In this document: piece by piece, positions 1 through 64,000 of the stretch
Position numbering within the stretch: position 1 is the stretch's first letter
Layout of the letters: each line of letters starts with the position of its first letter
NCBI RefSeq assembly: GCF_011058255.1
Contig: NZ_JAALFH010000033.1
Span: 1 to 64,000, forward strand
Source: Thioalkalivibrio sp. XN8
Lineage (GTDB): Bacteria > Pseudomonadota > Gammaproteobacteria > Steroidobacterales > XN24
Direction of reading: 5' to 3'
Length of the DNA stretch: 64,000 bases
Made by a program: the position numbers and the translations under genes
The notes under the pieces: generated by a model
What the model was told of the DNA's origin: nothing
Seen by the model: only the letters and a program-made list of their open reading frames with translations
The model's database searches: none

Positions 1-1714
1 CGCCGGCCTCCGCCGTGGCCGGGCCGGGCGTGCCCGGCGCCGGTGCCTGCAGCAGCGGCAGGACCAGGCAGGCGGCGAGCACGCCCCGGGCGGGCACCCG
101 CCAGGCGCCGCCGAAACGCAGCAGCCACAGGCCGAAAGCCACGCCGACCAGCGCGGCCAGCAGCCAGCTCATGGCCAGCACGCCGGTCTGCTCGCCGTAG
201 ACCCACAGCAGCCAAACCACGGTCAGCAGCAGCGGGAAAGCCAGCAGCCGGCGGAAGGTGTCCATCCAGGGACCGGGCCGCGGCAGCCGCCGCGCCAGCC
301 CGGGCACCCAGCCCAGTAACAGGATCGGCAGCGCCAGGCCCAGGCCCAGGGCGGCGAAGATCGCCAGCGCGCCCGGGACCGGCAGGGTCAGCGCCACGCC
401 CAAGGCCACGCCCATGAACGGCGCGGTACAGGGGCTCGCGACCAGGCAGGCGAGCATGCCGGTGAAGAAGGCGGCGCGATCGCCGCGGCCCTGCGCCAGC
501 CGCTGGCCGGCGCCGGCGAGGCGGCCGCTGAACTCGAACAGGCCGGCGAAATTCATCGCCATGACGAAAAACAGCAGCACCAGCGCCGCGACGAATGGCG
601 GGGCCTGCAGCTGGAAGCCCCAGCCGAGCGCCTCGCCGGAGGCCCGCAGCGCCAGCAGCACCCCGGCGACCACGACGAAGCTGGCAACCACGCCGGCGGT
701 GTAGAGCAGCCCGTGGCGGCGCAGCAGGGCGCGGTCGCCGCCGGCTTCCATGGCGCCCGCCGCCTTCAGGAAGAGCACGGGGAACACGCAGGGCATGAGG
801 TTCAGGAGCAGACCGCCGAGCAGGGCGAGCCCGAGCGCGGCCAGCAGGCCCGGGGCGCCGCCGGCCGGACCGGGGCCGGTAGCGCCGGCCGCGGCGGCGT
901 CCGGCTCGCCCGGCAGCGCGGTGAACAGCAGGCCGGTGTCACCCTGCGCCAGCAGGAACTCGAAGCGCTCCGGGGGGCTGACGAAATAGTCGCTCTTCGG
1001 CAGGACCAGCGCGGTCCCGCCGGCCGTGTCGAGCCAGCGCGGCGCCACCGCGTTCGAGGTGACCTGCGCCGTCACCGGGAAGTAGGTCCATCCGGGTCCC
1101 GGTCCTGGGGACAGTCCCCGCGGGAGCCGCAGCTCGACGGTCTCGGCGGTGTAGCTGACGCTGGCGGCCGCGGGGGCCGGGACGGGCTGGCGGCGCTCGG
1201 CCGCGGCGAAAACGTCGGCCCAGCGCGGGTCCGTGGCCGCGCTCGCTGCCACCGGCAGGCGCAGCGTATAGCGGCCCTCGCCGGGCAGGCACTCGACCCG
1301 GCAGATCAGCCAGTCGGCGCGGGCCTCGATCACCAGCTCGGAGCCGGCGAAACCCGCCGGTACCGTGACGTCCAGCGGCAGCACCAGCGTATCGCTGTAG
1401 CCGAAGTTCACCAGCGGCGGGACCGGCAGCCGCTCGGGGACGGGCCACTGGATCTCGCCGGCAGCGAAACCCGGCGGCAGCTCCAGCATGATGCGCGTCG
1501 GCAGCCCGGAGTCGCCGGGGTTGCGCCAGTAGGTGTGCCATTCGGGATCGTGCCGCAGCCACAGCCCGAGCCGCAGGGTGCTGCCGGGCACCACGGCGGT
1601 CTCGGCCGCCACCAGGCGCGAGTCCAGGTGATCCGTCCGCAGCGGCGTGTCCGCCGCCGCGGGCACCGGGGCGAGGGCGAAGAGCAGGGTCAGCAGCGGT
1701 CCGGGCAGTCGCAT
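1..1714 (-). CDS. DsbD/ScsB-type protein-disulfide reductase (partial, 3' end beyond window)
   Basis: Carries electrons across the inner membrane to reduce periplasmic thiol proteins. The ATG is at 1712-1714 and is followed by a signal peptide of about 22 residues. A periplasmic domain follows, with the Cys-x3-Cys pair expected of the DsbD N-terminal domain at C138 and C142. Membrane segments begin near residue 290 and carry the two hallmark motifs of the electron-transferring membrane domain, LMPCVFPV (C309) and SPCTAPFMG (C429). The periplasmic domain is about 290 residues, longer than in classical E. coli DsbD, which favours the ScsB-like branch. The C-terminal thioredoxin domain, if present, is outside the window. 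Near residue 199 a Gly/Pro-rich stretch is encoded by a 16-mer that recurs in the palindrome at 11472-11522. Confidence 0.85.
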   Translation of the reverse strand, partial: MRLPGPLLTLLFALAPVPAAADTPLRTDHLDSRLVAAETAVVPGSTLRLGLWLRHDPEWHTYWRNPGDSGLPTRIMLELPPGFAAGEIQWPVPERLPVPPLVNFGYSDTLVLPLDVTVPAGFAGSELVIEARADWLICRVECLPGEGRYTLRLPVAASAATDPRWADVFAAAERRQPVPAPAAASVSYTAETVELRLPRGLSPGPGPGWTYFPVTAQVTSNAVAPRWLDTAGGTALVLPKSDYFVSPPERFEFLLAQGDTGLLFTALPGEPDAAAAGATGPGPAGGAPGLLAALGLALLGGLLLNLMPCVFPVLFLKAAGAMEAGGDRALLRRHGLLYTAGVVASFVVVAGVLLALRASGEALGWGFQLQAPPFVAALVLLFFVMAMNFAGLFEFSGRLAGAGQRLAQGRGDRAAFFTGMLACLVASPCTAPFMGVALGVALTLPVPGALAIFAALGLGLALPILLLGWVPGLARRLPRPGPWMDTFRRLLAFPLLLTVVWLLWVYGEQTGVLAMSWLLAALVGVAFGLWLLRFGGAWRVPARGVLAACLVLPLLQAPAPGTPGPATAEAG

Positions 1715-1833
1715 CGTCCTGGCTTTTCCCGTGGAGCGGCACGGCATTGTACGACCCGATCGCCGTTGGCGGGTTCCGGGCCGGCGGCGAGCCTGACTTA
1801 TACTGCCGGCACGCGTGAGGCCCGGGAGGATGC

Positions 1834-3294
1834 ATGCCAGACGTCGAAGGCGGCCTGCTGTCCGCCCTGCTGCTCGGCGGCCACATGCTGCTGGTGGCCG
1901 GCCTAGCGGTGCGGATCCTGGCGCGCAAGCTGCCGGTCGGCAGCACCCTGGCGTGGCTGGTGGTGCTGTTCGTGCTGCCGGTGGTCGGCCCCGCGCTGTA
2001 CCTGTTCATCGGCGAGAACCGCCTGGGCAACAAGCGCGCGCGGCGCTGGACGGAAATCCACGATCTCTACCGCGGGTGGCAGGGGCGCCTCAGGACGCGC
2101 GCCGAGATCGACTGGAGCCGGCTGCACCCGCGCGCCCGGGCGCTGGCCAGCCACGGCGAGTCGATCACCGGCTTCGTCGCGCTGCAGGGGCATGCGCTCG
2201 AGCTGCTGGAAGGCTGGGACGATTTCGTCGAGGCGCTGGTGGCGGACATCGATGCGGCCCGCAGCACCTGCCACCTCGAGTTCTATATCTGGGAGTCCGC
2301 CGGGCGCGCCGCCGAGGTCGAGGCCGCGCTGGTGCGCGCCGCCGAGCGCGGCGTGATCTGCCGGGTGCTGGTGGACGATGTCGGCGCCGGCCGCTTCCTG
2401 CGCAGCCGTGCGGCCGGCAAGCTGCGGGCGGCGGGCGTGCAGGTCGTCCGCCAGCTCCCGGTGGGCCTGCTGCGCATGCTGTTCGTGCGCATGGACCTGC
2501 GCAACCACCGCAAGATCGTGGTGATCGACGGCGAGATCGGCTACACGGGGAGCATGAACCTGGTGGACCCGGCGCACTTCAAGAGCAACGCCGGGGTGGG
2601 GCGCTGGGTGGACGCCATGGTGCGGCTGCGCGGCCCCGCGGTGGAGGTGCTGAACGGCACCTTCCTCGAGGACTGGGAGCTGGAAACCGACGAGGGCATG
2701 GAGATCCTCGAGACGGCCGACCTGAAGGCCGTGCACGAGGAGGGCGACACGGTCGTGCAGGTGGTGCCCTCCGGCCCGGGCCTGAACCGGGCCTCGATTC
2801 ACCAGCTGCTGCTGTCGCTGCTGTATTCGGCCGAACACGAGCTGGTGCTGACGACGCCTTATTTCGTGCCGGACGAGTCGATCCTGACCGCCCTGATCTC
2901 GGCCGCCCGCCGCGGGGTGACAGTGACGCTGAACGTGCCGGACCGGCTCGACTCGATCCTGGCGCGCTTCGCCGGGGAGGCCTGTTTCTCCGAGCTGCTG
3001 GCGGCGGGAGTCCGGATCGCGCGCTACGAGCCGGACCTGCTGCACACCAAGGCGATTACCGTGGACGGCCGCATCGCCGTGCTCGGCTCGGTGAACATCG
3101 ACATGCGCAGCCTGTGGCTGAATTTCGAGATCTCGCTTTTCATCTACGACCGTGGTTGTGTCGGCCGCGTCCGCGACCTGCAGGCGCGCTACCTGCACGA
3201 CTCGGTGCTGCTGCAACCCAGCGCCTGGGAGGGGCGGCCGCTGGGCGGTCGCGTGGCCGAAGGCGTGCTGCGGCTGCTGGGGCCGCTGCTGTGA
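1834..3294 (+). CDS. cls: Cardiolipin synthase (phospholipase D family)
   Basis: Joins two phosphatidylglycerol molecules into cardiolipin and glycerol at the inner membrane. The 486-residue product has two N-terminal membrane helices (about residues 8-55, ending in the ALYLFIGENR motif typical of Cls) and two HKD catalytic motifs: H225-R-K with downstream GSMN, and H404-T-K with downstream GSVN. Length matches ClsA-type enzymes. A GGGAGGA ribosome site at 1824-1830 ends only three bases before the ATG at 1834, so the start is somewhat close but no better in-frame start exists. A TATACT hexamer at 1799-1804 is a possible -10. The gene is divergent from the DsbD-like gene and looks monocistronic. 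Confidence 0.95.
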   Translation: MPDVEGGLLSALLLGGHMLLVAGLAVRILARKLPVGSTLAWLVVLFVLPVVGPALYLFIGENRLGNKRARRWTEIHDLYRGWQGRLRTRAEIDWSRLHPRARALASHGESITGFVALQGHALELLEGWDDFVEALVADIDAARSTCHLEFYIWESAGRAAEVEAALVRAAERGVICRVLVDDVGAGRFLRSRAAGKLRAAGVQVVRQLPVGLLRMLFVRMDLRNHRKIVVIDGEIGYTGSMNLVDPAHFKSNAGVGRWVDAMVRLRGPAVEVLNGTFLEDWELETDEGMEILETADLKAVHEEGDTVVQVVPSGPGLNRASIHQLLLSLLYSAEHELVLTTPYFVPDESILTALISAARRGVTVTLNVPDRLDSILARFAGEACFSELLAAGVRIARYEPDLLHTKAITVDGRIAVLGSVNIDMRSLWLNFEISLFIYDRGCVGRVRDLQARYLHDSVLLQPSAWEGRPLGGRVAEGVLRLLGPLL

Positions 3295-3367
3295 ACGGCT
3301 CCGGCGCCGCCCACGGGCGACGCGCGGTCATCAAGACGCCGCGCTACCCCTGCTAGAATCGGCCGCC

Positions 3368-4585
3368 ATGGACAAGGCCGAGCTGTTGCAGCAGTTGAAA
3401 ATCGAGCGCGAGGCCCCGGCGCCCCGCGGTGCGCGCCCGGCGCTGTGGATCGCGGCCGGGCTGGTCGTGGTGCTCGCTGCCGTGGCCGGCTATTTCTGGG
3501 TGGTTGCCGCCGACGAGGCGGTGCCGGTGCGGGTCGGCACGGTCCAGGCGCCGGCCGGGAATGCGGCCCGCTCCGTGCTGGATGCGACCGGCTACGTGAC
3601 GGCGCGGCGCATCGCCACCGTGTCCGCCCAGGTCACCGGCCAGGTCGAGACCGTGTTGATCGAGGAGGGGATGGAAGTCGAGGAGGGCCAGGTCCTGGCG
3701 ACCATCGACGACACCGAGTGGCGCGCCCAGGTGGCGCTGGCCCAGGCCCAGCTCGAGTCCGCCCGCTCGCAGCTGGTGGAGATTCGTGCCCAGCTGGCCC
3801 AGGCCCGGCGCGAACTCGCCCGGCAGGAGGAGCTGGTGGTGCGCGGGCTGGCCTCCCAGGCGGCGGTGGATGCGGCGGCTACCGAGGTCGAGGCCCTGGC
3901 GGCGCGGCTGGCCAGCGCGAGCACGAGCGTCGAGGTGTCGCAGCGCTCCCTCGAGCTGGCCCGGGTACGCCTCGACAACACCGTGATCCGCGCGCCTTTC
4001 GCCGGGATCGTGACGGTCAAGGCGGCGCAGCCGGGCGAGATGATCTCCCCCGTGTCCGCGGGCGGCGGCTTCACCCGCACCGGCATCGGCACCATCGTCG
4101 ACATGGACTCGCTGGAGGTCCAGGTGGACGTGAACGAATCCTTCATCCAGCGGGTGCATCCCGGCCAGCGCGTGGAGGCCATCCTCAACGCCTACCCGGA
4201 CTGGCGTATTCCCGCCGAGGTGATCGCCATCATCCCGACGGCGGATCGCAGCCGCGCGACGGTCCGGGTCCGGGTGGCCCTGCTGGAGCGGGACCCGCGG
4301 ATCGTGCCGGACATGGGCGTGCGCGTCGCGTTCCTGTCGCCCGCGGAAGAGCCGGAAGGCGCGCCCGCGCCGCGGCTGCTGGTGCCCGCCGCGGCGGTGC
4401 GGGAGGAGAACGGGGCGGCGCACGTCTTCGTGCTGCAGGGCGAGCAGGTGGCGCGCCGCGCGGTGGAACTCGGCGCCGAGCAGGGCGGGTCCCGGCCCGT
4501 GCTGACAGGACTGCGCAGCGGCGAACGCGTGGTGCTGGATCCGCCTGCGGGGCTGGCGGACGGCGACCGGGTCAGGATCGAGTAG
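3368..4585 (+). CDS. HlyD/MacA-type periplasmic adaptor (membrane fusion protein)
   Basis: Periplasmic adaptor of an ABC exporter, bridging the inner-membrane pump and probably an outer-membrane channel. The 405-residue product has a short cytoplasmic N-terminus, one membrane helix (about residues 28-50), a biotinyl-lipoyl half near residues 80-120, an Ala/Gln/Glu-rich coiled-coil hairpin (about 120-205), the second lipoyl half with the IRAPFAGIV motif, and a beta-barrel region. I chose the ATG at 3368 because the membrane anchor then starts normally; the frame stays open upstream to 3152, but that part overlaps cls. It is the first of four same-strand genes that form a MacAB-like system; the ATPase follows after 16 bases. 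Confidence 0.9.
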
Positions 4586-4601
4586 GCAGGCAGGTGCAAA
4601 C

Positions 4602-5287
<686 letters not shown>

Positions 5288-5291
<4 letters not shown>

Positions 5292-6445
5292 AGTACCTGC
5301 ACCTCGTCTGGTCCGGGCTGTTCCGCAAGAAGTTCCGGACCATCCTGACGCTGCTGTCGGTGATCGTGGCGTTCCTGCTGTTCGGCCTGCTGCAGGCGGT
5401 CAACGAGGCCTTCCAGGCCGGCGCCGACCAGGCCCGCGCGGACCGTCTCATCACCAACTCCCGTTACTCCATCATCGAGATGCTGCCGATCAGCTACCTG
5501 CCGCAGATCGAGTCGGTGCCGGGGGTGAAAGAGGTTGCTTTCGCCAGCTGGTTCGGCGGTTCCTACCAGGACCGGCCGGCCCAGTTCGCCGTGTTCCCGG
5601 TCGATCCCGAGCGCTACCTGCGCGTCGCGCCCGAGATCGAGCTGAGCGAGGAGGCGCGCGAGCGCTGGCGCAGCACGCGCGACGGCGCTGTCGTCGGCCA
5701 GTCGCTGGCAGAGCGCTACGGCTGGCAGGTGGGCGATCGCGTCACGCTGGTGGCGGACATCTGGCCCCAGCGCGGCGGCGGCAACGAGTGGAACTTCGAG
5801 ATTGCCGGCATCTACACCAGCCCGGAGTCCGAGCAGGACGAAGGCGCCCTGCTGTTCCAGTGGGAGTATTTCGACGAGGCGCGCCAGTTTGCCCGCGGCA
5901 CAGTCGGCTGGTTCATCCTCCAGGTGGAGGATCCCGACCGCGCCGAGGAAGTCTCCCAGGCCGTCGACGCGCTGTTCGCCAACTCCAGCAACGAGACCAA
6001 GACCCAGACCGAGAAGGCCTTCGCGCAGGGTTTTGCGCGCCAGTTCGGCGACGTCGGCCTGATCGTCACGGCCATCCTCGGCGCCGTGTTCTTCACCATC
6101 CTGGTGCTGACCGGCAACACCATGGCCCAGGCGGTACGGGAGCGAATTCCGGAACTCGCCATCCTCAAGACGCTGGGCTTCAGCGACCGGGCGGTGCTCG
6201 GCCTGGTCGTCGGCGAGGCGCTGGTGCTGATCGTGCTCGGCGGCATGCTGGGCCTGGGGCTGGCGGCGGCCGCGCTGGGCGGGCTGAGCGCCGCGCTGGC
6301 GGGGTTCGGCATCCAGGGCATCAGCCTGTCGGTCGTGGCCACCGGGCTGCTGCTGATGGTCGCGCTGAGCCTGGCAATCGGGCTGCCGCCCGCGGTGCGC
6401 GCCATGCGGCTGCGCGTGGTCGACGCCCTTGGCGGCCACCAGTAG
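5288..6445 (+). CDS. FtsX/MacB-type ABC permease (first of two)
   Basis: Inner-membrane permease of the exporter. The 385-residue product has the standard layout: one membrane helix at residues 15-35, a large periplasmic domain (about 40-260), then three membrane helices (about 270-380) separated by short loops, with the [15 protein letters not shown] segment of the FtsX domain after helix 2. The ATG at 5288 overlaps the ATPase stop. The reading frame is open further upstream only because of overlap with the ATPase gene. A second, related permease follows 15 bases downstream, so the functional unit is probably a heterodimer. Confidence 0.9.
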
Positions 6446-6460
6446 GGGGAGGCGGAGCAC

Positions 6461-7645
6461 ATGAACACTCTCAGGCAGATCTGGGCCGTGTCGCTGATGA
6501 ACCTGCGAAGCGTGCCCCAGCGCTGGAGCACCTCGCTGGTCATCGTCGTCGGCATCGCCGGCGTGGTCGGCGTCCTCACCGCGATCCTCGCCATGGGCGA
6601 AGGTTTCAGCGCCACGCTGGGCGCAGCCGGGAAGGAAGACCAGGCCATCGTGCTGCGCAGCGGCGCGACCTCGGAGCTGACCAGCGGCCTCAGCCGTGAA
6701 ACGGTCGACCTGATCAAGCGGGCGCCCGGGGTGGCCCGTGGCGCCGACGGCGAGCCCGTGGCCTCGGCCGAGATCCTGGTCATCGCCGACCTGCCCAAGG
6801 CGGGTACCGGCACGCTGGCGAACGCGCCGATCCGCGGCGTCCAGCCCGGGGCCTTCGGCCTCAGGCCGGAGGTCCGGATCATCGAGGGCCGGAATTTCGA
6901 GCCCGGACCGCGCGAGCTGATCGTCGGGCGCGGCGCGGCCAGCCAGTTCGAGGGCCTGGAGGTGGGGGCGCGGGTCGCTTTCCGCGACGCCGACTGGACC
7001 ATCGTGGGGATTTTCTCGGCCGGCGGCGGCGCGCACGAGTCGGAGCTGTGGGGCGATGCCGAAACCGTGATGTCGGCGTACCGTCGCGGCGGCTTCCAGT
7101 CCGTGACCGTGCAGCTCGAGAGTGCCGAGTCGATGGAGGCCTTCCAGGCCGCGCTGGCCGATGATCCGCGGCTGAACGTCGAGGCGCAGACCCTGCGGGC
7201 CTATTTCAGTGCCCAGTCGCGGCAGATGAGCACGCTCATCAACGTGCTGGGCTACACCGTGGGCTACATCATGGCGATCGGCGCCCTGTTCGGCGCGCTC
7301 AACACCATGTACGCCGCCATTTCCACCCGCGCGCGCGAGATCGCCACGCTGCGGGCGCTCGGCTTCGGCGGCACGGCCATCGTCACTTCCGTGATGATCG
7401 AGGCCCTGCTGCTCGCCGTGATCGGCGGCGCCATCGGCGGCGGCCTGGCCTGGGCGCTGTTCAACGGCTACACCGTGTCGACGCTGGGCGCCAACTTCAG
7501 CCAGGTCGCCTTCGACTTCAAGGTCACGGGCGAGCTGCTGGCCCAGGGCATCGCCTGGTCGCTGGTGATCGGCTTTCTCGGCGGGCTGTTCCCCGCGTGG
7601 CGCGCGGCCAGGCAGGAAGTGACCACGGCCCTGCGGTCGCTCTAG
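6461..7645 (+). CDS. FtsX/MacB-type ABC permease (second of two)
   Basis: Partner permease of the preceding gene. The 394-residue product has the same plan: N-terminal helix (about residues 22-45), periplasmic MacB core domain, and three C-terminal helices with the conserved RAREIATLRALGF segment. GGGGAGG at 6446-6452 is its ribosome site. It is the last gene of the adaptor-ATPase-permease-permease set. It converges on dsbA with only 27 bases between the two stop codons and no clear terminator between them. Confidence 0.9.
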   Translation: MNTLRQIWAVSLMNLRSVPQRWSTSLVIVVGIAGVVGVLTAILAMGEGFSATLGAAGKEDQAIVLRSGATSELTSGLSRETVDLIKRAPGVARGADGEPVASAEILVIADLPKAGTGTLANAPIRGVQPGAFGLRPEVRIIEGRNFEPGPRELIVGRGAASQFEGLEVGARVAFRDADWTIVGIFSAGGGAHESELWGDAETVMSAYRRGGFQSVTVQLESAESMEAFQAALADDPRLNVEAQTLRAYFSAQSRQMSTLINVLGYTVGYIMAIGALFGALNTMYAAISTRAREIATLRALGFGGTAIVTSVMIEALLLAVIGGAIGGGLAWALFNGYTVSTLGANFSQVAFDFKVTGELLAQGIAWSLVIGFLGGLFPAWRAARQEVTTALRSL

Positions 7646-7672
7646 GACGGGCCGCGGGGCGCCGGTGCCTCG

Positions 7673-8314
7673 TCAGCGCGCGGCTTCGCGCTCCACGAGG
7701 TAGTTGATCACCTCGGGGACCGTGGCCGGCCCGCCGGGCTGGTCGGCGCTGACCACATACTTGCCGTTGATCACGACCGCCGGCACGAAGGTGAGCCGGT
7801 AGCGCCCGGCGCGGACCTGGGCGGCGCGCACCTCGGCGTCCACGCTGAAGCTGGTCAGCGCTTCCCGGGCCTGGTCCTCGGGCACGTCGTAGCGACCCAG
7901 GAACGCGACCATCGAGTCGATGGTGTTCAGCGGGTTACGCTCGACGTGGTACTCGTTGAAGATGGCAGCGTGCGTCTGCTCCTCGATCCCGAGCGCCTTG
8001 GTGGCGAAATACAGGCGCGCATGGGGCTGCCAGGCGGGATTCAGCGGCGCGGGCATGCGCACGTACTCGGCCGCCTCGGGCTTGTTCTTCGCCCAGGCCT
8101 CCAGGTACGGCGACAGCATGTAGCAGCCGCCGCAGCCGTACCAGAACATGTCCACGACCTCGACCTTGCCTGGCGGCACGTTGGTGGGCTGCGCCGGCTT
8201 CAGCACCCGGTAATGCTGGCCCTCCACGAACCGGGGGGCGGAGTCCTGGGCCTGGGCCGGGAGGGCGGCCGCGAACAGGGCCAGGGTGAGCAGGGCAAGG
8301 GCGGTGCGGATCAT
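7673..8314 (-). CDS. dsbA: Thiol:disulfide interchange protein DsbA
   Basis: Periplasmic oxidase that introduces disulfide bonds into exported proteins. The 213-residue product has a signal peptide ending near AQA (residues 20-23), a thioredoxin fold with the active site C61-G-G-C64, and the cis-proline loop FVPAVV. The dipeptide between the cysteines is Gly-Gly rather than the Pro-His of classical DsbA, which should change redox potential. Only one aromatic stretch (MFWYG) precedes the active site, as in many gammaproteobacterial DsbA proteins. It follows the dihaem cytochrome gene on the same strand with a gap of about 60 bases, a pairing also seen next to engB in Pseudomonas relatives. Confidence 0.92.
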   Translation of the reverse strand: MIRTALALLTLALFAAALPAQAQDSAPRFVEGQHYRVLKPAQPTNVPPGKVEVVDMFWYGCGGCYMLSPYLEAWAKNKPEAAEYVRMPAPLNPAWQPHARLYFATKALGIEEQTHAAIFNEYHVERNPLNTIDSMVAFLGRYDVPEDQAREALTSFSVDAEVRAAQVRAGRYRLTFVPAVVINGKYVVSADQPGGPATVPEVINYLVEREAAR

Positions 8315-8376
8315 GTCCGGTCTCCTCGGGAATGCTTGGTCTTGTTAAGGCAGCCGGGCCGGCCAGGAGTTCCGTC

Positions 8377-8976
8377 TCAGCGCAGGCCCTGGATGTAGGA
8401 GGTCACGGCCTCGATGTCTTCCTCGGACATCCTGGAGGCGATGTCCTGCATCATGGCGTTGGCGCGCTCGCCGGAGGCGTAGGCGCGCAGGGCGAGGGCC
8501 GAATAGGCGGCATGCTGGCCCGCGATCATCGGGTAACCGGCCAGCGGGTTGCCCTGGCCGGTCGGGCCGTGGCAGGCGGTGCAGGCGGTGATGCCGCGCT
8601 CCTGGTCGCCGCCGAGGTAGAGCTGGCGGCCGGCGTCCACCAGCCCCGGGTCGGCTTCCAGCGCGGCGGGCTGCTGGGCCTCGTAGTAGGCGCCGAGATC
8701 GAGCATGTCCTGCTCGGTCAGACCGATCGCCATCGGGGACATCAGCGGGTTCTGCCGCTCGCCGGACTGGAAAGCCTCGAGCTGGGCGACGATGAACTCG
8801 GCGTGCTGACCGGCCAGGCTGGGCCATTCGGGGTTCATGCTGTTACCTTCGGGCCCGTGGCAGGCCAGGCAGACAGCCGCTTTCTGTTGGCCCGCTTCGA
8901 CGGAACCCTCGGCCAGCACAGTGTCGTTCATCCCCAGGGCCGCGGCCATCGCGGCAACGGCGAGAAGCATCCTCAT
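8377..8976 (-). CDS. Dihaem cytochrome c4-type protein
   Basis: Periplasmic electron carrier, in this family usually feeding terminal oxidases. The 199-residue product has a signal peptide ending near LAEG (residues 21-24) and two CxxCH haem-attachment motifs, C36-x2-C39-H40 (CLACHG) and C132-x2-C135-H136 (CTACHG), each with a downstream Met-containing segment that can supply the sixth ligand. Length and domain duplication match cytochrome c4. It is divergent from engB across about 100 bases and sits upstream of dsbA. Confidence 0.93.
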   Translation of the reverse strand: MRMLLAVAAMAAALGMNDTVLAEGSVEAGQQKAAVCLACHGPEGNSMNPEWPSLAGQHAEFIVAQLEAFQSGERQNPLMSPMAIGLTEQDMLDLGAYYEAQQPAALEADPGLVDAGRQLYLGGDQERGITACTACHGPTGQGNPLAGYPMIAGQHAAYSALALRAYASGERANAMMQDIASRMSEEDIEAVTSYIQGLR

Positions 8977-9078
8977 GGCTCTATATCTCCGGTGATTGTC
9001 CTGCCGACTTGCCAGCGCATCGTCCGGCGGGTAGAACCCGAAATTCTACACTACCTCCCGGAGTGACAGTCCACTGCC

Positions 9079-9690
9079 ATGAGCGCCTATCCCGACGCGG
9101 AGTTCCTCACCAGCGCCAACAAGCGCTCCCAGTTCCTGCCGGACGAGGGCCGGGAGGTCGCCTTCGCGGGCCGCTCCAATGCCGGCAAGTCCAGCGCCAT
9201 CAACGCCATCCTCGGCCGGCGCGGCCTGGCCCGGACCAGCAAGACGCCCGGCCGCACCCAGCTGGTGAATTTTTTCGGCCTGGGCCCCGACCTGCGGGTC
9301 ACGGACCTGCCGGGCTACGGCTACGCGAAAGTGCCGGAGGCCGTGCGGCGCCACTGGGGGAAGCTGATGGATGACTACTTCCATCACCGCCGCTCGCTGG
9401 CCGGCCTGTTCATCGTCATGGACGCGCGCCGGCCGCTGACCGAGTTCGACCGCGCCATGCTCGGCTGGGCCGAGACGGCCGGCTGCCCGGTGCATCTGCT
9501 GCTGACCAAGGCCGACAAGCTCTCCCGCGGGGCCGCCGCAGCGGCGCTGCTCGGGGTGCGGAAGGAGGTTGGCGGCCTCGCGACGGCGCAGCTGTTCTCC
9601 GCGCTGAAGGGTACCGGGGTCGAAGCGGCGCGCGAGGTGCTCGACGGCTATCTCGGCGTGGCGCCCGCGCCGGGGCCGGGCGGCGGATAA
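9079..9690 (+). CDS. engB: Ribosome biogenesis GTPase EngB/YsxC (YihA)
   Basis: GTPase needed for assembly of the large ribosomal subunit. The 203-residue product has the G1 motif GRSNAGKSS (about residues 34-42), the G2 threonine in KTPGRTQ, G3 DLPGYG and G4 TKADK, in the usual order and length. The ATG at 9079 follows a CCCGGAGTG ribosome site. The gene is divergent from the cytochrome. Its stop lies immediately before an A-tract and hairpin that read as an intrinsic terminator on the opposite strand. Confidence 0.96.
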   Translation: MSAYPDAEFLTSANKRSQFLPDEGREVAFAGRSNAGKSSAINAILGRRGLARTSKTPGRTQLVNFFGLGPDLRVTDLPGYGYAKVPEAVRRHWGKLMDDYFHHRRSLAGLFIVMDARRPLTEFDRAMLGWAETAGCPVHLLLTKADKLSRGAAAAALLGVRKEVGGLATAQLFSALKGTGVEAAREVLDGYLGVAPAPGPGGG

Positions 9691-9723
9691 AAAAAGCCCC
9701 GGGGGGCAAAAGCGCCCCGGGGC
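9689..9723 (-). terminator. Intrinsic terminator (minus strand)
   Basis: A 12-bp GC-rich stem (9696-9707 with 9712-9723, one mismatch) closed by a four-base loop. On the minus strand it is followed directly by seven T residues (9689-9695). On the plus strand the stem is followed by AATACTT, so it is a poorer terminator for engB, although it could stop both. Confidence 0.75.
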
Positions 9724-9872
9724 AATACTTGGTCCGGTTTGGGGGAACCGGACTGCTGGCCCGCCCAGGGAGGGTGGCGGGCGAGCGTCACGTTGGCGCT
9801 CACGGATACTGACTCCCGCGGTGCGGCAAAAGTTCCGGCCCGGCTTGCCGGGCCGCCGGAATCGGTAAAAAA
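9689..9872 (-). ncRNA. Candidate structured small RNA between polA and engB
   Basis: Read on the minus strand, this 180-base stretch starts just after a TATATA hexamer (9877-9882) and a T-tract. It can fold into successive hairpins: 9833-9862 (GGCCCGG/CCGGGCC with tetraloop), 9783-9801, 9759-9782 (GCCCGCC stem, C-rich loop) and 9732-9753 (GTCCGGTT/AACCGGAC, C-rich loop). It ends in a strong terminator with seven U residues at 9689-9723. No gene lies upstream on this strand except polA beyond the lipoprotein, so the terminator needs its own transcript. The place and orientation (same strand as polA, tail to tail with engB) match spf (Spot 42) of E. coli, and ErsA of Pseudomonas lies in a related neighbourhood. 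The -35 is weak, and I have not shown sequence homology. Confidence 0.5.
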
Positions 9873-9981
9873 ACCTATATACGCCGGTGGATTGGCCCGG
9901 TGATGATCCCGGTCCAGGCCGGCGTTTGTGGCCGGATGGAACCACATGTGGCGAGTCGCCACGGCCAGGAAGCCGGCTGTT

Positions 9982-11469
9982 ATGCCCAGGAAAACCAGGA
10001 TCATTCTCGCCAGCGTCGCGCTGTCGCTCGGCGCCTGCGGCGGCGGTTCCGGGTCCGGCGGCGACGAGCCCGCCACCGCCTACTTTGTCTCGTCCCAGAT
10101 CATGCTCACCGCGATCCAGGGCGAGCCTCCGCCGAGCTACTCGGCCCAGGTCTTGTTCGACGGAGTGCCTGCCGACCAGGTGTTCGCCGAGTTGTCCTTC
10201 AGCGGCGAAGGCGTGGCTGAAATGGAGTTCATCGCGTGGAACGCGAGCTATGCCACGGTGGAAATTCGCTTCACCGACCCGGCGGACCTGGATCCCTGGG
10301 AGCACAAGGGCCTCGTGGGGATCAGGTTGTGTCACGACGCAGCCTGCAGCCGCCCGCTTTACAACATGCCGCGGTACCTCAACACCAGCTACATTGTCCG
10401 GGCCGCCGCGCCGCCGGAGCCGGATCCGGACCCCGACCCGACACTGGGGGTCCTGCCGGTGCTCGACCGGGTCGAACTCGGCCACGATGTCGTGGATGCG
10501 GAATACAGCGCCGCGCTGGAGGCGATCGTCATGGTGTCCATGCAGCCCGAGAACGCGCTGCATGTGCTTTACCCGGCCACCGGCGTCACTCACTCCGTGC
10601 CGTTGAGCCGCACTCCGGTCGCCGTTTCGGTCGCCCCCGACGGGCGCACGGCGGCGGTCGGGCATGACGGCCTGGTCAGTCACGTCGAGCTCGAGACACT
10701 CGGGGACGCCCTGCCGCCGCCGCCAGTGGAACTGGCGCTGTCGGCCCAGGTTTTCGACCTGGTGCTCGACGGCCGCGGCCGCGCGCATGTGATTCCGGTG
10801 GAACTGATTCCGGTGAGTTACCCGAGGAGCTTCGTCTCGATCGACATCGCCAACGGTACCGAGCAGCTGGGCTCCAGTTCCGTAACGCCAGGACGAGCTC
10901 GCCTCCACCCGTCGGGAGACTTCATTTACGTCGCCACGCACTCATATCCCAATGACCTCGAAAAATGGGACGTACGATCCGGCACGGCGGAGCTCGTCGA
11001 CGACTCGCCTTACCACGGCGACTACCCCATTTGCGAGGACGTGTGGCCCTCAGAGGACGGCCAGGTGCTGTATACGCCGTGCCGAGTCGTGTTCCGAGCC
11101 TCGTCGGACCCCGCGCGGGACATGACCTTCGCCGGCGTGTTCAACGATTCCTTCGAGGGATGGGGCCGTTTCGAAGCCCTCAGCCACTCCGGCGAACTCG
11201 GCGAGATCATGGTGGTCGACGTGGAAGTTCGGCCGGACTGCGAATTCTCGGTGTGGGCGCCCCCGTGCCACCGGCGGCTCGGGATCTATGAGGACGGCTT
11301 CCTCAACCGCATCGAGCAGTACTGGATTCCGCCGCTCTCGGTGGGAGGGCGGTCCTACGCGCAGGAAATACTGTTCGTCTTCCACAGCAGCAACGGCGCC
11401 CACCGCTACCTGCTCAGCCGGCTCCCGGGCGTCCCGGCAGACCCCCACTACCTGAGCGTGCTGCGCTAG
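9982..11469 (+). CDS. Predicted lipoprotein with beta-propeller-like repeats, function unknown
   Basis: I do not recognise a specific family. The ATG at 9982 gives a clean lipoprotein signal: a positive N-terminus, a hydrophobic core and the lipobox LGAC (Cys at about residue 18), followed by a Gly/Ser linker. The product is 495 residues. After residue 150 it shows repeated short segments such as VSVAPDGRTAAV and ARLHPSGDFIYVAT, which resemble blades of seven-bladed (YVTN/WD-like) propellers. Cysteine pairs near the C-terminus could form disulfides. The frame is open upstream to 9928. The gene separates engB from polA, which are usually closer, so it looks like an insertion into a conserved neighbourhood. 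Confidence 0.7.
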   Translation: MPRKTRIILASVALSLGACGGGSGSGGDEPATAYFVSSQIMLTAIQGEPPPSYSAQVLFDGVPADQVFAELSFSGEGVAEMEFIAWNASYATVEIRFTDPADLDPWEHKGLVGIRLCHDAACSRPLYNMPRYLNTSYIVRAAAPPEPDPDPDPTLGVLPVLDRVELGHDVVDAEYSAALEAIVMVSMQPENALHVLYPATGVTHSVPLSRTPVAVSVAPDGRTAAVGHDGLVSHVELETLGDALPPPPVELALSAQVFDLVLDGRGRAHVIPVELIPVSYPRSFVSIDIANGTEQLGSSSVTPGRARLHPSGDFIYVATHSYPNDLEKWDVRSGTAELVDDSPYHGDYPICEDVWPSEDGQVLYTPCRVVFRASSDPARDMTFAGVFNDSFEGWGRFEALSHSGELGEIMVVDVEVRPDCEFSVWAPPCHRRLGIYEDGFLNRIEQYWIPPLSVGGRSYAQEILFVFHSSNGAHRYLLSRLPGVPADPHYLSVLR

Positions 11470-11471
11470 GC

Positions 11472-11522
11472 GGGGCCTGTCCCCAGGACCGGTCCCTGGG
11501 ACCGGTCCTGGGGACAGGCCCC
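11472..11522. repeat. Perfect 51-bp palindrome between convergent genes
   Basis: Two 25-base arms are exactly complementary around a single central T (11497). It starts two bases after the lipoprotein stop and ends one base before the polA stop, so a transcript from either side would form the hairpin. There is no U-tract on either strand. Each arm contains the 16-mer CCGGTCCTGGGGACAG (11502-11517 and its inverse at 11477-11492), which is also present inside the DsbD-like gene at 1099-1114. Confidence 0.85.
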
Positions 11523-11523
11523 A

Positions 11524-14229
11524 TCAGTGGGCTTCGTCCCAGTTCAGGCCGGCGGCGGCATCGACCTTCAGCGGCACCGAAAGCTCGATCGCCTCGCCCA
11601 TCAGGTGATCGAGCGCCTCGATCAGCGCCTCGACGTCGGCCTCCGCCACCTCGAACACCAGCTCGTCGTGCACCTGCATGATCAGGCGCGCGTCGACCTT
11701 GCCGACCGCCAGCCAGTCGGCCACCCGGATCATCGCCAGCTTGATGATGTCGGCGGCCGTGCCCTGCATCGGCGCATTGATGGCGCTGCGCTCGGCGTAC
11801 TGGCGCCGCTGGCTGTTGCGCGAGCGGATCTCCGGCAGGTGCAGCCGGCGCCCCAGCACGGTGGTGACGTAGCCGTCGGTGCGCGCTTTCTCGCGGGTCT
11901 CGTCCATGTAGCGCTTCACGCCCGGGTAGCGCTCGAAATACAGCTCCACGTACTCCTGCGCCGCCGCCCGCTCGATGCCGAGCTGGCGGGCCAGGCCGAA
12001 GGCGGACATGCCGTAGATCAGGCCGAAGTTGATGGCCTTCGCCGAGCGGCGCTGCTCGGCCGTGACCTGCTCGAGCGGCGTCTCGAACACCTCCGCGGCC
12101 GTGGCGCGGTGGATGTCCTGGTCCTCGCGGAACGCGGCCTGCAACCCCTCGTCCCCGGACAGGTGCGCCATGATCCGCAGCTCGATCTGCGAGTAGTCGG
12201 CCGCCACCAGCCGGTAGCCCTCGGGCGCGACGAAGGCCTGGCGGATGCGCCGGCCCTCGGCCGTGCGCACCGGGATGTTCTGCAGGTTCGGGTCGGAGGA
12301 GGACAAGCGTCCGGTCGCCGCCACCGCCTGGTGATAGGAGGTGTGCACGCGGCTGGCCGCGTCGCACAGCTCCGGCAGCTTGTCGGTGTAGGTGGACTTC
12401 AGCTTCGCCAGGCCGCGGTACTCCAGGATCCGCCCCGGCAACTCGTGCTCGGCGCTGAGTTCCTCCAGCACGTCCTCGGCGGTGGAGGGCTGGCCGCCGG
12501 GCGTCTTGCGCAGGGGCTTCAGGCCGAGGCGCTCGAACAGGATCTCCTGCAGCTGCTTGCTGGAGCCGAGGTTGAACTTGCCGCCGGCCGCCGCGAAAGC
12601 GGCCGCCTCGGCCGCCGCCATGCCCTGCTCGAGCTCGCGGCTCTGCCGGCGCAGCAGCGCGGTGTCGAGCAGCACGCCGTGGCGCTCCATGGCATAGAGA
12701 ATCGGCACCAGCGGGCGCTCGATTTCCTCGTAGACCTGCTGCAGGCCGGGGGTGTCCTTAAGCTGCGGCCACAGCGCCCGGTGCAGCCGCAGCGTCACCT
12801 CGGCGTCCTCGGCGGCGTAGGGCGCGGCCGTCGCCACCGGCACCTGGTCGAAGGTGATCTGCTTCGCGCCCTTGCCGGCCACGTCCTCGTAGCGGATGGT
12901 CTGGTGGCCGAGGTATTTCAGCGCCACCGAGTCCATGTCGTGGCGCGTGGCGGTCGAGTCCAGCACGTAGGACTCGAGCATGGTGTCGTAGCGCACGCCG
13001 GCCAGCGCGATGCCGTGGTTGGCCAGCACGTGCCAGTCGTACTTGAGGTGATGGCCGATCTTGCCGCGCGCCGGGTCCTCCAGCAGCGGCTTGAGCTTGG
13101 CCAGCGTGTCCTCGAGCCCCAGCTGCTGCGGCGCGTCCGGGTCGTGGTGTGCCAGCGGCACGTAGGCGGCGCGCCCGGGTTCGACCGCGAAGGACACGCC
13201 GACGATGCGCGCCTTCATGTAGTCCAGGCTGTCGGTCTCGGTGTCGAAGGCGAACTCGTCGGCTGCGCCGAGTTGCGCCAGCCAGTCGTCCAGCTGCGCC
13301 GCGGTGAAGACGGTCTCGTACTCGGCGGGGGGGGCCGGCGGGCTGTCGGCCGTGGCGGCCCCGGCCGGGTTGCCGTCCTCGTCCGGCAGCTTGCGCAGCA
13401 GGGTGTTGAATTCCAGCCGCGTGTACAGCTCGCGCAGGCGCTGGACGTCGGGCGGCGCCGGCGCCAGGTCGGCCGGGCCCTGCTCCAGCTCGACGTCGCA
13501 GCGGATGGTGGCGAGCTCGCGGGAGAGCTCGAGCTGGTCCAGGTGGGCGCGCAGGCTCTCGCCGATCTTGCCGCCCACCTCGTCCGCGCGCGCCTTGAGC
13601 GTGTCGAGGTTGCCGAACTCCTGCAGCCACTTGGTTGCGGTCTTGGGGCCGCACTTCGGCACCCCGGGGATGTTGTCCGAGCTGTCGCCGACCAGCGCCA
13701 GCCAGTCGATGATGCGCTCCGGCGGCACGCCGAACTTCTCCTCCACGCCGGCGCGGTCCAGTACTTTGCCGGTCATGGTGTTCACCAGCGTGACGTCGCC
13801 GTTGACCAGCTGCGCCATGTCCTTGTCGCCGGTCGAGACCAGCGTCGCCATGCCCGCCTCGTGCGCCTGGCGCGCCAGCGTGCCGATGACGTCGTCGGCC
13901 TCGACCCCGGGGACTTGCAGGATCGGCAGGCCCAGGGCCTGCACGATCTCGAGCAGCGGCCCGACCTGGGCCGAGAGCTCGTCCGGCATCGGCGGCCGGT
14001 TGGCCTTGTACTCGGCGAACAGCTCGTCGCGGAAGGTCTTGCCCTTGGCGTCGAACACTACCGCGAAGTGTTCCGCCTGCTGCTCGTCGCGCAGCTTCAG
14101 CAGCATGTTCACCACCCCGAGCACCGCGCCGACGGGCTCGTCGCGGCTGTTGGTCAGCGGCGGCAGGGCGTGGAAGGCGCGGTAGAGGTACGACGAGCCA
14201 TCGACCAGCACCAGCTGCGGCTTGCTCAC
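11524..14229 (-). CDS. polA: DNA polymerase I
   Basis: Repair and Okazaki-fragment-processing polymerase. The 901-residue product has the 5' nuclease domain (about 1-290, with DAKGKTFR and GDSSDNIPGV), a 3'-5' exonuclease domain (about 315-510, with FDTETDSLDYM) and the family A polymerase domain (about 520-901, with DYSQIELRIMAH, the RRSAKAINFGLIYG O-helix and MQVHDELVFEV). The start is GTG at 14227-14229, which overlaps the lysA stop by four bases (GTGA). The frame stays open upstream through lysA, but that is fortuitous. It is the last gene of the arg-lysA unit, an unusual place for polA. Confidence 0.97.
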   Translation of the reverse strand: MSKPQLVLVDGSSYLYRAFHALPPLTNSRDEPVGAVLGVVNMLLKLRDEQQAEHFAVVFDAKGKTFRDELFAEYKANRPPMPDELSAQVGPLLEIVQALGLPILQVPGVEADDVIGTLARQAHEAGMATLVSTGDKDMAQLVNGDVTLVNTMTGKVLDRAGVEEKFGVPPERIIDWLALVGDSSDNIPGVPKCGPKTATKWLQEFGNLDTLKARADEVGGKIGESLRAHLDQLELSRELATIRCDVELEQGPADLAPAPPDVQRLRELYTRLEFNTLLRKLPDEDGNPAGAATADSPPAPPAEYETVFTAAQLDDWLAQLGAADEFAFDTETDSLDYMKARIVGVSFAVEPGRAAYVPLAHHDPDAPQQLGLEDTLAKLKPLLEDPARGKIGHHLKYDWHVLANHGIALAGVRYDTMLESYVLDSTATRHDMDSVALKYLGHQTIRYEDVAGKGAKQITFDQVPVATAAPYAAEDAEVTLRLHRALWPQLKDTPGLQQVYEEIERPLVPILYAMERHGVLLDTALLRRQSRELEQGMAAAEAAAFAAAGGKFNLGSSKQLQEILFERLGLKPLRKTPGGQPSTAEDVLEELSAEHELPGRILEYRGLAKLKSTYTDKLPELCDAASRVHTSYHQAVAATGRLSSSDPNLQNIPVRTAEGRRIRQAFVAPEGYRLVAADYSQIELRIMAHLSGDEGLQAAFREDQDIHRATAAEVFETPLEQVTAEQRRSAKAINFGLIYGMSAFGLARQLGIERAAAQEYVELYFERYPGVKRYMDETREKARTDGYVTTVLGRRLHLPEIRSRNSQRRQYAERSAINAPMQGTAADIIKLAMIRVADWLAVGKVDARLIMQVHDELVFEVAEADVEALIEALDHLMGEAIELSVPLKVDAAAGLNWDEAH

Positions 14230-15488
14230 GGCAGCGCCTCCTTGAAGCGCGCCTCGCCGCGCCACAGCTCCTCGGTGGTCTCGCGCCGGCGCACCACCCT
14301 CGCCTCGGCCCCCGCCACCATCACCTCGCAGGCGCGCGGGCGGGCGTTGTAGTTCGAGCTCATGACGAAACCGTAGGCGCCGCCGTCGGCGACCGCCAGC
14401 AGGTCGCCGGGCACCACCGCGAGCTCGCGGTCGCGCCCGAGAAAATCGCCGGTCTCGCACACGGGACCGACCACGTCGATCGGCTCGGCGTCGGGCGCCG
14501 CGCCGGCCCGCGCCGGCAGGATGTCGTGCCAGGCTTCGTACAGCGCCGGCCGCAGCAGGTCGTTCATGGCCGCGTCGACCAGGGCGAACTTGCGTCCGTG
14601 GCCCTGCTTCACGTAAGCGACCCGGGTCAGCAGCAGCCCCGCCGGCCCGGCGATGGCGCGGCCCGGCTCGAGCACGATGTCCAGGCCGAGTCCCGCCAGC
14701 GCGCCCAGCACCACCTCGGCGTACTGCGCCGGCGTCGGCGCGACCTGGCCGTGATGATCGATGCCCAGCCCGCCGCCGGCGTCGACGTGGCGCAGGGCCA
14801 CGCCGTCGGCCTGCACCGCGCGGGCGAAATCGGCCACCTGGGCGAGCGCGGCCGCCAGCGGCTCCAGCGCCATCATCTGCGAGCCGATGTGGCAGGCGAC
14901 GCCTTCCAGTTTCAGGCCCGGCAGGGTCATAGCCCGCACCACCAGGGACCCGGCATCCTCCAGCGCGATCCCGAACTTGTGCTCGCGCCGGCCGGTGGAT
15001 ATGTGGCGATGGCCGCCGGCCTCGACATCGGGGTTCACGCGGATGGCGATGCGGGCCTCGCGCCCGGCCTCGACCGCCAGCTCCGACAGCCGGTACAGCT
15101 CCGGCTCCGACTCGACGTTGAAGCAGGCGATGTCCTGCGCCAGCGCCGCGCGGATCTCGTCCTCCAGCTTGCAGGCGCCGGAGAACACCACCCGCTGCGG
15201 GTCGCCGCCTGCGGCCAGCACGCGCGCCAGCTCCCCGCCGGAGACGATGTCGAAGCCCGCGCCGTGGCCCGCCAGCACATCCAGCACCGCCAGGTTGCCG
15301 TTGGCCTTGACCGCGTAGCACACGCGCACCGGATGCCCCGCGAAGGCGTCGACGAATGCCAGGTAGCGCGCCTCCAGGGCGCCGCGCGAATAGACGTAAC
15401 ATGGCGTGCCGAAGCGGGCGGCGAGATCCTCCACCGGCACGTCCTCGGCGTGCAGCCGGCCCTCGCGATAGGCGAAGGCGGGATTCAC
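14226..15488 (-). CDS. lysA: Diaminopimelate decarboxylase
   Basis: PLP enzyme that performs the last step of lysine synthesis, meso-diaminopimelate to L-lysine. The 420-residue product has the PLP lysine in CYAVKAN, the HIGSQ segment, the DAGGGLGI glycine loop, and the GPVCETGD motif with the active-site Cys contributed across the dimer. The start is GTG at 15486-15488, overlapping the lptM stop by four bases (GTGA). The lptM-lysA adjacency is conserved in many gammaproteobacteria. Confidence 0.96.
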   Translation of the reverse strand: MNPAFAYREGRLHAEDVPVEDLAARFGTPCYVYSRGALEARYLAFVDAFAGHPVRVCYAVKANGNLAVLDVLAGHGAGFDIVSGGELARVLAAGGDPQRVVFSGACKLEDEIRAALAQDIACFNVESEPELYRLSELAVEAGREARIAIRVNPDVEAGGHRHISTGRREHKFGIALEDAGSLVVRAMTLPGLKLEGVACHIGSQMMALEPLAAALAQVADFARAVQADGVALRHVDAGGGLGIDHHGQVAPTPAQYAEVVLGALAGLGLDIVLEPGRAIAGPAGLLLTRVAYVKQGHGRKFALVDAAMNDLLRPALYEAWHDILPARAGAAPDAEPIDVVGPVCETGDFLGRDRELAVVPGDLLAVADGGAYGFVMSSNYNARPRACEVMVAGAEARVVRRRETTEELWRGEARFKEALP

Positions 15489-15736
15489 CGGCGCCCCGCG
15501 GCCTGCCCGCCGTCGGGCGGCGGTTGTTTCGGCTGCGCCGGGTTGTCCTCTTCCTCGGGCGCGGCCGGCTCTGTCGCTGCCTCGTCCCCGGCGATCGGTT
15601 CGAGCTCCTCGACTTCGGGCCGGGGCGCCGGCTCGGGCTCCTCGAGATACAGGTCGCCGTACATGCCGCAACCGCCAAGCAAGAGCAGCACGGCCAGCGG
15701 CAGCCAGGGGCGGGCAGCGGTCGGTCGCAGTGCCAT
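15485..15736 (-). CDS. lptM: LptM (YifL)-type small lipoprotein
   Basis: An 83-residue lipoprotein with a hydrophobic signal and the lipobox LGGC, followed at once by GMYGDLYLEEPE, the short motif that defines LptM (CGxxGxLYLP in E. coli). In E. coli LptM helps the LptD/LptE outer-membrane translocon form its native disulfides. The rest of the chain is acidic and rich in Pro/Glu, as expected for a disordered tail. The ATG at 15734-15736 was chosen for the signal peptide. Its stop overlaps the lysA start. Confidence 0.85.
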   Translation of the reverse strand: MALRPTAARPWLPLAVLLLLGGCGMYGDLYLEEPEPAPRPEVEELEPIAGDEAATEPAAPEEEDNPAQPKQPPPDGGQAAGRR

Positions 15737-15738
15737 GC

Positions 15739-16170
15739 TCAGCCCTCCTCGCGCGGCATGACCGCCATGGTCAGCCGCGAAATGGCGGTGAGCCGCCCGG
15801 ACTCGTCTGTCGTGCGGATTTCCCACACCTGGGTCCGGCGGCCGATATGAATGGGACGCGCCGTGCCTGTCACCAGCCCGCTGCGCACGGAGCGCAGGTG
15901 GTTGGTGTTGATTTCCAGGCCCACCGCATAGTGCGTGGACATGTCCAGGCAGCAGTTGGCGGCCGAGCTGCCGAGCGTCTCGGCCAGGGCGGCCGTCGCG
16001 CCGCCGTGCAGCAGGCCGAAGGGCTGGTGGGTACGGCCGTCCACCGGCATGGTGCCGGCCAGGTAGTCGTCGCCGACCTCGGTGAAGCGGATGTCGACCT
16101 GCTCCATCAGCGTGCCTCGCGACATCGCGTTGAGCGCCTCCACCGTCGGCTTCCGGTGCCAGATGCTCAT
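15739..16170 (-). CDS. Hotdog-fold acyl-CoA thioesterase (PaaI/YdiI-like)
   Basis: Probably hydrolyses an acyl- or aryl-CoA thioester; the exact substrate is unknown. The 143-residue product contains the PaaI-family signature FGLLHGGATAALAETLGS and a C-terminal TQVWEIR strand typical of the fold. Its ATG at 16168-16170 overlaps the argH stop (ATGA), so it is translationally coupled into the arginine/lysine unit. Nothing in the sequence ties it to amino acid synthesis, although disposal of stray acyl-CoA is conceivable. Confidence 0.85.
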   Translation of the reverse strand: MSIWHRKPTVEALNAMSRGTLMEQVDIRFTEVGDDYLAGTMPVDGRTHQPFGLLHGGATAALAETLGSSAANCCLDMSTHYAVGLEINTNHLRSVRSGLVTGTARPIHIGRRTQVWEIRTTDESGRLTAISRLTMAVMPREEG

Positions 16171-17384
16171 TCCCGGTCCTTTTTCCCGTGCCAGTGCCCC
16201 AGCTGCTTCAGTTTCTCGCCGACGCGCCGGTAGGCCTCGCGGAAGGACAGCCCTTCGTCGGTCACCAGCTGGTAGGCGTCCTGCGTGGCGTAGAGCTGCT
16301 GCTCCATGCGGATGTTTTCCGCGATGAAGTCCACTTCCGGCAGGGCGTGGGCCATGATGCCGAGCGTCGCCTCGGCCAGGTCGATGGCGCGGAACAGGGG
16401 CGCTTTCAACAGCTGCAGGTCGCGGTGGTAGCCCGAGGTCAGCTTGACCGGCACGGCCAGCGCCTCGTTCAGGCAGCCCAGCGTCGTGGCCGCCCGCGCT
16501 CGCACCAGCTCGAACACGTCGGGGTTGCGTTTCTGCGGCATGATCGACGAGCCGGTGGTCATCGAGTTGGGCAGCGCGACGTAGCTGAATTCCTGGCTGC
16601 AGAACAGGATCAGGTCGGAGGCCAGCCGGCCGAGGTCCTGCATCAGCAGGTGGATCTCGAACACCAGCTGGGCCTCGGCCTTGCCGCGCGACAGCTGCAC
16701 CGCCGTCACCGGCTCGTGCACCGACTCGAAGCCCAGCGCCTCGCGGGTATGCTCGCGGTCGAGCGGCAGGCCCGGCGCGCCGTAGCCGGCGGCGGAGCCA
16801 AGGGGGTTGCGATCCGCGCGCCGCGCCGCGGCCAGCAGTCCGACGGCGTCGTCCCGTAGCTCGGCCGCGAAGCCCTCCGCCCACAGCCGCACCGAGCTCG
16901 GCATCGCCGGCTGCAGGTGGGTATAGCCGGGCAGGGGCGTCTCGGCCTCGCGCTCGGCCAGGGCGTCGAGCTCGGCGGCCACTTTCAGCGCACCGTCATG
17001 CAGCTCGCGGGCCGTCTCCTTCAGGTACAGCCGCAGCGCGGCCAGCACCTGGTCGTTGCGGGAGCGGCCGAGATGCATCCGGGCGGCCGCTTCCGGCGCC
17101 TGCAGCGACAGCCGGTGCTCGAGGGCGTTGTGCACGTCCTCCTCTTCCAGCCCGATGCGCCACTCGCCGCGGGCGTGCGCCGCGCCGATCTCCTCCAGGC
17201 CCTCGGCAATGGCGGCGGCATGCTCGTCCGCCAGCAGCCCGCGCGCGTTCAGCATGCGCACATGCGCGATGGTGGCGCGCACGTCGTAAGGCACCAGGCG
17301 GTTGTCCAGTTCGTGGTCTTCCCCGGCGGTGTAGGCGAGCACCTGGTTGTCCAGGGGATCGCCCTTGTCCCACATGCGGCTCAT
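16167..17384 (-). CDS. argH: Argininosuccinate lyase
   Basis: Last step of arginine synthesis: argininosuccinate to arginine and fumarate. The 405-residue product has the fumarase/aspartase superfamily motifs: EDVHNALE, GRSRNDQV, PGYTHLQPAMP (catalytic His) and SSIMPQKRNPD (flexible loop with catalytic Ser). It is shorter than the usual 450-460 residues, with trimmed termini, as in Xanthomonas-type ArgH. Its start overlaps the argB stop by one base and its stop overlaps the thioesterase start. Confidence 0.95.
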   Translation of the reverse strand: MSRMWDKGDPLDNQVLAYTAGEDHELDNRLVPYDVRATIAHVRMLNARGLLADEHAAAIAEGLEEIGAAHARGEWRIGLEEEDVHNALEHRLSLQAPEAAARMHLGRSRNDQVLAALRLYLKETARELHDGALKVAAELDALAEREAETPLPGYTHLQPAMPSSVRLWAEGFAAELRDDAVGLLAAARRADRNPLGSAAGYGAPGLPLDREHTREALGFESVHEPVTAVQLSRGKAEAQLVFEIHLLMQDLGRLASDLILFCSQEFSYVALPNSMTTGSSIMPQKRNPDVFELVRARAATTLGCLNEALAVPVKLTSGYHRDLQLLKAPLFRAIDLAEATLGIMAHALPEVDFIAENIRMEQQLYATQDAYQLVTDEGLSFREAYRRVGEKLKQLGHWHGKKDRE

Positions 17385-18340
17385 CAGTCCTCGTCCTCCG
17401 CTGCGGCCTGCTCGGCCGGCGTCAGCGTGCCGGTGTCCTCGACCACCAGCGTGCCGGTGCCCTCGTTGGTGAACACCTCCAGCAAGAGGCTGTCAGGCAC
17501 CTGGTAGGAGATCACGTGCACCCGCGGCACCCCGCCCTTCACGGCCGAGCGGATGGCGTCGGCCTTGGGCTTCATGCCCGCATCGAGCCGGCCCTCGGCG
17601 CGCATGCGCTCCAGGTCGGCGAGATCAAGATAAGACAGCAGCGAACCCGGGTCATTGACGTCGTCGAGAATGCCGGGGGCGCCGGTCACCAGGATCAGCT
17701 TCTCCGCCTGCAGCGCCACGGCAATGGCCGCGGCCACGGTGTCCGCGTTGATGTTCAGCAGGACGCCGTCCTCGTCGGCGGACAACGGGCTGATGATCGG
17801 CAGGAAGCCGGCATCGAGCTGGCGCTGCAGCACCCCGCTGTCGACGCTGTCGATGTCGCCGACGAAGCCGTAGTCCACCGTGCCGCCTGCGGCGCCCTCG
17901 AGCTTCACGGGCGGGCGCCGGTGAGCGTGGATCAGGCCGGCGTCGACTCCGCTCATGCCGATCGCCGGTAGGTCGATGTCCCGGCAGATGGCCAGCACGC
18001 GCGTGTTGATGATGCCGTTGAGCACCATGGTCGCCACCCGCAGCGAGCCCTCGTCCGTGATCCGCCGGCCCTCGACGAACTGGGCCGGCACGTCGAGCGC
18101 GTTGGCCAGCGCGGTCGACTGCGGCCCGCCGCCGTGCACCAGCACCACCTTGATGCCGACCTCGTGCAGGATACCGATCTGCTCGATCAGCTCGCGGGTG
18201 CTCTCCTCGTCGCCGAACACGGCGCCGCCGGCCTTCACGATGAAGACCTTGCGCTTGAACATGCGGATGTAGGGGACCGCCGCCTTCAGGGCCGTGACTG
18301 CGATAGACCGCTCGCCGCGCGTGTGCATCATCGGGTTCAC
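17384..18340 (-). CDS. argB: N-acylglutamate kinase (ArgB)
   Basis: Phosphorylates N-acetylglutamate, or here possibly N-succinylglutamate. The 318-residue product has the amino-acid-kinase fold with VKAGGAVF near the N-terminus, the acyl-substrate loop VLVHGGGPQ, GRRITDEGSL and the nucleotide-binding NINADTVAAAIA. It has only the kinase domain; the C-terminal acetyltransferase domain of the bifunctional NAGS-K of Xanthomonas is absent, so the acyl-glutamate synthase must be elsewhere. The start is GTG at 18338-18340 in a GTGA overlap with argF'. An internal ATG pair four codons later is an alternative. Confidence 0.92.
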   Translation of the reverse strand: MNPMMHTRGERSIAVTALKAAVPYIRMFKRKVFIVKAGGAVFGDEESTRELIEQIGILHEVGIKVVLVHGGGPQSTALANALDVPAQFVEGRRITDEGSLRVATMVLNGIINTRVLAICRDIDLPAIGMSGVDAGLIHAHRRPPVKLEGAAGGTVDYGFVGDIDSVDSGVLQRQLDAGFLPIISPLSADEDGVLLNINADTVAAAIAVALQAEKLILVTGAPGILDDVNDPGSLLSYLDLADLERMRAEGRLDAGMKPKADAIRSAVKGGVPRVHVISYQVPDSLLLEVFTNEGTGTLVVEDTGTLTPAEQAAAEDED

Positions 18341-19347
18341 TCCGTCCCGCCCGCCAGCAGCCGGTGCAGGATCGCCATCTGTACCGTCATCCTGTTACGC
18401 GCCTGCGGCAGCACCCGGCTGCGCGGGCCGTCGAGGATTTCGTCCGCCACCACCACGTTGCGCCGCACCGGCAGGCAGTGCATGAACACGGCGTCCTGCC
18501 TGGCCTTGGCAAACCAGGATTCGTCCACCATCCAGTGCTCCAGCGCGGCGCGCTGCGCGCGGTCGTCGGCGGGACGCCCATAATAACGCGTGGACTGCCA
18601 GCTCTTGGCATAGACCACGTGGGCGCCCTCCATGGCCTCGGCGCGATCGTCGGTCTCGCGCAGCGAGCCGCCGGAGGCCGCGGCCGCGGCGCGGGCACGC
18701 CCCATGATGGCCTCGGGCAGCTCGTAGCCCTCCGGCCGCAGCACCGTCACGTCCATGCCGCGCATCGCCGCCATGTGCACTGCTGCCGAGGGCACGGCCA
18801 GCGGCAGCGGGTTGGGATGGTTGGCCCAGGAGAGCACGAAACGGCCGCCGGCTTTCGGCACGCCGATGTCGTCCATGGTCTTCCAGTCCGCCAGCGCCTG
18901 GCAGGGATGGTTCACCGCCGACTCCATGTTCACCAGCGGGGCGGGGCAGTAGCCCGCCATTTCCATGAACTTGCGCTCCTCGATGTCGGCCTGCAGGTCG
19001 ATGCCGCCGGCGAAAGCGCGGATGCCGAGCACGTCGGCGTAGCTCGCCAGCACCGGCACCGCCTCGCGGATGTGCTCGGCCGCCTCGCCGTCCATGACGA
19101 TGCCGTCGCGGGTCTCCAGCTTCCAGGTGCCCTGGCCCGGCGTGATCACGAAGGAGCCGCCGCCGAGGCGGGTCATGGCGGCCTGGAAGGAGGCCACGGT
19201 GCGCAGGGAGGGGTTGAAGAACAGCATGCCCATCACCTTGCCGCGCAGTGCGGTGGGCTCCGGATGGCGCTCGAGGCGGGCGGCGAGCTCGAGCAGCGCG
19301 GCGACTTCCTCGGGGCTGTGCTCGGCTAGGTCGATAAAGCGTTTCAT
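18337..19347 (-). CDS. argF': N-acylornithine carbamoyltransferase (ArgF'), probably succinylornithine type
   Basis: Transfers carbamoyl from carbamoyl phosphate to an N-acylated ornithine, giving N-acylcitrulline. The 336-residue product has FFNPSLRT for carbamoyl phosphate, the VMDG-x-x-x-EH segment and HCLPVRRN; these are the acylornithine pattern, not that of ordinary OTCase. Aligned by eye to Xanthomonas AOTCase, the residue equal to Glu92 is Ala90, and the residue equal to the carboxylated Lys302 is Val. Bacteroides SOTCase has Pro and a hydrophobic residue at these places, and published Glu92 substitutions including Ala switch AOTCase to succinylornithine. I infer succinylornithine specificity. 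ATGA overlap with argD. Confidence 0.88.
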   Translation of the reverse strand: MKRFIDLAEHSPEEVAALLELAARLERHPEPTALRGKVMGMLFFNPSLRTVASFQAAMTRLGGGSFVITPGQGTWKLETRDGIVMDGEAAEHIREAVPVLASYADVLGIRAFAGGIDLQADIEERKFMEMAGYCPAPLVNMESAVNHPCQALADWKTMDDIGVPKAGGRFVLSWANHPNPLPLAVPSAAVHMAAMRGMDVTVLRPEGYELPEAIMGRARAAAAASGGSLRETDDRAEAMEGAHVVYAKSWQSTRYYGRPADDRAQRAALEHWMVDESWFAKARQDAVFMHCLPVRRNVVVADEILDGPRSRVLPQARNRMTVQMAILHRLLAGGTE

Positions 19348-20507
19348 GGCGCGATCTCCGTTAGGGCCGCCGCCAGCATGGCGACGTGTTCGGGTTCGAG
19401 GGTGAGGGGCGGCAGCAGGCGCAGCACCGCCGGGTCGGCGCTGGTCCCGGCGAGGATGCCATGTTCGAGCAGCTCGGCCTGGATCTCTTTCGCCGGCCGG
19501 CTGCAGACCAGGCCGAGCAGGAAGCCGGCGCCCTGGATGGACTGCACCGGCCCGACGCGGCAGGTCTCGCGGACCTGCTGCGAGACGGTGCGGATGTTGT
19601 CCAGCAGCTGCTCGTCGTGAATCACGCCGATCACCGTCTCGATGGCGGCGCAGGCCATGGGGCCGCCGCCGAAGGTCGTGCCCAGCTCGCCGATCTTCAG
19701 GCCGGCGGCGATCTCCGCCGTGGTGATGACGGCGCCGGCGGGGAAGCCGCCGGCCAGGCCCTTGGCCGTGGTGAGGATGTCCGGCGTGATCCCGTAGTAG
19801 TCGGCCGCGAAGGGCCGGCCGGTGCGGCCCATGCCGCACTGGACCTCGTCGAAGATCAGCAGCGCCCCGGCCGCGCGGGTCACTTCCCGCGCCGCGGCCA
19901 GGAACTCCGCCGGCAGGTCGACGGCGCCGGCAACGCCCTGCACCGGCTCGAGGATGACGGCGGCGGTGTCCTCGCCGACCTTGTGCCGGAGCGCGCCGAC
20001 GTCGCGCGGCGAGACGAAGCTCACCTCGAAGGGCTTCTGCGGGAAGCCGTACCACTTCTCGCTGCCCCAGGTGACCGCGGCGGCGGCGGCGGTGCGACCG
20101 TGGAAGGCGCCCTCCACGGCGACGACACGGTTGCGCCCCGGTGCGCGGAAGGCCAGCTTCAACGCATTCTCGTTGGCCTCGGCGCCGCTGTTGACCAGGA
20201 ACACCCGGTCCAGTCCGGGCGGGGCGAAGCGGGCCAGGGCCTCGCTGGCGCGGGCGCGCAGCGCGAGCGGCAGCAGGTTGCTCTGGAAGGTCAGGCGCTT
20301 GACCTGGTCCTGCAGCGCCGCCACGAGACGCGGATGGCCGTAGCCCAGCGCCGCGACGGCATGGCCGCCGTACAGGTCGAGAATGCGCCGGCCGTCGGCC
20401 AGCTCCAGCCAGGCGCCTGCGCCACCCACCGGTTCCAGCGCCAGCTGGGCGTAAACGGGCAGGGTCCAGGCGAGCTCGTCGGCTTGCGTGGTGCTCATGG
20501 CGTTCAT
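19344..20507 (-). CDS. argD: Acylornithine aminotransferase (class III, PLP)
   Basis: Transaminates N-acylglutamate semialdehyde to N-acylornithine, with glutamate as amino donor. The 387-residue product has the class III pattern: NSGAEANENALKLA, the FHGRTAAA phosphate loop, FDEVQCGMGRTG with the PLP-ring Asp, and the Schiff-base lysine in TTAKGLAGG. The ATG at 20505-20507 overlaps the argC stop; a second ATG three codons later is also possible. Class III sequence alone does not fix the substrate, but the neighbours make arginine synthesis the likely role. Confidence 0.93.
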   Translation of the reverse strand: MNAMSTTQADELAWTLPVYAQLALEPVGGAGAWLELADGRRILDLYGGHAVAALGYGHPRLVAALQDQVKRLTFQSNLLPLALRARASEALARFAPPGLDRVFLVNSGAEANENALKLAFRAPGRNRVVAVEGAFHGRTAAAAAVTWGSEKWYGFPQKPFEVSFVSPRDVGALRHKVGEDTAAVILEPVQGVAGAVDLPAEFLAAAREVTRAAGALLIFDEVQCGMGRTGRPFAADYYGITPDILTTAKGLAGGFPAGAVITTAEIAAGLKIGELGTTFGGGPMACAAIETVIGVIHDEQLLDNIRTVSQQVRETCRVGPVQSIQGAGFLLGLVCSRPAKEIQAELLEHGILAGTSADPAVLRLLPPLTLEPEHVAMLAAALTEIAP

Positions 20508-21562
20508 ATCCAGGCCGGCCCAGGCAGGCGGAGGCCGGCGTCCTCGGGCAGGTCCAGCAGCCGGTTGAGCCACTGCATGGCGCCGCCGGCGGCGCCCTTG
20601 ACCAGGTTGTCGATGGCCGACATCACCACGAAAGCCTCGCCTTCGGCCGCGACCGACAGCCGCGCGCGGTTGGAGCCGGCCACGTCCTTGATGCGCGGCG
20701 GCGTGTCGATCACTTCGACAAAGGGCGAGCCGGCGTAGGCTGCCGCGAGGGCCTCCCGCAGGGCGGCCGCGGTCGCGGGCCCGGCCAGGCGGCCGTGGAC
20801 CGTGGCATGGATGCCGCGCGCCCACGGTCCCGAGTGCGGCACGAAATGCACCTGGCAGGGCGCCGCGGCCTCGGCCGCGAGTTGCTCGATCTCCGGCCGG
20901 TGGCGATGAGTCAGCGGCTGGTAGGCGAACATGTTCGAGTGCCGCACCGGGTGGTGCGTGCCCTCGCCCAGCTTGCGGCCGGCGCCGGTGCTGCCGGTCA
21001 CGGCCGAGACGAAAAACTCCGGCTCGGCCAGGCCGGCGCGCAGCAGCGGCACGATCCCCAGCAGCACCGAGGTGACGAAGCAGCCGGGGTGGCCGATGTG
21101 CTTCGCCGGCAGGCCGGCGACATGCTCCGGCACCGCGGCAGCGAACTCCGCCAGCCGCTCCGGGCAGGCATGCGGATGGCCGTAGACGCGCGCGTAAGCT
21201 GCCGGGTCGCGGAACCGGAAATCGGCCGACGCGTCCACTACGCTGAGTTCGGCGCCCGCCGCGGCGGCAACCCGGAGCAGCGTATCGATCCGTCCGGCCG
21301 CCGCGCCGTGGGGCGCGGCGCAGAACAGGGCGCGCACCCGGCCGTCACCGACCGCCTGCTCGAGCGCCGCCTCGTCGCAGAACGTCGCGGCCGGGAAGGC
21401 GCCCGCGAGGTTGGGGAAGGTCGCCGCGATCGGGGCGCCGGCCCGGCTCTCGGAGGAGGCCGCGACCAGCTCGAGCCCGGGATGGCCCGCCAGGAGCCGC
21501 AGGAACTCGCCCGCCACGTAGCCGGTGCCGCCGAGCACGGCGACGGGATGGCGCTTGCTCAT
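20504..21562 (-). CDS. argC: N-acyl-gamma-glutamyl-phosphate reductase
   Basis: NADPH-dependent reduction of acylglutamyl phosphate to the semialdehyde. The 352-residue product has the nucleotide loop GGTGYVAGE at the N-terminus, the catalytic Cys in GHPGCF (about residue 153) and the HRHRPEIEQ segment typical of ArgC. The ATG at 21560-21562 overlaps the stop of the upstream P-loop gene, and the argC stop overlaps argD, so the run from the P-loop gene to lysA is one continuous coupled chain. Confidence 0.95.
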   Translation of the reverse strand: MSKRHPVAVLGGTGYVAGEFLRLLAGHPGLELVAASSESRAGAPIAATFPNLAGAFPAATFCDEAALEQAVGDGRVRALFCAAPHGAAAGRIDTLLRVAAAAGAELSVVDASADFRFRDPAAYARVYGHPHACPERLAEFAAAVPEHVAGLPAKHIGHPGCFVTSVLLGIVPLLRAGLAEPEFFVSAVTGSTGAGRKLGEGTHHPVRHSNMFAYQPLTHRHRPEIEQLAAEAAAPCQVHFVPHSGPWARGIHATVHGRLAGPATAAALREALAAAYAGSPFVEVIDTPPRIKDVAGSNRARLSVAAEGEAFVVMSAIDNLVKGAAGGAMQWLNRLLDLPEDAGLRLPGPAWI

Positions 21563-22620
21563 GCCCCGGCCTCCGGACCGAACAGCACGCCGCGCAGGTG
21601 CTCGCCGAGCTCGGCTTCCTGGGTCAGCGCATTGAAGGCGGCGACGCCCATCTGCTCGCGGATGATCTTCACGCCCACCTCGTTGTCGGTCGACCGGCCG
21701 GTGACCATGGCCGGCTCGATGTCGAAGCGCTCGCGCAGCAGCTGCACACCGCCGAAGGCGCCGACCGGGTCGTTGGCGCACAGAATCACGGCGGATACCG
21801 CCTGGCGCACCTCGGGGTCCTTGAGAATGGCCTCGACGCCGTAGGCGCCGAGGATGCCGTCGCCGAGCTCGAACACGATCACGTCCGGCCGCGTCTCGGC
21901 CATGCGGTTGAGCATGGTGCGGGTGAGGCGCGGGCCGTTGCCCGGGGCGGTGGTGACGATGCCGAAGTCGGTGAAGATGGCAGTGGCACGGGCGCCGGCG
22001 TCTTCCATCGCCAGGATGTCACGGCGCAGCGACACGCCGGTCGCCTTGAAGGCCGCCACGCGGTAGCCGTAATGCGAGAAACGGCTGATGATGGCCGCCG
22101 CCGCGGCGGTTTTGCCGGCGTCCATGCAGGTTCCGGCCAGTGCCACGACCGGGATACCGCGCATGTCCACGACCGGGTTCTCCGGCAGCTTGATGCTGCC
22201 GACCCGCGCCGGGGTGCCGATGCGCTCGCCGAGATAAGGGAAGTGCAGCACCGTGCCGAGCACGCGGCACTCGAAGGGCTGGCCGCGGTCGCGGTTGACG
22301 GAGTCGCAGATGCCCATGACCCCGCCCAGGTTGAGCAGGTTGATGGTATCCCCCGGCGCGAGTTTTTCCGGGATGTGGCCCGAGTAACCGAACAGCGCGT
22401 GGCGGTGCCCCAGCGCCCCCACCACGATATCGCCGCGCTTGACCTGCGCCATGCGTCCCGAAGTCAGCTCGATGGTGTTGTAGGTGGACTTGTTGGACAG
22501 CACCTCGACGGCGATGACCACGCCTTCTTCGCAGGGAATTTCGCTGGCGATGCGCACCTCGCGGCCGAGCCGGCAGCTCTGCGCCACCGAGGCGATCTTG
22601 TCGACGACCAGTGGGCGCAT
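21559..22620 (-). CDS. P-loop protein of unknown function inside the arginine operon
   Basis: A 353-residue cytoplasmic protein. The N-terminal third (1-150) is beta-rich and has no motif I know. The C-terminal part holds a Walker A-like loop, GTCMDAGKT (about residues 162-170), followed by features of dethiobiotin-synthetase/MobB-like NTPases (VAAFKATGV, DVIVFELGDGILG, VILCANDPVGAF). It resembles the DUF1611-type group only in general layout. It lies between argG and argC, three bases after argG, and its stop overlaps argC, so it is expressed with the pathway. The window lacks the acylglutamate synthase and the deacylase; this protein is a candidate for an auxiliary or missing step, but no activity can be assigned. 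Confidence 0.8.
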   Translation of the reverse strand: MRPLVVDKIASVAQSCRLGREVRIASEIPCEEGVVIAVEVLSNKSTYNTIELTSGRMAQVKRGDIVVGALGHRHALFGYSGHIPEKLAPGDTINLLNLGGVMGICDSVNRDRGQPFECRVLGTVLHFPYLGERIGTPARVGSIKLPENPVVDMRGIPVVALAGTCMDAGKTAAAAAIISRFSHYGYRVAAFKATGVSLRRDILAMEDAGARATAIFTDFGIVTTAPGNGPRLTRTMLNRMAETRPDVIVFELGDGILGAYGVEAILKDPEVRQAVSAVILCANDPVGAFGGVQLLRERFDIEPAMVTGRSTDNEVGVKIIREQMGVAAFNALTQEAELGEHLRGVLFGPEAGA

Positions 22621-22623
22621 CGC

Positions 22624-23835
22624 TCAGCCCCCCGCCCGCGTGTGCAGCATGCCCGCCAGCGCTTTCATGCGCGCCAGGCCCAGCGCGTCGGCCGCGCTCC
22701 ATTCGCCGGCCGCCTCGCCGTACTTGCCCTTGGTGGCCGCCAGCAGCGAATGCGGCGAGCTGACGCCCTCGACGAACAGCGAGCCGGGACGGAACAGCAG
22801 CTTCACCTCGCCGGTGACGCGCGCCTGCGAAGAGGACAGCAGCGCCTCGATGTCGCGTGCCGCGGGCTCGAGATGCTGGCCCTCATGCACCAGGTCGCCG
22901 TAAACCAGGCCCAGCGGCTCCTTCACTTTCAGCTGCGTGCCGGTCAGCGTGAGCTTCTCCAGCTCGCGGTGGGCGCAAAGGAGGGTCTCGGCCGCGGGCG
23001 CTTCGAAGGCAACGCGGCCCTTGGAACCCAGGATGGTCTCGCCCAGGTGGATGCCGCGGCCGATACCGTAGGGGCCGGCCAGCGCCTCCAGTTGCTCGAT
23101 CAGGTCCACGGGCTCCAGGCGCTTCCCGTCCAGCGCCACCGGCACGCCCCGTTCGAACATGAGGGTATGGCGGGCCGGCTCGCGCGGCGCATCGAAGGCG
23201 CCGGCCGTCACCACCCAGGCCGACTCGGGGATGGACTCCTGCGAGTCAAGGGTTTCCTTGCCGCCGATGGTGGTGCCCCACAGCCCCCTGTTGATGGAGT
23301 AGGCGCCGCCGCCGGGCGGGACGGGGAGGCCGCGCTCTTCGAGCCAGGCCACCTGCGCCGCGCGCTGCCAGTCGTGGTCGCGCACCGGGGCCAGCACCTC
23401 CAGGCCCGGCCGCAGCGTGCGCAGCGCGACCTCGAAGCGGACCTGGTCGTTGCCGGCGGCGGTGCTGCCATGGGCCACCGTGTCGCTGCCCAGCGTTGCC
23501 GCCTGCTCCGCCACCATGCGCGCCTGCAGGCCGCGCTCCGCACCCACGCACAGCGGATAGAGCTGGCCCTTGCGCGTGTTGCCGAACACCAGGAATTTCA
23601 GCACCGAATCGAAGAAGGCGCGCTTGGCATCGACGGTGATGTGGCGTTCCGCGCCCAGCGCCAGGGCACGCTGCTCCAGGGCCGCCGTATCGACCCCGCC
23701 GCCGGTGTCCACGGTCACGGTGACCACCGGGCGGCCCAGCGTCTCCTTGAGCCAGGCGACGCAGAAGGAAGTGTCGAGGCCCCCGGAGAAGGCCAGCAGG
23801 ATCGGGCTTCCGCCCGCGGGGGGAGAGGCAGTCAT
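22624..23835 (-). CDS. argG: Argininosuccinate synthase
   Basis: ATP-dependent joining of citrulline and aspartate. The 403-residue product has the PP-loop AFSGGLDTSF at residues 14-23, GSTAAGNDQVRFE (aspartate/citrulline site) and INRGLWGTTIGGKE. It belongs to the ArgG branch that accompanies acyl-citrulline pathways in Xanthomonadales and Bacteroidetes. It starts seven bases after the argR stop and appears to be the first structural gene of the operon. Confidence 0.95.
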   Translation of the reverse strand: MTASPPAGGSPILLAFSGGLDTSFCVAWLKETLGRPVVTVTVDTGGGVDTAALEQRALALGAERHITVDAKRAFFDSVLKFLVFGNTRKGQLYPLCVGAERGLQARMVAEQAATLGSDTVAHGSTAAGNDQVRFEVALRTLRPGLEVLAPVRDHDWQRAAQVAWLEERGLPVPPGGGAYSINRGLWGTTIGGKETLDSQESIPESAWVVTAGAFDAPREPARHTLMFERGVPVALDGKRLEPVDLIEQLEALAGPYGIGRGIHLGETILGSKGRVAFEAPAAETLLCAHRELEKLTLTGTQLKVKEPLGLVYGDLVHEGQHLEPAARDIEALLSSSQARVTGEVKLLFRPGSLFVEGVSSPHSLLAATKGKYGEAAGEWSAADALGLARMKALAGMLHTRAGG

Positions 23836-23842
23836 GTTGTGC

Positions 23843-24295
23843 TTACCTTGGGAAGATCTGGGTGAGACGGGCGAGCAGGACCTGCTGGCCGCGAGCGGAA
23901 GCGGTGGCGACGAAGATTGTATCGTCTCCGGAGATCGTGCCCACCACCTCGCCCCAGCCCGCGCGGTCGACGGCCACCGCGACGCTTTGCGCCGCGCCGA
24001 TGGAAGTGCGGATCACGGTGAGATGCGGGCCGGCCGCCGACCAGCCGGTGACGAAGCCCGCCAGCGCACCGAAGTCCGTGGCCGGGCCGCCGATGTTCTG
24101 TGGCGCCAGGTAGCGCTCGCCGACTTTCGCCACCCCCAGGTCGCGCAGGTCACGGCTGACGCTCGACTGGGTGGCCGGAAAGCCGCGCGCGGCCAGCAGG
24201 GCCACCAGTTCCGACTGGCGGGTGACGCGCTGCTGGCGCAGGAGGTCGAGGATGAGCTCCCGGCGCTCGTGTTGCTGGGTGTTGACGGCAGGCAT
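23843..24295 (-). CDS. argR: Arginine repressor ArgR
   Basis: Hexameric arginine-sensing repressor. The 150-residue product has the N-terminal winged helix with the recognition motif SSVSRDLRDLG (about residues 43-53) and the C-terminal oligomerisation/arginine-binding domain with GTISGDDTIF, whose acidic pair contacts arginine. It is the first gene of the arginine unit and sits directly under a candidate ARG-box pair, so it is likely autoregulated. The length matches ArgR of other bacteria. Confidence 0.95.
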   Translation of the reverse strand: MPAVNTQQHERRELILDLLRQQRVTRQSELVALLAARGFPATQSSVSRDLRDLGVAKVGERYLAPQNIGGPATDFGALAGFVTGWSAAGPHLTVIRTSIGAAQSVAVAVDRAGWGEVVGTISGDDTIFVATASARGQQVLLARLTQIFPR

Positions 24296-24319
24296 GGGCT
24301 GGATGAGTGATCGGGCGGG

Positions 24320-24357
24320 TAAATATGCGCATGATTAGAAATTAATGCGCATGCGAT
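24320..24357. promoter_or_regulatory. Candidate ArgR operator (two ARG boxes) and arg promoter
   Basis: Two identical palindromes ATGCGCAT (24325-24332 and 24345-24352) sit 20 bases centre to centre on one face of the helix, flanked by A/T (TAAAT and GATTA around the first, ATTA before the second). ArgR usually binds two 18-bp boxes at about this spacing. The site lies 25-60 bases upstream of argR and is the only AT-rich patch in the argR-esterase intergenic region, so it probably covers the operon promoter. The half-sites fit the E. coli box (TGAAT) only loosely. Confidence 0.55.
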
Positions 24358-24442
24358 GTCAACCCCCAACGGCCCCGCGCCGGCCCCGCCGGGGTTAAAC
24401 TGCCGCCTTTCCGCCCGGACCAGTCACGGAGCCCCGCCAGCC

Positions 24443-25111
24443 ATGAGCCTCAAGCTGCAGACCGTCGAGCGCGAAACCGGGCCTGAGCCCACCACCAGCG
24501 TCATCTGGCTGCACGGACTCGGCGCCGACGGCTACGACTTCGACCCCATCGTGCCGGCGCTGCGCCTCGCCGGCGGGCCCGCCACCCGCTATGTCTTCCC
24601 GCATGCCCCGGTCCGCCCCGTCACCATCAACGGCGGCATGGAGATGCGGGCCTGGTACGACATCTACGCCATCGAGCGCGGCGCGCGCGAGGACGCCAGC
24701 GGTATCCGCGAGAGCGCCGAGGCGGTCGGCGCGCTGATCGCGCGCGAAGGCGAGCGCGGCATTCCGCCCGAGCGGGTCGTGCTGGCAGGGTTTTCCCAGG
24801 GCGGCGCCATCGCCCTGCATGCCGGGTTGCGCTACCCGCAGCAACTCGCCGGCATCATCGGCCTGTCCACCTACCTGCCGCTCAAGTCGGCCGCCGGCGA
24901 GTTCCACGCCGCGAACCGCAGCACACCGCTGTTCATGGCCCACGGCTCGATGGATCCGGTGGTGCCGTCCTTCCTCGGCCAGGAGAGCGCCGAGCTCCTG
25001 GCGCAGTCCGGCTACCAGGTCGAGTACAAGACCTACGTGATGCCGCACGCGGTATGCCCGGAGGAGGTCGAGGACATCCGGAACTGGCTGCGCCAGCGCT
25101 TCGCCGCCTGA
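24443..25111 (+). CDS. Alpha/beta-hydrolase carboxylesterase (YpfH/EstB-like)
   Basis: Hydrolyses short acyl esters; the physiological substrate is unknown. The 222-residue product has the oxyanion segment WLHGLGADG, the nucleophile in GFSQGG, the Asp in GSMDPVVP and the catalytic His in MPHAVC: the full triad of the phospholipase/carboxylesterase family, at the family's usual length. The ATG at 24443 is preceded by CACGGAG. It is divergent from argR and ends before repeat locus 1. Confidence 0.93.
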   Translation: MSLKLQTVERETGPEPTTSVIWLHGLGADGYDFDPIVPALRLAGGPATRYVFPHAPVRPVTINGGMEMRAWYDIYAIERGAREDASGIRESAEAVGALIAREGERGIPPERVVLAGFSQGGAIALHAGLRYPQQLAGIIGLSTYLPLKSAAGEFHAANRSTPLFMAHGSMDPVVPSFLGQESAELLAQSGYQVEYKTYVMPHAVCPEEVEDIRNWLRQRFAA

Positions 25112-25220
25112 CCACGGGTCCGCACCGGGCTCCTGGAAGACCTGGCCGCGCGGCCGGCCCCTGTAAGACCTGACCGCGAGGCCGCGCCATTCCCTCGGAG
25201 ACCTGGCCGCGGGGCCAGCC

Positions 25221-25274
25221 CCTGTAGGGTCCCCTTCGCTTGGAAATCTGATGCCGCTCAGGGGACCCTACAGG
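25221..25274 (+). repeat. Hairpin element, locus 1 left (forward)
   Basis: Perfect 14-bp stem (25221-25234 with 25261-25274; CCTGTAGGGTCCCC and its complement) around the 26-nt family loop at 25235-25260, core TTGGAAATCTGATGCC. Confidence 0.9.
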
Positions 25275-25487
25275 ACCCGACCCCGCTGCGACGTCACAGG
25301 GACCAGCGCTGATAGCGCACCAGGACTCGGTGCCCGGCGCCGGCACTCGCCGGCTCGGCTCGGTGCCAAGCGCGGCTGCCGGACCCGCGCAGCGCTGGCG
25401 CTGCTGGATGCTATGTGAGCCTGGCCCGTCGCCGCCGTGGCCGTGAAGCCTGTCCGTGCCGTCTCTGAGGTGGCAGCGGGGTCGTGA

Positions 25488-25541
25488 CATGCATGGCGCC
25501 CTGAGCGGCATCAGATATCCAAGCGAGGGGTGCCATGCATG
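25488..25541 (-). repeat. Hairpin element, locus 1 right (inverted)
   Basis: 14-bp stem with one G-T pair (25488-25501 with 25528-25541; CATGCATGGC...). The loop at 25502-25527 is the reverse complement of the family loop with two changes. The stem sequence is unrelated to that of the left hairpin. Confidence 0.88.
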
Positions 25542-25620
25542 GCGCGGCCTCGCGGTCAGGTCTTACAGGGGCCGGCCCCGCGGTCAGGTCTTCAGCGGGC
25601 GCCAGGGGCCGAACTCGTGG

Positions 25621-27546
25621 TCAGTGCAACTTGGCGCCGCTGCCGAGGTCGAGCGCCGGCACGTCCCCGGCGGCCGTGACGCCGAGCACCCGGCAGAAGA
25701 ACGCCAGCTCGGCCTCCAGCGCGGCCTGGATGTTCTCGGCGCGGCGGAAGCCGTGGCCTTCGTCGGGGAACTCGAGGTAGGCGGTCGGGATGCCGCGCGC
25801 GCGCAGCGCGGCGTGCATGCTGCGGCTCTGCTCCGGCGGCACGACCTTGTCCTCGCCGCCCTGGAAAAAGATCACGGGGCAGCGGATGCGGTCGGCGTGC
25901 CTTAGCGGCGAGCGTTCGTCGAACAGCCGCCGCGTGGCCGGTTCCTCCGGGTCGCCGATGAGCCAGCGGTCGTACCGGGACTCGAACTTGTGGGTGTGGC
26001 CGAACAGCGCGGCCAGGTCGCCGATGCCGTAGTAGCTGGCGCCGGCGCGGAAGGCGTCGGTGAAGGCCAGCGCGCACAGCACGCTGTAGCCGCCGGCGCT
26101 GCCGCCGCTGATGAAGGCGGCCCCTGGGTCGGCCAGGCCCTGCCGGGCGAGGAAGCGCACGCCGGCGACGCAGTCCTCGACGTCGGCCTCGCCCCAGCGG
26201 CCGTAGAGGCTTTCCCGGTAGGCACGGCCGAAGCCGGTGCTGCCGCGGTAGTTCACGTCCAGCACGGCGAAGCCGCGCGTGGTCCAGAACTGGACCTTGG
26301 CGTCGAAGGCCGGTGAGGTTGCGCCGGTCGGGCCGCCGTGACACTTGACGATCACCGGCGGCGTGGTGCCGGCCGGGGCGACCTGCAGCGGGTTGCAGGG
26401 CGGGTAGTAGAAGCCGTGCGCGGTTTCGCCGTCGCCGGTGGGGAAGCTCAGCGCCTGCGGGCGGGAGATCCACTCCGGCGGCAGGGGCAGCGGACCGTTG
26501 TCCGCCACCAGGCGCTCGCGCATGTTCGGTGCGTCGAGCACGTACACGCCCATGGCGCGGTCGGGTGCCCCGGCCAGCGCCACGGCCTCCCGGCCGTCGG
26601 TGGCGAAGTGGTTTACCGCCTCGAGCTGCCAGCGCTGGCGCGAGGGCAGGCCCGGCCCGAAATACCAGAGCTCCCAGCTGCCGTCGCGCGTCATCGCGCC
26701 CATCAGCCCGCCCGAGACCTCGCCCCAGGTGGACTGGCCGAAGACCCATTGCGGCAGGCCGCCCTCGGAGTCCATCTCGGTGAAGCGCTGGACGCCGCCA
26801 GGCCCCCAGGCGTAGTGGTTCCACCAGCCGTCGGGATCCGCGACGTAGCCGAGCCGCCCGTCGCGCAGCCACTCGGGCTGGAACACGGCGACGCCCTCGC
26901 CGCCGGCCACCTTGACGGGATCGCCGGGACGGCCGCCGGCGTCGAGCGGCGCCTGCCACAGGGTGGTGCCGTCCCAGGGCAGGCGCGGATGGTCCCAGGT
27001 GAGCCAGGCGAGGCGTTCGCCGTCGGAATCCAGCCGCGGCGAGGCATAGAAATCGTGGCCCTCCAGCAGCGTGGTGATGGTGCCGTCATCGCCGATGGCG
27101 ACGATGCCGGCGCGCGGCTCGCCCGGCGCGCCGTGGTCTTCGCACACCGCGAGCAGCCGGTTCCGGCGGGCATCCCGTTTCAGGTCGGCGTAGCGGCGCC
27201 GGTCGGCCGGCGTCAGCCGGCGGATTTCGCCCCAGGGATCGCGGTGCCAGATCGCCTGGTCGGCGTCGTTGACGAACCAGGCCTCGGCGCCGAGGACGCA
27301 ATATGCCCCGCCGCCATACTCGTGCGCGCGGCTGCGGACGCTGAAGGGCGTCGGCGTCAGCTCGCTGCGCCGTCCCTGCAGGTCCTGCATCAGCACCGTC
27401 CGGCCGCCCTCGGCCGGCCGGCGCTCCACCCAGCAGACCTGGTCGCCCTTGCGCCAGGGCTGCTCGAGCCTGATCCCGGCGGTGGCGACATCGGCGGCGG
27501 ACAGCGGCGAGGACCAGCTGCCATAAGGGGCTTCCCGCGGTTTCAT
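25621..27546 (-). CDS. S9 family peptidase (acylaminoacyl-/dipeptidyl-peptidase type)
   Basis: Serine peptidase acting on short or N-blocked peptides, probably cytoplasmic since no signal is seen. The 641-residue product has an N-terminal beta-propeller (about 1-390) and a C-terminal alpha/beta-hydrolase domain. The catalytic Ser483 is in GGSAGGY, the Asp in GGEDKVVP, and the His in DEGHGF. The ATG at 27544-27546 was chosen because the N-terminus then begins as in family members; the frame is open much further upstream through the next gene by chance. Its start overlaps the region just after the NRDE stop (27548). Confidence 0.92.
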   Translation of the reverse strand: MKPREAPYGSWSSPLSAADVATAGIRLEQPWRKGDQVCWVERRPAEGGRTVLMQDLQGRRSELTPTPFSVRSRAHEYGGGAYCVLGAEAWFVNDADQAIWHRDPWGEIRRLTPADRRRYADLKRDARRNRLLAVCEDHGAPGEPRAGIVAIGDDGTITTLLEGHDFYASPRLDSDGERLAWLTWDHPRLPWDGTTLWQAPLDAGGRPGDPVKVAGGEGVAVFQPEWLRDGRLGYVADPDGWWNHYAWGPGGVQRFTEMDSEGGLPQWVFGQSTWGEVSGGLMGAMTRDGSWELWYFGPGLPSRQRWQLEAVNHFATDGREAVALAGAPDRAMGVYVLDAPNMRERLVADNGPLPLPPEWISRPQALSFPTGDGETAHGFYYPPCNPLQVAPAGTTPPVIVKCHGGPTGATSPAFDAKVQFWTTRGFAVLDVNYRGSTGFGRAYRESLYGRWGEADVEDCVAGVRFLARQGLADPGAAFISGGSAGGYSVLCALAFTDAFRAGASYYGIGDLAALFGHTHKFESRYDRWLIGDPEEPATRRLFDERSPLRHADRIRCPVIFFQGGEDKVVPPEQSRSMHAALRARGIPTAYLEFPDEGHGFRRAENIQAALEAELAFFCRVLGVTAAGDVPALDLGSGAKLH

Positions 27547-27547
27547 C

Positions 27548-28306
27548 TCAGGACTCCAGGGCGAATTCGAAGCGGCGCTCGTCGACCGCCGCGCCGGCCG
27601 GGTCGAAGCTGCGCTCGGCCAGCTCCATGCCGACACCTTTCGCCAGCCGTAGCACCGTGGAGCAGCGTGTGCCGTAGCGCGGGTCGACGATGAAGGGCGA
27701 GGACAACAGCCGCTCCCACTCGGGGGGCAGCCCGGTGTCCGGCAGCTCGTCCGCGGCGGCCGGCGTGCGGTCGGCCAGCATGCCGAGCAGCGCGCCGGTG
27801 TCGGCGCCGGCGCCGAGCAGCTCGGCAAAGCGGGCGCGGGTGCGTTCCAGCTTGGGCCAGGGCGTGTCGAGGAGATGGTTGGACAGGCCGTAGATGCCCG
27901 GCTCCAGCACCTCCGGGCCACGGCCGCGGTTGGACAGGTAGACCAGCCGGTCGGGTGCGCCGAGCAGCAGGTTGAAGCCGGCATAGTCGTCGCCCCGGGC
28001 CGCGACCCGGCGGGCCCACTCCTGCGGGCCGGTGTCGCCTGCGAGATAAGCACTCACCAGTTCGCCGCGCGACCTCGGGCCGCGGCCTTCCGCCATCGGC
28101 TCGCGGTAGTTCGTCACCACGGCAAAGCGGCCGTCGCGCGCGGCCGCCAGCCAGGTGCCGCCGGCGCGCAGGTCGCGGCCGCCGACGATGGGTCCGGGCC
28201 ACCAGTCGGCCGGCGCGGCGGGGCGGTCGTGAAACTCGTCGCGGTTGCCCGCCAGCACCAGCGGGCGGGCGGCGGCGGTCTGCCAGGCGAAGACGAGGAG
28301 GCACAT
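27548..28306 (-). CDS. NRDE (TANGO2-like) family protein
   Basis: Function unsettled; eukaryotic TANGO2 has been linked to haem and lipid handling. The 252-residue product starts MCLLVFAW, contains the defining N-R-D-E motif (residues 21-24), GGTWLA and the VTNYRE strand, with an N-terminal Cys2 like an Ntn-hydrolase nucleophile. Cys2, Asn and Arg are all present. ATG at 28304-28306. The stop lies one base upstream of the S9 peptidase start codon, so the two genes are probably co-transcribed. Confidence 0.9.
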   Translation of the reverse strand: MCLLVFAWQTAAARPLVLAGNRDEFHDRPAAPADWWPGPIVGGRDLRAGGTWLAAARDGRFAVVTNYREPMAEGRGPRSRGELVSAYLAGDTGPQEWARRVAARGDDYAGFNLLLGAPDRLVYLSNRGRGPEVLEPGIYGLSNHLLDTPWPKLERTRARFAELLGAGADTGALLGMLADRTPAAADELPDTGLPPEWERLLSSPFIVDPRYGTRCSTVLRLAKGVGMELAERSFDPAGAAVDERRFEFALES

Positions 28307-28320
28307 GGCTGCAATGCGCC

Positions 28321-29250
28321 TCAGGGCTCGGGCCGGGCGAGCCACGAGCCGGCCTCGGCCTCGCGTTCCAGGCAGCGGCCCGGCGCGGCGTCGAACCAGT
28401 GCTGGACCAGCCGCCAGGCGATCGAGACCCGCGGTGGCAGTATCACTTCGCCGGCCGCGATGTCGTCGCGGCTCAGCCAGCGGGCGTCTTCGAGCTCGCT
28501 GTCGCGCAGGGCGATCCGCCCGCCGGCTGCCCGGGCCGTGAAGCCGAGCATCAAAGAAGAGGGGAAGGGCCAGGGCTGGGAACTGTGATACTCGACCTGG
28601 TCCACGCGCACGCCGGCCTCCTCGGCGACCTCGCGCGCCACGGCATCCTCCAGGCTTTCGCCGGGCTCGACGAAACCGGCGATGGTCGAGTAACGGCCGG
28701 GCGGCCAGGACGGCTGCCGCCCGAGCAGGCACTGGTCGCCGTCGGCTACCAGCACGATGATGGCGGGGTCCACGCGCGGGAAGTGCTTGGCCTCGCAGGA
28801 CGTGCACTGCCGCGCATGGCCCGCCTCGATGCTGCGGGTCGGCGCGCCGCAGCGGCTGCAGTGGCCCTGGTGCTCGTGCCAGGCAAGCATGGCCCGCGCA
28901 TAGGCGAGCAACGCGGCGTCGCCGGGCTCGAGCAATTCGCCGAGCCCGCGGATGTCCTCGAAGCGGCCCAGCGCCACCGGGGGTTCCTCCCCGCCCACGG
29001 CGAAGGCGAAGCACGGCACGCCGGCGCGCTCGCCGAGCAGCACCCAGTCCTGCCCCGCCTCCGGCATTGCATCGGCCGCGAGAAACAGCGGCCGCGGCGC
29101 AGCTTCCGCGCTGACCAGCACCTTCCGCCGCCAGAGCGCGACCCAGTCGCCGCGCTCCCGGGCGGCCGCCAGCCACGCCTCGTCGCGCCGCAGGTGGCCG
29201 ATGCGGTCGAGGGGCGCGGCGGCGAGGAAGTTGCTGCGCGCGGCGCTCAT
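28321..29250 (-). CDS. nudC: NADH pyrophosphatase / NAD-cap RNA decapping Nudix hydrolase
   Basis: Hydrolyses NAD(H) to NMN(H) and AMP, and in E. coli removes NAD caps from RNA. The 309-residue product has the zinc ribbon (CSRC and CTSC, about residues 130-150), the Nudix box G-x5-E beginning [13 protein letters not shown] with REVAEEAGV, and the NudC-specific SQPWPFP motif after the box. The start at 29250 overlaps the rraA stop by four bases (ATGA). Confidence 0.95.
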
Positions 29251-29738
29251 TCCCCCGCCAGGTCCAGCGTCCGCGCGGCGACCACGACACCGTCGGCGTC
29301 GGCATAGAGGTGCTCGCCCGGGCGGAAGGTCACGCCGGCGAAACTCAGCGACACCTCGCGCTGGCCGTCGCCGCGCTTGTGGGTCTTGAGCGGAATCGTG
29401 CCGAGCGCGCGTACGCCCAGCTCCAGCTCGTCGATCGCGGCGGAGTCACGGATGCAGCCGTTGATGACCAGGCCTTTCCAGCCGTTCTTCACCGCCAGCT
29501 CGCCGAGCATGTCGCCGAGCAGGGCGCGGCGTTTCGAGCCGCCACCGTCCACCACCAGCACGCGGCCCTCGCCCGGCTCAGACAGGGCTTCACGGACCTT
29601 GGAGTTGTCCTCGTAGCACTTCACGGTAGCGATCGGCCCGTCGAAGACCGTCGCGCGCCCGTAGGCCGTGAACAGCGGCTCGAGCACGTGCAGGTCGGCC
29701 TCGTGGTCGTCGCAGAGGTCGGCGGTGTGATAGCCCAT
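29247..29738 (-). CDS. rraA: RraA family protein
   Basis: In E. coli RraA inhibits RNase E; related proteins are 4-hydroxy-4-methyl-2-oxoglutarate aldolases. The 163-residue product has [25 protein letters not shown] in pieces typical of the family: the GxxLA..A..G segment and the Arg-Asp pair used for divalent metal and substrate. Length equals E. coli RraA. The ATG at 29736-29738 was preferred over the in-frame ATG nine codons upstream, since GACATG follows a weak AGCTG and homologues begin near here. Overlaps nudC. Confidence 0.9.
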
Positions 29739-29804
29739 GTCAGCTCCGGGACGGGGTGGAGCCACTATTCTACGCGCCCCCGGCAGGGGCCGGGCAGGGC
29801 CGGG

Positions 29805-30377
29805 CTACCCGCGCCGGCAAGCCGGAATCACGCGGCAGGTGGGGCAGCGCCGGCCGTCCAGCGCGAGGGCGTCCTGGACGTAGAGGGCGTGGCAGTCGCC
29901 GCAGTCGAGCAGCAGCAGTTCTCGCCGGGCGGTCAGGGCGTCCAGCATGTTCCAGGCATGCTCGAAGCTGAGCGGGCTCGAGGGACTGATCGCCTGGAAT
30001 TCCTCGAAGGCGTCGCAGAAGCGCTGGCCCCGGGTGACCGGATCTTCCACGCGGACAGCCGGCGTGCTCAGGTCGGGCAGGATCTGCAGCAGGCCCCAGT
30101 TGGCGAACAGGTGGGCCAGCAGCGACGCGTCGGCCTGGATCCAGGGATTGCGCACGAAGAACTCGATGCTCGAGGGCGACTTGCCCCGATGGCGCCGAGC
30201 CCCGGGCGTACGCGGGTTCGAATCGCGGAAGCGCTTGCCCCACAACTTGCGAATGCGGTCCTGGCTGAAGCCGGTGCAGGCCGTAATGAGGTGAGTGCGG
30301 GCCTCGTGACCCAGCATGCGAATCGCCAGTTCGAGTCGAGCCTGGTCCTGGTCTGGTGTCGCGTTGATCTTGTTCAT
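29805..30377 (-). CDS. FlhC-like transcriptional regulator (solitary)
   Basis: Probable DNA-binding protein related to the flagellar master regulator subunit FlhC. The 190-residue product shares the FlhC plan: an N-terminal helical part with a helix-turn-helix-like segment (TGFSQDRIRKLW), a middle region ending in LSFEHAWNMLDAL, and a C-terminal zinc site of two Cys-x2-Cys pairs (CGDC about residue 159 and CPTC about residue 180). A strong GGGAGG site precedes the ATG at 30375-30377; an upstream ATG at 30437 would run into the palindrome. No flhD or flagellar gene is nearby, so it likely serves another regulon, perhaps its own divergent promoter. Confidence 0.72.
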   Translation of the reverse strand: MNKINATPDQDQARLELAIRMLGHEARTHLITACTGFSQDRIRKLWGKRFRDSNPRTPGARRHRGKSPSSIEFFVRNPWIQADASLLAHLFANWGLLQILPDLSTPAVRVEDPVTRGQRFCDAFEEFQAISPSSPLSFEHAWNMLDALTARRELLLLDCGDCHALYVQDALALDGRRCPTCRVIPACRRG

Positions 30378-30429
30378 GGCGCCTCCCGTCTGTGGAACGC
30401 ACTCTGGCTCATTCAAGCCCGGCATTAGA

Positions 30430-30467
30430 AATACCATATTTGGGCTTTAAAACCCAAATATGGTATT
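30430..30467. promoter_or_regulatory. 38-bp AT-rich palindromic operator
   Basis: Arms AATACCATATTTGGG (30430-30444) and CCCAAATATGGTATT (30453-30467) are exact complements, and the eight central bases CTTTAAAA add three more pairs. It is one of the most AT-rich spots in a window of nearly 70% GC and lies between the divergent FlhC-like and 199-residue genes, 53 bases from the first ATG. It looks like a protein-binding site or overlapping promoters rather than a terminator. Confidence 0.75.
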
Positions 30468-30558
30468 AGTTCTCATGAATCTGGTCGGTCAGACGGCAAA
30501 TTCCGGGATCACTCCGGATCGCCGGAGGCCTAGGCTGTCAGCTGGGAGGGGCTGAACA

Positions 30559-31158
30559 ATGACTAACCGGACACTGCGACGCGATTTCACCGAGCTCAAC
30601 CAGGACTTCCTCGGACTGGCCGTGAACGGACTCGAGGTCGGCCTGGCGCCGATCGTTCAGGAGCGGCTTACCGCGCTGGGAGGGGGCGGGGCACAAGCTC
30701 TTGCGCGCCTGCCGTTCGCCCTGTTCGGGCTGGGCTTCGAGGAGGAAGGCGCGTGGACTACGCTGCTGTCGCCCTGCGTGCGGGACCTCGAGCCCGGCTA
30801 TACCGCGGCCCGTGCACCTGCAGAGCGCTTCACGCTGCTGGCCCTCAGCACCCTGCGTACCCACCTCCGGCTGTTGCCGCGGGCGGTGTCCGCCTGGATC
30901 GGGCTGCCGCCGGCCACGCAGAGCCGGCTGGCGACGGTGGAGATCGGGTTGCTGGCGCCCGTGGCGGCCTGTGCGGCGCAGCGGCTGCGGGCCCGCCGGG
31001 TGCTGCGCGAGGCGCTATGGCTCCGGCTGGCCGACGCGGCAGCCCGCCGGGACCGGCGCCAGCTGGCGCTGCTGGCGGCCTGGGGCCACCAGTGGTCCAT
31101 CCGCCGCTCGCTCGGCATCAAGACGGTTACCGCGGGGCGCCACGCGTTCCGGCGCTGA
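30559..31158 (+). CDS. Conserved-looking protein of unknown function, partner of FlhC-like gene
   Basis: I do not recognise a family. The 199-residue product is soluble, rich in Leu, Ala and Arg, strongly basic in its C-terminal third (residues 140-199), and has no signal peptide. Codon use matches its neighbours. GGGAGGGG at 30544-30551 precedes the ATG at 30559 at good spacing. It is divergent from the FlhC-like gene across a 180-bp region containing the palindrome, so joint regulation is likely. A weak match in shape to other helical transcription factors is possible but unproven. Confidence 0.7.
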   Translation: MTNRTLRRDFTELNQDFLGLAVNGLEVGLAPIVQERLTALGGGGAQALARLPFALFGLGFEEEGAWTTLLSPCVRDLEPGYTAARAPAERFTLLALSTLRTHLRLLPRAVSAWIGLPPATQSRLATVEIGLLAPVAACAAQRLRARRVLREALWLRLADAAARRDRRQLALLAAWGHQWSIRRSLGIKTVTAGRHAFRR

Positions 31159-31166
31159 ACGGGCGG

Positions 31167-31196
31167 GGCCGCCCGGGCGGCCGGACTTGTTAGAAT
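31167..31196 (+). promoter_or_regulatory. GC hairpin followed by extended -10 promoter for yadGH
   Basis: A perfect 16-bp palindrome (GGCCGCCC/GGGCGGCC, 31167-31182) directly after the 199-residue gene could end its transcript. It is followed at once by TGTTAGAAT (31188-31196), an extended -10 (TGn + TAGAAT, five of six consensus bases), about 66 bases upstream of the ABC ATPase ATG. Confidence 0.5.
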
Positions 31197-31261
31197 GAGG
31201 GACTTTGCCGGGCACCCGGCCGCGCCTGCCGCGCGGTAGCGTCCGGCTTCCAGGCAGTCGC

Positions 31262-32191
31262 ATGAAGGCCCTCGAACTCGAAAACCTGAGCAAGACCTAC
31301 CCCAACGGGGTACGGGCGCTGGACGGCATCGACCTCGCGGTGGACGAGGGCGATTTCTTCGCCCTGCTCGGCCCGAACGGCGCCGGCAAGAGCACCACCA
31401 TCGGCATCGTCACCTCACTGGTCACCAAGACCGGCGGCACGGCACGCATTTTCGGCCACGACATCGACCGTGACTTCTCCGCCGCCAAGGCCTGCATCGG
31501 CCTGGTGCCGCAGGAGCTGAATCTCAACCAGTTCGAGAAAGTCGAAAGTATCGTGGCCACCCAGGGCGGTTATTACGGTTTGGGCCGGCGCCAGGCGCTG
31601 GCGCGGGCCGAGAAGTACCTGCGCGAGCTGCAGCTCTGGGACCGCCGCCACGACATCGCCCGCTCGCTGTCCGGCGGCATGAAGCGGCGCCTGATGATCG
31701 CCCGGGCGCTGGTGCACGAGCCGAAGCTGCTGATCCTGGACGAGCCGACCGCCGGCGTGGACATCGAGATTCGCCGCTCGATGTGGGCCTTCCTGCGCCA
31801 GGTCAACGAGGCCGGCACGACCATCATTCTCACCACCCATTACCTCGAGGAAGCGGAGAACCTGTGCCGCAACGTAGCCATCATCGACCACGGCCGCATC
31901 ATCGAGCATGACCGCATGAGCCGCGTGCTGCGCAAGCTGCACATGGAGACCTTCGTGCTCACCATGGACCGCGAGCATGCCGCGCCGCCGGCGCTCGATG
32001 GCTACACCAGCCGGCTGGTCGATCCGCTGACGCTGGAGGTGGACGTGGAGAGCCAGCACGGCATCAACGAGCTGTTCCAGTCCCTGTCCGCCGCCGGCAT
32101 CAAGGTGACCTCCATGCGGAACAAGGCCAACCGCCTGGAAGAACTCTTCATCCGCCTGGTCGACCAGGGCGGCGACGGCCGGGCGGCCTGA
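31262..32191 (+). CDS. yadG: ABC-2 exporter ATP-binding protein (YadG-like)
   Basis: ATPase of a two-component ABC-2 exporter. The 309-residue product has Walker A (GPNGAGKST), the signature LSGGMKRR and Walker B (LLILDEPTAGVD) in the first 220 residues, then the C-terminal extension characteristic of ABC-2 ATPases. The ATG at 31262 is chosen because MKALELENL begins the domain; the frame is open to 31205. It is followed after nine bases by its permease. The E. coli homologue has no certain substrate. Confidence 0.92.
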   Translation: MKALELENLSKTYPNGVRALDGIDLAVDEGDFFALLGPNGAGKSTTIGIVTSLVTKTGGTARIFGHDIDRDFSAAKACIGLVPQELNLNQFEKVESIVATQGGYYGLGRRQALARAEKYLRELQLWDRRHDIARSLSGGMKRRLMIARALVHEPKLLILDEPTAGVDIEIRRSMWAFLRQVNEAGTTIILTTHYLEEAENLCRNVAIIDHGRIIEHDRMSRVLRKLHMETFVLTMDREHAAPPALDGYTSRLVDPLTLEVDVESQHGINELFQSLSAAGIKVTSMRNKANRLEELFIRLVDQGGDGRAA

Positions 32192-32200
32192 GGAGCGCGC

Positions 32201-32974
32201 ATGGACCTGCACGCCCAGTGGAACGCCTTCGCCACGCTGGTGGTCAAGGAATACAACCGGATCGTGCGGATCTGGGTGCAGACCATCGTGCCCCCCGCGA
32301 TCACCATGACGCTGTACTTCATCATCTTCGGCAGCCTGATCGGCCGGCGCATCGGCGAGATGGACGGTTTCAACTACATGGAGTTCATGGCGCCGGGGCT
32401 GATCATGCTGTCGGTCATCACCAACTCCTACGGCAACGTGGTCAGCAGCTTCTTCGGCGCCAAGTTCGGCCGCCACGTCGAGGAGATGCTGGTCTCGCCG
32501 ATGCCGAACTACCTGATCCTGTGGGGTCACGTGGCGGGCGGCGTGGTGCGCGGGCTGTTCGTCGGCGCGGTGGTCACGGTCGTGGCGCTGTTTTTCACGC
32601 GCCTCGAGGTGCAGCATCCCTGGATCGTGCTGACGACGGTCGTGCTCACGGCCATCGTGTTCTCGCTCGGCGGCTTCATCAACGCGGTCTTTGCCAAGAA
32701 GTTCGACGACATCAGCATCGTTCCCACCTTCATACTGACGCCGCTGACTTACCTCGGGGGCGTGTTCTACTCCATCTCGCTGCTGCCCGAGTTCTGGCAG
32801 AAGGTGTCGCAGGCCAATCCGATCCTCTACATGGTCAACGCCTTCCGCTACGGCGTGCTCGGCACCTCGGACATCCCGATCGGCACTGCGTACACCATCA
32901 TCCTGGCGGCCATTGCGGTGCTCTACGCCGCGTCGATGTACCTGCTCAACCGGGGCATCGGCATCCGCGAGTGA
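32201..32974 (+). CDS. yadH: ABC-2 exporter permease (YadH-like)
   Basis: Inner-membrane permease for the preceding ATPase. The 257-residue product has six predicted membrane helices and the ABC-2 motif FILTPLTYLGGVFYSI (about residues 175-190), plus the PxxEFMAPGLI segment typical of YadH. The length equals E. coli YadH (256). The stop codon lies one base before the SRAP start. Confidence 0.93.
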   Translation: MDLHAQWNAFATLVVKEYNRIVRIWVQTIVPPAITMTLYFIIFGSLIGRRIGEMDGFNYMEFMAPGLIMLSVITNSYGNVVSSFFGAKFGRHVEEMLVSPMPNYLILWGHVAGGVVRGLFVGAVVTVVALFFTRLEVQHPWIVLTTVVLTAIVFSLGGFINAVFAKKFDDISIVPTFILTPLTYLGGVFYSISLLPEFWQKVSQANPILYMVNAFRYGVLGTSDIPIGTAYTIILAAIAVLYAASMYLLNRGIGIRE

Positions 32975-32975
32975 C

Positions 32976-33671
32976 ATGTGCGGCCGCTACGCCCTCTACA
33001 CCCCGATCGAGGCCGTGGCGCGGCTGTTCGGGGTGAGCGAGCTGCACGCCCACGACCTGGACCCGCGCTACAACATCGCTCCCACCCAGGAGGTGCCGAT
33101 CGTGCGCCGCTCGCCTTACCCGGTGGCGGAATCCGGCGCCGAGCCAGCCCGCGAGCTGGCGCTGGCCCGCTGGGGCCTGGTGCCGTTCTGGGCCAAGGAC
33201 CCCTCGATCGGCAACCGCATGATCAATGCCCGCGGCGAGACCGCGGCCGGCAAGCCGGCCTTCCGCAATGCTTTCCGCAAGCGCCGCTGCCTGGTGCCGG
33301 CCGACGGATTTTTCGAGTGGCAGAAGACGGCGGACGGCAAGCAGCCGTGGTACATCCGCGACGCCAGCGGCGAGCCCATGGCGCTGGCCGGGCTGTGGGA
33401 GCTGTGGGATCCGCCGGAGGGCGGTGAGCCGCTGGCCAGCTGCGCCATCATCACCACGGCGGCCAACGAGCTGATGCGGCCGCTGCACGACCGCATGCCG
33501 GTGATCCTGGACCAGGCCGGCCGCGAGGCCTGGCTGGACCCGGCGGCAAAGCCGGAGCGCCTCGAGGCGCTGCTGGCGCCGGCGCCCGACGGGATTCTCG
33601 AGGCCTGGCCGGTGAGCCGGCGCGTCAACAGTCCCTTCAACGAGGACCCGTCGCTGGTGGAGCCGGCCTGA
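32976..33671 (+). CDS. SRAP / HMCES-type abasic-site processing protein (YedK)
   Basis: Forms a covalent bond with abasic sites in single-stranded DNA and protects them. The 231-residue product begins MCGRYALY with the catalytic Cys2, and has YNIAPTQ (Asn stabilises the thiazolidine), FFEW (catalytic Glu) and LHDRMPVIL (catalytic His): all four key residues. ATG at 32976, one base after yadH. Expression with the ABC transporter is likely, although no shared job is evident. Confidence 0.95.
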   Translation: MCGRYALYTPIEAVARLFGVSELHAHDLDPRYNIAPTQEVPIVRRSPYPVAESGAEPARELALARWGLVPFWAKDPSIGNRMINARGETAAGKPAFRNAFRKRRCLVPADGFFEWQKTADGKQPWYIRDASGEPMALAGLWELWDPPEGGEPLASCAIITTAANELMRPLHDRMPVILDQAGREAWLDPAAKPERLEALLAPAPDGILEAWPVSRRVNSPFNEDPSLVEPA

Positions 33672-33701
33672 CCGCCCGAAGACCTGGCCGCGGCGCCGGC
33701 T

Positions 33702-33755
33702 CCTGTAGGGTCCCCTTCGCTTGGAAATCTGATGCCGCTCAGCGGACCCTACAGG
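33702..33755 (+). repeat. Hairpin element, locus 2 left (forward)
   Basis: 14-bp stem with one mismatch (33702-33715 with 33742-33755) around the family loop at 33716-33741, identical in all 26 bases to the loops of locus 1 left and locus 3 left. Confidence 0.9.
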
Positions 33756-33882
33756 ACCCGACCCCGCTGCGACGTCACAAGGCCCAGCGCTGGCGCTGCT
33801 CGATGCCATGTGAGCCTGGCGCGCCGCCTTCGTGGCCGTGAACCCTGTCCGTGCCGTCCCTGAGGTGGCAGCGGGGGCGTGA

Positions 33883-33936
33883 CATGCATGGCGCGCTGAG
33901 CGGCATCAGACTTCCAAGCGAAGGGTGCCATGCATG
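33883..33936 (-). repeat. Hairpin element, locus 2 right (inverted)
   Basis: 14-bp stem with two mismatches (33883-33896 with 33923-33936; CATGCATGGC...) around the inverted family loop at 33897-33922, one base different from consensus. Confidence 0.87.
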
Positions 33937-34000
33937 GCGCGGCCTCGCGGTCAGGTCTTCCAGGGGCCGGCGCCGCGGTCAGGTTTCAGGGGTTGAGTGG

Positions 34001-35827
34001 TCAGGTGTCCAGCCGCTGCAGCGCCACGACCAGCGTCCCCGGCCCGCCATGCACACCCAGCGCGGTGCCGATCTCGGTCACGAACGCCTGCTCGAGGCCG
34101 GGCATCCTGTCCTCCAGCGCGGCCAGCAGCTCGCCGGCGGCGGCCGGCGCGTCGGCATGCCCGACGGCCAGGCGCTGACCCTGGGCCGGTCCGGCGCGCC
34201 GGGCGATCCAGCGGGCGAAGCGGTTGATGCGGTTGTGGTGCCCGAACAGCGCCCCCGCCGTGCCGATGCGCCCGTCGGGGAAGGTCGCGAGGATGGGCTC
34301 GAGCCGGAGCAGCCGTGCCAGCATGCGCTTCGACGGCGGCACACGGCCGCCGCGCACCGCGTGCTCGATGCTGCCCAGCAGCGCCCAGGTGCGGGTGCCG
34401 GCCACGATCCGGTCCAGTGCCAGCACGATCTCGTCCGCGCTATGCCCCTCGGCCGCCAGCTCCGCGGCGCGCAGGGCCACCAGGCCCTGGCCGATCGATG
34501 CGCTGCGCGAGTCCACGGCCAGCACCGGCGCTTTGGTGCCGGCCCGGTCGGCGGCTGATTGCGCGGCCTGGAAGGTGCCGCTGCCCCAGCCGGTGACATG
34601 GATGGAGACGATGCCGGCGTGATGGCTGGCGAGAATCTGGTAGAGGCGGCGGAAGTCGCCGGGCGGCGGCTGCGAGGTGGTCGGATGGACCTCGCTCTCG
34701 GCCATCATGCGGTAGAACTCGCTGGTGTCCAGGCTGACCTTGTCGAGGTAGCTGCGCCCCCCGAAATGGATCCGCACCGGCACGGTATGGATGTCCAGGG
34801 AAGTCAGCAGTTCCTCCGGCAGGTCCGCGGCGCTGTCGGTGACGACCGCCACCGTGCCGGCGCCGCTGCGGGCAGCCTCCTGCTGGGCCTGCATATCGTC
34901 GGCCTTTCTGCCACTCACCTCGCCGAAGCGGGCAGCTGCGCGGAATACCTCTGCCGGGTCGTCGACATGGATATGGATCCGGGCGCGGCGCGTGCCGCCG
35001 GCGATGACGAGGCTGCTGCCGAGGCCGGCGAGCGCCTCCCGCAGCCGGCGTCGGTCGAGGTCGCCGGTGACCAGGCACTCGGTGCACCAGCGATGGCCGC
35101 CGGCATCCCCGGCGTCGAAGAAGCTTGCCTCGGGCGCCCGGCCGGCCGCGCCGGGTTCGAGGGAGACGTCCTCGCTGCGGCGGCGCAGGGAGCCATGCCG
35201 GACGAAGTCGGTGATCCCCTGGAGGAGATCGACGAAACCCTGTGCGCCGGCATCGACCACGCCGGCCTTGCGCAGCGCCTCGAGCTGGTTGGTGGTGGCG
35301 GCCAGGGAGCGCTGGGCCCGGGCCAGCCCGGCCTCGAGGAGCGCCGCGAAGTCCTGCCCGCCGCTGGCGATCTGCTCGCCCAGCTCGGTGGCGAAGTCGC
35401 GTACCACGGTCAGGATGGTGCCTTCCCGGGGCTCGCTCAAGGCTTCCCGCGCGTAGTCCGCGCCGCGTTCCACGGCCGTCACGAAAAGGGGGGTGGTGAG
35501 CAGCTGCCGGTCCTGGGTGGCGTCGCAGAGGCCGTGAAAGAACTGGGCCAGGATCGCTCCTGAATTGCCGCGAGCCCCATCCAGGGCGGCGTCCGCCACG
35601 ATCTCGAGCAGCCGGCCCGCATGGCGCTCCTGCTGGCGCAGCAGCGCGGCGCGCACCGCGCCGAGCATCACTGCCAGGTTGGTGCCCGTGTCGCCGTCGG
35701 GCACGGGGAAGACGTTGATCCGGTTGAGATGCTCGGCGTCCGCGGCAACCCGCGCGATGCCCGCCAGCAGGCCGCGTGCGAGGCGCTGGCCGTCGAGGTA
35801 CGCGATGGCGGTGACAGCGGTGGCCAA
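34001..35827 (-). CDS. Fused DAK2 (FakA-like) and DegV (FakB-like) protein, putative fatty acid kinase
   Basis: In Gram-positive bacteria FakA phosphorylates fatty acids presented by FakB. Here both occur in one 608-residue chain. Residues 1-200 form a DhaL-type ATP domain (PVPDGDTGTN, DGARGNSG). Residues 230-320 match the FakA middle region (CTECLV, HIHVDDP). Residues 330-608 form a DegV/FakB fatty-acid-binding domain (VVTDSAADLP, TSQPPPGDF, GSIEHAVRGGRV). ATG at 35825-35827. Kinase and carrier in one chain would couple the steps. The gene lies downstream of gspB with six bases between them, and its stop touches repeat locus 2. Confidence 0.9.
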   Translation of the reverse strand: MATAVTAIAYLDGQRLARGLLAGIARVAADAEHLNRINVFPVPDGDTGTNLAVMLGAVRAALLRQQERHAGRLLEIVADAALDGARGNSGAILAQFFHGLCDATQDRQLLTTPLFVTAVERGADYAREALSEPREGTILTVVRDFATELGEQIASGGQDFAALLEAGLARAQRSLAATTNQLEALRKAGVVDAGAQGFVDLLQGITDFVRHGSLRRRSEDVSLEPGAAGRAPEASFFDAGDAGGHRWCTECLVTGDLDRRRLREALAGLGSSLVIAGGTRRARIHIHVDDPAEVFRAAARFGEVSGRKADDMQAQQEAARSGAGTVAVVTDSAADLPEELLTSLDIHTVPVRIHFGGRSYLDKVSLDTSEFYRMMAESEVHPTTSQPPPGDFRRLYQILASHHAGIVSIHVTGWGSGTFQAAQSAADRAGTKAPVLAVDSRSASIGQGLVALRAAELAAEGHSADEIVLALDRIVAGTRTWALLGSIEHAVRGGRVPPSKRMLARLLRLEPILATFPDGRIGTAGALFGHHNRINRFARWIARRAGPAQGQRLAVGHADAPAAAGELLAALEDRMPGLEQAFVTEIGTALGVHGGPGTLVVALQRLDT

Positions 35828-35833
35828 CGGGCG

Positions 35834-36535
35834 CTAGTTCCGTGTCAGGAGAAAACGCTGCCCACGGTGATCCATCACCACGCCGCCCGGCACGATCCGC
35901 TCGACCCGGGGCCCCTCCGCCGTCGCTTCGCCCTCGTTGTAGCGTTTCATGTTGATGAAGACGAAGCGCTGCGCGGGGTCGCCGCTGTAGACATGAATGT
36001 CGAGATGCATGTGCGGCACGTTGAGCTCGCCGCGGACCACGAGGTCCGCGAAACGCGGCAACTGGGCGTCGGCCTCGGCCCGCGCGCCGGCGTCCGCCGG
36101 CGGCGCGGCCGCGGCTGGTGCACCGGCCTGCTGCGGGGCGGACGCGGCAGCGCCTCCTGTGCCGGAACCGGTGGCGGAGCGAACCGGCGCGGTCGGCAGT
36201 TCGGTCGTCAGTGGCCGGACCTCGCTGGTCGGCGGTCGCGCGGGCAGTGCCACCGGGCGGCGCTCGGTCTCCCGGTCTGCCGCCGCGGGCGCGGGTCGGG
36301 CCGGGGTGGCCGCAGCGGGCGCCGGCCGGGCCGGCTCGGTCGGCGCGGGTCCGGAGTCGCGCAACAGGACCAGGGCCAGCACCACCACGTTCAGCGCCAG
36401 CAGGGCGACCAGCGCCGGCATCCAGCGCGGCCTGCGCTGCACGGGCGGGCTCTCGGGGACGACGGCCAGCGCGGGTCCGGCCTCGCGTTGCCGCTGGTGC
36501 TCGGACTTGCGCAGGGCGTCGAGGATCAGGGACAT
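35834..36535 (-). CDS. gspB: General secretion pathway protein B
   Basis: Inner-membrane partner of GspA; the pair helps the type II secretin cross the peptidoglycan. The 233-residue product begins MSLILDALRKSE, the GspB hallmark, then one membrane helix (about residues 38-60), a long Pro/Ala-rich linker and a folded C-terminal domain (about 160-233) containing LNVPHMHLDIHVY. ATG at 36533-36535 overlaps the gspA stop by one base. No other gsp genes are in the window. Confidence 0.9.
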   Translation of the reverse strand: MSLILDALRKSEHQRQREAGPALAVVPESPPVQRRPRWMPALVALLALNVVVLALVLLRDSGPAPTEPARPAPAAATPARPAPAAADRETERRPVALPARPPTSEVRPLTTELPTAPVRSATGSGTGGAAASAPQQAGAPAAAAPPADAGARAEADAQLPRFADLVVRGELNVPHMHLDIHVYSGDPAQRFVFINMKRYNEGEATAEGPRVERIVPGGVVMDHRGQRFLLTRN

Positions 36536-38253
36536 CAGTCGATCTCGACCAGTCGCGGCCGGCCGGGAAGATCGAGCGCGTTGTGCAGCGCGATCATCGT
36601 CATGGCGCCGGCGATGCCGTCCACCTCGAGGCGGGCGGAGCGCTGGAACTCGCGCACGGCGGCGGCCATGGCCGGGTCGTAGGTCGCGGAGTCCGGCGGC
36701 AGGATCGGGTTCCCGCGCAGCTCGCCCAGCGCCCGGCGCAGCCAGAGGACGTCGGTGCCGGACTGGTTACGCGTCAGGGTCCGGCCCTCGCCCGCTTCCG
36801 GCCGCCACAGCAGCAGGTACTCGCCGAACCACAGCGTGAGCAGCTCGCCCAGGGGCACCGTCACGGACTCGCCCCCGGCGCTGAGCTCGGCGGCGCCGTC
36901 CAGGATCCGGTTCAGCACCAGCTGGTGCTCCCGGCCGTCGGCATCGGCCAGCACCATGATCACCGGCCGGTTGAGCACCGCCAGCTCGCCCCAGGTGCCC
37001 CGCCGCAACAGGCAGCGCAGGCCCTCGGCGGCCGCCTGCTCACAGGCCGGCCCGTCTTCCGGGCGGTAAGCCAGGCCCCAGCGCTCGAACAGGGTCGCGA
37101 ACGCGGTGTCCGTGCCCGTCGGCAGCAGGCCGGCGGCCAGCCGCGCGGCCAGCGGTTCCGCCACCGGCGCCGCGACCGGTTCCGGCGGCTCAGGCTCGAT
37201 CGTTGCCGGAGCGTCCGGCGACGCGTCGATGACGCCCGCCGCGGCCGCGGCAGGCGGCTCCGGCCGGATGACGGGGCTGGCCACTGGCGCACGACTCGCC
37301 GGCTGCGCCCCGGGCAGGTTGGCGCCGCCGTCCGCGCCGCGCTGCAGCAGCAGGTAGATCACCACCGCCAGCGCCACGATCACCACGGCGGCCAGGCCCA
37401 GCAGCACGGCGGCGGTGCCCGGCGCGCGACGCACCTGTTTCCTCACCCGGTCGCCGAACACCTCGCGGGCGGCCTGGCGCGTGAGCCGGCCGTCGACGCT
37501 GCGGGTTTCTTTCGACCAGGCGCCCAGCAGGGCGCGGTCGGCGATAACGTTGGCGAGCCGCGGGATGCCGTCCGAGCTGCGGTGCAGCTCGCGGATTGCC
37601 GCCATCGTGAAAATCTCTCCGCGTCCGCCGGCGATCTCGAGCCGGTGCCGGACATAGGCGCGCAGTTCCTCCGGTTCCAGCGGCTCGAGGTGGTAGCGGC
37701 CGGTGATGCGCTGCGCCAGCTGGCGCAGGTCGCTGCGCGCGAGCAGGTCGCGCAGTTCGGGCTGCCCGACCAGGATGATCTGCAGCAATTTCTGCTTGGC
37801 CGTCTCGAGATTGGTCAGCAGCCGGATCTGTTCCAGCACCTCGGTCGAGAGGTTCTGCGCCTCGTCCACGATGAGGACCACGCGCCGGCCGGCGGCGTGC
37901 GCCTTCAGCAGCCGCAGGTTGAGCGCGTCGATGATGGCCTTGGGGCTGGCGCGTTCCTCGACCTCCACCTGCAGCTCGTCGCAGATGGTGAGCAGGAACT
38001 CGGTGGGCGAGAGCCGGGGGTTGAGGACCAGCGCGACCTCGGTGTTGGGCGGCAGCTGCTCGAGCAGGCTGCGCACCACGGTGGTCTTGCCGGTGCCGAC
38101 CTCGCCGGTGAGCTGGATGAAGCCGCCGCTCTCGGTGACGCCGTACAACAGGTGCGCGAGCGCCTCCGCGTGACGCGGGCCGAGGTAGAGGTACCGCGGA
38201 TCCGGCGTGATCGCGAAGGGTTTCTCGTTGAGCCCGAAAAAACTTGCGTACAT
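36535..38253 (-). CDS. gspA: GspA/ExeA-type AAA ATPase with peptidoglycan-binding domain
   Basis: The 572-residue product begins MYASFFGLNEKPFAI, as ExeA/GspA proteins do. The AAA domain (about 1-270) has Walker A (GEVGTGKTT) and Walker B (VVLIVDEAQN). One membrane helix follows (about 285-310), then a Pro/Ala linker, a periplasmic domain, and a C-terminal peptidoglycan-binding domain (about 480-560, with LRRALGE and VREFQRSARLEVDGIAG). The role is ATP-dependent remodelling of the cell wall for secretin assembly with GspB, which is encoded immediately downstream. Confidence 0.92.
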   Translation of the reverse strand: MYASFFGLNEKPFAITPDPRYLYLGPRHAEALAHLLYGVTESGGFIQLTGEVGTGKTTVVRSLLEQLPPNTEVALVLNPRLSPTEFLLTICDELQVEVEERASPKAIIDALNLRLLKAHAAGRRVVLIVDEAQNLSTEVLEQIRLLTNLETAKQKLLQIILVGQPELRDLLARSDLRQLAQRITGRYHLEPLEPEELRAYVRHRLEIAGGRGEIFTMAAIRELHRSSDGIPRLANVIADRALLGAWSKETRSVDGRLTRQAAREVFGDRVRKQVRRAPGTAAVLLGLAAVVIVALAVVIYLLLQRGADGGANLPGAQPASRAPVASPVIRPEPPAAAAAGVIDASPDAPATIEPEPPEPVAAPVAEPLAARLAAGLLPTGTDTAFATLFERWGLAYRPEDGPACEQAAAEGLRCLLRRGTWGELAVLNRPVIMVLADADGREHQLVLNRILDGAAELSAGGESVTVPLGELLTLWFGEYLLLWRPEAGEGRTLTRNQSGTDVLWLRRALGELRGNPILPPDSATYDPAMAAAVREFQRSARLEVDGIAGAMTMIALHNALDLPGRPRLVEID

Positions 38254-38328
38254 GTTCTGTTGTCTTGGCGGACGCTCACGCCGCGGGGTCCCGGATGATG
38301 CACCGGGTCGCCGTGCCGGGGCAATCCG

Positions 38329-39567
38329 CTACAGGGTCACCGCAGTGTAGAGCAGAAGGCCGACGAAGGTGGTCACCAGGGCCAGGAGGTAGCTGAGGCC
38401 CATCAGCACGTACTTGAACAGGGTCAGCCAGAAACCCTGGCCGTAAACCCGGCGCAGTGCCCGGAACAGGTAGACCATGAGGTAGATGAAGGCCGCGGTG
38501 TTGATCAGGCCGGTCGGCAGGACGCCGGGCGCCAGCCGGGCGCCGCCCTGCTCGAGCAGGATCAGCAGCAGGCTGAACAGATAGAAGAACGAGTGGTAGT
38601 GGACCAGGAACAGCAGGTGTTCCGCGTAGTAGCGGCCCGACAGGGGATAGGCCAGCTTCATCACCAGCGCCATCACCGGCAGGAACAGGAACATCATGGC
38701 CGGGATATTGCTCAGCACGGCGCGCATGAAGCTGCGGCCACGGTCGAGGGTGATGCGCTCGCAGATCTCGCGTGCGCGCTCGGGCGGCACCAGCTCCTCG
38801 AACCAGGGCGGGACGCCCTCGTAGTTGACATTGCACATCTCGTCGAACTGGGCGCCCGCCACCGTCACGTCGACATCCGGCGGACCCGGCTCGGCAGTCT
38901 CCTGCTGCGGGGTATCCCCGTCGATCACGACGGCGTCGCCGATGCTGAAGTCCGCCAGCAGCGAGGCGACGAAGAAGAACACGATGCTGGCGGCGATGAA
39001 CAGCCGGAAGGGCGGCACGTAGCGGGCCCGCTTGCCTTCCAGGTAGTCGACGGTGAGCCGGCCCGGCCGGAACAGCAGCAGGCCGAGGGTCCGCCAGAGC
39101 CGCGAGTCGAGCGAGGCGATCAGGTCGCCGGCATCTTTCAGCAGCTCCCACAGGGTGATCATGCGCGTGCGGGCGCGCTGGCCGCAGTTGGCGCAGTACT
39201 GGCCCCATAGCAGCTGGTCGCAGTTCGGGCAGGGGCGGGCATCGGTCAGCGCCGCGTCGCGCCCCTCGTGCACGATCCGCCGGCTGGCGCGAAAGCGGTC
39301 GCCGAAGCGGCTGGTGCCCTCGGCCCGCATCCGCGGTGCGTCCTCGCGCAGGTAGCGCTCCAGCGCCGCCTGGTTCTCGAGTTCGTAGCGGACGATGCGC
39401 AGGGCGGCGCCCGTCTCCGGGTTCTCGCCCTTGTGGATGGTGGCGCCGGTGAAGCCCGGCAGGGCGATCACGTCGTCGACGTGATACTCCAGCCAGGTCT
39501 CGAATTCGCGCAGGATGGCCGGGTCCGGCTCGAGCGTGACCTCGTAGGTGATGCGCTCGCCGGACAC
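38329..39567 (-). CDS. DUF4286-DUF3667 fusion membrane protein
   Basis: A 412-residue protein of unknown role. Residues 1-105 match the small alpha/beta DUF4286 domain (YEVTLEPDPAI, GFTGATIH, YELENQAALERYL). A zinc ribbon follows (CPNC and CANCGQRA, about 112-132), which opens the DUF3667 part with LRTLGLLLFRPGRLTVDYL-like sequence and about five membrane helices (about 175-410). The start is GTG at 39565-39567. The two domains are normally separate proteins. Its own upstream region is the 24-bp gap after fadE, so it may be co-transcribed with fadE. Confidence 0.82.
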   Translation of the reverse strand: MSGERITYEVTLEPDPAILREFETWLEYHVDDVIALPGFTGATIHKGENPETGAALRIVRYELENQAALERYLREDAPRMRAEGTSRFGDRFRASRRIVHEGRDAALTDARPCPNCDQLLWGQYCANCGQRARTRMITLWELLKDAGDLIASLDSRLWRTLGLLLFRPGRLTVDYLEGKRARYVPPFRLFIAASIVFFFVASLLADFSIGDAVVIDGDTPQQETAEPGPPDVDVTVAGAQFDEMCNVNYEGVPPWFEELVPPERAREICERITLDRGRSFMRAVLSNIPAMMFLFLPVMALVMKLAYPLSGRYYAEHLLFLVHYHSFFYLFSLLLILLEQGGARLAPGVLPTGLINTAAFIYLMVYLFRALRRVYGQGFWLTLFKYVLMGLSYLLALVTTFVGLLLYTAVTL

Positions 39568-39591
39568 GGTCCTGGTCCCGCCCCGCTGCCG

Positions 39592-42102
39592 TCAGGCCTC
39601 GCTTGGCGCGGCCGCCTGCTGTGCCGACTTGCTTGCGCGCGGCTTGCGCGCCGCCTTCTCCGCCGGTTGCTGCACCAGCGGCGCCAGCTCCTCCGGCGCG
39701 AAATCGTCGACGTGGATGATCGCCATGATCTTCTCGTCGGCCGCGCGCAGCTTCTCGGCCTCCTCGGCCGTCAGGATGCCGGTGGCCACTGCTTCCTCCA
39801 GCTGGTCGGCCAGGGCGAGCGCGAGGATCTTGCCTTCCTTGGCGCCCTTGCGCAGCTTCTTCTCCAGCGGCGCGATCTCGATGGAGAGCTCCATCGCCTC
39901 CTGCAGCAGGCCGAGGTGGTTGCCGGGCTCGACGGTGCGGTAAACGCCCTCGCACAGGCCGTCGCGCATCTCGCCCGGGCTGATCACGCCCTCGACGATC
40001 CGCCGTGCCAGGCTGTCGCGGGGCGAGCTGAAGCTGCGGCCGCGGGGGAACACCACCAGGCGCAGCGCGTGCGCTACCCAGCGCACCGGGAAGTTGCGCA
40101 GGAAGCCGTGCAGCTGCTCCTGGGCGCGGTACAGCAGGAAGCGGCAGCTCCACTCCACCAGCGGCAGGTCGGCTTCGCGCCGGCCCTGGTTCTCCCAGTG
40201 CTTCAGCACCATGGACGCGAGGTACAGGTTGGAGAGGATGTCGCCCAGGCGGGCCGACAGCATCTCCTTCTTCTTCAGCGCGCCGCCGAGCGTCAGCATG
40301 GCGGTGTCGGAGACCAGCGCGAAGGCCGCACTGAAGCGGCTGATGTGCTGGTAGTAGCGCCGCGTCGGCCCGCGCGTCGGGCTCTCGGCGCCGCGGGCGC
40401 CGGACAGGCCGAGCACGAAGGCGCGGGCAGCATTGGAAAAGGCGTAGCCGATGTGGCCGAACAGCGCCCGGTCGAACGCTTCCAGCCCGGCTTCCTGGTC
40501 CGGGTCCTGCGCCGCATGCAGCTCCTTCAGCACGAAGGGATGGCAGCGGATCGCGCCCTGGCCGAAGATCATCAGGCTGCGCGTGAGGATATTCGCGCCT
40601 TCGACCGTGATCATCACCGGCACCGAGTTGTAGCCGGTGCCGAGGTAATTCTTCGGCCCCATGCAGATGGCCTTGCCGCCGTGGATGTCCATGGCGTCGT
40701 CGGTGACGTCGCGGCCGAACTCGGTGCAGTGGTACTTCAGGATGGCGGCCGGCACGGCCGGCTTCTCGCCCGCGTCCACTGCGGCGATGGTGACGCTGCG
40801 GGCGGCGTCCACGATGTAGGTGAAGCCCGCCATGCGCGCCAGCGCTTCCTGCACGCCCTCGAAGCGGCCGATGGACATGCCGAACTGCTTGCGGATGCGG
40901 CTGTAGGCGCCAGTGGCGAACACCGCCGCCTTGGCGCCGCCGTTGGCGTTGGACGGCAGCGAGATGCAGCGGCCGACGGAGAGACACTCCATGAGCATGC
41001 GCCAGCCCTGGCCGGCCATCTTCGGCCCGCCGATGATGGCGTCCAGCGGCACGAACACGTCCTTGCCCTCGATCGGGCCGTTCATGAACGGCACCGACAG
41101 CGGCAGGTGGCGGCGCCCGATCTCCATGCCGGGCGTCCCGGCGGGCACCAGCGCCAGCGTGATGCCGACATCCTTCTCCTCGCCCAGCAGCCCCTCGGGG
41201 TCGAACAGGCGGAAGGCCACGCCGACCACGGTCGCCACGGGCGCGAGAGTGATGTAGCGCTTGGAAAAATTCATGCGGATCCCGACGACTTCTTCGCCGT
41301 CGACTTCCTGCCTGCAGACCACGCCCGTGTCGGGGATGGACGCGGCGTCGGAGCCGGCGCGCGGGCTGGTCAGGCCGAAGCAGGGAATCTCGCTGCCGTC
41401 GGCGAGGCCGGGCAGCCAGCGGTTCTTCTGCTCCTCGGTGCCGTACTTGTGCAGCAGCTCGGCGGGGCCGAGGGAGTTGGGCACGGCGACCGTCGAGGCC
41501 AGCGTGGCGCTGCAGCTGGCGACCTTGGTCAGTACCTGGCTGTGAGCGAAGGCGGAGAACTCGAGCCCGCCGTAGCTCTTCGGGATGATCATGGCGAAAA
41601 AGCCGTTCTCGCGCAGGTACTTCCAGGTCTCGGGCGAGAGATCCTGCAGCGAGTGGGTGACCTGCCATTCGTCATTCATGCGGCACAGTTCTTCGCAGGG
41701 CCCGTCGAGGAAGGCCTGCTCTTCTTCGGACAGCTGCGGGGCGGGAGCACCCAGCAGCTTGTTCCAGCGCGGCACGCCGGCGAACAGCTCGCCTTCCCAC
41801 CACACCGTGCCGGCTTCCAGCGCCTCGCGCTCCGTGCGCGACATCGAGGGCAGCATCTTGCGATACATCTTCAGCATCGGGCGGGTCAGCCGCTCGCGCC
41901 GGAAGTCCTCGATATTCAGCGCCACCAGCCCGGCGAACAGCACCCAGAGGACGAGGTTCCACAGGAACCCGCCGCTGCCGAAGAGGGTGTAGGCGACCAG
42001 CGCGGCGCCGGCGGCGGCGGTGAACACGCCCAGGCTGACCCGGCGGTAGGCCAGCGCGATCGCGCCGCCGAAGAAAACGAGGAACCAGAACAGAGTCGCC
42101 AC
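39592..42102 (-). CDS. fadE: Acyl-CoA dehydrogenase FadE
   Basis: First oxidation step of fatty acid beta-oxidation. The 836-residue product (E. coli FadE 814) has N-terminal hydrophobic helices (about 3-45), the acyl-CoA dehydrogenase core with GLTSPRAGSDA and the catalytic base region near MDIHGGKAIC, and the long C-terminal DUF1974 domain, then a Lys/Ala-rich tail. I prefer GTG at 42100-42102, which has GAGGGGG six bases upstream; an in-frame ATG at 42153 would add 17 residues without a good ribosome site. A candidate PsrA/FadR-type operator lies at 42152-42167. Confidence 0.92.
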   Translation of the reverse strand: MATLFWFLVFFGGAIALAYRRVSLGVFTAAAGAALVAYTLFGSGGFLWNLVLWVLFAGLVALNIEDFRRERLTRPMLKMYRKMLPSMSRTEREALEAGTVWWEGELFAGVPRWNKLLGAPAPQLSEEEQAFLDGPCEELCRMNDEWQVTHSLQDLSPETWKYLRENGFFAMIIPKSYGGLEFSAFAHSQVLTKVASCSATLASTVAVPNSLGPAELLHKYGTEEQKNRWLPGLADGSEIPCFGLTSPRAGSDAASIPDTGVVCRQEVDGEEVVGIRMNFSKRYITLAPVATVVGVAFRLFDPEGLLGEEKDVGITLALVPAGTPGMEIGRRHLPLSVPFMNGPIEGKDVFVPLDAIIGGPKMAGQGWRMLMECLSVGRCISLPSNANGGAKAAVFATGAYSRIRKQFGMSIGRFEGVQEALARMAGFTYIVDAARSVTIAAVDAGEKPAVPAAILKYHCTEFGRDVTDDAMDIHGGKAICMGPKNYLGTGYNSVPVMITVEGANILTRSLMIFGQGAIRCHPFVLKELHAAQDPDQEAGLEAFDRALFGHIGYAFSNAARAFVLGLSGARGAESPTRGPTRRYYQHISRFSAAFALVSDTAMLTLGGALKKKEMLSARLGDILSNLYLASMVLKHWENQGRREADLPLVEWSCRFLLYRAQEQLHGFLRNFPVRWVAHALRLVVFPRGRSFSSPRDSLARRIVEGVISPGEMRDGLCEGVYRTVEPGNHLGLLQEAMELSIEIAPLEKKLRKGAKEGKILALALADQLEEAVATGILTAEEAEKLRAADEKIMAIIHVDDFAPEELAPLVQQPAEKAARKPRASKSAQQAAAPSEA

Positions 42103-42151
42103 GATGTACCCCCTCGAGCTTGCGGGCTGACGGCTCCCGGAAAAAGAAGCC

Positions 42152-42167
42152 ATACAAGCGTTTGAAT
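42152..42167. promoter_or_regulatory. Candidate fatty-acid regulator box upstream of fadE
   Basis: On the minus strand ATTCAAACGCTTGTAT is a near palindrome that resembles PsrA boxes (CAAAC facing GTTTG). It overlaps TATATT (42165-42170), a plausible -10, 50-65 bases upstream of the fadE GTG. The patch is AT-rich relative to its surroundings. No psrA or fadR is in the window. Confidence 0.4.
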
Positions 42168-42284
42168 ATAACCCCCGTGCCGGGGGTGCCGCAAAGATTT
42201 CGCGCGTCCGGCCAGAGCAGATTGCGCCGCGCGGGGGTGGCGGGAATAGAGGGCGCCGCGACCCGGCGGCGCCCCCCGGAGGCC

Positions 42285-43262
42285 TCAGAGCAGGTCCTTC
42301 ACCCCGTCGCGCTCCTCGAGCAGCTCGGCCTCGGTGGCCTGCATGCGCTCGCGGCTGAAGTCGCTGGTCTCCAGCCCCTGCACGATCTCCCAGCGGCCGT
42401 CCTGGCACCGCACCGGGAAGGAATACACGATCCCTTCGGCCACGCCGTAGCTGCCGTCCGAGGGCACGGCCATGCTGACCCAGTCCTCGGCCGGGCTGCC
42501 CAGCGCCCAGTCGCGGATGTGGTCGATGGCCGAGGAGGCGGCGGAGGCGGCCGAGGACAGGCCGCGGGCCTTGATGATGGCCGCGCCGCGCTGCTGCACG
42601 GTGGGAATGAAGTCGTCCTTCGCCCAGGCCTCGTCCACCAGCGTCGGCGCCGCCTTGCCGGCCACCAGGCAGTGGCTGATGTCGGGGTACTGCGTGGCCG
42701 AGTGGTTGCCCCAGATGGTCATCTGGCGAATGTCCTTCACCGGCGTGCCGGTCTTGAGCGACAGCTGCGCCAAGGCGCGGTTGTGGTCCAGCCGCGTCAT
42801 GGCGGTGAAGCGCGCATGATCCAGGTCCGGCGCGTTCGAGTAGGCGATCAGCGCGTTGGTGTTGGCCGGGTTGCCGACCACCAGCACCTTCACCTTGCGA
42901 TGGGCGTTGTCGTTCAGCGCCTTGCCCTGGGCGGAGAAGATCTTCGCGTTCTCCAGCAGCAGGTCCTTGCGCTCCATGCCGGGGCCGCGCGGCTTGGCGC
43001 CGACCAGCAGGGCATAGTTCGCGTCGCCGAAAGCCTCGGCCGGGTCGTCGGTGGCGACCACGCCGGCCAGCGTCGGGAAGGCGCAATCCAGCAGCTCCAT
43101 CTCCACGCCCTTGAGCGCGCCCAGCGCCGGGGGAATCTCCAGCAGCTGCAGGATGACCGGCGTGTCGGGGCCGAGCATCTGGCCGGAAGCGATGCGGAAG
43201 GCGAGCTGGTAGCCGATCTGGCCGGCGGCGCCGGTGATGGCGACTCGGGCGGGCTGGGTCAT
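42285..43262 (-). CDS. mdh: Malate dehydrogenase
   Basis: NAD-dependent malate/oxaloacetate interconversion in the TCA cycle. The 325-residue product belongs to the cytosolic-type MDH group (about 325-330 residues): nucleotide loop TGAAGQIGY, the substrate arginines in [11 protein letters not shown] and [18 protein letters not shown], and the catalytic His in [11 protein letters not shown] at 43260-43262 with GGGAGTCC-type leader (AGGGAGTCC). About 180 bp lie between it and fadE; these include a GC hairpin at the 3' end that may end the mdh transcript. Confidence 0.96.
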
Positions 43263-43397
43263 GGAGGACTCCCTGTTCTTGTTGCTGGCGGGACGGGGTG
43301 GGGCCCGGCCGTGGAGCGGCGGGGCGACCTCCGCATTTTAGCAGCGGCCGCCTGCCGGTGGGCCGGGTTGCGCAGGGGGGGTTGCATTCCTTCGAAC

Positions 43398-43415
43398 TAG
43401 TGTTATAGTTCACTA
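43398..43415. promoter_or_regulatory. Candidate GntR(YtrA)-type operator and promoter
   Basis: TAGTG (43398-43402) and CACTA (43411-43415) form an inverted repeat with an 8-base spacer, nested in a GAAC/GTTC pair (43394-43410). TTATAG within the spacer could be the -10, with TTGCAT (43382-43387) near the -35 position. The site lies 47 bases upstream of the small peptide gene and 165 upstream of the GntR gene, the layout expected for autoregulation by a YtrA-family repressor. Confidence 0.55.
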
Positions 43416-43461
43416 CAACACCGGCTCAGACACAGGCGGACAGCCGCCAGCGAGAACTGCC

Positions 43462-43563
43462 ATGAAGACGCACATCAAGACGCAGATGACCCGCGAACAG
43501 ACCATGCGCATGCTGACGATTTTCGCGATTGCCTGCCTGACGCTCGCGTCCATCGCCGCCTGA
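43462..43563 (+). CDS. 33-residue membrane peptide at head of GntR-ABC operon
   Basis: A short ORF too small for usual gene calling. The product is MKTHIKTQMTREQTMRML followed by a hydrophobic stretch (TIFAIACLTLASIAA): basic amphipathic N-terminus, then one short membrane helix or an incomplete signal. The GAGAACTGCC leader is a weak ribosome site. It stands directly after the operator and ends 17 bases before the GntR start codon, in the same orientation. It could be a leader peptide or a small envelope protein. Confidence 0.5.
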   Translation: MKTHIKTQMTREQTMRMLTIFAIACLTLASIAA

Positions 43564-43580
43564 GGCACAAGGAGTCACCC

Positions 43581-43964
43581 ATGGAAGGCGAGTGGAACGA
43601 TAGCCAGCCTATCTACCGCCAGCTCCGCGACCGCGTGGTGAAAATGATCCTCGAGGGCGTGCTCGGCGACGGCGACGCACTGCCCTCGGTCCGCACCGTG
43701 GCGGCCGAGTACCGGCTCAATCCCCTGACGGTCCTGAAGGGCTACCAGGAACTGGTCGACGAAGGCCTGGTGGAGAAGCGCCGGGGCCGGGGCATGTACG
43801 TGCGGGACGGCGCCCGCAAGGCGCTGGTCAAGGACGAGCGCCAGGCGTTCCTGGACGAGCAGTGGCCGGAGGTGGTGCGCACCATCCGGCGCCTGAAGCT
43901 GGACCTGGACGAGCTGCTGGCATCGGCCCGCCGGCAGCTCGATGACGAGGAGAAGCCGCAGTGA
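43581..43964 (+). CDS. GntR family (YtrA subfamily) transcriptional regulator
   Basis: Repressor of short GntR type. The 127-residue product has the winged helix at residues 8-75 (PIYRQLRDRVVKMI, LPSVRTVAAEYRLNPLTVLKGYQ) and only a short helical tail for dimerisation, which defines YtrA-type proteins. In Bacillus YtrA controls ABC exporters responding to cell-envelope antibiotics. AAGGAG precedes the ATG at 43581. The stop overlaps the ATPase start (GTGA/ATGA at 43961-43964). Confidence 0.93.
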   Translation: MEGEWNDSQPIYRQLRDRVVKMILEGVLGDGDALPSVRTVAAEYRLNPLTVLKGYQELVDEGLVEKRRGRGMYVRDGARKALVKDERQAFLDEQWPEVVRTIRRLKLDLDELLASARRQLDDEEKPQ

Positions 43965-44818
43965 GCACCGTGATTCGCGCCCGGGGCCTGTCGCGCCGCT
44001 ACGGCAGCACCGTGGCCCTGGACAATGTCGACTTCGAGATCCAGAGCGGCCGCATCGTCGGCCTGGTCGGGCCCAACGGCGCCGGCAAGACCACGGCGTT
44101 GAAGGCCGTCCTGGGCCTGGGCCATTTCGACGGCGAGCTGGAAGTGCTGGGCCTGGACCCGCGCCGCCAGCGCGCCGAGCTGATGCAGCAGGTGTGCTTC
44201 ATCGCCGACGTGGCGGTGCTGCCGCGCTGGCTGAGGGTGCGCCAGGCGCTGGACTTCGTGGCGGGGCTGCACCCGCGGTTCAACCGCGAGCGGGCCGAGG
44301 CTTTCCTCGCCCAGACCGAGATCAAGCGCGACAGCAAGGTCAGCGCCCTGTCCAAGGGCATGATCGTCCAGCTGCACCTGGCGCTGATCATGGCCATCGA
44401 CGCCCGGCTGCTGGTGCTGGACGAGCCGACGCTCGGGCTCGACATCCTCTATCGCAAGGACTTCTACGCCACGCTGCTGAACGACTATTTCGACGGCGAG
44501 CGCACCATCCTCCTGACCACCCACCAGGTGGAGGAGGTGGAGCACATCCTCACCGACCTGATGTTCATCAGCCACGGCAAGCTGGTGCTCGACGAGCCGA
44601 TGGAGTCGCTGGGCGAGAAGTACCTGGAGCTGGTCACGCGGCCGGACCAGGCCGAGGCCGCCCGTCGCCTCGGGCCGCTGTCGGAGCGCCAGGGCCTGGG
44701 CCGGCACGGCTTCATCTTCGAGAACCGCAGCCGCGAGGAACTGGCGCCGCTGGGCGAACTGAAGGTGCCGGGCGTAGCGGACCTGTTCGTCGCCAAGGTC
44801 AGGAGGACTGCGTCGTGA
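43961..44818 (+). CDS. ABC transporter ATP-binding protein (YtrB-like)
   Basis: ATPase of an ABC-2 type exporter. The 285-residue product has Walker A (GPNGAGKTT), Walker B (LLVLDEPTLGLD) and H-loop (TTHQVEE). The ABC signature is degenerate: LSKGMIVQL instead of LSGGQ, with Lys in place of the first Gly, a pattern common in YtrB-like proteins. The start is GTG at 43961, overlapping the regulator stop. Coupled by GTGA overlap to the permease. Confidence 0.92.
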   Translation: MSTVIRARGLSRRYGSTVALDNVDFEIQSGRIVGLVGPNGAGKTTALKAVLGLGHFDGELEVLGLDPRRQRAELMQQVCFIADVAVLPRWLRVRQALDFVAGLHPRFNRERAEAFLAQTEIKRDSKVSALSKGMIVQLHLALIMAIDARLLVLDEPTLGLDILYRKDFYATLLNDYFDGERTILLTTHQVEEVEHILTDLMFISHGKLVLDEPMESLGEKYLELVTRPDQAEAARRLGPLSERQGLGRHGFIFENRSREELAPLGELKVPGVADLFVAKVRRTAS

Positions 44819-45732
44819 ACCAGATGATGACCCTGTTGCGCCGGGAACTGGTCGAGCATCCCGCCAGCTGGATGGTGCCGGCGGTGCTGGGCGCGCTGTT
44901 CGTGGTTGCCGCGCTGTTCGCCGTGTTCGGCATCGCGCGGGTGGGGATCGACGAGATCCAGTTCGACTCCGACCTGATGGCCGAGGCGGCCGACCCGATG
45001 CAGATCCGTGCGGTGCTGACGGTCATGTTCCTGTCGATCGCCACGCTGTTCTCCGGGGTGATCAGCGTGATCATCGCCTTCTACCTGCTGGACGCGCTCT
45101 ACGCGGAGCGCAAGGACCGCAGCATCCTGTTCTGGAAATCGCTGCCGGTCAGCGATCTCAAGACGGTGGGTTCCAAGTACCTGACCGGCTTCCTGGTGAT
45201 GCCGCTGCAGGCGCTGGCCATGTTCCTCGCCACTGCAGTGCTGGTCTGGCTCATCGCGGGCCTCGCGGGCGCCGTCGCCGGCACGGGCCAGTTCCTGTTG
45301 CAGGGACCGCTGGCCCTGCTGCAGGCGGCGATCGTGATGGCCTACGGGCTGATCGCGTTCGGGCTCTGGCTCGCGCCCGTGCACGCCTGGCTGCTGCTGG
45401 TCTCCGCCTTTGCCCGGCGCGCGGTGCTGGCCTGGGCGGTGTTGCCGCCGCTGCTGGCCATCGTCGCGGAGAAAGTCCTGTTCGACACCAAGTACTTCGC
45501 GTTCCTCCTGGGGCAGCGCCTGTCCGGCGGCATGGAACTCGCCTTCAGCGGCGAGGGCAGCGCCGCCATCGTGGCGGAGGACGAGGGCTTTTCGGCAGTT
45601 TTCCCCGCGCTGTCCGACCTCATGACGCCGGGGCGTTTGCTGGCTGCCCCAGAGCTGTGGGGCGGTCTGGTGGTGGCCGCGGTTTTCCTGGCCGGCGCCG
45701 TCTGGCTGCGGCGCTGGCGCGACGATTCCTGA
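44815..45732 (+). CDS. ABC-2 type permease
   Basis: Inner-membrane partner of the YtrB-like ATPase. The 305-residue product has six predicted membrane helices, with a large loop between the first and second (about residues 45-65) and between the fifth and sixth. The start is GTG at 44815, overlapping the ATPase stop, with AGGAGG at 44802-44807. Substrate unknown; the downstream envelope genes suggest lipid or envelope stress. Confidence 0.88.
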   Translation: MNQMMTLLRRELVEHPASWMVPAVLGALFVVAALFAVFGIARVGIDEIQFDSDLMAEAADPMQIRAVLTVMFLSIATLFSGVISVIIAFYLLDALYAERKDRSILFWKSLPVSDLKTVGSKYLTGFLVMPLQALAMFLATAVLVWLIAGLAGAVAGTGQFLLQGPLALLQAAIVMAYGLIAFGLWLAPVHAWLLLVSAFARRAVLAWAVLPPLLAIVAEKVLFDTKYFAFLLGQRLSGGMELAFSGEGSAAIVAEDEGFSAVFPALSDLMTPGRLLAAPELWGGLVVAAVFLAGAVWLRRWRDDS

Positions 45733-45782
45733 TCCTGCGCCTGGCGCGCAGCCCTGTCTTAGTTCACGGAGGTTCGAGAGTC

Positions 45783-46172
45783 ATGTTGACCAAGTTCAAG
45801 CAGCCCCTGGTCCCCGCCCTGGCGCTGTGCGCCGTCGCCCTCGCCGCCGGCGGGTGCGTGGTGGTGGTGGATGGGGAAGGCGTCCACCGGGGGAAGAGCG
45901 ACGTGGAGTGGGCCAAGGTGGGCGATTCCGCCCCGGCGGCGGCGTCGGCCGCGGCCGACGGCGCCCTGGCGCGCGAGGTCCGCAACCGCTTTGAGGCCGA
46001 CACGGCCCTCGCCGGGGAGGACATCACGGTGTCGTCGAGCGGCGATGTCGTGACCCTGCATGGCCGCCTCGGCGAGCCGGCGCTGCTCGAGCACGCGCTG
46101 CGGGTAGCGGCGGAAGTGCCGGGCGTGACGCGCGTCGTGTCGCGGCTGACGATCGAGATGGAGGGACAGTGA
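45783..46172 (+). CDS. BON-domain lipoprotein
   Basis: Periplasm-facing lipoprotein. The 129-residue product has a lipoprotein signal ending in the lipobox AGGC (Cys about residue 25), a short linker and one BON domain (about 60-129: LAREVRNRF, ITVSSSGDVVTLHGRL, VPGVTRVVSRL). BON domains bind membranes or phospholipid. CGGAGG lies ten bases before the ATG at 45783. It follows the permease after 50 bases and is followed by the DUF4097 gene after one base. Confidence 0.88.
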   Translation: MLTKFKQPLVPALALCAVALAAGGCVVVVDGEGVHRGKSDVEWAKVGDSAPAAASAAADGALAREVRNRFEADTALAGEDITVSSSGDVVTLHGRLGEPALLEHALRVAAEVPGVTRVVSRLTIEMEGQ

Positions 46173-46173
46173 A

Positions 46174-47265
46174 ATGCAGATGATCAGCCACAAGTCATGG
46201 CCGGCCGTCCTGGCGCTGGCCGCACTCGTCGCCTGGCCGGCAATGGCCGCCGAGCGCGTGGTCGAACTGGAGCTTGATGCGCCCACGCTGCGCGTCACCA
46301 ATCTTGCTGGCTCGGTGCGCATCGTCCCGGGCGACACCGGGCTGCTGCGCGCCACCATCAGGTCGGCTGACGCGGACCTCGGCGATGCCGTCCGCATTGA
46401 CCAGGAGCGCGACGGGGACACTCTCAGCGTGACGGTCCGGCTGCCGGGTCGCCTCGATGAGGTGCGCTACGACGACGACCAGTTCCGGCGGCTCGACGTG
46501 CGGCTCGAGTACGAGGGCGACCGGATCCGCGTCCGCAGCAACGACGGCCAGCGCCTGCGCGTCGACCTCGAGCTGCAGCTGCCGGCCGGTGCCCTGCTCG
46601 AGCTGCGCCAGGGTGTCGGCGAGATCAGTGCGGCCGGGGTCGATGCCGACCTCAACCTGAGCCTCAACTACGGGCGCATCCGTGCGATGGACGGGCAGGG
46701 GGCGCTGGTGGCGGTGACCCGGGCGGGCGACATGGACATCAGCAGCCAGCGCGGCCAGCTCGACGCGCGCTCCGGCTCCGGCGACCTGCGGATCGAGAAC
46801 GTCCTCGGCACCAGCCGCGCGCGCACCGGGTCCGGGGACATCATGCTGCGGGGCGCGGACGGCGACATGCAGGTCGAGACCGGCTCGGGCAACCTCGAGC
46901 TCGGCGACGTCATCGGCTCGCTGCGGGCGCGCACGGGCTCCGGCGACGTCGAGATCCGCAATCTCGGCGCGCGCGCCCAGCTGGACATCGCCACCGGTTC
47001 GGGCGACGTCGAGGCCGACGGCGACCTCGGTGCGCTGCGTGACGTGACCATTCGCACCGGCAGCGGCGATGTCGACCTGCAGAGCACCGAGCCGCTGTCG
47101 CTCCGGCTCAGCCTCGGCACCGGCAGCGGCAGCATCAAGGTCGACGTGCCGGTGATGGGCGAGGTGGAATCCGGCCGGCGCAGCTTCCGGGCCACGGTCG
47201 GCGCCGGCGAGGGTGAAGCCCGCATCAACACCGGCAGCGGCGATATCCGTATCAAGGCGCCCTAG
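46174..47265 (+). CDS. DUF4097 beta-helix protein, exported
   Basis: A 363-residue secreted or periplasmic protein with a signal peptide (cleavage near PAMAAE, about residue 25). The C-terminal two-thirds hold eight short repeats built on (S/T)GSG(D/N/S) at about 16-20 residue spacing (for example [20 protein letters not shown]), which should wind into a right-handed beta helix. DUF4097 proteins often sit with sigma/anti-sigma or envelope-stress operons. ATG at 46174 with GGAGGGAC upstream. The stop TAG is shared in part with the purT stop on the other strand. Confidence 0.88.
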
Positions 47266-48443
47266 AGGCTGATCCGCACCGCTTCGGCAACGCGTCGCGC
47301 CCTGGCCCGCGCCTCCTCCAGGCTCTCCCCGCGGGCCAGGGCCACGCCGAGCCGGCGCCGGCCGTGGAGTTCCGGCTTGCCGAACAGCCGCAGGTCCGTG
47401 TCCGGTTCCACCAGGGCATCCGACACGCCGGCGTAGCGGATGTGGCTGGAGTCGCCCTCGCCGAGGATGGCGCAGGAGGCCGACGGCCCCCACTGGCGGA
47501 TCGCCGGGACCGGCAAGTCCAGGATCGCGCGCAGGTGCAGCGCGAACTCCGACAGGTCCTGCGACACCAGGGTCACCAGCCCCGTGTCGTGCGGCCGGGG
47601 CGAGACCTCGCTGAACAGCACCTCGTCGCCGCGCACGAACAGCTCCACGCCGAACAGGCCATGGCCGCCGAGGCGGCCGGTGATCGCTGCCGCGACCTGC
47701 TGCGCCCGCTCCAGGGCCAGCGCCGTCATCGGCTGCGGCTGCCAGGACTCGCGATAATCGCCGTCGACCTGCAGGTGGCCGATCGGCGCGCAGAAACTGG
47801 TGCCGTCGCGGTGGCGCACCGTGAGCAGCGTGATCTCGTAGTCGAACTCGACGAAGCCCTCGATGATGACGCGGCCGGCGCCGGTGCGGCCGCCCTGCTG
47901 CGAGTAGGTCCAGGCGCGCTCGATGTCGGCCTCGCTGCGGACCGTGGACTGGCCCTTGCCGGAGGAGCTCATGACCGGCTTCACCACGCAGGGCAGGCCG
48001 ATCTCGGCGACCGCGGCGCGATACGCCTCCTCGGTGTCGGCGAAACGGAAGGGCGAGGTCGGCAGGCCGAGTTCCTCCGCCGCCAGCCGCCGGATGCCCT
48101 CGCGGTCCATGGTCAGGCGCGCCGCCACGGCGGTCGGGATGACGTTCCAGCCTTCCGCCTCCAGGGCCTGCAGCTCGGGCGTGGCGATGGCCTCGATCTC
48201 CGGCACGATCAGCGCCGGCCGCTCCTGCTCCACGACCGCCCGCAAGGCGGCACGGTCCAGCATGTCGATGACGTGGCTGCGGTGGGCGACCTGCATGGCA
48301 GGGGCGTTGGCGTAGCGGTCCACCGCGATCACCTCGACCCCCAGCCGCTGGGCCTCGAGCGCCACTTCCTTGCCGAGCTCGCCGGAGCCGAGCAGCAGCA
48401 GCCGGGTGGCGGTATCGCTGAGGGGAGTGCCCAGGGTAGTCAT
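47262..48443 (-). CDS. purT: Formate-dependent GAR transformylase PurT
   Basis: ATP- and formate-dependent formylation of glycinamide ribonucleotide in purine synthesis, an alternative to PurN. The 393-residue product (E. coli 392) is an ATP-grasp enzyme: [15 protein letters not shown] at the N-terminus, [14 protein letters not shown] (ATP loop) and the metal-binding [15 protein letters not shown] at 48441-48443. It converges on the DUF4097 gene: the two stop codons lie in one CTAG (47262-47265). Confidence 0.96.
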
Positions 48444-48531
48444 AGCAGCCTCGCCGAGGTCGGGTTCAAGCAGCGGGTCGCGGCCAACGATACCGTCGCG
48501 CCGGATGGCTGTCACGAGCGCGCCGTTGCGC

Positions 48532-49563
48532 TCAGGCGGGCGGCCTGCCCGGCCTGCCCGGGCCGCCCACGCCATGCTTGCGGAGCAGGCCGCGCAACTG
48601 GTCGTAAGTCAGCCCGAGTGATTCGGCGGCGACGCGGCGGTTGCCGTCCGCCGCGTTCAGCGCGCGCAGCACCAGGCGCTGCTCGAAGCGGTCGACCTCG
48701 GCGCGGAAATCGAGCGGCAGGGCGGACCCGGGCGGGAGCTCGCCCGCGGCCTCGTCGGGCGCCGCCGCGTCGGGCGCAGGCGCATGAGGCGTGGCGAAGG
48801 GATCGAAATGAATTTCCTCGAGCGGCTGCGCCGGGTCACTGGCGCGATAGATCGAGCGCTCGACGGCGTTCTTGAGTTCGCGCACGTTGCCAGGCCAGGG
48901 CCAGGCCAGCAGCGCCTCGACGGCCCGTTCCGAGAGCCCGGGAAAGAACGGACGGCGCAGCTCGGCGGTGAAAGCCACGGCGAAATGCTCCGCCAGTTCC
49001 AGCACGTCTTCCGGCCGCGCGCGCAGGGGCGGCACATGGACGACGTCGAAGGCCAGCCGGTCGAGCAGGTCGGCTCGAAAGCGGCCCTCTCGCGCGGCTG
49101 CCGGCAGGTCTTCGTTGGTCGCGCCGAGAATGCGCACATCGACCTGGAGCGTCTCGCTGCCGCCGACCCGCTCGAACTCGCCGTACTCGATGACCCGCAG
49201 GATCTTCTCCTGCATCCGCGCCGGCAGGGTGCCCAGCTCGTCCAGGAACAGGCTGCCGCCGTCGGCGCGCTCGAAGCGGCCCGTATGCCGCCGGGTGGCG
49301 CCGGTGAAGGCGCCGGCCTCGTGGCCGAACAGTTCCGACTCCAGCAGGCTCTCCGTGAGCGCGGCACAGTTGAGCTTCACCAGCGGCTGCTCCCAGCGCG
49401 GCGACAGGTAATGCAGCCGGGCGGCCACCAGTTCCTTGCCGGTGCCGCGCTCGCCGAGGATCAGGGCCGGCCGGTCGAGCGGCGCCAGGCGCGAGACCTG
49501 CTCGAGCATGGCGCCGAAGGCCGGCGAACTGCCCAGCATCGGTGAACCGGTATCGTGATCCAT
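48532..49563 (-). CDS. pspF: PspF, sigma-54 enhancer-binding activator of the psp operon
   Basis: AAA+ activator without a receiver domain. The 343-residue product has Walker A (GERGTGKEL), the sigma-54-contacting GAFTGA loop (about residue 85), Walker B ([11 protein letters not shown]), and a C-terminal Fis-type helix-turn-helix ([24 protein letters not shown]). In E. coli PspA binds and inhibits PspF until membrane stress. A Pro/Ala linker of about 45 residues before the HTH is longer than in E. coli. ATG at 49561-49563, divergent from pspA as in enterobacteria. Confidence 0.95.
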
Positions 49564-49682
49564 GGGCGAATAATGCCGAGTTTGGGCGCTAATCACCAAA
49601 TTTAATTGGCAGGCTACGCCGATTTTCCTCAGCGCCCCGAAAAATTTGCATTTAAAACAGTCAGTTGTGAGCCGCCTAGAGC

Positions 49683-49697
49683 TGGCACGGTTCCTGC
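49683..49697 (+). promoter_or_regulatory. Sigma-54 promoter of the psp operon
   Basis: TGGCACG at -24 (49683-49689) and CTGC at -12 (49694-49697), with the invariant GG and GC exactly ten bases apart. It lies 33 bases upstream of the pspA ATG. The AT-rich stretch at 49594-49665 between it and pspF (for example CACCAAATTTAATTGG) should hold the PspF enhancer sites and an IHF bend. Confidence 0.9.
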
Positions 49698-49729
49698 AAC
49701 TACCTGGTCAGGACAACGGAGGAACCGCC

Positions 49730-50407
49730 ATGGGCATCTTTTCCCGCTTTTCTGACATCGTGAATTCGAACATCAACGCCCTGCTGGAGAAGGCCGAGGA
49801 CCCGGAGAAGATGGTCCGGCTGATTATCCAGGAGATGGAAGACACCCTGGTCGAGGTGCGCTCTGCCGCGGCTCGCGCCATCGCCGACCGCAAGCAGCTC
49901 TCCCGCCGCCTGGCCGAGGCGCAGCGCGAGGCCGAGGACTGGGGCCGCAAGGCTGAGCTTGCGGTGCGCAAGGGCCGGGACGACCTGGCCCGCGCCGCCC
50001 TGACCGAGAAGTCGCACGCCGAGCAGCGCGTGGCCACGCTGGAAGAGCAGGGCGTCCAGGTCGAAGAGGCGCTGGCCCGGCTGAACGACGACATGGCCCG
50101 GCTGCAGGAGAAGCTCGCCGACGCCAAGGCGCGCCAGAAGGCGATGGTCGTGCGCCACCACACCGCCGGCCACCAGCTGGAGATGCGGCGCCAGATCCAC
50201 GAGTCGAGGATCGACGACGCGCTGGTGAAGTTCGAAAAGTTCGAGCGTAAGCTCGAGGACGTCGAGGGCCGGGTCGAAGCCTACGACCTGGGCCAGCGCA
50301 AGGACCTGGGCCGCGAGTTTGCGAGCCTCGAGTCCGAGGAGTCGATCGAGGCCGAGCTGGCCGCGCTGAAGCAGCGCGTTGGCGGCGAGACCCAGGACAA
50401 GGCCTGA
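49730..50407 (+). CDS. pspA: Phage shock protein A
   Basis: ESCRT-III-like membrane protein that keeps stressed inner membranes sealed and inhibits PspF. The 225-residue product begins MGIFSRFSDIVNSNINALL (amphipathic helix) and continues as long coiled coils rich in Glu/Arg/Ala. Length matches E. coli PspA (222). CGGAGG precedes the ATG at 49730. First gene of the sigma-54-driven operon. Confidence 0.96.
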   Translation: MGIFSRFSDIVNSNINALLEKAEDPEKMVRLIIQEMEDTLVEVRSAAARAIADRKQLSRRLAEAQREAEDWGRKAELAVRKGRDDLARAALTEKSHAEQRVATLEEQGVQVEEALARLNDDMARLQEKLADAKARQKAMVVRHHTAGHQLEMRRQIHESRIDDALVKFEKFERKLEDVEGRVEAYDLGQRKDLGREFASLESEESIEAELAALKQRVGGETQDKA

Positions 50408-50431
50408 ACGAGGGCTTGAGGAGCCGGCACG

Positions 50432-50659
50432 ATGGAAGAGTTCATTGGCGCATTCATGATCATCCTGGCGGCCGTCGTGCTGCCGCTGGTGGTGATCCTG
50501 CACTACGTCACCAAATGGAAGTCCTCGCGGACCCTGTCGGGCGACGAGCAGCGCATGCTCGAGGAGCTGTGGCAGGACGCGCAGAAGATGGAAAGCCGGA
50601 TCAATGCGCTGGAGACCATCCTCGACGACCAGGTGCCCGACTGGAGGAGACGGACATGA
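50432..50659 (+). CDS. pspB: Phage shock protein B
   Basis: Small inner-membrane protein that, with PspC, senses stress and recruits PspA. The 75-residue product has an N-terminal helix (about residues 5-28), then a cytoplasmic coiled coil with the PspB signature LHYVTKWK and LEELWQDAQKMESRI. Its stop overlaps the pspC start (ATGA at 50656-50659). Confidence 0.93.
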   Translation: MEEFIGAFMIILAAVVLPLVVILHYVTKWKSSRTLSGDEQRMLEELWQDAQKMESRINALETILDDQVPDWRRRT

Positions 50660-50934
50660 ACCGCGGCCTGCGATCCCTGCGCAGCGTGCGCCTCTACCGC
50701 GACAGCGAGCGCGGCATGGTGATGGGCGTCTGCGCCGGCCTGTCCGACCAGTTCGGCTTCCGGCTCGGGCCGCTGCGGATCATCACCCTGGTCTCGCTGC
50801 TGCTGTTCACCCTGCCCACGCTGCTGGTGTACGTGGCCGCCGGCCTGCTGCTGCCCGACAAGCCGTTGCGCTATTACGGCAGCCGCGACGAGCGTGACTT
50901 GTGGGGCAGCCGTTCGGGGAGGATGGAAGCGTGA
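50656..50934 (+). CDS. PspC-domain protein 1 (short)
   Basis: The 92-residue product has the PspC domain: LYRDSERGMVMGVCAGLSD-type N-terminus, one membrane helix (about residues 45-68) ending LLLPDKP, and a short basic tail. It lacks the long C-terminal coil of full-length PspC. Its stop overlaps the start of the second PspC gene (GTGA at 50931-50934), so the two are made together. Confidence 0.88.
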   Translation: MNRGLRSLRSVRLYRDSERGMVMGVCAGLSDQFGFRLGPLRIITLVSLLLFTLPTLLVYVAAGLLLPDKPLRYYGSRDERDLWGSRSGRMEA

Positions 50935-51320
50935 AGCGCGAGCCCAATCCCGCCCGTTTCTATCGCGATCCCGAGGCCGGGCGGCTCGGCGGCGTGTGCG
51001 CCGGCATCGCCGATTACTTCGGCTTCGACCTGACGCTGACGCGGGTGCTGACCATCATCGGGATGCTGTTCTTCCCGACACTGATCCTGGTTTACGTCGC
51101 CCTGTGGTGGCTGTTGCCGACCAAGCCGGGCAAGCTTTACCGGGACGCGGAGGACCAGGAGTTCTGGCGCGGCGTGCGCGTTTCGCCGGCCGCGACCTTG
51201 TCGGACGTGCGCCATCGCTTCCGCAGCAACGAGGCCCGGCTGCAGCGCATGGAGCGCTACGTCACCTCGCGCAATTTCGGTCTCGACCGCGAGTTCCAGG
51301 ATCTCGAGCGCGGCGATTGA
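50931..51320 (+). CDS. pspC: Phage shock protein C (full-length type)
   Basis: The 129-residue product has the PspC domain (FYRDPEAGRLGGVCAGIADYFG), a membrane helix (about residues 38-62, ending WWLLPTKP), and a C-terminal helical tail ending RMERYVTSRNFGLDREF and QDLERGD. Length and tail match E. coli PspC (119). GTG start at 50931 with GGGGAGGA upstream. The tail motif recurs in the next two genes. Confidence 0.92.
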   Translation: MKREPNPARFYRDPEAGRLGGVCAGIADYFGFDLTLTRVLTIIGMLFFPTLILVYVALWWLLPTKPGKLYRDAEDQEFWRGVRVSPAATLSDVRHRFRSNEARLQRMERYVTSRNFGLDREFQDLERGD

Positions 51321-51338
51321 TCAGCCCGCGCGGCGTGG

Positions 51339-51391
51339 GCCGCCCGGGCGGCGGGAAAGACAACAACAGCAACAACAACCAGCAGGAGAGT
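51339..51391 (+). other. Leader with GC palindrome and CAA-rich tract
   Basis: After pspC a perfect palindrome GCCGCCCGGGCGGC (51339-51352; the same 14-mer as at 31168-31181) is followed by AAGACAACAACAGCAACAAC and further CAA units up to 51381, then the AGGAGA ribosome site of the next gene. CA-rich, unpaired leaders raise translation; here one follows a hairpin that could partly stop transcription. Confidence 0.5.
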
Positions 51392-51396
51392 TTCTG

Positions 51397-51609
51397 GTGA
51401 ACGTCTTTGAAATGGTCATCATCATCGTCTTCCTGGGCATCGCCTCGGAGATGTTCTCCAAGTGGCTCAAGCATAAGAAGCAGGTCGCGCCCGCGAGCGA
51501 CCCCCGCATCGAACGACTCGAGGAGCGCGTTCGCGTGCTCGAACAGATCGTCACCGACTCCGGCTACGAGCTGCGCCGCCAGTTCCGCGACCTGGAGCGA
51601 GGCAGCTGA
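51397..51609 (+). CDS. Small psp-operon membrane protein, copy 1
   Basis: A 70-residue protein with one N-terminal membrane helix (about 3-21, MVIIIVFLGIASEMF), a short basic stretch (KWLKHKKQ) and a coiled coil (ERLEERVRVLEQIVTDSGYE then LRRQFRDLERGS). The overall plan is like PspB (helix plus cytoplasmic coil), but the sequence end copies the PspC tail. GTG start at 51397 with AGGAGA upstream. It is a paralogue of the next gene (about 65% identical by eye). Confidence 0.85.
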   Translation: MNVFEMVIIIVFLGIASEMFSKWLKHKKQVAPASDPRIERLEERVRVLEQIVTDSGYELRRQFRDLERGS

Positions 51610-51680
51610 GGCGTTCGCCGCCTGATATCCTCTGTTTCCGCGCGGCTCCGGCCTGACAATCAGCAGAAGGAGATCATCAG

Positions 51681-51896
51681 GTGCATCCATTCGAACTGGT
51701 CGCCATCATTGTCTTCCTCGGCATCGTGTCGAAGATGTTCTCCGACTACATGAAGAACAAGAAAGAGAGGCCGCCGGCCGAGACCGACGACCGCATCGAG
51801 CGGCTCGAGGAGCGCGTCCGCGTGCTCGAGCAGATTGTCACCGACTCAGGCTACGAGCTCCGGCGCAAGTTCCGCGACCTCGAGCGCGAGGACTGA
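51681..51896 (+). CDS. Small psp-operon membrane protein, copy 2
   Basis: A 71-residue paralogue of the preceding gene: membrane helix at about 3-20, basic KNKKERPP segment, and an almost identical coil (DRIERLEERVRVLEQIV, YELRRKFRDLERED). GTG start at 51681 with AAGGAGA upstream. The sequence after each stop also matches (CCTGATATCCT then TTCCGCGCGGC at 51622 and 51912), which shows a tandem duplication of gene plus spacer. Confidence 0.85.
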   Translation: MHPFELVAIIVFLGIVSKMFSDYMKNKKERPPAETDDRIERLEERVRVLEQIVTDSGYELRRKFRDLERED

Positions 51897-52012
51897 GGTC
51901 CGCGCCCGCCTGATATCCTGAGCTTCCGCGCGGCCGGTCCGCGCCGTCGCAGGAGTCGCAACCGGACGGTCGCGACGCGCGAAGACGTGGCGTACGCCGC
52001 GAGGAAGCCCAG

Positions 52013-52711
52013 ATGCCGCCGCACCAGACCACTGTCCACGTCCGCCTCCAGTCCGTCAGCAAGGACTACGACGAGCACGGCCAGCCCCATCCCGTCCTGC
52101 GCGAAGTCACGGCGGAGATCGCCCGCGGCGAGCTGATCGTGCTCGTCGGGCGCTCGGGCTCCGGCAAGAGCACGCTCCTGAACATCATCGGCGGGCTGGA
52201 CCGCCCGACCCGCGGCGAGATCACCATCGCCGGGCAGCCCCTGTCCGGGCTGTCCGAGGACGGCCTGGCGCGGTTGCGCCGCCGCGAGATCGGCTTCGTG
52301 TTCCAGTTCTTCAACCTGGTGCCGACCCTGACCGCGCTGGAGAACCTCCTCCTGCCGCTGGACCTGCTGGGGGTGGACCGGGCCGAGGCGCGGCAGCGCG
52401 CCGAGGACTGGCTGGCGGCGGTGGGGCTCGCGGGGCGCGGCGGCTCCTTCCCCGAGGAGCTGTCCGGCGGCGAGCAGCAGCGAGTGGCGCTGGCGCGCGC
52501 CCTGATTCACCGCCCGGGCCTGGTGATTGCCGACGAGCCAACGGGCAACCTGGACCTCGAGACCGCCCAGCAGGTGCTCCGCCTGCTGGACGACCTCTGT
52601 CGCCGCGAGGGCACCACGCTGGTGATGGCGACCCACAGCCCGGAAGTGGTGGGCGTGGCCGACCGCGTGTTCTCGATCCACGAGGGGCGGCTGGAGATCT
52701 CGACGCCGTGA
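52013..52711 (+). CDS. ABC transporter ATP-binding protein (YbbA/LolD-type)
   Basis: The 232-residue product has Walker A (GRSGSGKST), FVFQFFN Q-loop, the signature LSGGEQQR and Walker B (LVIADEPTGNLD). It belongs to the MacB/LolD/YbbA subfamily working with FtsX-type permeases. ATG at 52013. The stop overlaps the permease start (GTGA at 52708-52711). It follows the psp genes on the same strand after 116 bases, so it may be part of the stress operon. Confidence 0.93.
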   Translation: MPPHQTTVHVRLQSVSKDYDEHGQPHPVLREVTAEIARGELIVLVGRSGSGKSTLLNIIGGLDRPTRGEITIAGQPLSGLSEDGLARLRRREIGFVFQFFNLVPTLTALENLLLPLDLLGVDRAEARQRAEDWLAAVGLAGRGGSFPEELSGGEQQRVALARALIHRPGLVIADEPTGNLDLETAQQVLRLLDDLCRREGTTLVMATHSPEVVGVADRVFSIHEGRLEISTP

Positions 52712-55236
52712 GCCGCCTGCTGGCCCGCTCCGGACGGCGCTTTTTCATCCGCCATCCCTGGCAGTACGTGCTGGCGGTGATCGGCGTGGCGCTGGGCGTG
52801 GCCGTGGTGCTCGGCGTGGATCTGGCCGGCGCCAGTGCCCGGCGCGCCTTCGACGCCTCGACCGAGATGGTGATGGGCCGGGCGACGCACCAGGTCCTGC
52901 CGCGGACGGGCGGGCTGGAGGAGATGCTGTACCCGGAGCTGCGCCGGACGATGCATGCCCGGCCTGGCGGCGGCGCGGCGGCCCCCGCCGTCGAAGGTGC
53001 GTTGACGCTGCCCGGTGGGCGCCGAGCCCTGCTGCTCGGCCTGGATCCCTTCGTCGAGGCCCCCTTTCGCGACGAGCTGACGGCGTGGAGCGGAGACGTG
53101 GACCTGCTGTCCCTGTTGGCCCGCCCCGGCGCGGTGGCGCTGCCGGCCCCGCTCGCGGCCGAGCTGGGCATCGCCCGGGGCGACCGCATCGAGGCTGTCA
53201 CCGCCGCCGGCCCGATCCAGCTCGAGGTGGCCGGGATCGTGGTCCCGGACGAGGCGCAGGCGGCCGCCGCCTCGGGCTATGTCTTCGCCGACATTGCCAC
53301 TGCGCAGGAGCTGCTCGGCATGGTGGGCGAACTCAGTCGCATCGACCTGATCGTCGACGACGCCCTGGCGGCGGAGCTGGCCGCAAGCCTGCCGCCGGAA
53401 GTCGAACTGGTCGAGGCCTCGGCCCGTTCGCGCGCCACCTTCGGCATGACCAGCGCCTTCCGGCTCAACCTGACCGCACTCTCGCTGCTGGCGCTCCTGG
53501 TCGGCGCCTTCCTGATCTACAGCACCATGAACTTCCTGGTGGTACGCCGGACCCGGACCATCGGCATCCTCCGCAGTGTCGGCGTCGATCGCGCCGGGAT
53601 GGTTCGCAGCATCCTCGGCGAAGCCCTGGTGGTCGGCGTCCCGGGCACGCTGCTCGGCCTGCTGCTGGGCGCCGCGCTGGGCTCCGGCCTGACCGGGCTC
53701 GTGGTGCAGACCATCGACGATCTCTATTTCCGGCTGCGCGTGGATGCGCTGGCACTGGCCGGCTGGCCCTTCGCCAAGGCGGCGGCGCTCGGGGTGGGCG
53801 CCACCATTGCGGCGGCCCTGGGCCCGGCCCTGGAAGCGGCGAGCATCCCGCCGCGGGCGGTGCTGTCGCGCGCCTCGATGGAGCGGCGTACCCGCCGGCG
53901 CCTGCCATGGCTGGCGGCGGGCGCCGGCCTGGCGCTGGTCCTGGCGGTCGCCCTGCTGGCCGCCGGCGGCAACTCGCTGGTGATCTCCTTCGCGGGCCTG
54001 TTCGGCGTCTTCCTCGCCGCCGCGCTCGCCACGCCGCCGGGGACTGCCGGTCTCATGGCCCTGCTGGACCGTGTGCTGCCGGCCCGGCTGCCGGTGCCGG
54101 CGCGCATGGCCATCCGCGGCACCACCGCTTCGCTCAGCCGCACCGGCGTCGCCGTGGCCGCCCTGGCCGTAGCGGTGGCCACGGTGATCGGCGTCGGCCT
54201 GATGGTCAGCAGTTTCCGCCTCAGCGTGGACGAGTGGCTGCGCCAGACCCTGGTGGCTGATTTCTATCTCGCGGTGGACGAAGCCTGGTGCGAGGGCGCC
54301 GCCGGGCTCGACCCGCTCGCCGCCGACCTGTACCGCCTGCCCGCCATCGACGAGGTCACCTACTCGCAGCGCATTCGGGTGCAGGCCGGCGGCGAGGAGT
54401 GGCGCCTGTGGGCCGTGGATCCCGGCAGGCGGGGCCTGGGCTCGGCCATCCTCCAAGGCGATCCCGCCACTGCGCGGGCACGTTTCGACGCCGGCGAGGC
54501 CGTGCTCGTCTCCGAGCCCTGGGCCAATCGCCGCGGCACCCGCGTCGGCGAGATCATCAGCCTGCCCACGCCCCGGGGCATCGTCGACTTCCCGGTGGCG
54601 GGCGTGTTCCGCGACTACACCTCCGATCGCGGCGTGATTGCGCTCCACCGGGACCGCTACCGCGAGTTGTGGGGCGACGCCTGCAGCGAGGGGGTGGGCG
54701 TGACCTTCGCGCCCGGCACCGACGATGCGACCGCGCGGCGCGCCATCGAGAGAGTGCTGCCCGAGGGCAGCGCCATCTGGCTGTCGAACAACGCCGAGCT
54801 GCGCGCCGCCTCGCTGGCGGTCTTCGACCGCACCTTCACCATCACGCGCGTGCTCCAGGTGCTGGTCGGCCTGGTCGCCTTCCTCGGCATTCTCTCCGCG
54901 CTGCAGGCCCTGCAACTCGAGCGAGTGCGCGAAACCGCGGTGCTGCGCGCCGTGGGCTGGCTGCCGCGCCAGCTCCGGGCCCTGGTGGTGGCCCAGACCG
55001 GGCTGCTCGGCCTGGCCGCGGGCCTGTTCGCCGTGCCGCTGGGCATCGTGCTGGCGGGATTGCTGGTCTTCGTCATCAACCGCCGCGCCTTCGGCTGGAC
55101 CATGACTTTCGAGGTCGGCGCCGGCGAGCTGCTGCAGGGACTGCTGCTCGCGCTCATCGCGGCGCTGCTCGCGGGCGTCTACCCCGCCTGGCGCACCAGC
55201 CGCCGGCCGGTGGCCGAGGACCTGCGCGAGGAGTGA
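52708..55236 (+). CDS. Large FtsX-type ABC permease (YbbP-like)
   Basis: The 842-residue product has ten predicted membrane helices in the doubled FtsX layout: N-terminal helix (about 16-36), periplasmic domain, three helices (about 260-390), a short linker helix pair (about 405-450), a second half with helix (about 490), a periplasmic domain, and three C-terminal helices ending in YPAWRTSRRP. This matches YbbP/lipoprotein-type exporters rather than MacB. GTG start at 52708. It ends just before repeat locus 3. Confidence 0.9.
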   Translation: MSRLLARSGRRFFIRHPWQYVLAVIGVALGVAVVLGVDLAGASARRAFDASTEMVMGRATHQVLPRTGGLEEMLYPELRRTMHARPGGGAAAPAVEGALTLPGGRRALLLGLDPFVEAPFRDELTAWSGDVDLLSLLARPGAVALPAPLAAELGIARGDRIEAVTAAGPIQLEVAGIVVPDEAQAAAASGYVFADIATAQELLGMVGELSRIDLIVDDALAAELAASLPPEVELVEASARSRATFGMTSAFRLNLTALSLLALLVGAFLIYSTMNFLVVRRTRTIGILRSVGVDRAGMVRSILGEALVVGVPGTLLGLLLGAALGSGLTGLVVQTIDDLYFRLRVDALALAGWPFAKAAALGVGATIAAALGPALEAASIPPRAVLSRASMERRTRRRLPWLAAGAGLALVLAVALLAAGGNSLVISFAGLFGVFLAAALATPPGTAGLMALLDRVLPARLPVPARMAIRGTTASLSRTGVAVAALAVAVATVIGVGLMVSSFRLSVDEWLRQTLVADFYLAVDEAWCEGAAGLDPLAADLYRLPAIDEVTYSQRIRVQAGGEEWRLWAVDPGRRGLGSAILQGDPATARARFDAGEAVLVSEPWANRRGTRVGEIISLPTPRGIVDFPVAGVFRDYTSDRGVIALHRDRYRELWGDACSEGVGVTFAPGTDDATARRAIERVLPEGSAIWLSNNAELRAASLAVFDRTFTITRVLQVLVGLVAFLGILSALQALQLERVRETAVLRAVGWLPRQLRALVVAQTGLLGLAAGLFAVPLGIVLAGLLVFVINRRAFGWTMTFEVGAGELLQGLLLALIAALLAGVYPAWRTSRRPVAEDLREE

Positions 55237-55280
55237 CCCACGTCCGCCGGCCGGCCATGACCCCGTCCCTGACCGCGGCT

Positions 55281-55346
55281 CGGGGCATTGCAGGGTCCCC
55301 TTCGCTTGGAAATCTGATGCCGCTCAGGGGAGCCCGCAATACCCCG
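55281..55346 (+). repeat. Hairpin element, locus 3 left (forward)
   Basis: 20-base arms (55281-55300 with 55327-55346), 17 of 20 pairing, around the family loop at 55301-55326, identical to those of locus 1 left and locus 2 left. The outer stem (CGGGGCATTGC) has no counterpart in loci 1 and 2. Confidence 0.88.
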
Positions 55347-55426
55347 GCCGCTGCCCCGGAGGCCCGTCAAACCCGCGGGCGCAGGTCAGCCCCGAGCCCG
55401 GTGCCGACCCTGTTACCTGCGCAGCG

Positions 55427-55494
55427 GCTGGGTATGACAGGGTCCTGTGAGCGGCATCAGATTTCCAAGCGAGCAGGACCCTGTCATGGCCAGC
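55427..55494 (-). repeat. Hairpin element, locus 3 right (inverted)
   Basis: 21-base arms (55427-55447 with 55474-55494), 19 of 21 pairing, with the inner 14 bases (ATGACAGGGTCCTG and complement) perfect. The inverted family loop at 55448-55473 has one base different from consensus. Confidence 0.9.
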
Positions 55495-55533
55495 CGGCGG
55501 ACGGGTCTTCAGGGGCCGTCACCGCGCGGACGG

Positions 55534-56523
55534 TCAGCCGTGCGAGGGGACCAGCACCGCAGCGCCCTGGAGCCGCCCGGCGCGCAGGTCGTCCAGCGCC
55601 TCGTTGGCGCGCGCCAGCGGGTAGGGCACGACCTCGGTCTGGATGGGAATCGTGTCGGCCAGGGCGAGGAAGTCGACCGCGTCGGCGCGGGTCAGGTTCG
55701 CCACGGAGCACAGCACGCGTTCGCCCCAGAGCAGCTCGTAGGGGAAGGCCGGGATGTCGCTCATGTGGATGCCGCCGCACACGACCGTGCCGCCCGGGCG
55801 TACGGCAGCCAGCGCGGCCGGCACCAGTTCGCCGACCGGGGCGAACAGCAGGGCGGCGTCCAGCGGCTCCGGCGCCGGCTCGTCCGAGCCGCCCGCCCAG
55901 CAGGCGCCCTGGGTCCGGGCGAAGTCCATCGCCGCGGTGTCGCCGGGCCGGGTGAAGGCGCAGATCTCGCGGCCCTGCCAGCGCGCGACCTGCGCGACGA
56001 TGTGGGCCGCGGCGCCGAACCCGTAGATGCCGAGGCGCCGCGCCGCGCCGGCCTTGGCCAGGGTGCGGTAGCCGATCAGGCCGGCGCACAGCAGCGGCGC
56101 CGCGTGCAGGTCGTCGTAGGCCGCCGGCAGGGGGAACACGAAGCGCGCGTCCGCGATCGCCTCTTCGGCATAGCCGCCGTCGAGCTGGTAGCCGGTGAAG
56201 CGCGCCTCGGGGCATAGGTTCTCCTGGCCTGCGCGGCAGTAGTCGCAGTCGCCGCAGCTCCAGCCCAGCCAGGGGATGCCGACCCGAAGGCCGGGCTCCA
56301 GCGGTACGTCCGCTGCCGCCTCGATCACGGTGCCGACGATCTCGTGGCCGGGGACGACGGGCAGGCAAGGGTCCGGCAGCTCGCCGTCGACCAGGTGCAG
56401 GTCGGTGCGGCACACGCCGCAGGCGGCGACCTGCACCCTGACCTCGCCGGCCTGGAGCCGGCGGCGACGCCGGCGCCGCTCGACCAGCGGCCGTCCCGGC
56501 GCGTCGAGGACCATGGCTTTCAT
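55534..56523 (-). CDS. Zinc-dependent alcohol dehydrogenase (MDR family)
   Basis: NAD(P)-dependent oxidation of an alcohol or reduction of an aldehyde. The 329-residue product has the catalytic zinc ligands in CGVCRTD and GHEIVG, the structural zinc site with four Cys in CGDCDYCRAGQENLC, and a Rossmann loop YGFGAAAHI (one Gly of GxGxxG replaced by Ala). A run of seven arginines (residues 17-23, coded by a CGCCGGCG-rich tract) replaces a more varied segment found in relatives and looks like local repeat expansion. ATG at 56521-56523. Confidence 0.92.
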   Translation of the reverse strand: MKAMVLDAPGRPLVERRRRRRRLQAGEVRVQVAACGVCRTDLHLVDGELPDPCLPVVPGHEIVGTVIEAAADVPLEPGLRVGIPWLGWSCGDCDYCRAGQENLCPEARFTGYQLDGGYAEEAIADARFVFPLPAAYDDLHAAPLLCAGLIGYRTLAKAGAARRLGIYGFGAAAHIVAQVARWQGREICAFTRPGDTAAMDFARTQGACWAGGSDEPAPEPLDAALLFAPVGELVPAALAAVRPGGTVVCGGIHMSDIPAFPYELLWGERVLCSVANLTRADAVDFLALADTIPIQTEVVPYPLARANEALDDLRAGRLQGAAVLVPSHG

Positions 56524-56616
56524 GCGCTCGTCTCCGGCCCCGTGTAGGCTGGCCCCTGCATCCCGTTCAGGGAAGGTTAACGAACCTCATGGCAGCTTGC
56601 GAGACAGGTTGGAGTG

Positions 56617-57501
56617 ATGCACGAGACGAAAGAGTTGTCGCCATGTCACCGGATTGGCCGCTGCCTGCTGGCGGGCGTCGCGCTGCTTGCGCTCGCGGGC
56701 TGCAGCACCTCGTATGTCTACGAGCGGGCCGACCGTTTCGCGGGGCGCTGGCTCAACGGGTACGTGGAGCTGCAGCCGGCCCAGCAGGCGGTGCTCGAAG
56801 CCGAGCTGGACGCGCTGCACGACTGGCACCGGCGCGAACACCTGCCCCGTTACTCGGCCTGGCTCCGCTCGCTGGCGGGGGAGCTGGCGGTCCCGGGCGA
56901 GCTCGGCCCGGCGGAACTCAGGGCCCGGGGCGAAGAGCTGGGCGAGTTCTGGCGCGAGCTCGCGGACCGGGCGTTGCCGCCGCTGCTGGAGCTCGGGGCC
57001 GGCATGGAGGACCCGCAGGTGGAAGAGTTCCTGGCGCGACTGCGGGAGGAGCATGCGGAGGAGCTCGAGGAAAGCGCCGAGCGCGCGCCGGAGGGCCACG
57101 CGGCGCGGCGCGCCCGCTCTATGGAGCGTTTCCTGAAGCGCTGGACCGGTTCCTTGTCGGCGGCCCAGCGAGCCGAGGTCCGGGCCTGGTCGCGCCAGCT
57201 CGAGCCCTCCCGCGAAGCCTGGCTGGAGAGCCGCCTGGGCTGGATCGACGCCATGGAACGCGCGCTGGGCAACCGGCGGGACGAGGAGGCCCTGGAAATC
57301 GCCGCGCAGCGACTGATCGTCCGGCCGGAGGACCGGTGGACGCCGACCTACGCGGCGCTGGTCGAACGCAACAGCGTCCGGACCACGGACTTTCTCGCCC
57401 GCTTCCTGGCGGAGCTGGAGAGCGGCCAGCGCGCCCGCGCCGTGGGCCGGCTGGAGGAGCTGGCCGCCGAGTTCGAGGCACTGGCGGCGAACGATGGCTG
57501 A
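56617..57501 (+). CDS. DUF6279-type lipoprotein
   Basis: The 294-residue product has a lipoprotein signal with lipobox LAGC (about residue 29), then STSYVYERADRFAGRWLNGYVEL, the opening that marks this family, and a long helical, Glu/Arg-rich domain. Role unknown; probably anchored in the outer membrane facing the periplasm. GTG at 56614 is an alternative start directly before the ATG at 56617; the Shine-Dalgarno (CAGG) fits the ATG better. Confidence 0.8.
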   Translation: MHETKELSPCHRIGRCLLAGVALLALAGCSTSYVYERADRFAGRWLNGYVELQPAQQAVLEAELDALHDWHRREHLPRYSAWLRSLAGELAVPGELGPAELRARGEELGEFWRELADRALPPLLELGAGMEDPQVEEFLARLREEHAEELEESAERAPEGHAARRARSMERFLKRWTGSLSAAQRAEVRAWSRQLEPSREAWLESRLGWIDAMERALGNRRDEEALEIAAQRLIVRPEDRWTPTYAALVERNSVRTTDFLARFLAELESGQRARAVGRLEELAAEFEALAANDG

Positions 57502-57583
57502 GTCGATTTGCTGCACTGCGTATAGCTGCGGCGCAGGACTGCTGATTTAATCCTCGGTCGGCCTGTTCACCGGAGAAAGGATC

Positions 57584-59260
57584 GTGGAGAAGCCCTGGCT
57601 CAACAGTTACCTGCCCGGCACGCCGGCCGAGATCGATCTCGGCGACGGCGCCACGCTGGTCAGCATTTTCGAGGAGAGCGCGCGGCGTTTCGCCGATCGC
57701 CCGGCCTTTTCGTGCATGGACCACGCCATCAGCTATGGCGAACTGGATCGCATGTCGGCCGCGTTCGCGGGGTGGCTGGCCAGCGCCGGGCTGCAGCCCG
57801 GTGCGCGCGTCGCCATCATGCTGCCCAACGTGCTGCAGTACCCGGTGGCGCTGTTCGGCATCCTGCGCGCCGGCATGACGGTGGTGAACGTCAACCCGCT
57901 GTACACGCCGCGCGAGCTGAAACACCAGCTGGTCGATTCGGGCGCGGAGGCGATCCTCATCCTGGAGAACTTCGCCGCGACTCTCGAGAAAGTGGTGGCG
58001 GAGACCGGCGTGAAGCACGTGGCGGTCACGGGGCTCGGCGACCTGCTCGCCTTTCCCAAGCGGCACATCGTGAATTTCGTCGTGCGCCGGGTGAAGAAGC
58101 TGGTGCCGGAGTACCAGCTGCCGGGCCATGTGGCCCTGGCCGATGCGCTGGCGCGCGGCCGGGCGCAGGGCTTCGAGCCGGTAGCGGTCAGCCAGGACGA
58201 CCTGGCTTTTCTGCAGTACACGGGCGGCACTACCGGCGTGTCGAAGGGCGCCATGCTCACCCACCGGAACATGGTGGCCAACCTGCGCCAGATGCACGCC
58301 TGGATCGGCGACCTGATCGACGAAGGACGCGAGGTGGTGATCACTGCGCTGCCGCTCTACCACGTGTTCAGCCTGGTGTGTAACTGCCTGCTGTTCATGT
58401 CGGTCGGCGGCCTCAACGTGCTGATCACCAATCCGCGCGATGTCCCGGCCTTCGTCAAGGAACTGTCGAAGCTGAAGTTCTCGATCATCACCGGCGTCAA
58501 CACGCTCTACAATGCGCTGCTGCAGGACCCGGGTTTCGCCAAGCTCGATTTCAGCCACCTCAAGTGGGCGGGTGCCGGCGGCATGGCGCTGCAGGCGGCG
58601 ACGGCCCAGCAGTGGCACGACGTCACCGGCAAGTACGTGCAGGAAGGCTACGGCCTGACCGAGACCTCGCCGGTGGTGAGCATGCAGCCGACCACGGTGG
58701 ATGCGGTCTTTACCGGCACCATCGGCCTGCCGCTGCCCTCGACCGAGGTGGTGATCCGCGACGAGGACGGCCGCGACCTCGCGCCCGGCGAGCCCGGCGA
58801 GCTGTGCGTGCGCGGTCCGCAGGTGATGAAGGGCTACTGGCAGCGGCCGGAGGCCACCGAGCAGGTGATGTATCCCGACGGCTTCCTGCGCACCGGCGAC
58901 ATCGCCACCATGGATGAGCAGGGCTTCTTCCGCATCGTCGACCGCAAGAAGGACATGATCCTGGTGTCGGGCTTCAACGTATTCCCCAACGAGGTGGAGA
59001 ACGTGGTCACCCTGCACCCGGACGTCATCGAGGCGGCCTGCATCGGCGTGGCCGACCCGAAATCCACGGAGGCGGTAAAGATCTTCGTGGTGAAGCGCGA
59101 GGGCGCCACGCTGGATGCGAACGGCGTCATTTCCTGGTGCCGCGAGAGCCTGACGGCGTACAAGGTGCCGCGGCACGTGGAGTTTCGCGCCGAACTGCCC
59201 AAGACGAATGTCGGCAAGATTCTTCGCCGGGCGCTGCGCGACGAGGCGCAGGGAGGCTGA
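57584..59260 (+). CDS. fadD: Long-chain fatty-acid--CoA ligase
   Basis: Activates fatty acids to acyl-CoA for beta-oxidation. The 558-residue product is an ANL-superfamily enzyme: P-loop YTGGTTGVSKGA (about residues 211-222), GYGLTETSP, the TGD hinge region with DRKKDMILVSGFNVFP, and the C-terminal catalytic Lys in KTNVGKILRR. Length matches E. coli FadD (561). GTG start at 57584 with GGAGAAAGG upstream. It fits with fadE here and the acyl-CoA genes at the right end. Confidence 0.95.
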   Translation: MEKPWLNSYLPGTPAEIDLGDGATLVSIFEESARRFADRPAFSCMDHAISYGELDRMSAAFAGWLASAGLQPGARVAIMLPNVLQYPVALFGILRAGMTVVNVNPLYTPRELKHQLVDSGAEAILILENFAATLEKVVAETGVKHVAVTGLGDLLAFPKRHIVNFVVRRVKKLVPEYQLPGHVALADALARGRAQGFEPVAVSQDDLAFLQYTGGTTGVSKGAMLTHRNMVANLRQMHAWIGDLIDEGREVVITALPLYHVFSLVCNCLLFMSVGGLNVLITNPRDVPAFVKELSKLKFSIITGVNTLYNALLQDPGFAKLDFSHLKWAGAGGMALQAATAQQWHDVTGKYVQEGYGLTETSPVVSMQPTTVDAVFTGTIGLPLPSTEVVIRDEDGRDLAPGEPGELCVRGPQVMKGYWQRPEATEQVMYPDGFLRTGDIATMDEQGFFRIVDRKKDMILVSGFNVFPNEVENVVTLHPDVIEAACIGVADPKSTEAVKIFVVKREGATLDANGVISWCRESLTAYKVPRHVEFRAELPKTNVGKILRRALRDEAQGG

Positions 59261-60002
59261 CATCGGCATCCTGAACCAGCTGTCCCGGGTTCTCGTCCTG
59301 CTCCTGCCGGTCCTGCTGGCGGGACCGGCGGCGGCGAGCGATCCGGGTCTCGCGGTCCCCCCGCACCAGGCGCTCTACCATGCCTCGGTGCGGGGGATCC
59401 CGGTGCGGGTCGGCCTGCGCCTCGAAGCCAGGGACAACGGTTTCTACCAGTACCGCTCCTGGGCCGAGCCACGCGGGCTGCTGGGATTCATTAACCGGGA
59501 GCTGACCGAAACCAGCCTGTTCACGGTGGCCGACGGGCGCGTAATGCCCATTTCTTACCGCAAGCGCGACGAGTTCGGCGACCGGCACAGCGACATGCGC
59601 TTCGACCCGGTCGCCGGCACGGTCCAGATCAAGTACCGCGGCAGGGAGTCCACGGTCGACTGGGAGCCCGGGATCTACGACCTGCTCAGTCTGCGGGTGG
59701 CGCTGGCCCATGACCTTGCGCGCGGCGAGCTGGGCGAGGTGTACCGGGTGGTCGATGATCGCGGCCGCGTGGATGCGGTCGACGTCACCGTCGCGGCGCA
59801 GGAGCCGATCGATACGCCCCTGGGCCGCCTCGAAACCGTGCGGCTGGAGTACTACAGCGAGCGCCGCGACCGGCTTTTCCGGCTCTGGATCGCGCCGGAG
59901 ATGGACACCGCGCTCGTCGCCCTCGAGCAATACGAGGGCGGCGACCTGCGGGGCCGGCTGGAGATCGTGGAGTACCAGCGGCTGGAGGCCGCCGGGGACT
60001 GA
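59208..60002 (+). CDS. DUF3108 family exported protein
   Basis: A secreted or periplasmic beta-rich protein of unknown role. The body matches DUF3108 (YHASVRGIPVRVGLRLE, FINRELTETSLF, LPLGRLETVRLEY-like strand, FRLWIAPEMD). The start is uncertain: the signal-like stretch LNQLSRVLVLLLPVLLAG begins near 59271, downstream of a good GGGAGG at 59249-59254, but no ATG/GTG/TTG stands there in frame. The only normal start is ATG 59208, which would overlap fadD by 53 bases and add a basic leader. A rare ATC or CTG start is possible. Confidence 0.75.
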   Translation: MSARFFAGRCATRRREADIGILNQLSRVLVLLLPVLLAGPAAASDPGLAVPPHQALYHASVRGIPVRVGLRLEARDNGFYQYRSWAEPRGLLGFINRELTETSLFTVADGRVMPISYRKRDEFGDRHSDMRFDPVAGTVQIKYRGRESTVDWEPGIYDLLSLRVALAHDLARGELGEVYRVVDDRGRVDAVDVTVAAQEPIDTPLGRLETVRLEYYSERRDRLFRLWIAPEMDTALVALEQYEGGDLRGRLEIVEYQRLEAAGD

Positions 60003-60266
60003 TCAGCGCAGCCGGGAGCGGATGTTGCGATAGGCCTGGGCGAGCTCGTCGGTGAGCACGCCGAAGGCGGCGCCGACATCTTCCGAGGATTCCTTCGCTT
60101 CCTTCGCTGCCCCGGAGAGGCGGCTCTCGAGGCGCTCCCATTTCTTCTCGAGTTCGGACCACTCGTCCCGGAACTCGGCCTTGCCCAGCTCCATCTGCAC
60201 GCGCAGTTCGTCGCGCTCACGGCGCAGCCGCTCGAGGACCTGTTCGCGTTTCGATGCTTCGGTCAT
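60003..60266 (-). CDS. Small coiled-coil protein, function unknown
   Basis: An 87-residue cytoplasmic protein, almost entirely charged helix (EQVLERLRRERDELRVQMEL, SELEKKWERLESRL), with no membrane segment. GCGAGGTGC precedes the ATG at 60264-60266. Its stop abuts the DUF3108 stop base to base. It resembles short coiled-coil proteins encoded near stress genes, but no family is recognised. Confidence 0.75.
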   Translation of the reverse strand: MTEASKREQVLERLRRERDELRVQMELGKAEFRDEWSELEKKWERLESRLSGAAKEAKESSEDVGAAFGVLTDELAQAYRNIRSRLR

Positions 60267-60314
60267 GACATGCACCTCGCTTCTCCGCTGCCTGCCCAAA
60301 GCATAGATCAACGC

Positions 60315-60572
60315 TCAGCTTCCTCCAGTCGCCGACCGCCACCGCCGCGCCCGGCCGCCCAGCCACTGGCCGAGAAAATAGGCCCCGACGAACAGCGGCA
60401 GCGTCGCCAGCCGCCAGTCGAGCCCGAGCACGTCGCGGATCAGCCACACCAGCGGGATGGGTGCGTGAATAGCTACGACCCAGCGCCAGGAGCCCTTGGC
60501 CTCGCCGGCTCGCCAGTAGCCGAACGGCAGGTTGGCGAGCCACACCAGGGCCAGGGCGAGGGACAGGGCCAA
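60315..60572 (-). CDS. Small three-helix membrane protein, function unknown
   Basis: An 85-residue protein with three hydrophobic segments (about 2-18, 28-48, 55-71) and a basic C-terminus (GGRARRWR). The start must be TTG at 60570-60572 because an in-frame TAA stands directly before it; GGAG lies about ten bases upstream. It is encoded 30 bases after the SDR gene on the same strand. No family recognised. Confidence 0.65.
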   Translation of the reverse strand: MALSLALALVWLANLPFGYWRAGEAKGSWRWVVAIHAPIPLVWLIRDVLGLDWRLATLPLFVGAYFLGQWLGGRARRWRSATGGS

Positions 60573-60602
60573 TTAGAAGCGCTCCAGATGCTGCCCGCGG
60601 CC

Positions 60603-61367
60603 TCAGGCCAGGAAGCCGCCGTCCACCGGCAGGCAGGCGCCGGTGATGTAGGAGGAGGCGTCCGAGGCCAGGAACAGGATGGCCGGCGCGATCTCCTCCG
60701 GTTCGGCCACGCGGTTCATGGGGATCAGCGGCAGGATCATGTTGAGGATGCGCTCGTTGCCGATCAGCGCCGAGGCGAACTTGGTGTCGGTGAGGCCCGG
60801 CAGCACCGCGTTGACCCGCACTTGCCAGGGCGCGCACTCCTTGGCGAAGGCCTGCGTCATCGAGATCACCGCGGCCTTGGTGACCGAGTAGATGCCCTGG
60901 CCGGGTCCCGGCCGCTCGCCGTTGATCGAGGAGGTGTTGACGATGGCGCCGCCACCCCCCTGCTTCATCAGCAGGGCGGCCTTCTGCGACATCACGAAAT
61001 AGCCGCGCACGTTGACCGCCACGGTCTTTTCGATCATCGAGACCGGGGTCTCCGTGATATGGCCGAAGTGGGGATTGGTGGCCGCGTTGTTCACCAGGAC
61101 GTCGAGCCGGCCGTGCGCGCCCTCGATCTGGGCGAAGGCAGCCTCGATCGAATCGATCTCGCCCACGTGGCAGGCCAGCGCCTCGGCCTGGCCGCCCTCG
61201 GCCCGGATCGATTCCGCCACCGCCTCGACGCTCTCGTGCTTGCGCGAGCTCACGATGACGTGCGCGCCGTGGCGCGCCAGCAGGCGGGCGGTGGCCTCGC
61301 CGATGCCCCGCGAGGCGCCGGTGACCAGGGCCACGCGGCCGTCGAGGTTGAACAGGGAATCGCTCAT
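60603..61367 (-). CDS. Short-chain dehydrogenase/reductase
   Basis: NAD(P)-dependent oxidoreductase, in this context likely acting on a hydroxyacyl or keto compound. The 254-residue product has the classical SDR signature: TGASRGIG (about residues 17-24), NNAAT, the catalytic Ser in NTSSINGE and YSVTK (Tyr and Lys), and a C-terminal SSYITGACLPVDGG. Downstream of a phosphotransferase gene and an acyl-CoA dehydrogenase gene, 11 bases from the former. Confidence 0.93.
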   Translation of the reverse strand: MSDSLFNLDGRVALVTGASRGIGEATARLLARHGAHVIVSSRKHESVEAVAESIRAEGGQAEALACHVGEIDSIEAAFAQIEGAHGRLDVLVNNAATNPHFGHITETPVSMIEKTVAVNVRGYFVMSQKAALLMKQGGGGAIVNTSSINGERPGPGQGIYSVTKAAVISMTQAFAKECAPWQVRVNAVLPGLTDTKFASALIGNERILNMILPLIPMNRVAEPEEIAPAILFLASDASSYITGACLPVDGGFLA

Positions 61368-61378
61368 CAGGGTCTCCT

Positions 61379-62461
61379 TCAAAAAGCCGTCTTGCCCCCG
61401 GCCACCGCCTCCGCGGTGCGCGACAGCACCGTGCAGAACTGGCCGAAGGGCGCGAAACGCGGGTTCTTCGTCTGGCCCAGCACGAAGCGGTAGTAGATCT
61501 GCTGCACGATCACCGCCAGACGGAACAGGCCGTAGACATAGTAGAAATCGAAGCGGGCGGGGGCGAGGCCCGCGCGCTCGCAATAATACTCGACCACCTG
61601 CGCCCGGCTGAGCATGCCCGGCAGGTGGGTGGGCAGCATCCGGATCTGCTGCAGCGGAGCGGGATCGTCGGCCTGCACCCAGTAGGCCAGCGAGGCGCCC
61701 AGGTCCATGAAGGGATCGCCCAGGGTGGCCATCTCCCAGTCGAGCACGCCCCGGATGCGCCAGCCCACCTTGGTCGGCTGCAGCACCACGTTGTCGAACT
61801 TGTAGTCGTTGTGGATCAGGGCGGCGCGGCCGGAGTCCTTCGGCTGGTGCGCCTCGAGCCACTGCATCAGCGCCTCGTTGTCCGGCACGTCGTCGGTCCG
61901 GGCCGCGCGGTAGCGCTGCGACCAGCCGCTCACCTGGCGCGCCACGTAGCCCTCCGGATGCCCCATCTCGCCGAGCCCCGCCGCCTCGTAGTCGACGGCG
62001 TGCAGCTCCGCCTGCACATCGACCAGGTTGCGGCACAGCGCCGCGGCGTCGTCGGGCGCGAGCAGCATGTCGTCCGGCAGCTCGCGCCGCAGGATGCGGC
62101 CCTGCAGGCGCTCCATCAGGTAGAACTCGTCCCCGATCACGTCGCGGTCGGCGCAGAACAGCAGCGTGCGCGGGGCATAGGGGAAGACCGCCTGGATCCG
62201 CGACAGGATGCGGTACTCCCGGCCCATGTCATGCGCGCTGCGCGCCTTGGTGCCGAACGGCGGGCGGCGCAGCACCCACTCGCGGCCGCCCGTCCTGAGC
62301 AGGTAGGTCAGGTTGGAGGCGCCGCCAGGAAACTGGCTGATCTCTACCGGACCGCTGAAGCCCGGCAGGGCGCCGGCCAGGAAGGCCGCCACCGCGCCGG
62401 CGTCGAGCTCTTCGCCGGCCCGCGGCGGCCGGGCCTCCTCGGGCAGCTGCGCGTCGCTCAT
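61379..62461 (-). CDS. APH-fold phosphotransferase (ACAD10/11-like kinase)
   Basis: Kinase-like protein of the aminoglycoside phosphotransferase fold. The 360-residue product has the ATP-binding GGASNLTYLL strand, the catalytic loop HNDYKFDNVV (Asp as base) and LDWEMATLGDP (DFG-like, metal-binding Asp). In this family such kinases are linked to acyl-CoA dehydrogenases: in ACAD10/11 the two are fused and process 4-hydroxy acids by phosphorylation. Here the dehydrogenase is the upstream gene, overlapping by four bases (ATGA at 62458-62461), consistent with that role. Confidence 0.92.
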   Translation of the reverse strand: MSDAQLPEEARPPRAGEELDAGAVAAFLAGALPGFSGPVEISQFPGGASNLTYLLRTGGREWVLRRPPFGTKARSAHDMGREYRILSRIQAVFPYAPRTLLFCADRDVIGDEFYLMERLQGRILRRELPDDMLLAPDDAAALCRNLVDVQAELHAVDYEAAGLGEMGHPEGYVARQVSGWSQRYRAARTDDVPDNEALMQWLEAHQPKDSGRAALIHNDYKFDNVVLQPTKVGWRIRGVLDWEMATLGDPFMDLGASLAYWVQADDPAPLQQIRMLPTHLPGMLSRAQVVEYYCERAGLAPARFDFYYVYGLFRLAVIVQQIYYRFVLGQTKNPRFAPFGQFCTVLSRTAEAVAGGKTAF

Positions 62462-63654
62462 CGTTCGGCCGCGGCCTTCAGCAGCCGCCGGGCCACCGCC
62501 ATCCGATGCACCTCGTCCGGGCCGTCATAGATGCGCGCGGCGCGTTCCTCGCGATAGAAAAAGGCGAGAATGCGATCGTCGGTCACGCCGAGGCCGCCAT
62601 GTGCCTGCAGCGCGCGGTCGACCACCCGCTGCATCACGTTCGCCGTGTAGTACTTGATCATGGAGACACGCTCGCGGGCGGCGCGGAAACCTTCCTGCTC
62701 GATGGTCCAGGCGGTCGCCAGCACCAGCGCGCGCGCCGCCTCGATCTCGGCCGCCGATTCGGCGATCCAGTCCTGCACCGTGCCCATCTTCGCCAGCGGC
62801 AGGCCGGGCTTGATCTCGCGGCGCAGGGAATGGGCGATGAGCTCGTCCAGCGCCCGCCGGCAGATGCCCAGCCAGCGCATGCAGTGATGAATGCGTCCCG
62901 GCCCGAGACGCTCCTGCGCCATGGCGAAGCCCGCGCCGGCCTGGCCCAGCAGGTTCTCGACCGGCACCCGCACGTTCTCCAGCCGGACCTCGCCGTGGCT
63001 GAAAAAGCCGCTGCCGGGATGCCCCATGACCGGGATGTTCCGCACCAGTTCCACGCCCGGGCGGTCCATCTCCACCAGGATCATGCTGGCGCGCTGGTAC
63101 TTGTCGGCGCCGGCGTCGGTCACTGCCATGCAGATGCCGAAGCGGGCGCCGTCGGCGGCGGTGGCGAACCACTTGTGGCCGTTGATGACGAACTCGTCGC
63201 CCTCGGGCGTCGCGGTGGTGCCCATCTCGGTCGGGTTCGAACCGGCGAACTCCGGTTCGGTCATCAGGAAGCAGCTCCGAATCTCGCCCGCGGCCAGCGG
63301 CTCGAGGAAACGTTCCCGCTGCGCCGGCGTGCCGTGCGCCGCCAGCAGCTCCGCGTTGCCGGCGTCCGGCGCCTGGCAACCGAAGACGAGGTGCCCCAGC
63401 GGACTGCGGCCGAGCATCTCGGACAGCAGGCCGAGCGTCACCAGGCCCTCGCCGCTGCCGCCCTCCGCCGGGGGCAGGTTGGGGGCCCACCAGCCGCGGG
63501 CCTTGACCTCCTCCCGGCAGTCCGCCACCGCCCGGTACAGGCCCTCCCAGTCGCTCGCCAGCAGCAGGCGCTCGAGCGGCTGGATGCGTTCGATGACGAA
63601 GGCGCGCACCTCGGCGAGGCGGGCGGAGAGTTCCGGCGAGATGCTGAAGTCCAT
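62458..63654 (-). CDS. Acyl-CoA dehydrogenase (ACAD10/11-like)
   Basis: FAD-dependent acyl-CoA dehydrogenase. The 398-residue product has FLMTEPEFAGSNPTEM (FAD/substrate region), VINGHKWFATAA, and the C-terminal ALQAHGGLGVTDD segment with LAFFYREERAARIYDGPDEVH. It groups with the ACAD10/11-type enzymes that act with the neighbouring kinase. ATG at 63652-63654. Overlap with the kinase gene implies coupled translation. The histidine phosphatase gene precedes it by five bases. Confidence 0.93.
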   Translation of the reverse strand: MDFSISPELSARLAEVRAFVIERIQPLERLLLASDWEGLYRAVADCREEVKARGWWAPNLPPAEGGSGEGLVTLGLLSEMLGRSPLGHLVFGCQAPDAGNAELLAAHGTPAQRERFLEPLAAGEIRSCFLMTEPEFAGSNPTEMGTTATPEGDEFVINGHKWFATAADGARFGICMAVTDAGADKYQRASMILVEMDRPGVELVRNIPVMGHPGSGFFSHGEVRLENVRVPVENLLGQAGAGFAMAQERLGPGRIHHCMRWLGICRRALDELIAHSLRREIKPGLPLAKMGTVQDWIAESAAEIEAARALVLATAWTIEQEGFRAARERVSMIKYYTANVMQRVVDRALQAHGGLGVTDDRILAFFYREERAARIYDGPDEVHRMAVARRLLKAAAER

Positions 63655-63659
63655 GGCGG

Positions 63660-64000
63660 TTACCTGAAAGTGACCAGTTCGCGGCCGCCCGCGAGCTCGA
63701 GATGCGACACGTTGTTGAAGCCGAGCAGCAGCGCTTCGTCGTGGCGCTGGGAGCGCCCGTAGTAGAGCTGCGTGATGGAGGCATTGTAAATGCTCCAGTT
63801 CATCGTCAGCGTCCGCTTGTTGGAGAGGCCGAGCACGGCGCGGAGCATGGCCGAGATGGCGCCGCCGGAGGTGACGATGGCGACCTGCGCCTTGGGTCCG
63901 TGGGCCGTGATGACGTCGTTCAGGCCCTGGCTGACGCGGTGGCAGAAGTCGCGCCAGTCCTCCAGGCTCTCGTGCTCGTGCGGCTGGTTGTCCATCCACG
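63660..64000 (-). CDS. Histidine phosphatase family protein (partial, 5' end beyond window)
   Basis: Only the C-terminal 113 codons or so are inside the window. The segment VAIVTSGGAISAMLRAVLG is the conserved strand-helix of phosphoglycerate mutase-like phosphatases (a SGG in place of the usual SHGG/THGG, so the second catalytic His is replaced by Ser-Gly here). The frame is open to the window edge, so the ATG at 63993-63995 is probably internal. In related acyl-CoA clusters a histidine phosphatase sits with the kinase and dehydrogenase, where it could remove the phosphate. Confidence 0.75.
   Translation of the reverse strand, partial: WMDNQPHEHESLEDWRDFCHRVSQGLNDVITAHGPKAQVAIVTSGGAISAMLRAVLGLSNKRTLTMNWSIYNASITQLYYGRSQRHDEALLLGFNNVSHLELAGGRELVTFR

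Follow-up and report, generated by a model that had tools for sequence, protein, structure and literature searches.

Spot 42, the product of spf in E. coli, is repressed by CRP, and MicA, RybB and MicL are the enterobacterial sigma-E sRNAs of the envelope stress response; for the lineages treated here we know of no described sigma-E sRNA, nor do we know of a function of anti-hemB. The latter, Burkholderia RNA 7, is listed in the accessible part of its source as the 105-nt transcript ncS04 of Burkholderia cenocepacia (PMC5688073). The RNA sX13 was described in 2013 as exclusive to Xanthomonadaceae; its repression of reporters needs both the C-rich loops and G-rich motifs near the start codons, and Hfq is dispensable for its activity (PMC3771888, accessible sections, which also cite a title on CRP repression of spf).

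The locus described here lies in a 64,000-nt stretch of Thioalkalivibrio sp. XN8 DNA (the window) and almost certainly represents a real, widespread sRNA gene. The initial annotation had proposed such a gene from the position shared with spf and ErsA and from C-rich loops, and conservation, alignment and covariation bear it out. The arrangement, tail to tail with engB and on the polA strand, agrees with the positions of the open reading frames (Table 1). TIGR03598 has a single match in the genome (E 6.4e-64); the engB stop codon is at 9688–9690. Between the end of polA and the sRNA unit lie about 1.7 kb with an opposite-strand ORF, which from the ATG at 9982 has a lipoprotein-like N-terminus and for which a Pfam search (9982–11469) gave no match. 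In L002, a locus from the same genus, only about 50 nt separate the end of polA from the sRNA downstream of it; given that gap, the ORF 9982–11469 looks like an insertion.

Table 1. Predicted features of the sRNA locus, in window coordinates
Feature	Position	Strand	Basis
engB (YsxC/YihA GTPase), convergent neighbour	9079–9690	+	ORF; Pfam MMR_HSR1
Predicted sRNA, about 113 nt	9801–9689	-	R1 and R2 matches at 9689–9804, conservation, folding; start inferred from promoter, ± a few nt
Intrinsic terminator	hairpin 9723–9696, U7 9695–9689	-	sequence, fold; overlaps engB stop codon
Stem-loop 3 (SL3), loop CCCCCA (9745–9740)	9732–9753	-	fold; covariation
Stem-loop 2 (SL2), loop ACCCUCCCUG (9775–9766)	9759–9782	-	CTCCCT conservation; stem covaries
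Stem-loop 1 (SL1)	9783–9801	-	fold; helix 1 with double changes in each of its 5 pairs (model-fitted alignment)
-10 element TCAGTA	9807–9812	-	sequence; 17 nt past -35 hexamer GAACTT
-35 element GGAACTT, sigma-E/AlgU-type promoter	9830–9836	-	sequence; GAACTT recurrence across genomes
Intervening ORF between polA and sRNA	9928–11469 at longest	+	ORF list
polA, upstream of sRNA	11524–14229	- (sRNA strand)	ORF, homologues aligned; start codon approximate

The 5′ boundary originally set at 9872 was wrong. BLASTN conservation begins at query 123–124 (about window 9838) in two same-genus genomes and at query 155–160 (about 9805) in several more distant ones, so that the conservation of 9689–9880 expected in relatives holds from these points on and not further 5′. 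The start is placed near 9801 because GGAAC[TC] stands at a nearly constant upstream place in the aligned loci; as 9836–9807 reads as a promoter, the 5′-most ~70 nt of the unit as first drawn, with its first hairpin, are not expected in the RNA, which most likely runs from 9801 to 9689, the 5′ part being promoter DNA.

Four hairpins had been annotated on the minus strand, and four indeed form in 9801–9689 (-61.5 kcal/mol, z -4.72), namely SL1, SL2, SL3 and the terminator; the first of those annotated overlaps the promoter. None of 200 dinucleotide shuffles was as stable, for this stretch or for 9872–9689 (z -4.77), so that the fold is far more stable than chance with both boundary choices. The C-rich loops are real (Table 1), that of SL2 having the motif CCCUCCCU, and the terminator loop is UUUU, not C-rich. 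Of the strong terminator originally claimed, the intrinsic type and the U7 stand, but the stem is predicted to have 11 pairs, interrupted by an internal mismatch, instead of a clean 12 bp; a simple consensus scan did not list the terminator 9723–9689.

By BLASTN the stretch was matched in 16 of 59 genomes, its own included. Of eighteen loci fetched, 15 (our own and 14 others) have the unit and entered the alignment; L014, L016 and L018, short matches without the unit, were excluded. Unit and hairpins are kept in the 15 aligned loci, as predicted for sister genomes: 9 of 26 consensus pairs show double compensatory changes and CUCCCU is invariant. A covariance model made from these loci (R1) matches 129 of 276 Gammaproteobacteria, in 101 of 216 genera, at E ≤ 0.01, which is more than chance would give; the E-values of R1 and of R2 (below) are rough owing to a shortened calibration, and the class is taken in the GTDB sense, which includes the betaproteobacteria. 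Twelve of the 129 genomes have more than one site (two to four), in some cases arranged in tandem. From 149 listed sites 142 were used, seven second-copy sites on other contigs being omitted; counts of promoter, synteny and CTCCCT take the best site per genome (n = 129), and one locus-level step took 94 of the 129 loci, with L027 and L299 (same-genus repeats) and L347–L379 left out. A focused search, run without the too short L199, revealed relatives beyond the 129 genomes. The second model, R2, was made from 105 matches with neither sX13 nor Pseudomonadaceae-like (ErsA-type) loci included; applied to 58 engB flanks from genomes that had given no genome-wide R1 match, it matches 18 at E ≤ 0.1 and 40 not.

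Covariation was followed in two larger alignments. In the 105-sequence alignment, which was fitted to the model and hence leans towards structure, double changes occur in 26 of 26 pairs and 96.1% of the cells are paired, the averages in shuffles being 18.9 pairs and 78.1%. A structure-blind MAFFT alignment of the 88 genomes with at least 45 bits, read against the window's own fold, has 86.4% of cells paired, compared with 30.2–49.2% for slid partners, and 417 double-change cells, compared with 71–119; pairs with a double change number 32 of 33, but since the slid controls also reach 14–22 of 33, this count alone is weak. CTCCCT is present in the RNA, mostly at position 27–37, in 105 of 129 genomes, where shuffles give 13.9; these shuffles, like those for the promoter below, preserve base composition only.

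A scan of named genomes for the loop hairpin returned at least 119 stretches, by title mostly from betaproteobacteria and some from Ectothiorhodospiraceae and Steroidobacteraceae; among 120 listed sites, engB lies within 3 kb in 75 and polA in 9. Records labelled as Klebsiella, Clostridia and Chloroflexi MAGs (L150, L086, L167) also carry the hairpin; in L150 engB and cytochrome c stand nearby, the betaproteobacterial arrangement, and its label or binning looks doubtful. Several Comamonadaceae (L050, L061, L064, L067, L069 and others) have the hairpin and no engB within 3 kb when the window's EngB is the query; there the sRNA gene may have moved elsewhere. Multiple copies at the engB locus were seen in Nitrosospira briensis (L111, two) and, as four adjacent copies each, in L303 (G209, 2550–3304) and L298 (G302, 2559–3494).

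The promoter of the window reads GGAACTT-N17-TCAGTA, and the two-part layout GAAC[T/C]...TC is the form of sigma-E/AlgU promoters. In 14 of the first 15 loci GGAAC[TC] stands upstream at nearly the same position (GGAACTT in 10), L013 having TGAACT. At -50 to -22 of the RNA start, an interval chosen after these 15 loci had been viewed, GAACTT is found in 71 of 129 genomes (mean 0.8, maximum 4, in 100 mononucleotide shuffles) and GAAC[TC] in 102 (6.9, maximum 15); elsewhere in the 120 nt GAACTT has 2 sites only. Between the hexamer GAAC[TC]N and a following TC lie exactly 16 nt in 80 of the 102 genomes, 17 nt in 13 and 18 nt in 8; each of 22 other distances (5–29 nt) is seen in 0–11. Together, GAAC[T/C]-N15–18-TC is present in 99 of 129 genomes and absent from 30, whereas shuffles reach 1.46 on average and 5 at most. 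The genome itself encodes RpoE (305.9 bits; curated cut-off 236.15) and Hfq (101.3 bits; cut-off 61.7), and a sigma-70 consensus scan of 9000–11000 found no site. GGAACTC-N16-TCACA, about 0.2 kb before the genome's own rpoE match, was dropped as evidence, as one such site may be chance.

It could be argued that the sRNA, though of this family, is made from a housekeeping promoter or by processing, and that GAACTT is another kind of site. Burkholderia-type and Xanthomonas-type loci do seem to use other promoters: the former have a TATATCATA/TATATGATA-like box in place of a clean sigma-E site, the sX13 loci examined have no sigma-E box, and among the 120 listed hairpin sites only 43 have GGAAC[TC] within 75 nt upstream. 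Yet the breadth of the two-part motif and its exact 16-nt spacing are as expected of a sigma factor site, which leaves this alternative unlikely. Judged from the promoter sequences, the sRNA is probably part of the envelope-stress regulon; the sigma-E-type promoter that these loci have in common suggests a role in envelope stress and makes the function testable in culturable species.

As to the surroundings, the neighbours were found by tblastn with the window's own EngB and PolA proteins. In 108 of 129 genomes the RNA lies at most 1 kb from engB or at most 1.5 kb from polA (both in 59, engB alone in 29, polA alone in 20), and 21 have neither gene in the flanking DNA examined. Where present, engB is convergent with the RNA in 83 of 88 loci, with a median gap of 40.5 nt. 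Among the 69 genomes with a listed place of engB, the RNA is within 1 kb of it in 50, downstream in 49 and convergent in 47. Vogesella aquatica (L096), as well as L313 and L314, have the RNA codirectional with engB.

It has also to be considered that there is no independent sRNA, the hairpins being the 3′ UTR of polA with a terminator as a stop against read-through. This would suit L002 with its short gap, and of the 79 loci with polA within 1.5 kb, 75 have it upstream and on the RNA strand. However, the unit is still kept in the window, where polA is remote and behind an opposite-strand ORF, as well as in the 29 loci with engB and no polA nearby, and a terminator needs neither a promoter of two parts at fixed distance nor conserved C-rich loops; the explanation is thus improbable. 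The terminator had been said to serve no annotated gene on its strand, which fits this genome by distance; given the short gap in L002, the unit may in genomes generally share in ending polA transcription.

Regarding described families, Rfam anti-hemB (RF02837) matches 9600–10000 with 47.6 bits (E 3.4e-10; gathering score 49.5), that is, the threshold is missed by 1.9 bits, and the whole 64-kb window has no gathering-level match to it. In the same interval sX13 (RF02232) scores 28.2 bits (E 0.0015; gathering score 50); run over the genome with stricter filters, the sX13 model gave no match. Across the 276 genomes it matched 16, and the three loci above the cut-off sit downstream of polA. Seven of the 13 matches below the cut-off fall on R1 coordinates (G209, G128, G177, G263, G302, G076, G301), the one in G119 coincides with an R1 site from the focused search, and five lie off R1 sites (G261, G071, G114, G316, G163). 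R2 finds sX13 in three of three loci (E 4e-7 to 8e-6).

Kinship to ErsA at the polA-engB position, proposed earlier from synteny, now goes beyond it. In the Pseudomonadaceae-like family of G202, engB was matched in 24 of 25 genomes, and after engB R2 finds an ErsA-type RNA in 15 of these 24 loci (E 6e-7 to 0.006), with no match at E ≤ 1 elsewhere in those 94,639 bases. Fourteen of the 24 share an ErsA-like core, all of them among the 15, and all 14 have a sigma-E-type promoter, GAAC[T/C]-N15–19-TC[A/T]; the core word was picked from these loci, and their identity as ErsA is by place and inferred family, not by a deposited ErsA sequence. R1 sees these RNAs weakly: among its many weak matches in the family, three adjoin engB (E 0.07–0.27). 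Aligned with the ErsA-type RNA of L268, the window RNA has 46% identity; it has compact hairpins in place of the ErsA-like core and layout. The Pseudomonas sRNA P15 (Rfam RF00627) was tried as a name for ErsA and rejected, its sole match above the cut-off (in G202) being on another contig than engB. P15 matches outside that family, at G209:C21:73937–74058 (69.8 of 70 bits, just below the cut-off) and G302:C13:44437–44578 (below it), are on other contigs than the sRNA copies of these genomes.

The position between polA and yihA/engB, the same as that of E. coli spf, could mean a true Spot 42 orthologue, a CRP-controlled, Hfq-dependent carbon regulator, and in the 7 kb around E. coli spf the best place for R2 is spf itself; its score of 13.7 bits (rough E 0.012) is too weak to claim. 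The Rfam search does not support identity with Spot 42: 9600–10000 gives no match to Spot_42 (RF00021) at E ≤ 10. The RNA should not go under that name. Neither does the model match anywhere in the genome, and over the 276 genomes it has none above the cut-off and two weak matches (E 0.007 and 0.008), the E. coli control being detected. Since, moreover, a forced alignment has 42% identity over 83 columns and the promoter is of sigma-E type where spf is CRP-repressed, orthology is very improbable. That the region is a small protein-coding gene is hardly credible: a minus-strand ORF (9648–10076, 142 aa) spans it and E. coli spf also bears an annotated small protein, SpfP, but the 15 aligned units span 107–129 nt regardless of multiples of three and their stems covary, and the coding reading was rejected on these grounds.

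How might the sRNA act? A promoter of its own, of sigma-E (RpoE/AlgU) type, would drive transcription, and its own terminator would stop it at the engB stop codon; rigid hairpins would expose the C-rich loops (CCCUCCCU and CCCCC), as in sX13, for pairing in trans with G-rich sites close to start codons, be they ribosome-binding sites or enhancers, and the pairing would lower translation of the bound mRNAs during envelope stress. The SL2 loop resembles the anti-Shine-Dalgarno end of 16S rRNA, and therefore many mRNAs could be bound; moreover, the CUCCCU loop is among the most constant parts while the stems vary, which fits an action like that of sX13. By analogy with the latter, action through the C-rich loops is reasonably likely. 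In the genome 29 sites fit the pattern AGGGAGGN{3,9}ATG and 7 its reversed form; in two sisters the counts are 26 and 8, and 19 and 4. An excess of this kind is what a Shine-Dalgarno-like word should give. All 29 sites and 30 of the 45 from sisters were fetched, and 47 of the 59 gave a reading frame of at least 60 aa; besides a repeated 88-aa protein, five genes (judged by eye to be UspA-like, LeuD-like, oxidoreductase-like and two small unknowns) recur between the own and sister genomes. This seed scan of own and sister genomes yielded no coherent target class.

Taken together, a trans-acting sRNA of about 113 nt with a sigma-E-type promoter and sX13-like action, a member of a broad polA-engB family, is the best joint explanation and a likely one. 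What the computation shows is conservation and covariation, constancy of the loop and of the two-part promoter motif, synteny, and recognition across the groups by a single model; transcription, start site, sigma factor and mode of action are predictions. That the anti-hemB threshold is so narrowly missed, together with a position between anti-hemB, sX13 and ErsA, suggests that these belong together; from the sequences, the window RNA would be part of one broad, mostly sigma-E-driven gamma- and betaproteobacterial family with anti-hemB, sX13 and probably ErsA. Rfam keeps anti-hemB and sX13 as separate families, and when 20 R1 loci were scanned with Rfam only two exceeded the anti-hemB gathering score and no other family matched. 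The literature search found no class-wide description of the family (subscription papers may hold one), nor did the accessible parts of PMC11722255, PMC12235514, PMC3110155, PMC7011215, PMC3521395 and PMC5819304 contain one; among the papers it ranked, none treated ErsA and sX13 together, and for an sRNA downstream of polA it found the sX13 paper alone. We lean slightly towards the view that all four RNAs branch from one ancient family maintained at the polA-engB locus in gamma- and betaproteobacteria; its usual sigma-E control would then make it the general and ancestral non-coding part of the envelope stress response in lineages other than enterobacteria, and Spot 42 could be a far-diverged branch with changed control.

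In comparison with the known systems, MicA, RybB and MicL depend on sigma-E, as is proposed for the window RNA, but are encoded at other loci and pair by a 5′ seed with Hfq. Spot 42 shares the locus between polA and engB/yihA, whereas the spf stretch has no CUCCCU loop and its upstream GAACT is without a TC at 15–18 nt. Anti-hemB has the same CCUCCCUG loop hairpin, middle stem-loop and terminator, its full-length model (positions 1–81) matching 9784–9689, with engB adjoining the RNA in Burkholderia-type loci; the Rfam model of 81 positions, however, is without SL1, and these loci seem to use a different promoter from the sigma-E type of the window. According to the accessible sections of PMC3771888, sX13 has three stems with C-rich loops and is always downstream of polA; the window RNA has two such loops, the terminator loop being UUUU, and is downstream of polA with one opposite-strand ORF between, and at the sX13 loci engB was not found within flanks of about 1.5 kb. 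ErsA shares the intergenic location between polA and engB but has an unstructured domain between two stem-loops (PMC8575079, accessible part) where the window RNA has compact hairpins, and the ErsA-type RNAs are without the CUCCCU stem-loop 2; ErsA is under sigma-22/AlgU control (PMC8395346, accessible part), and the promoter of the window RNA is, by its sequence, of the same sigma-E/AlgU type.
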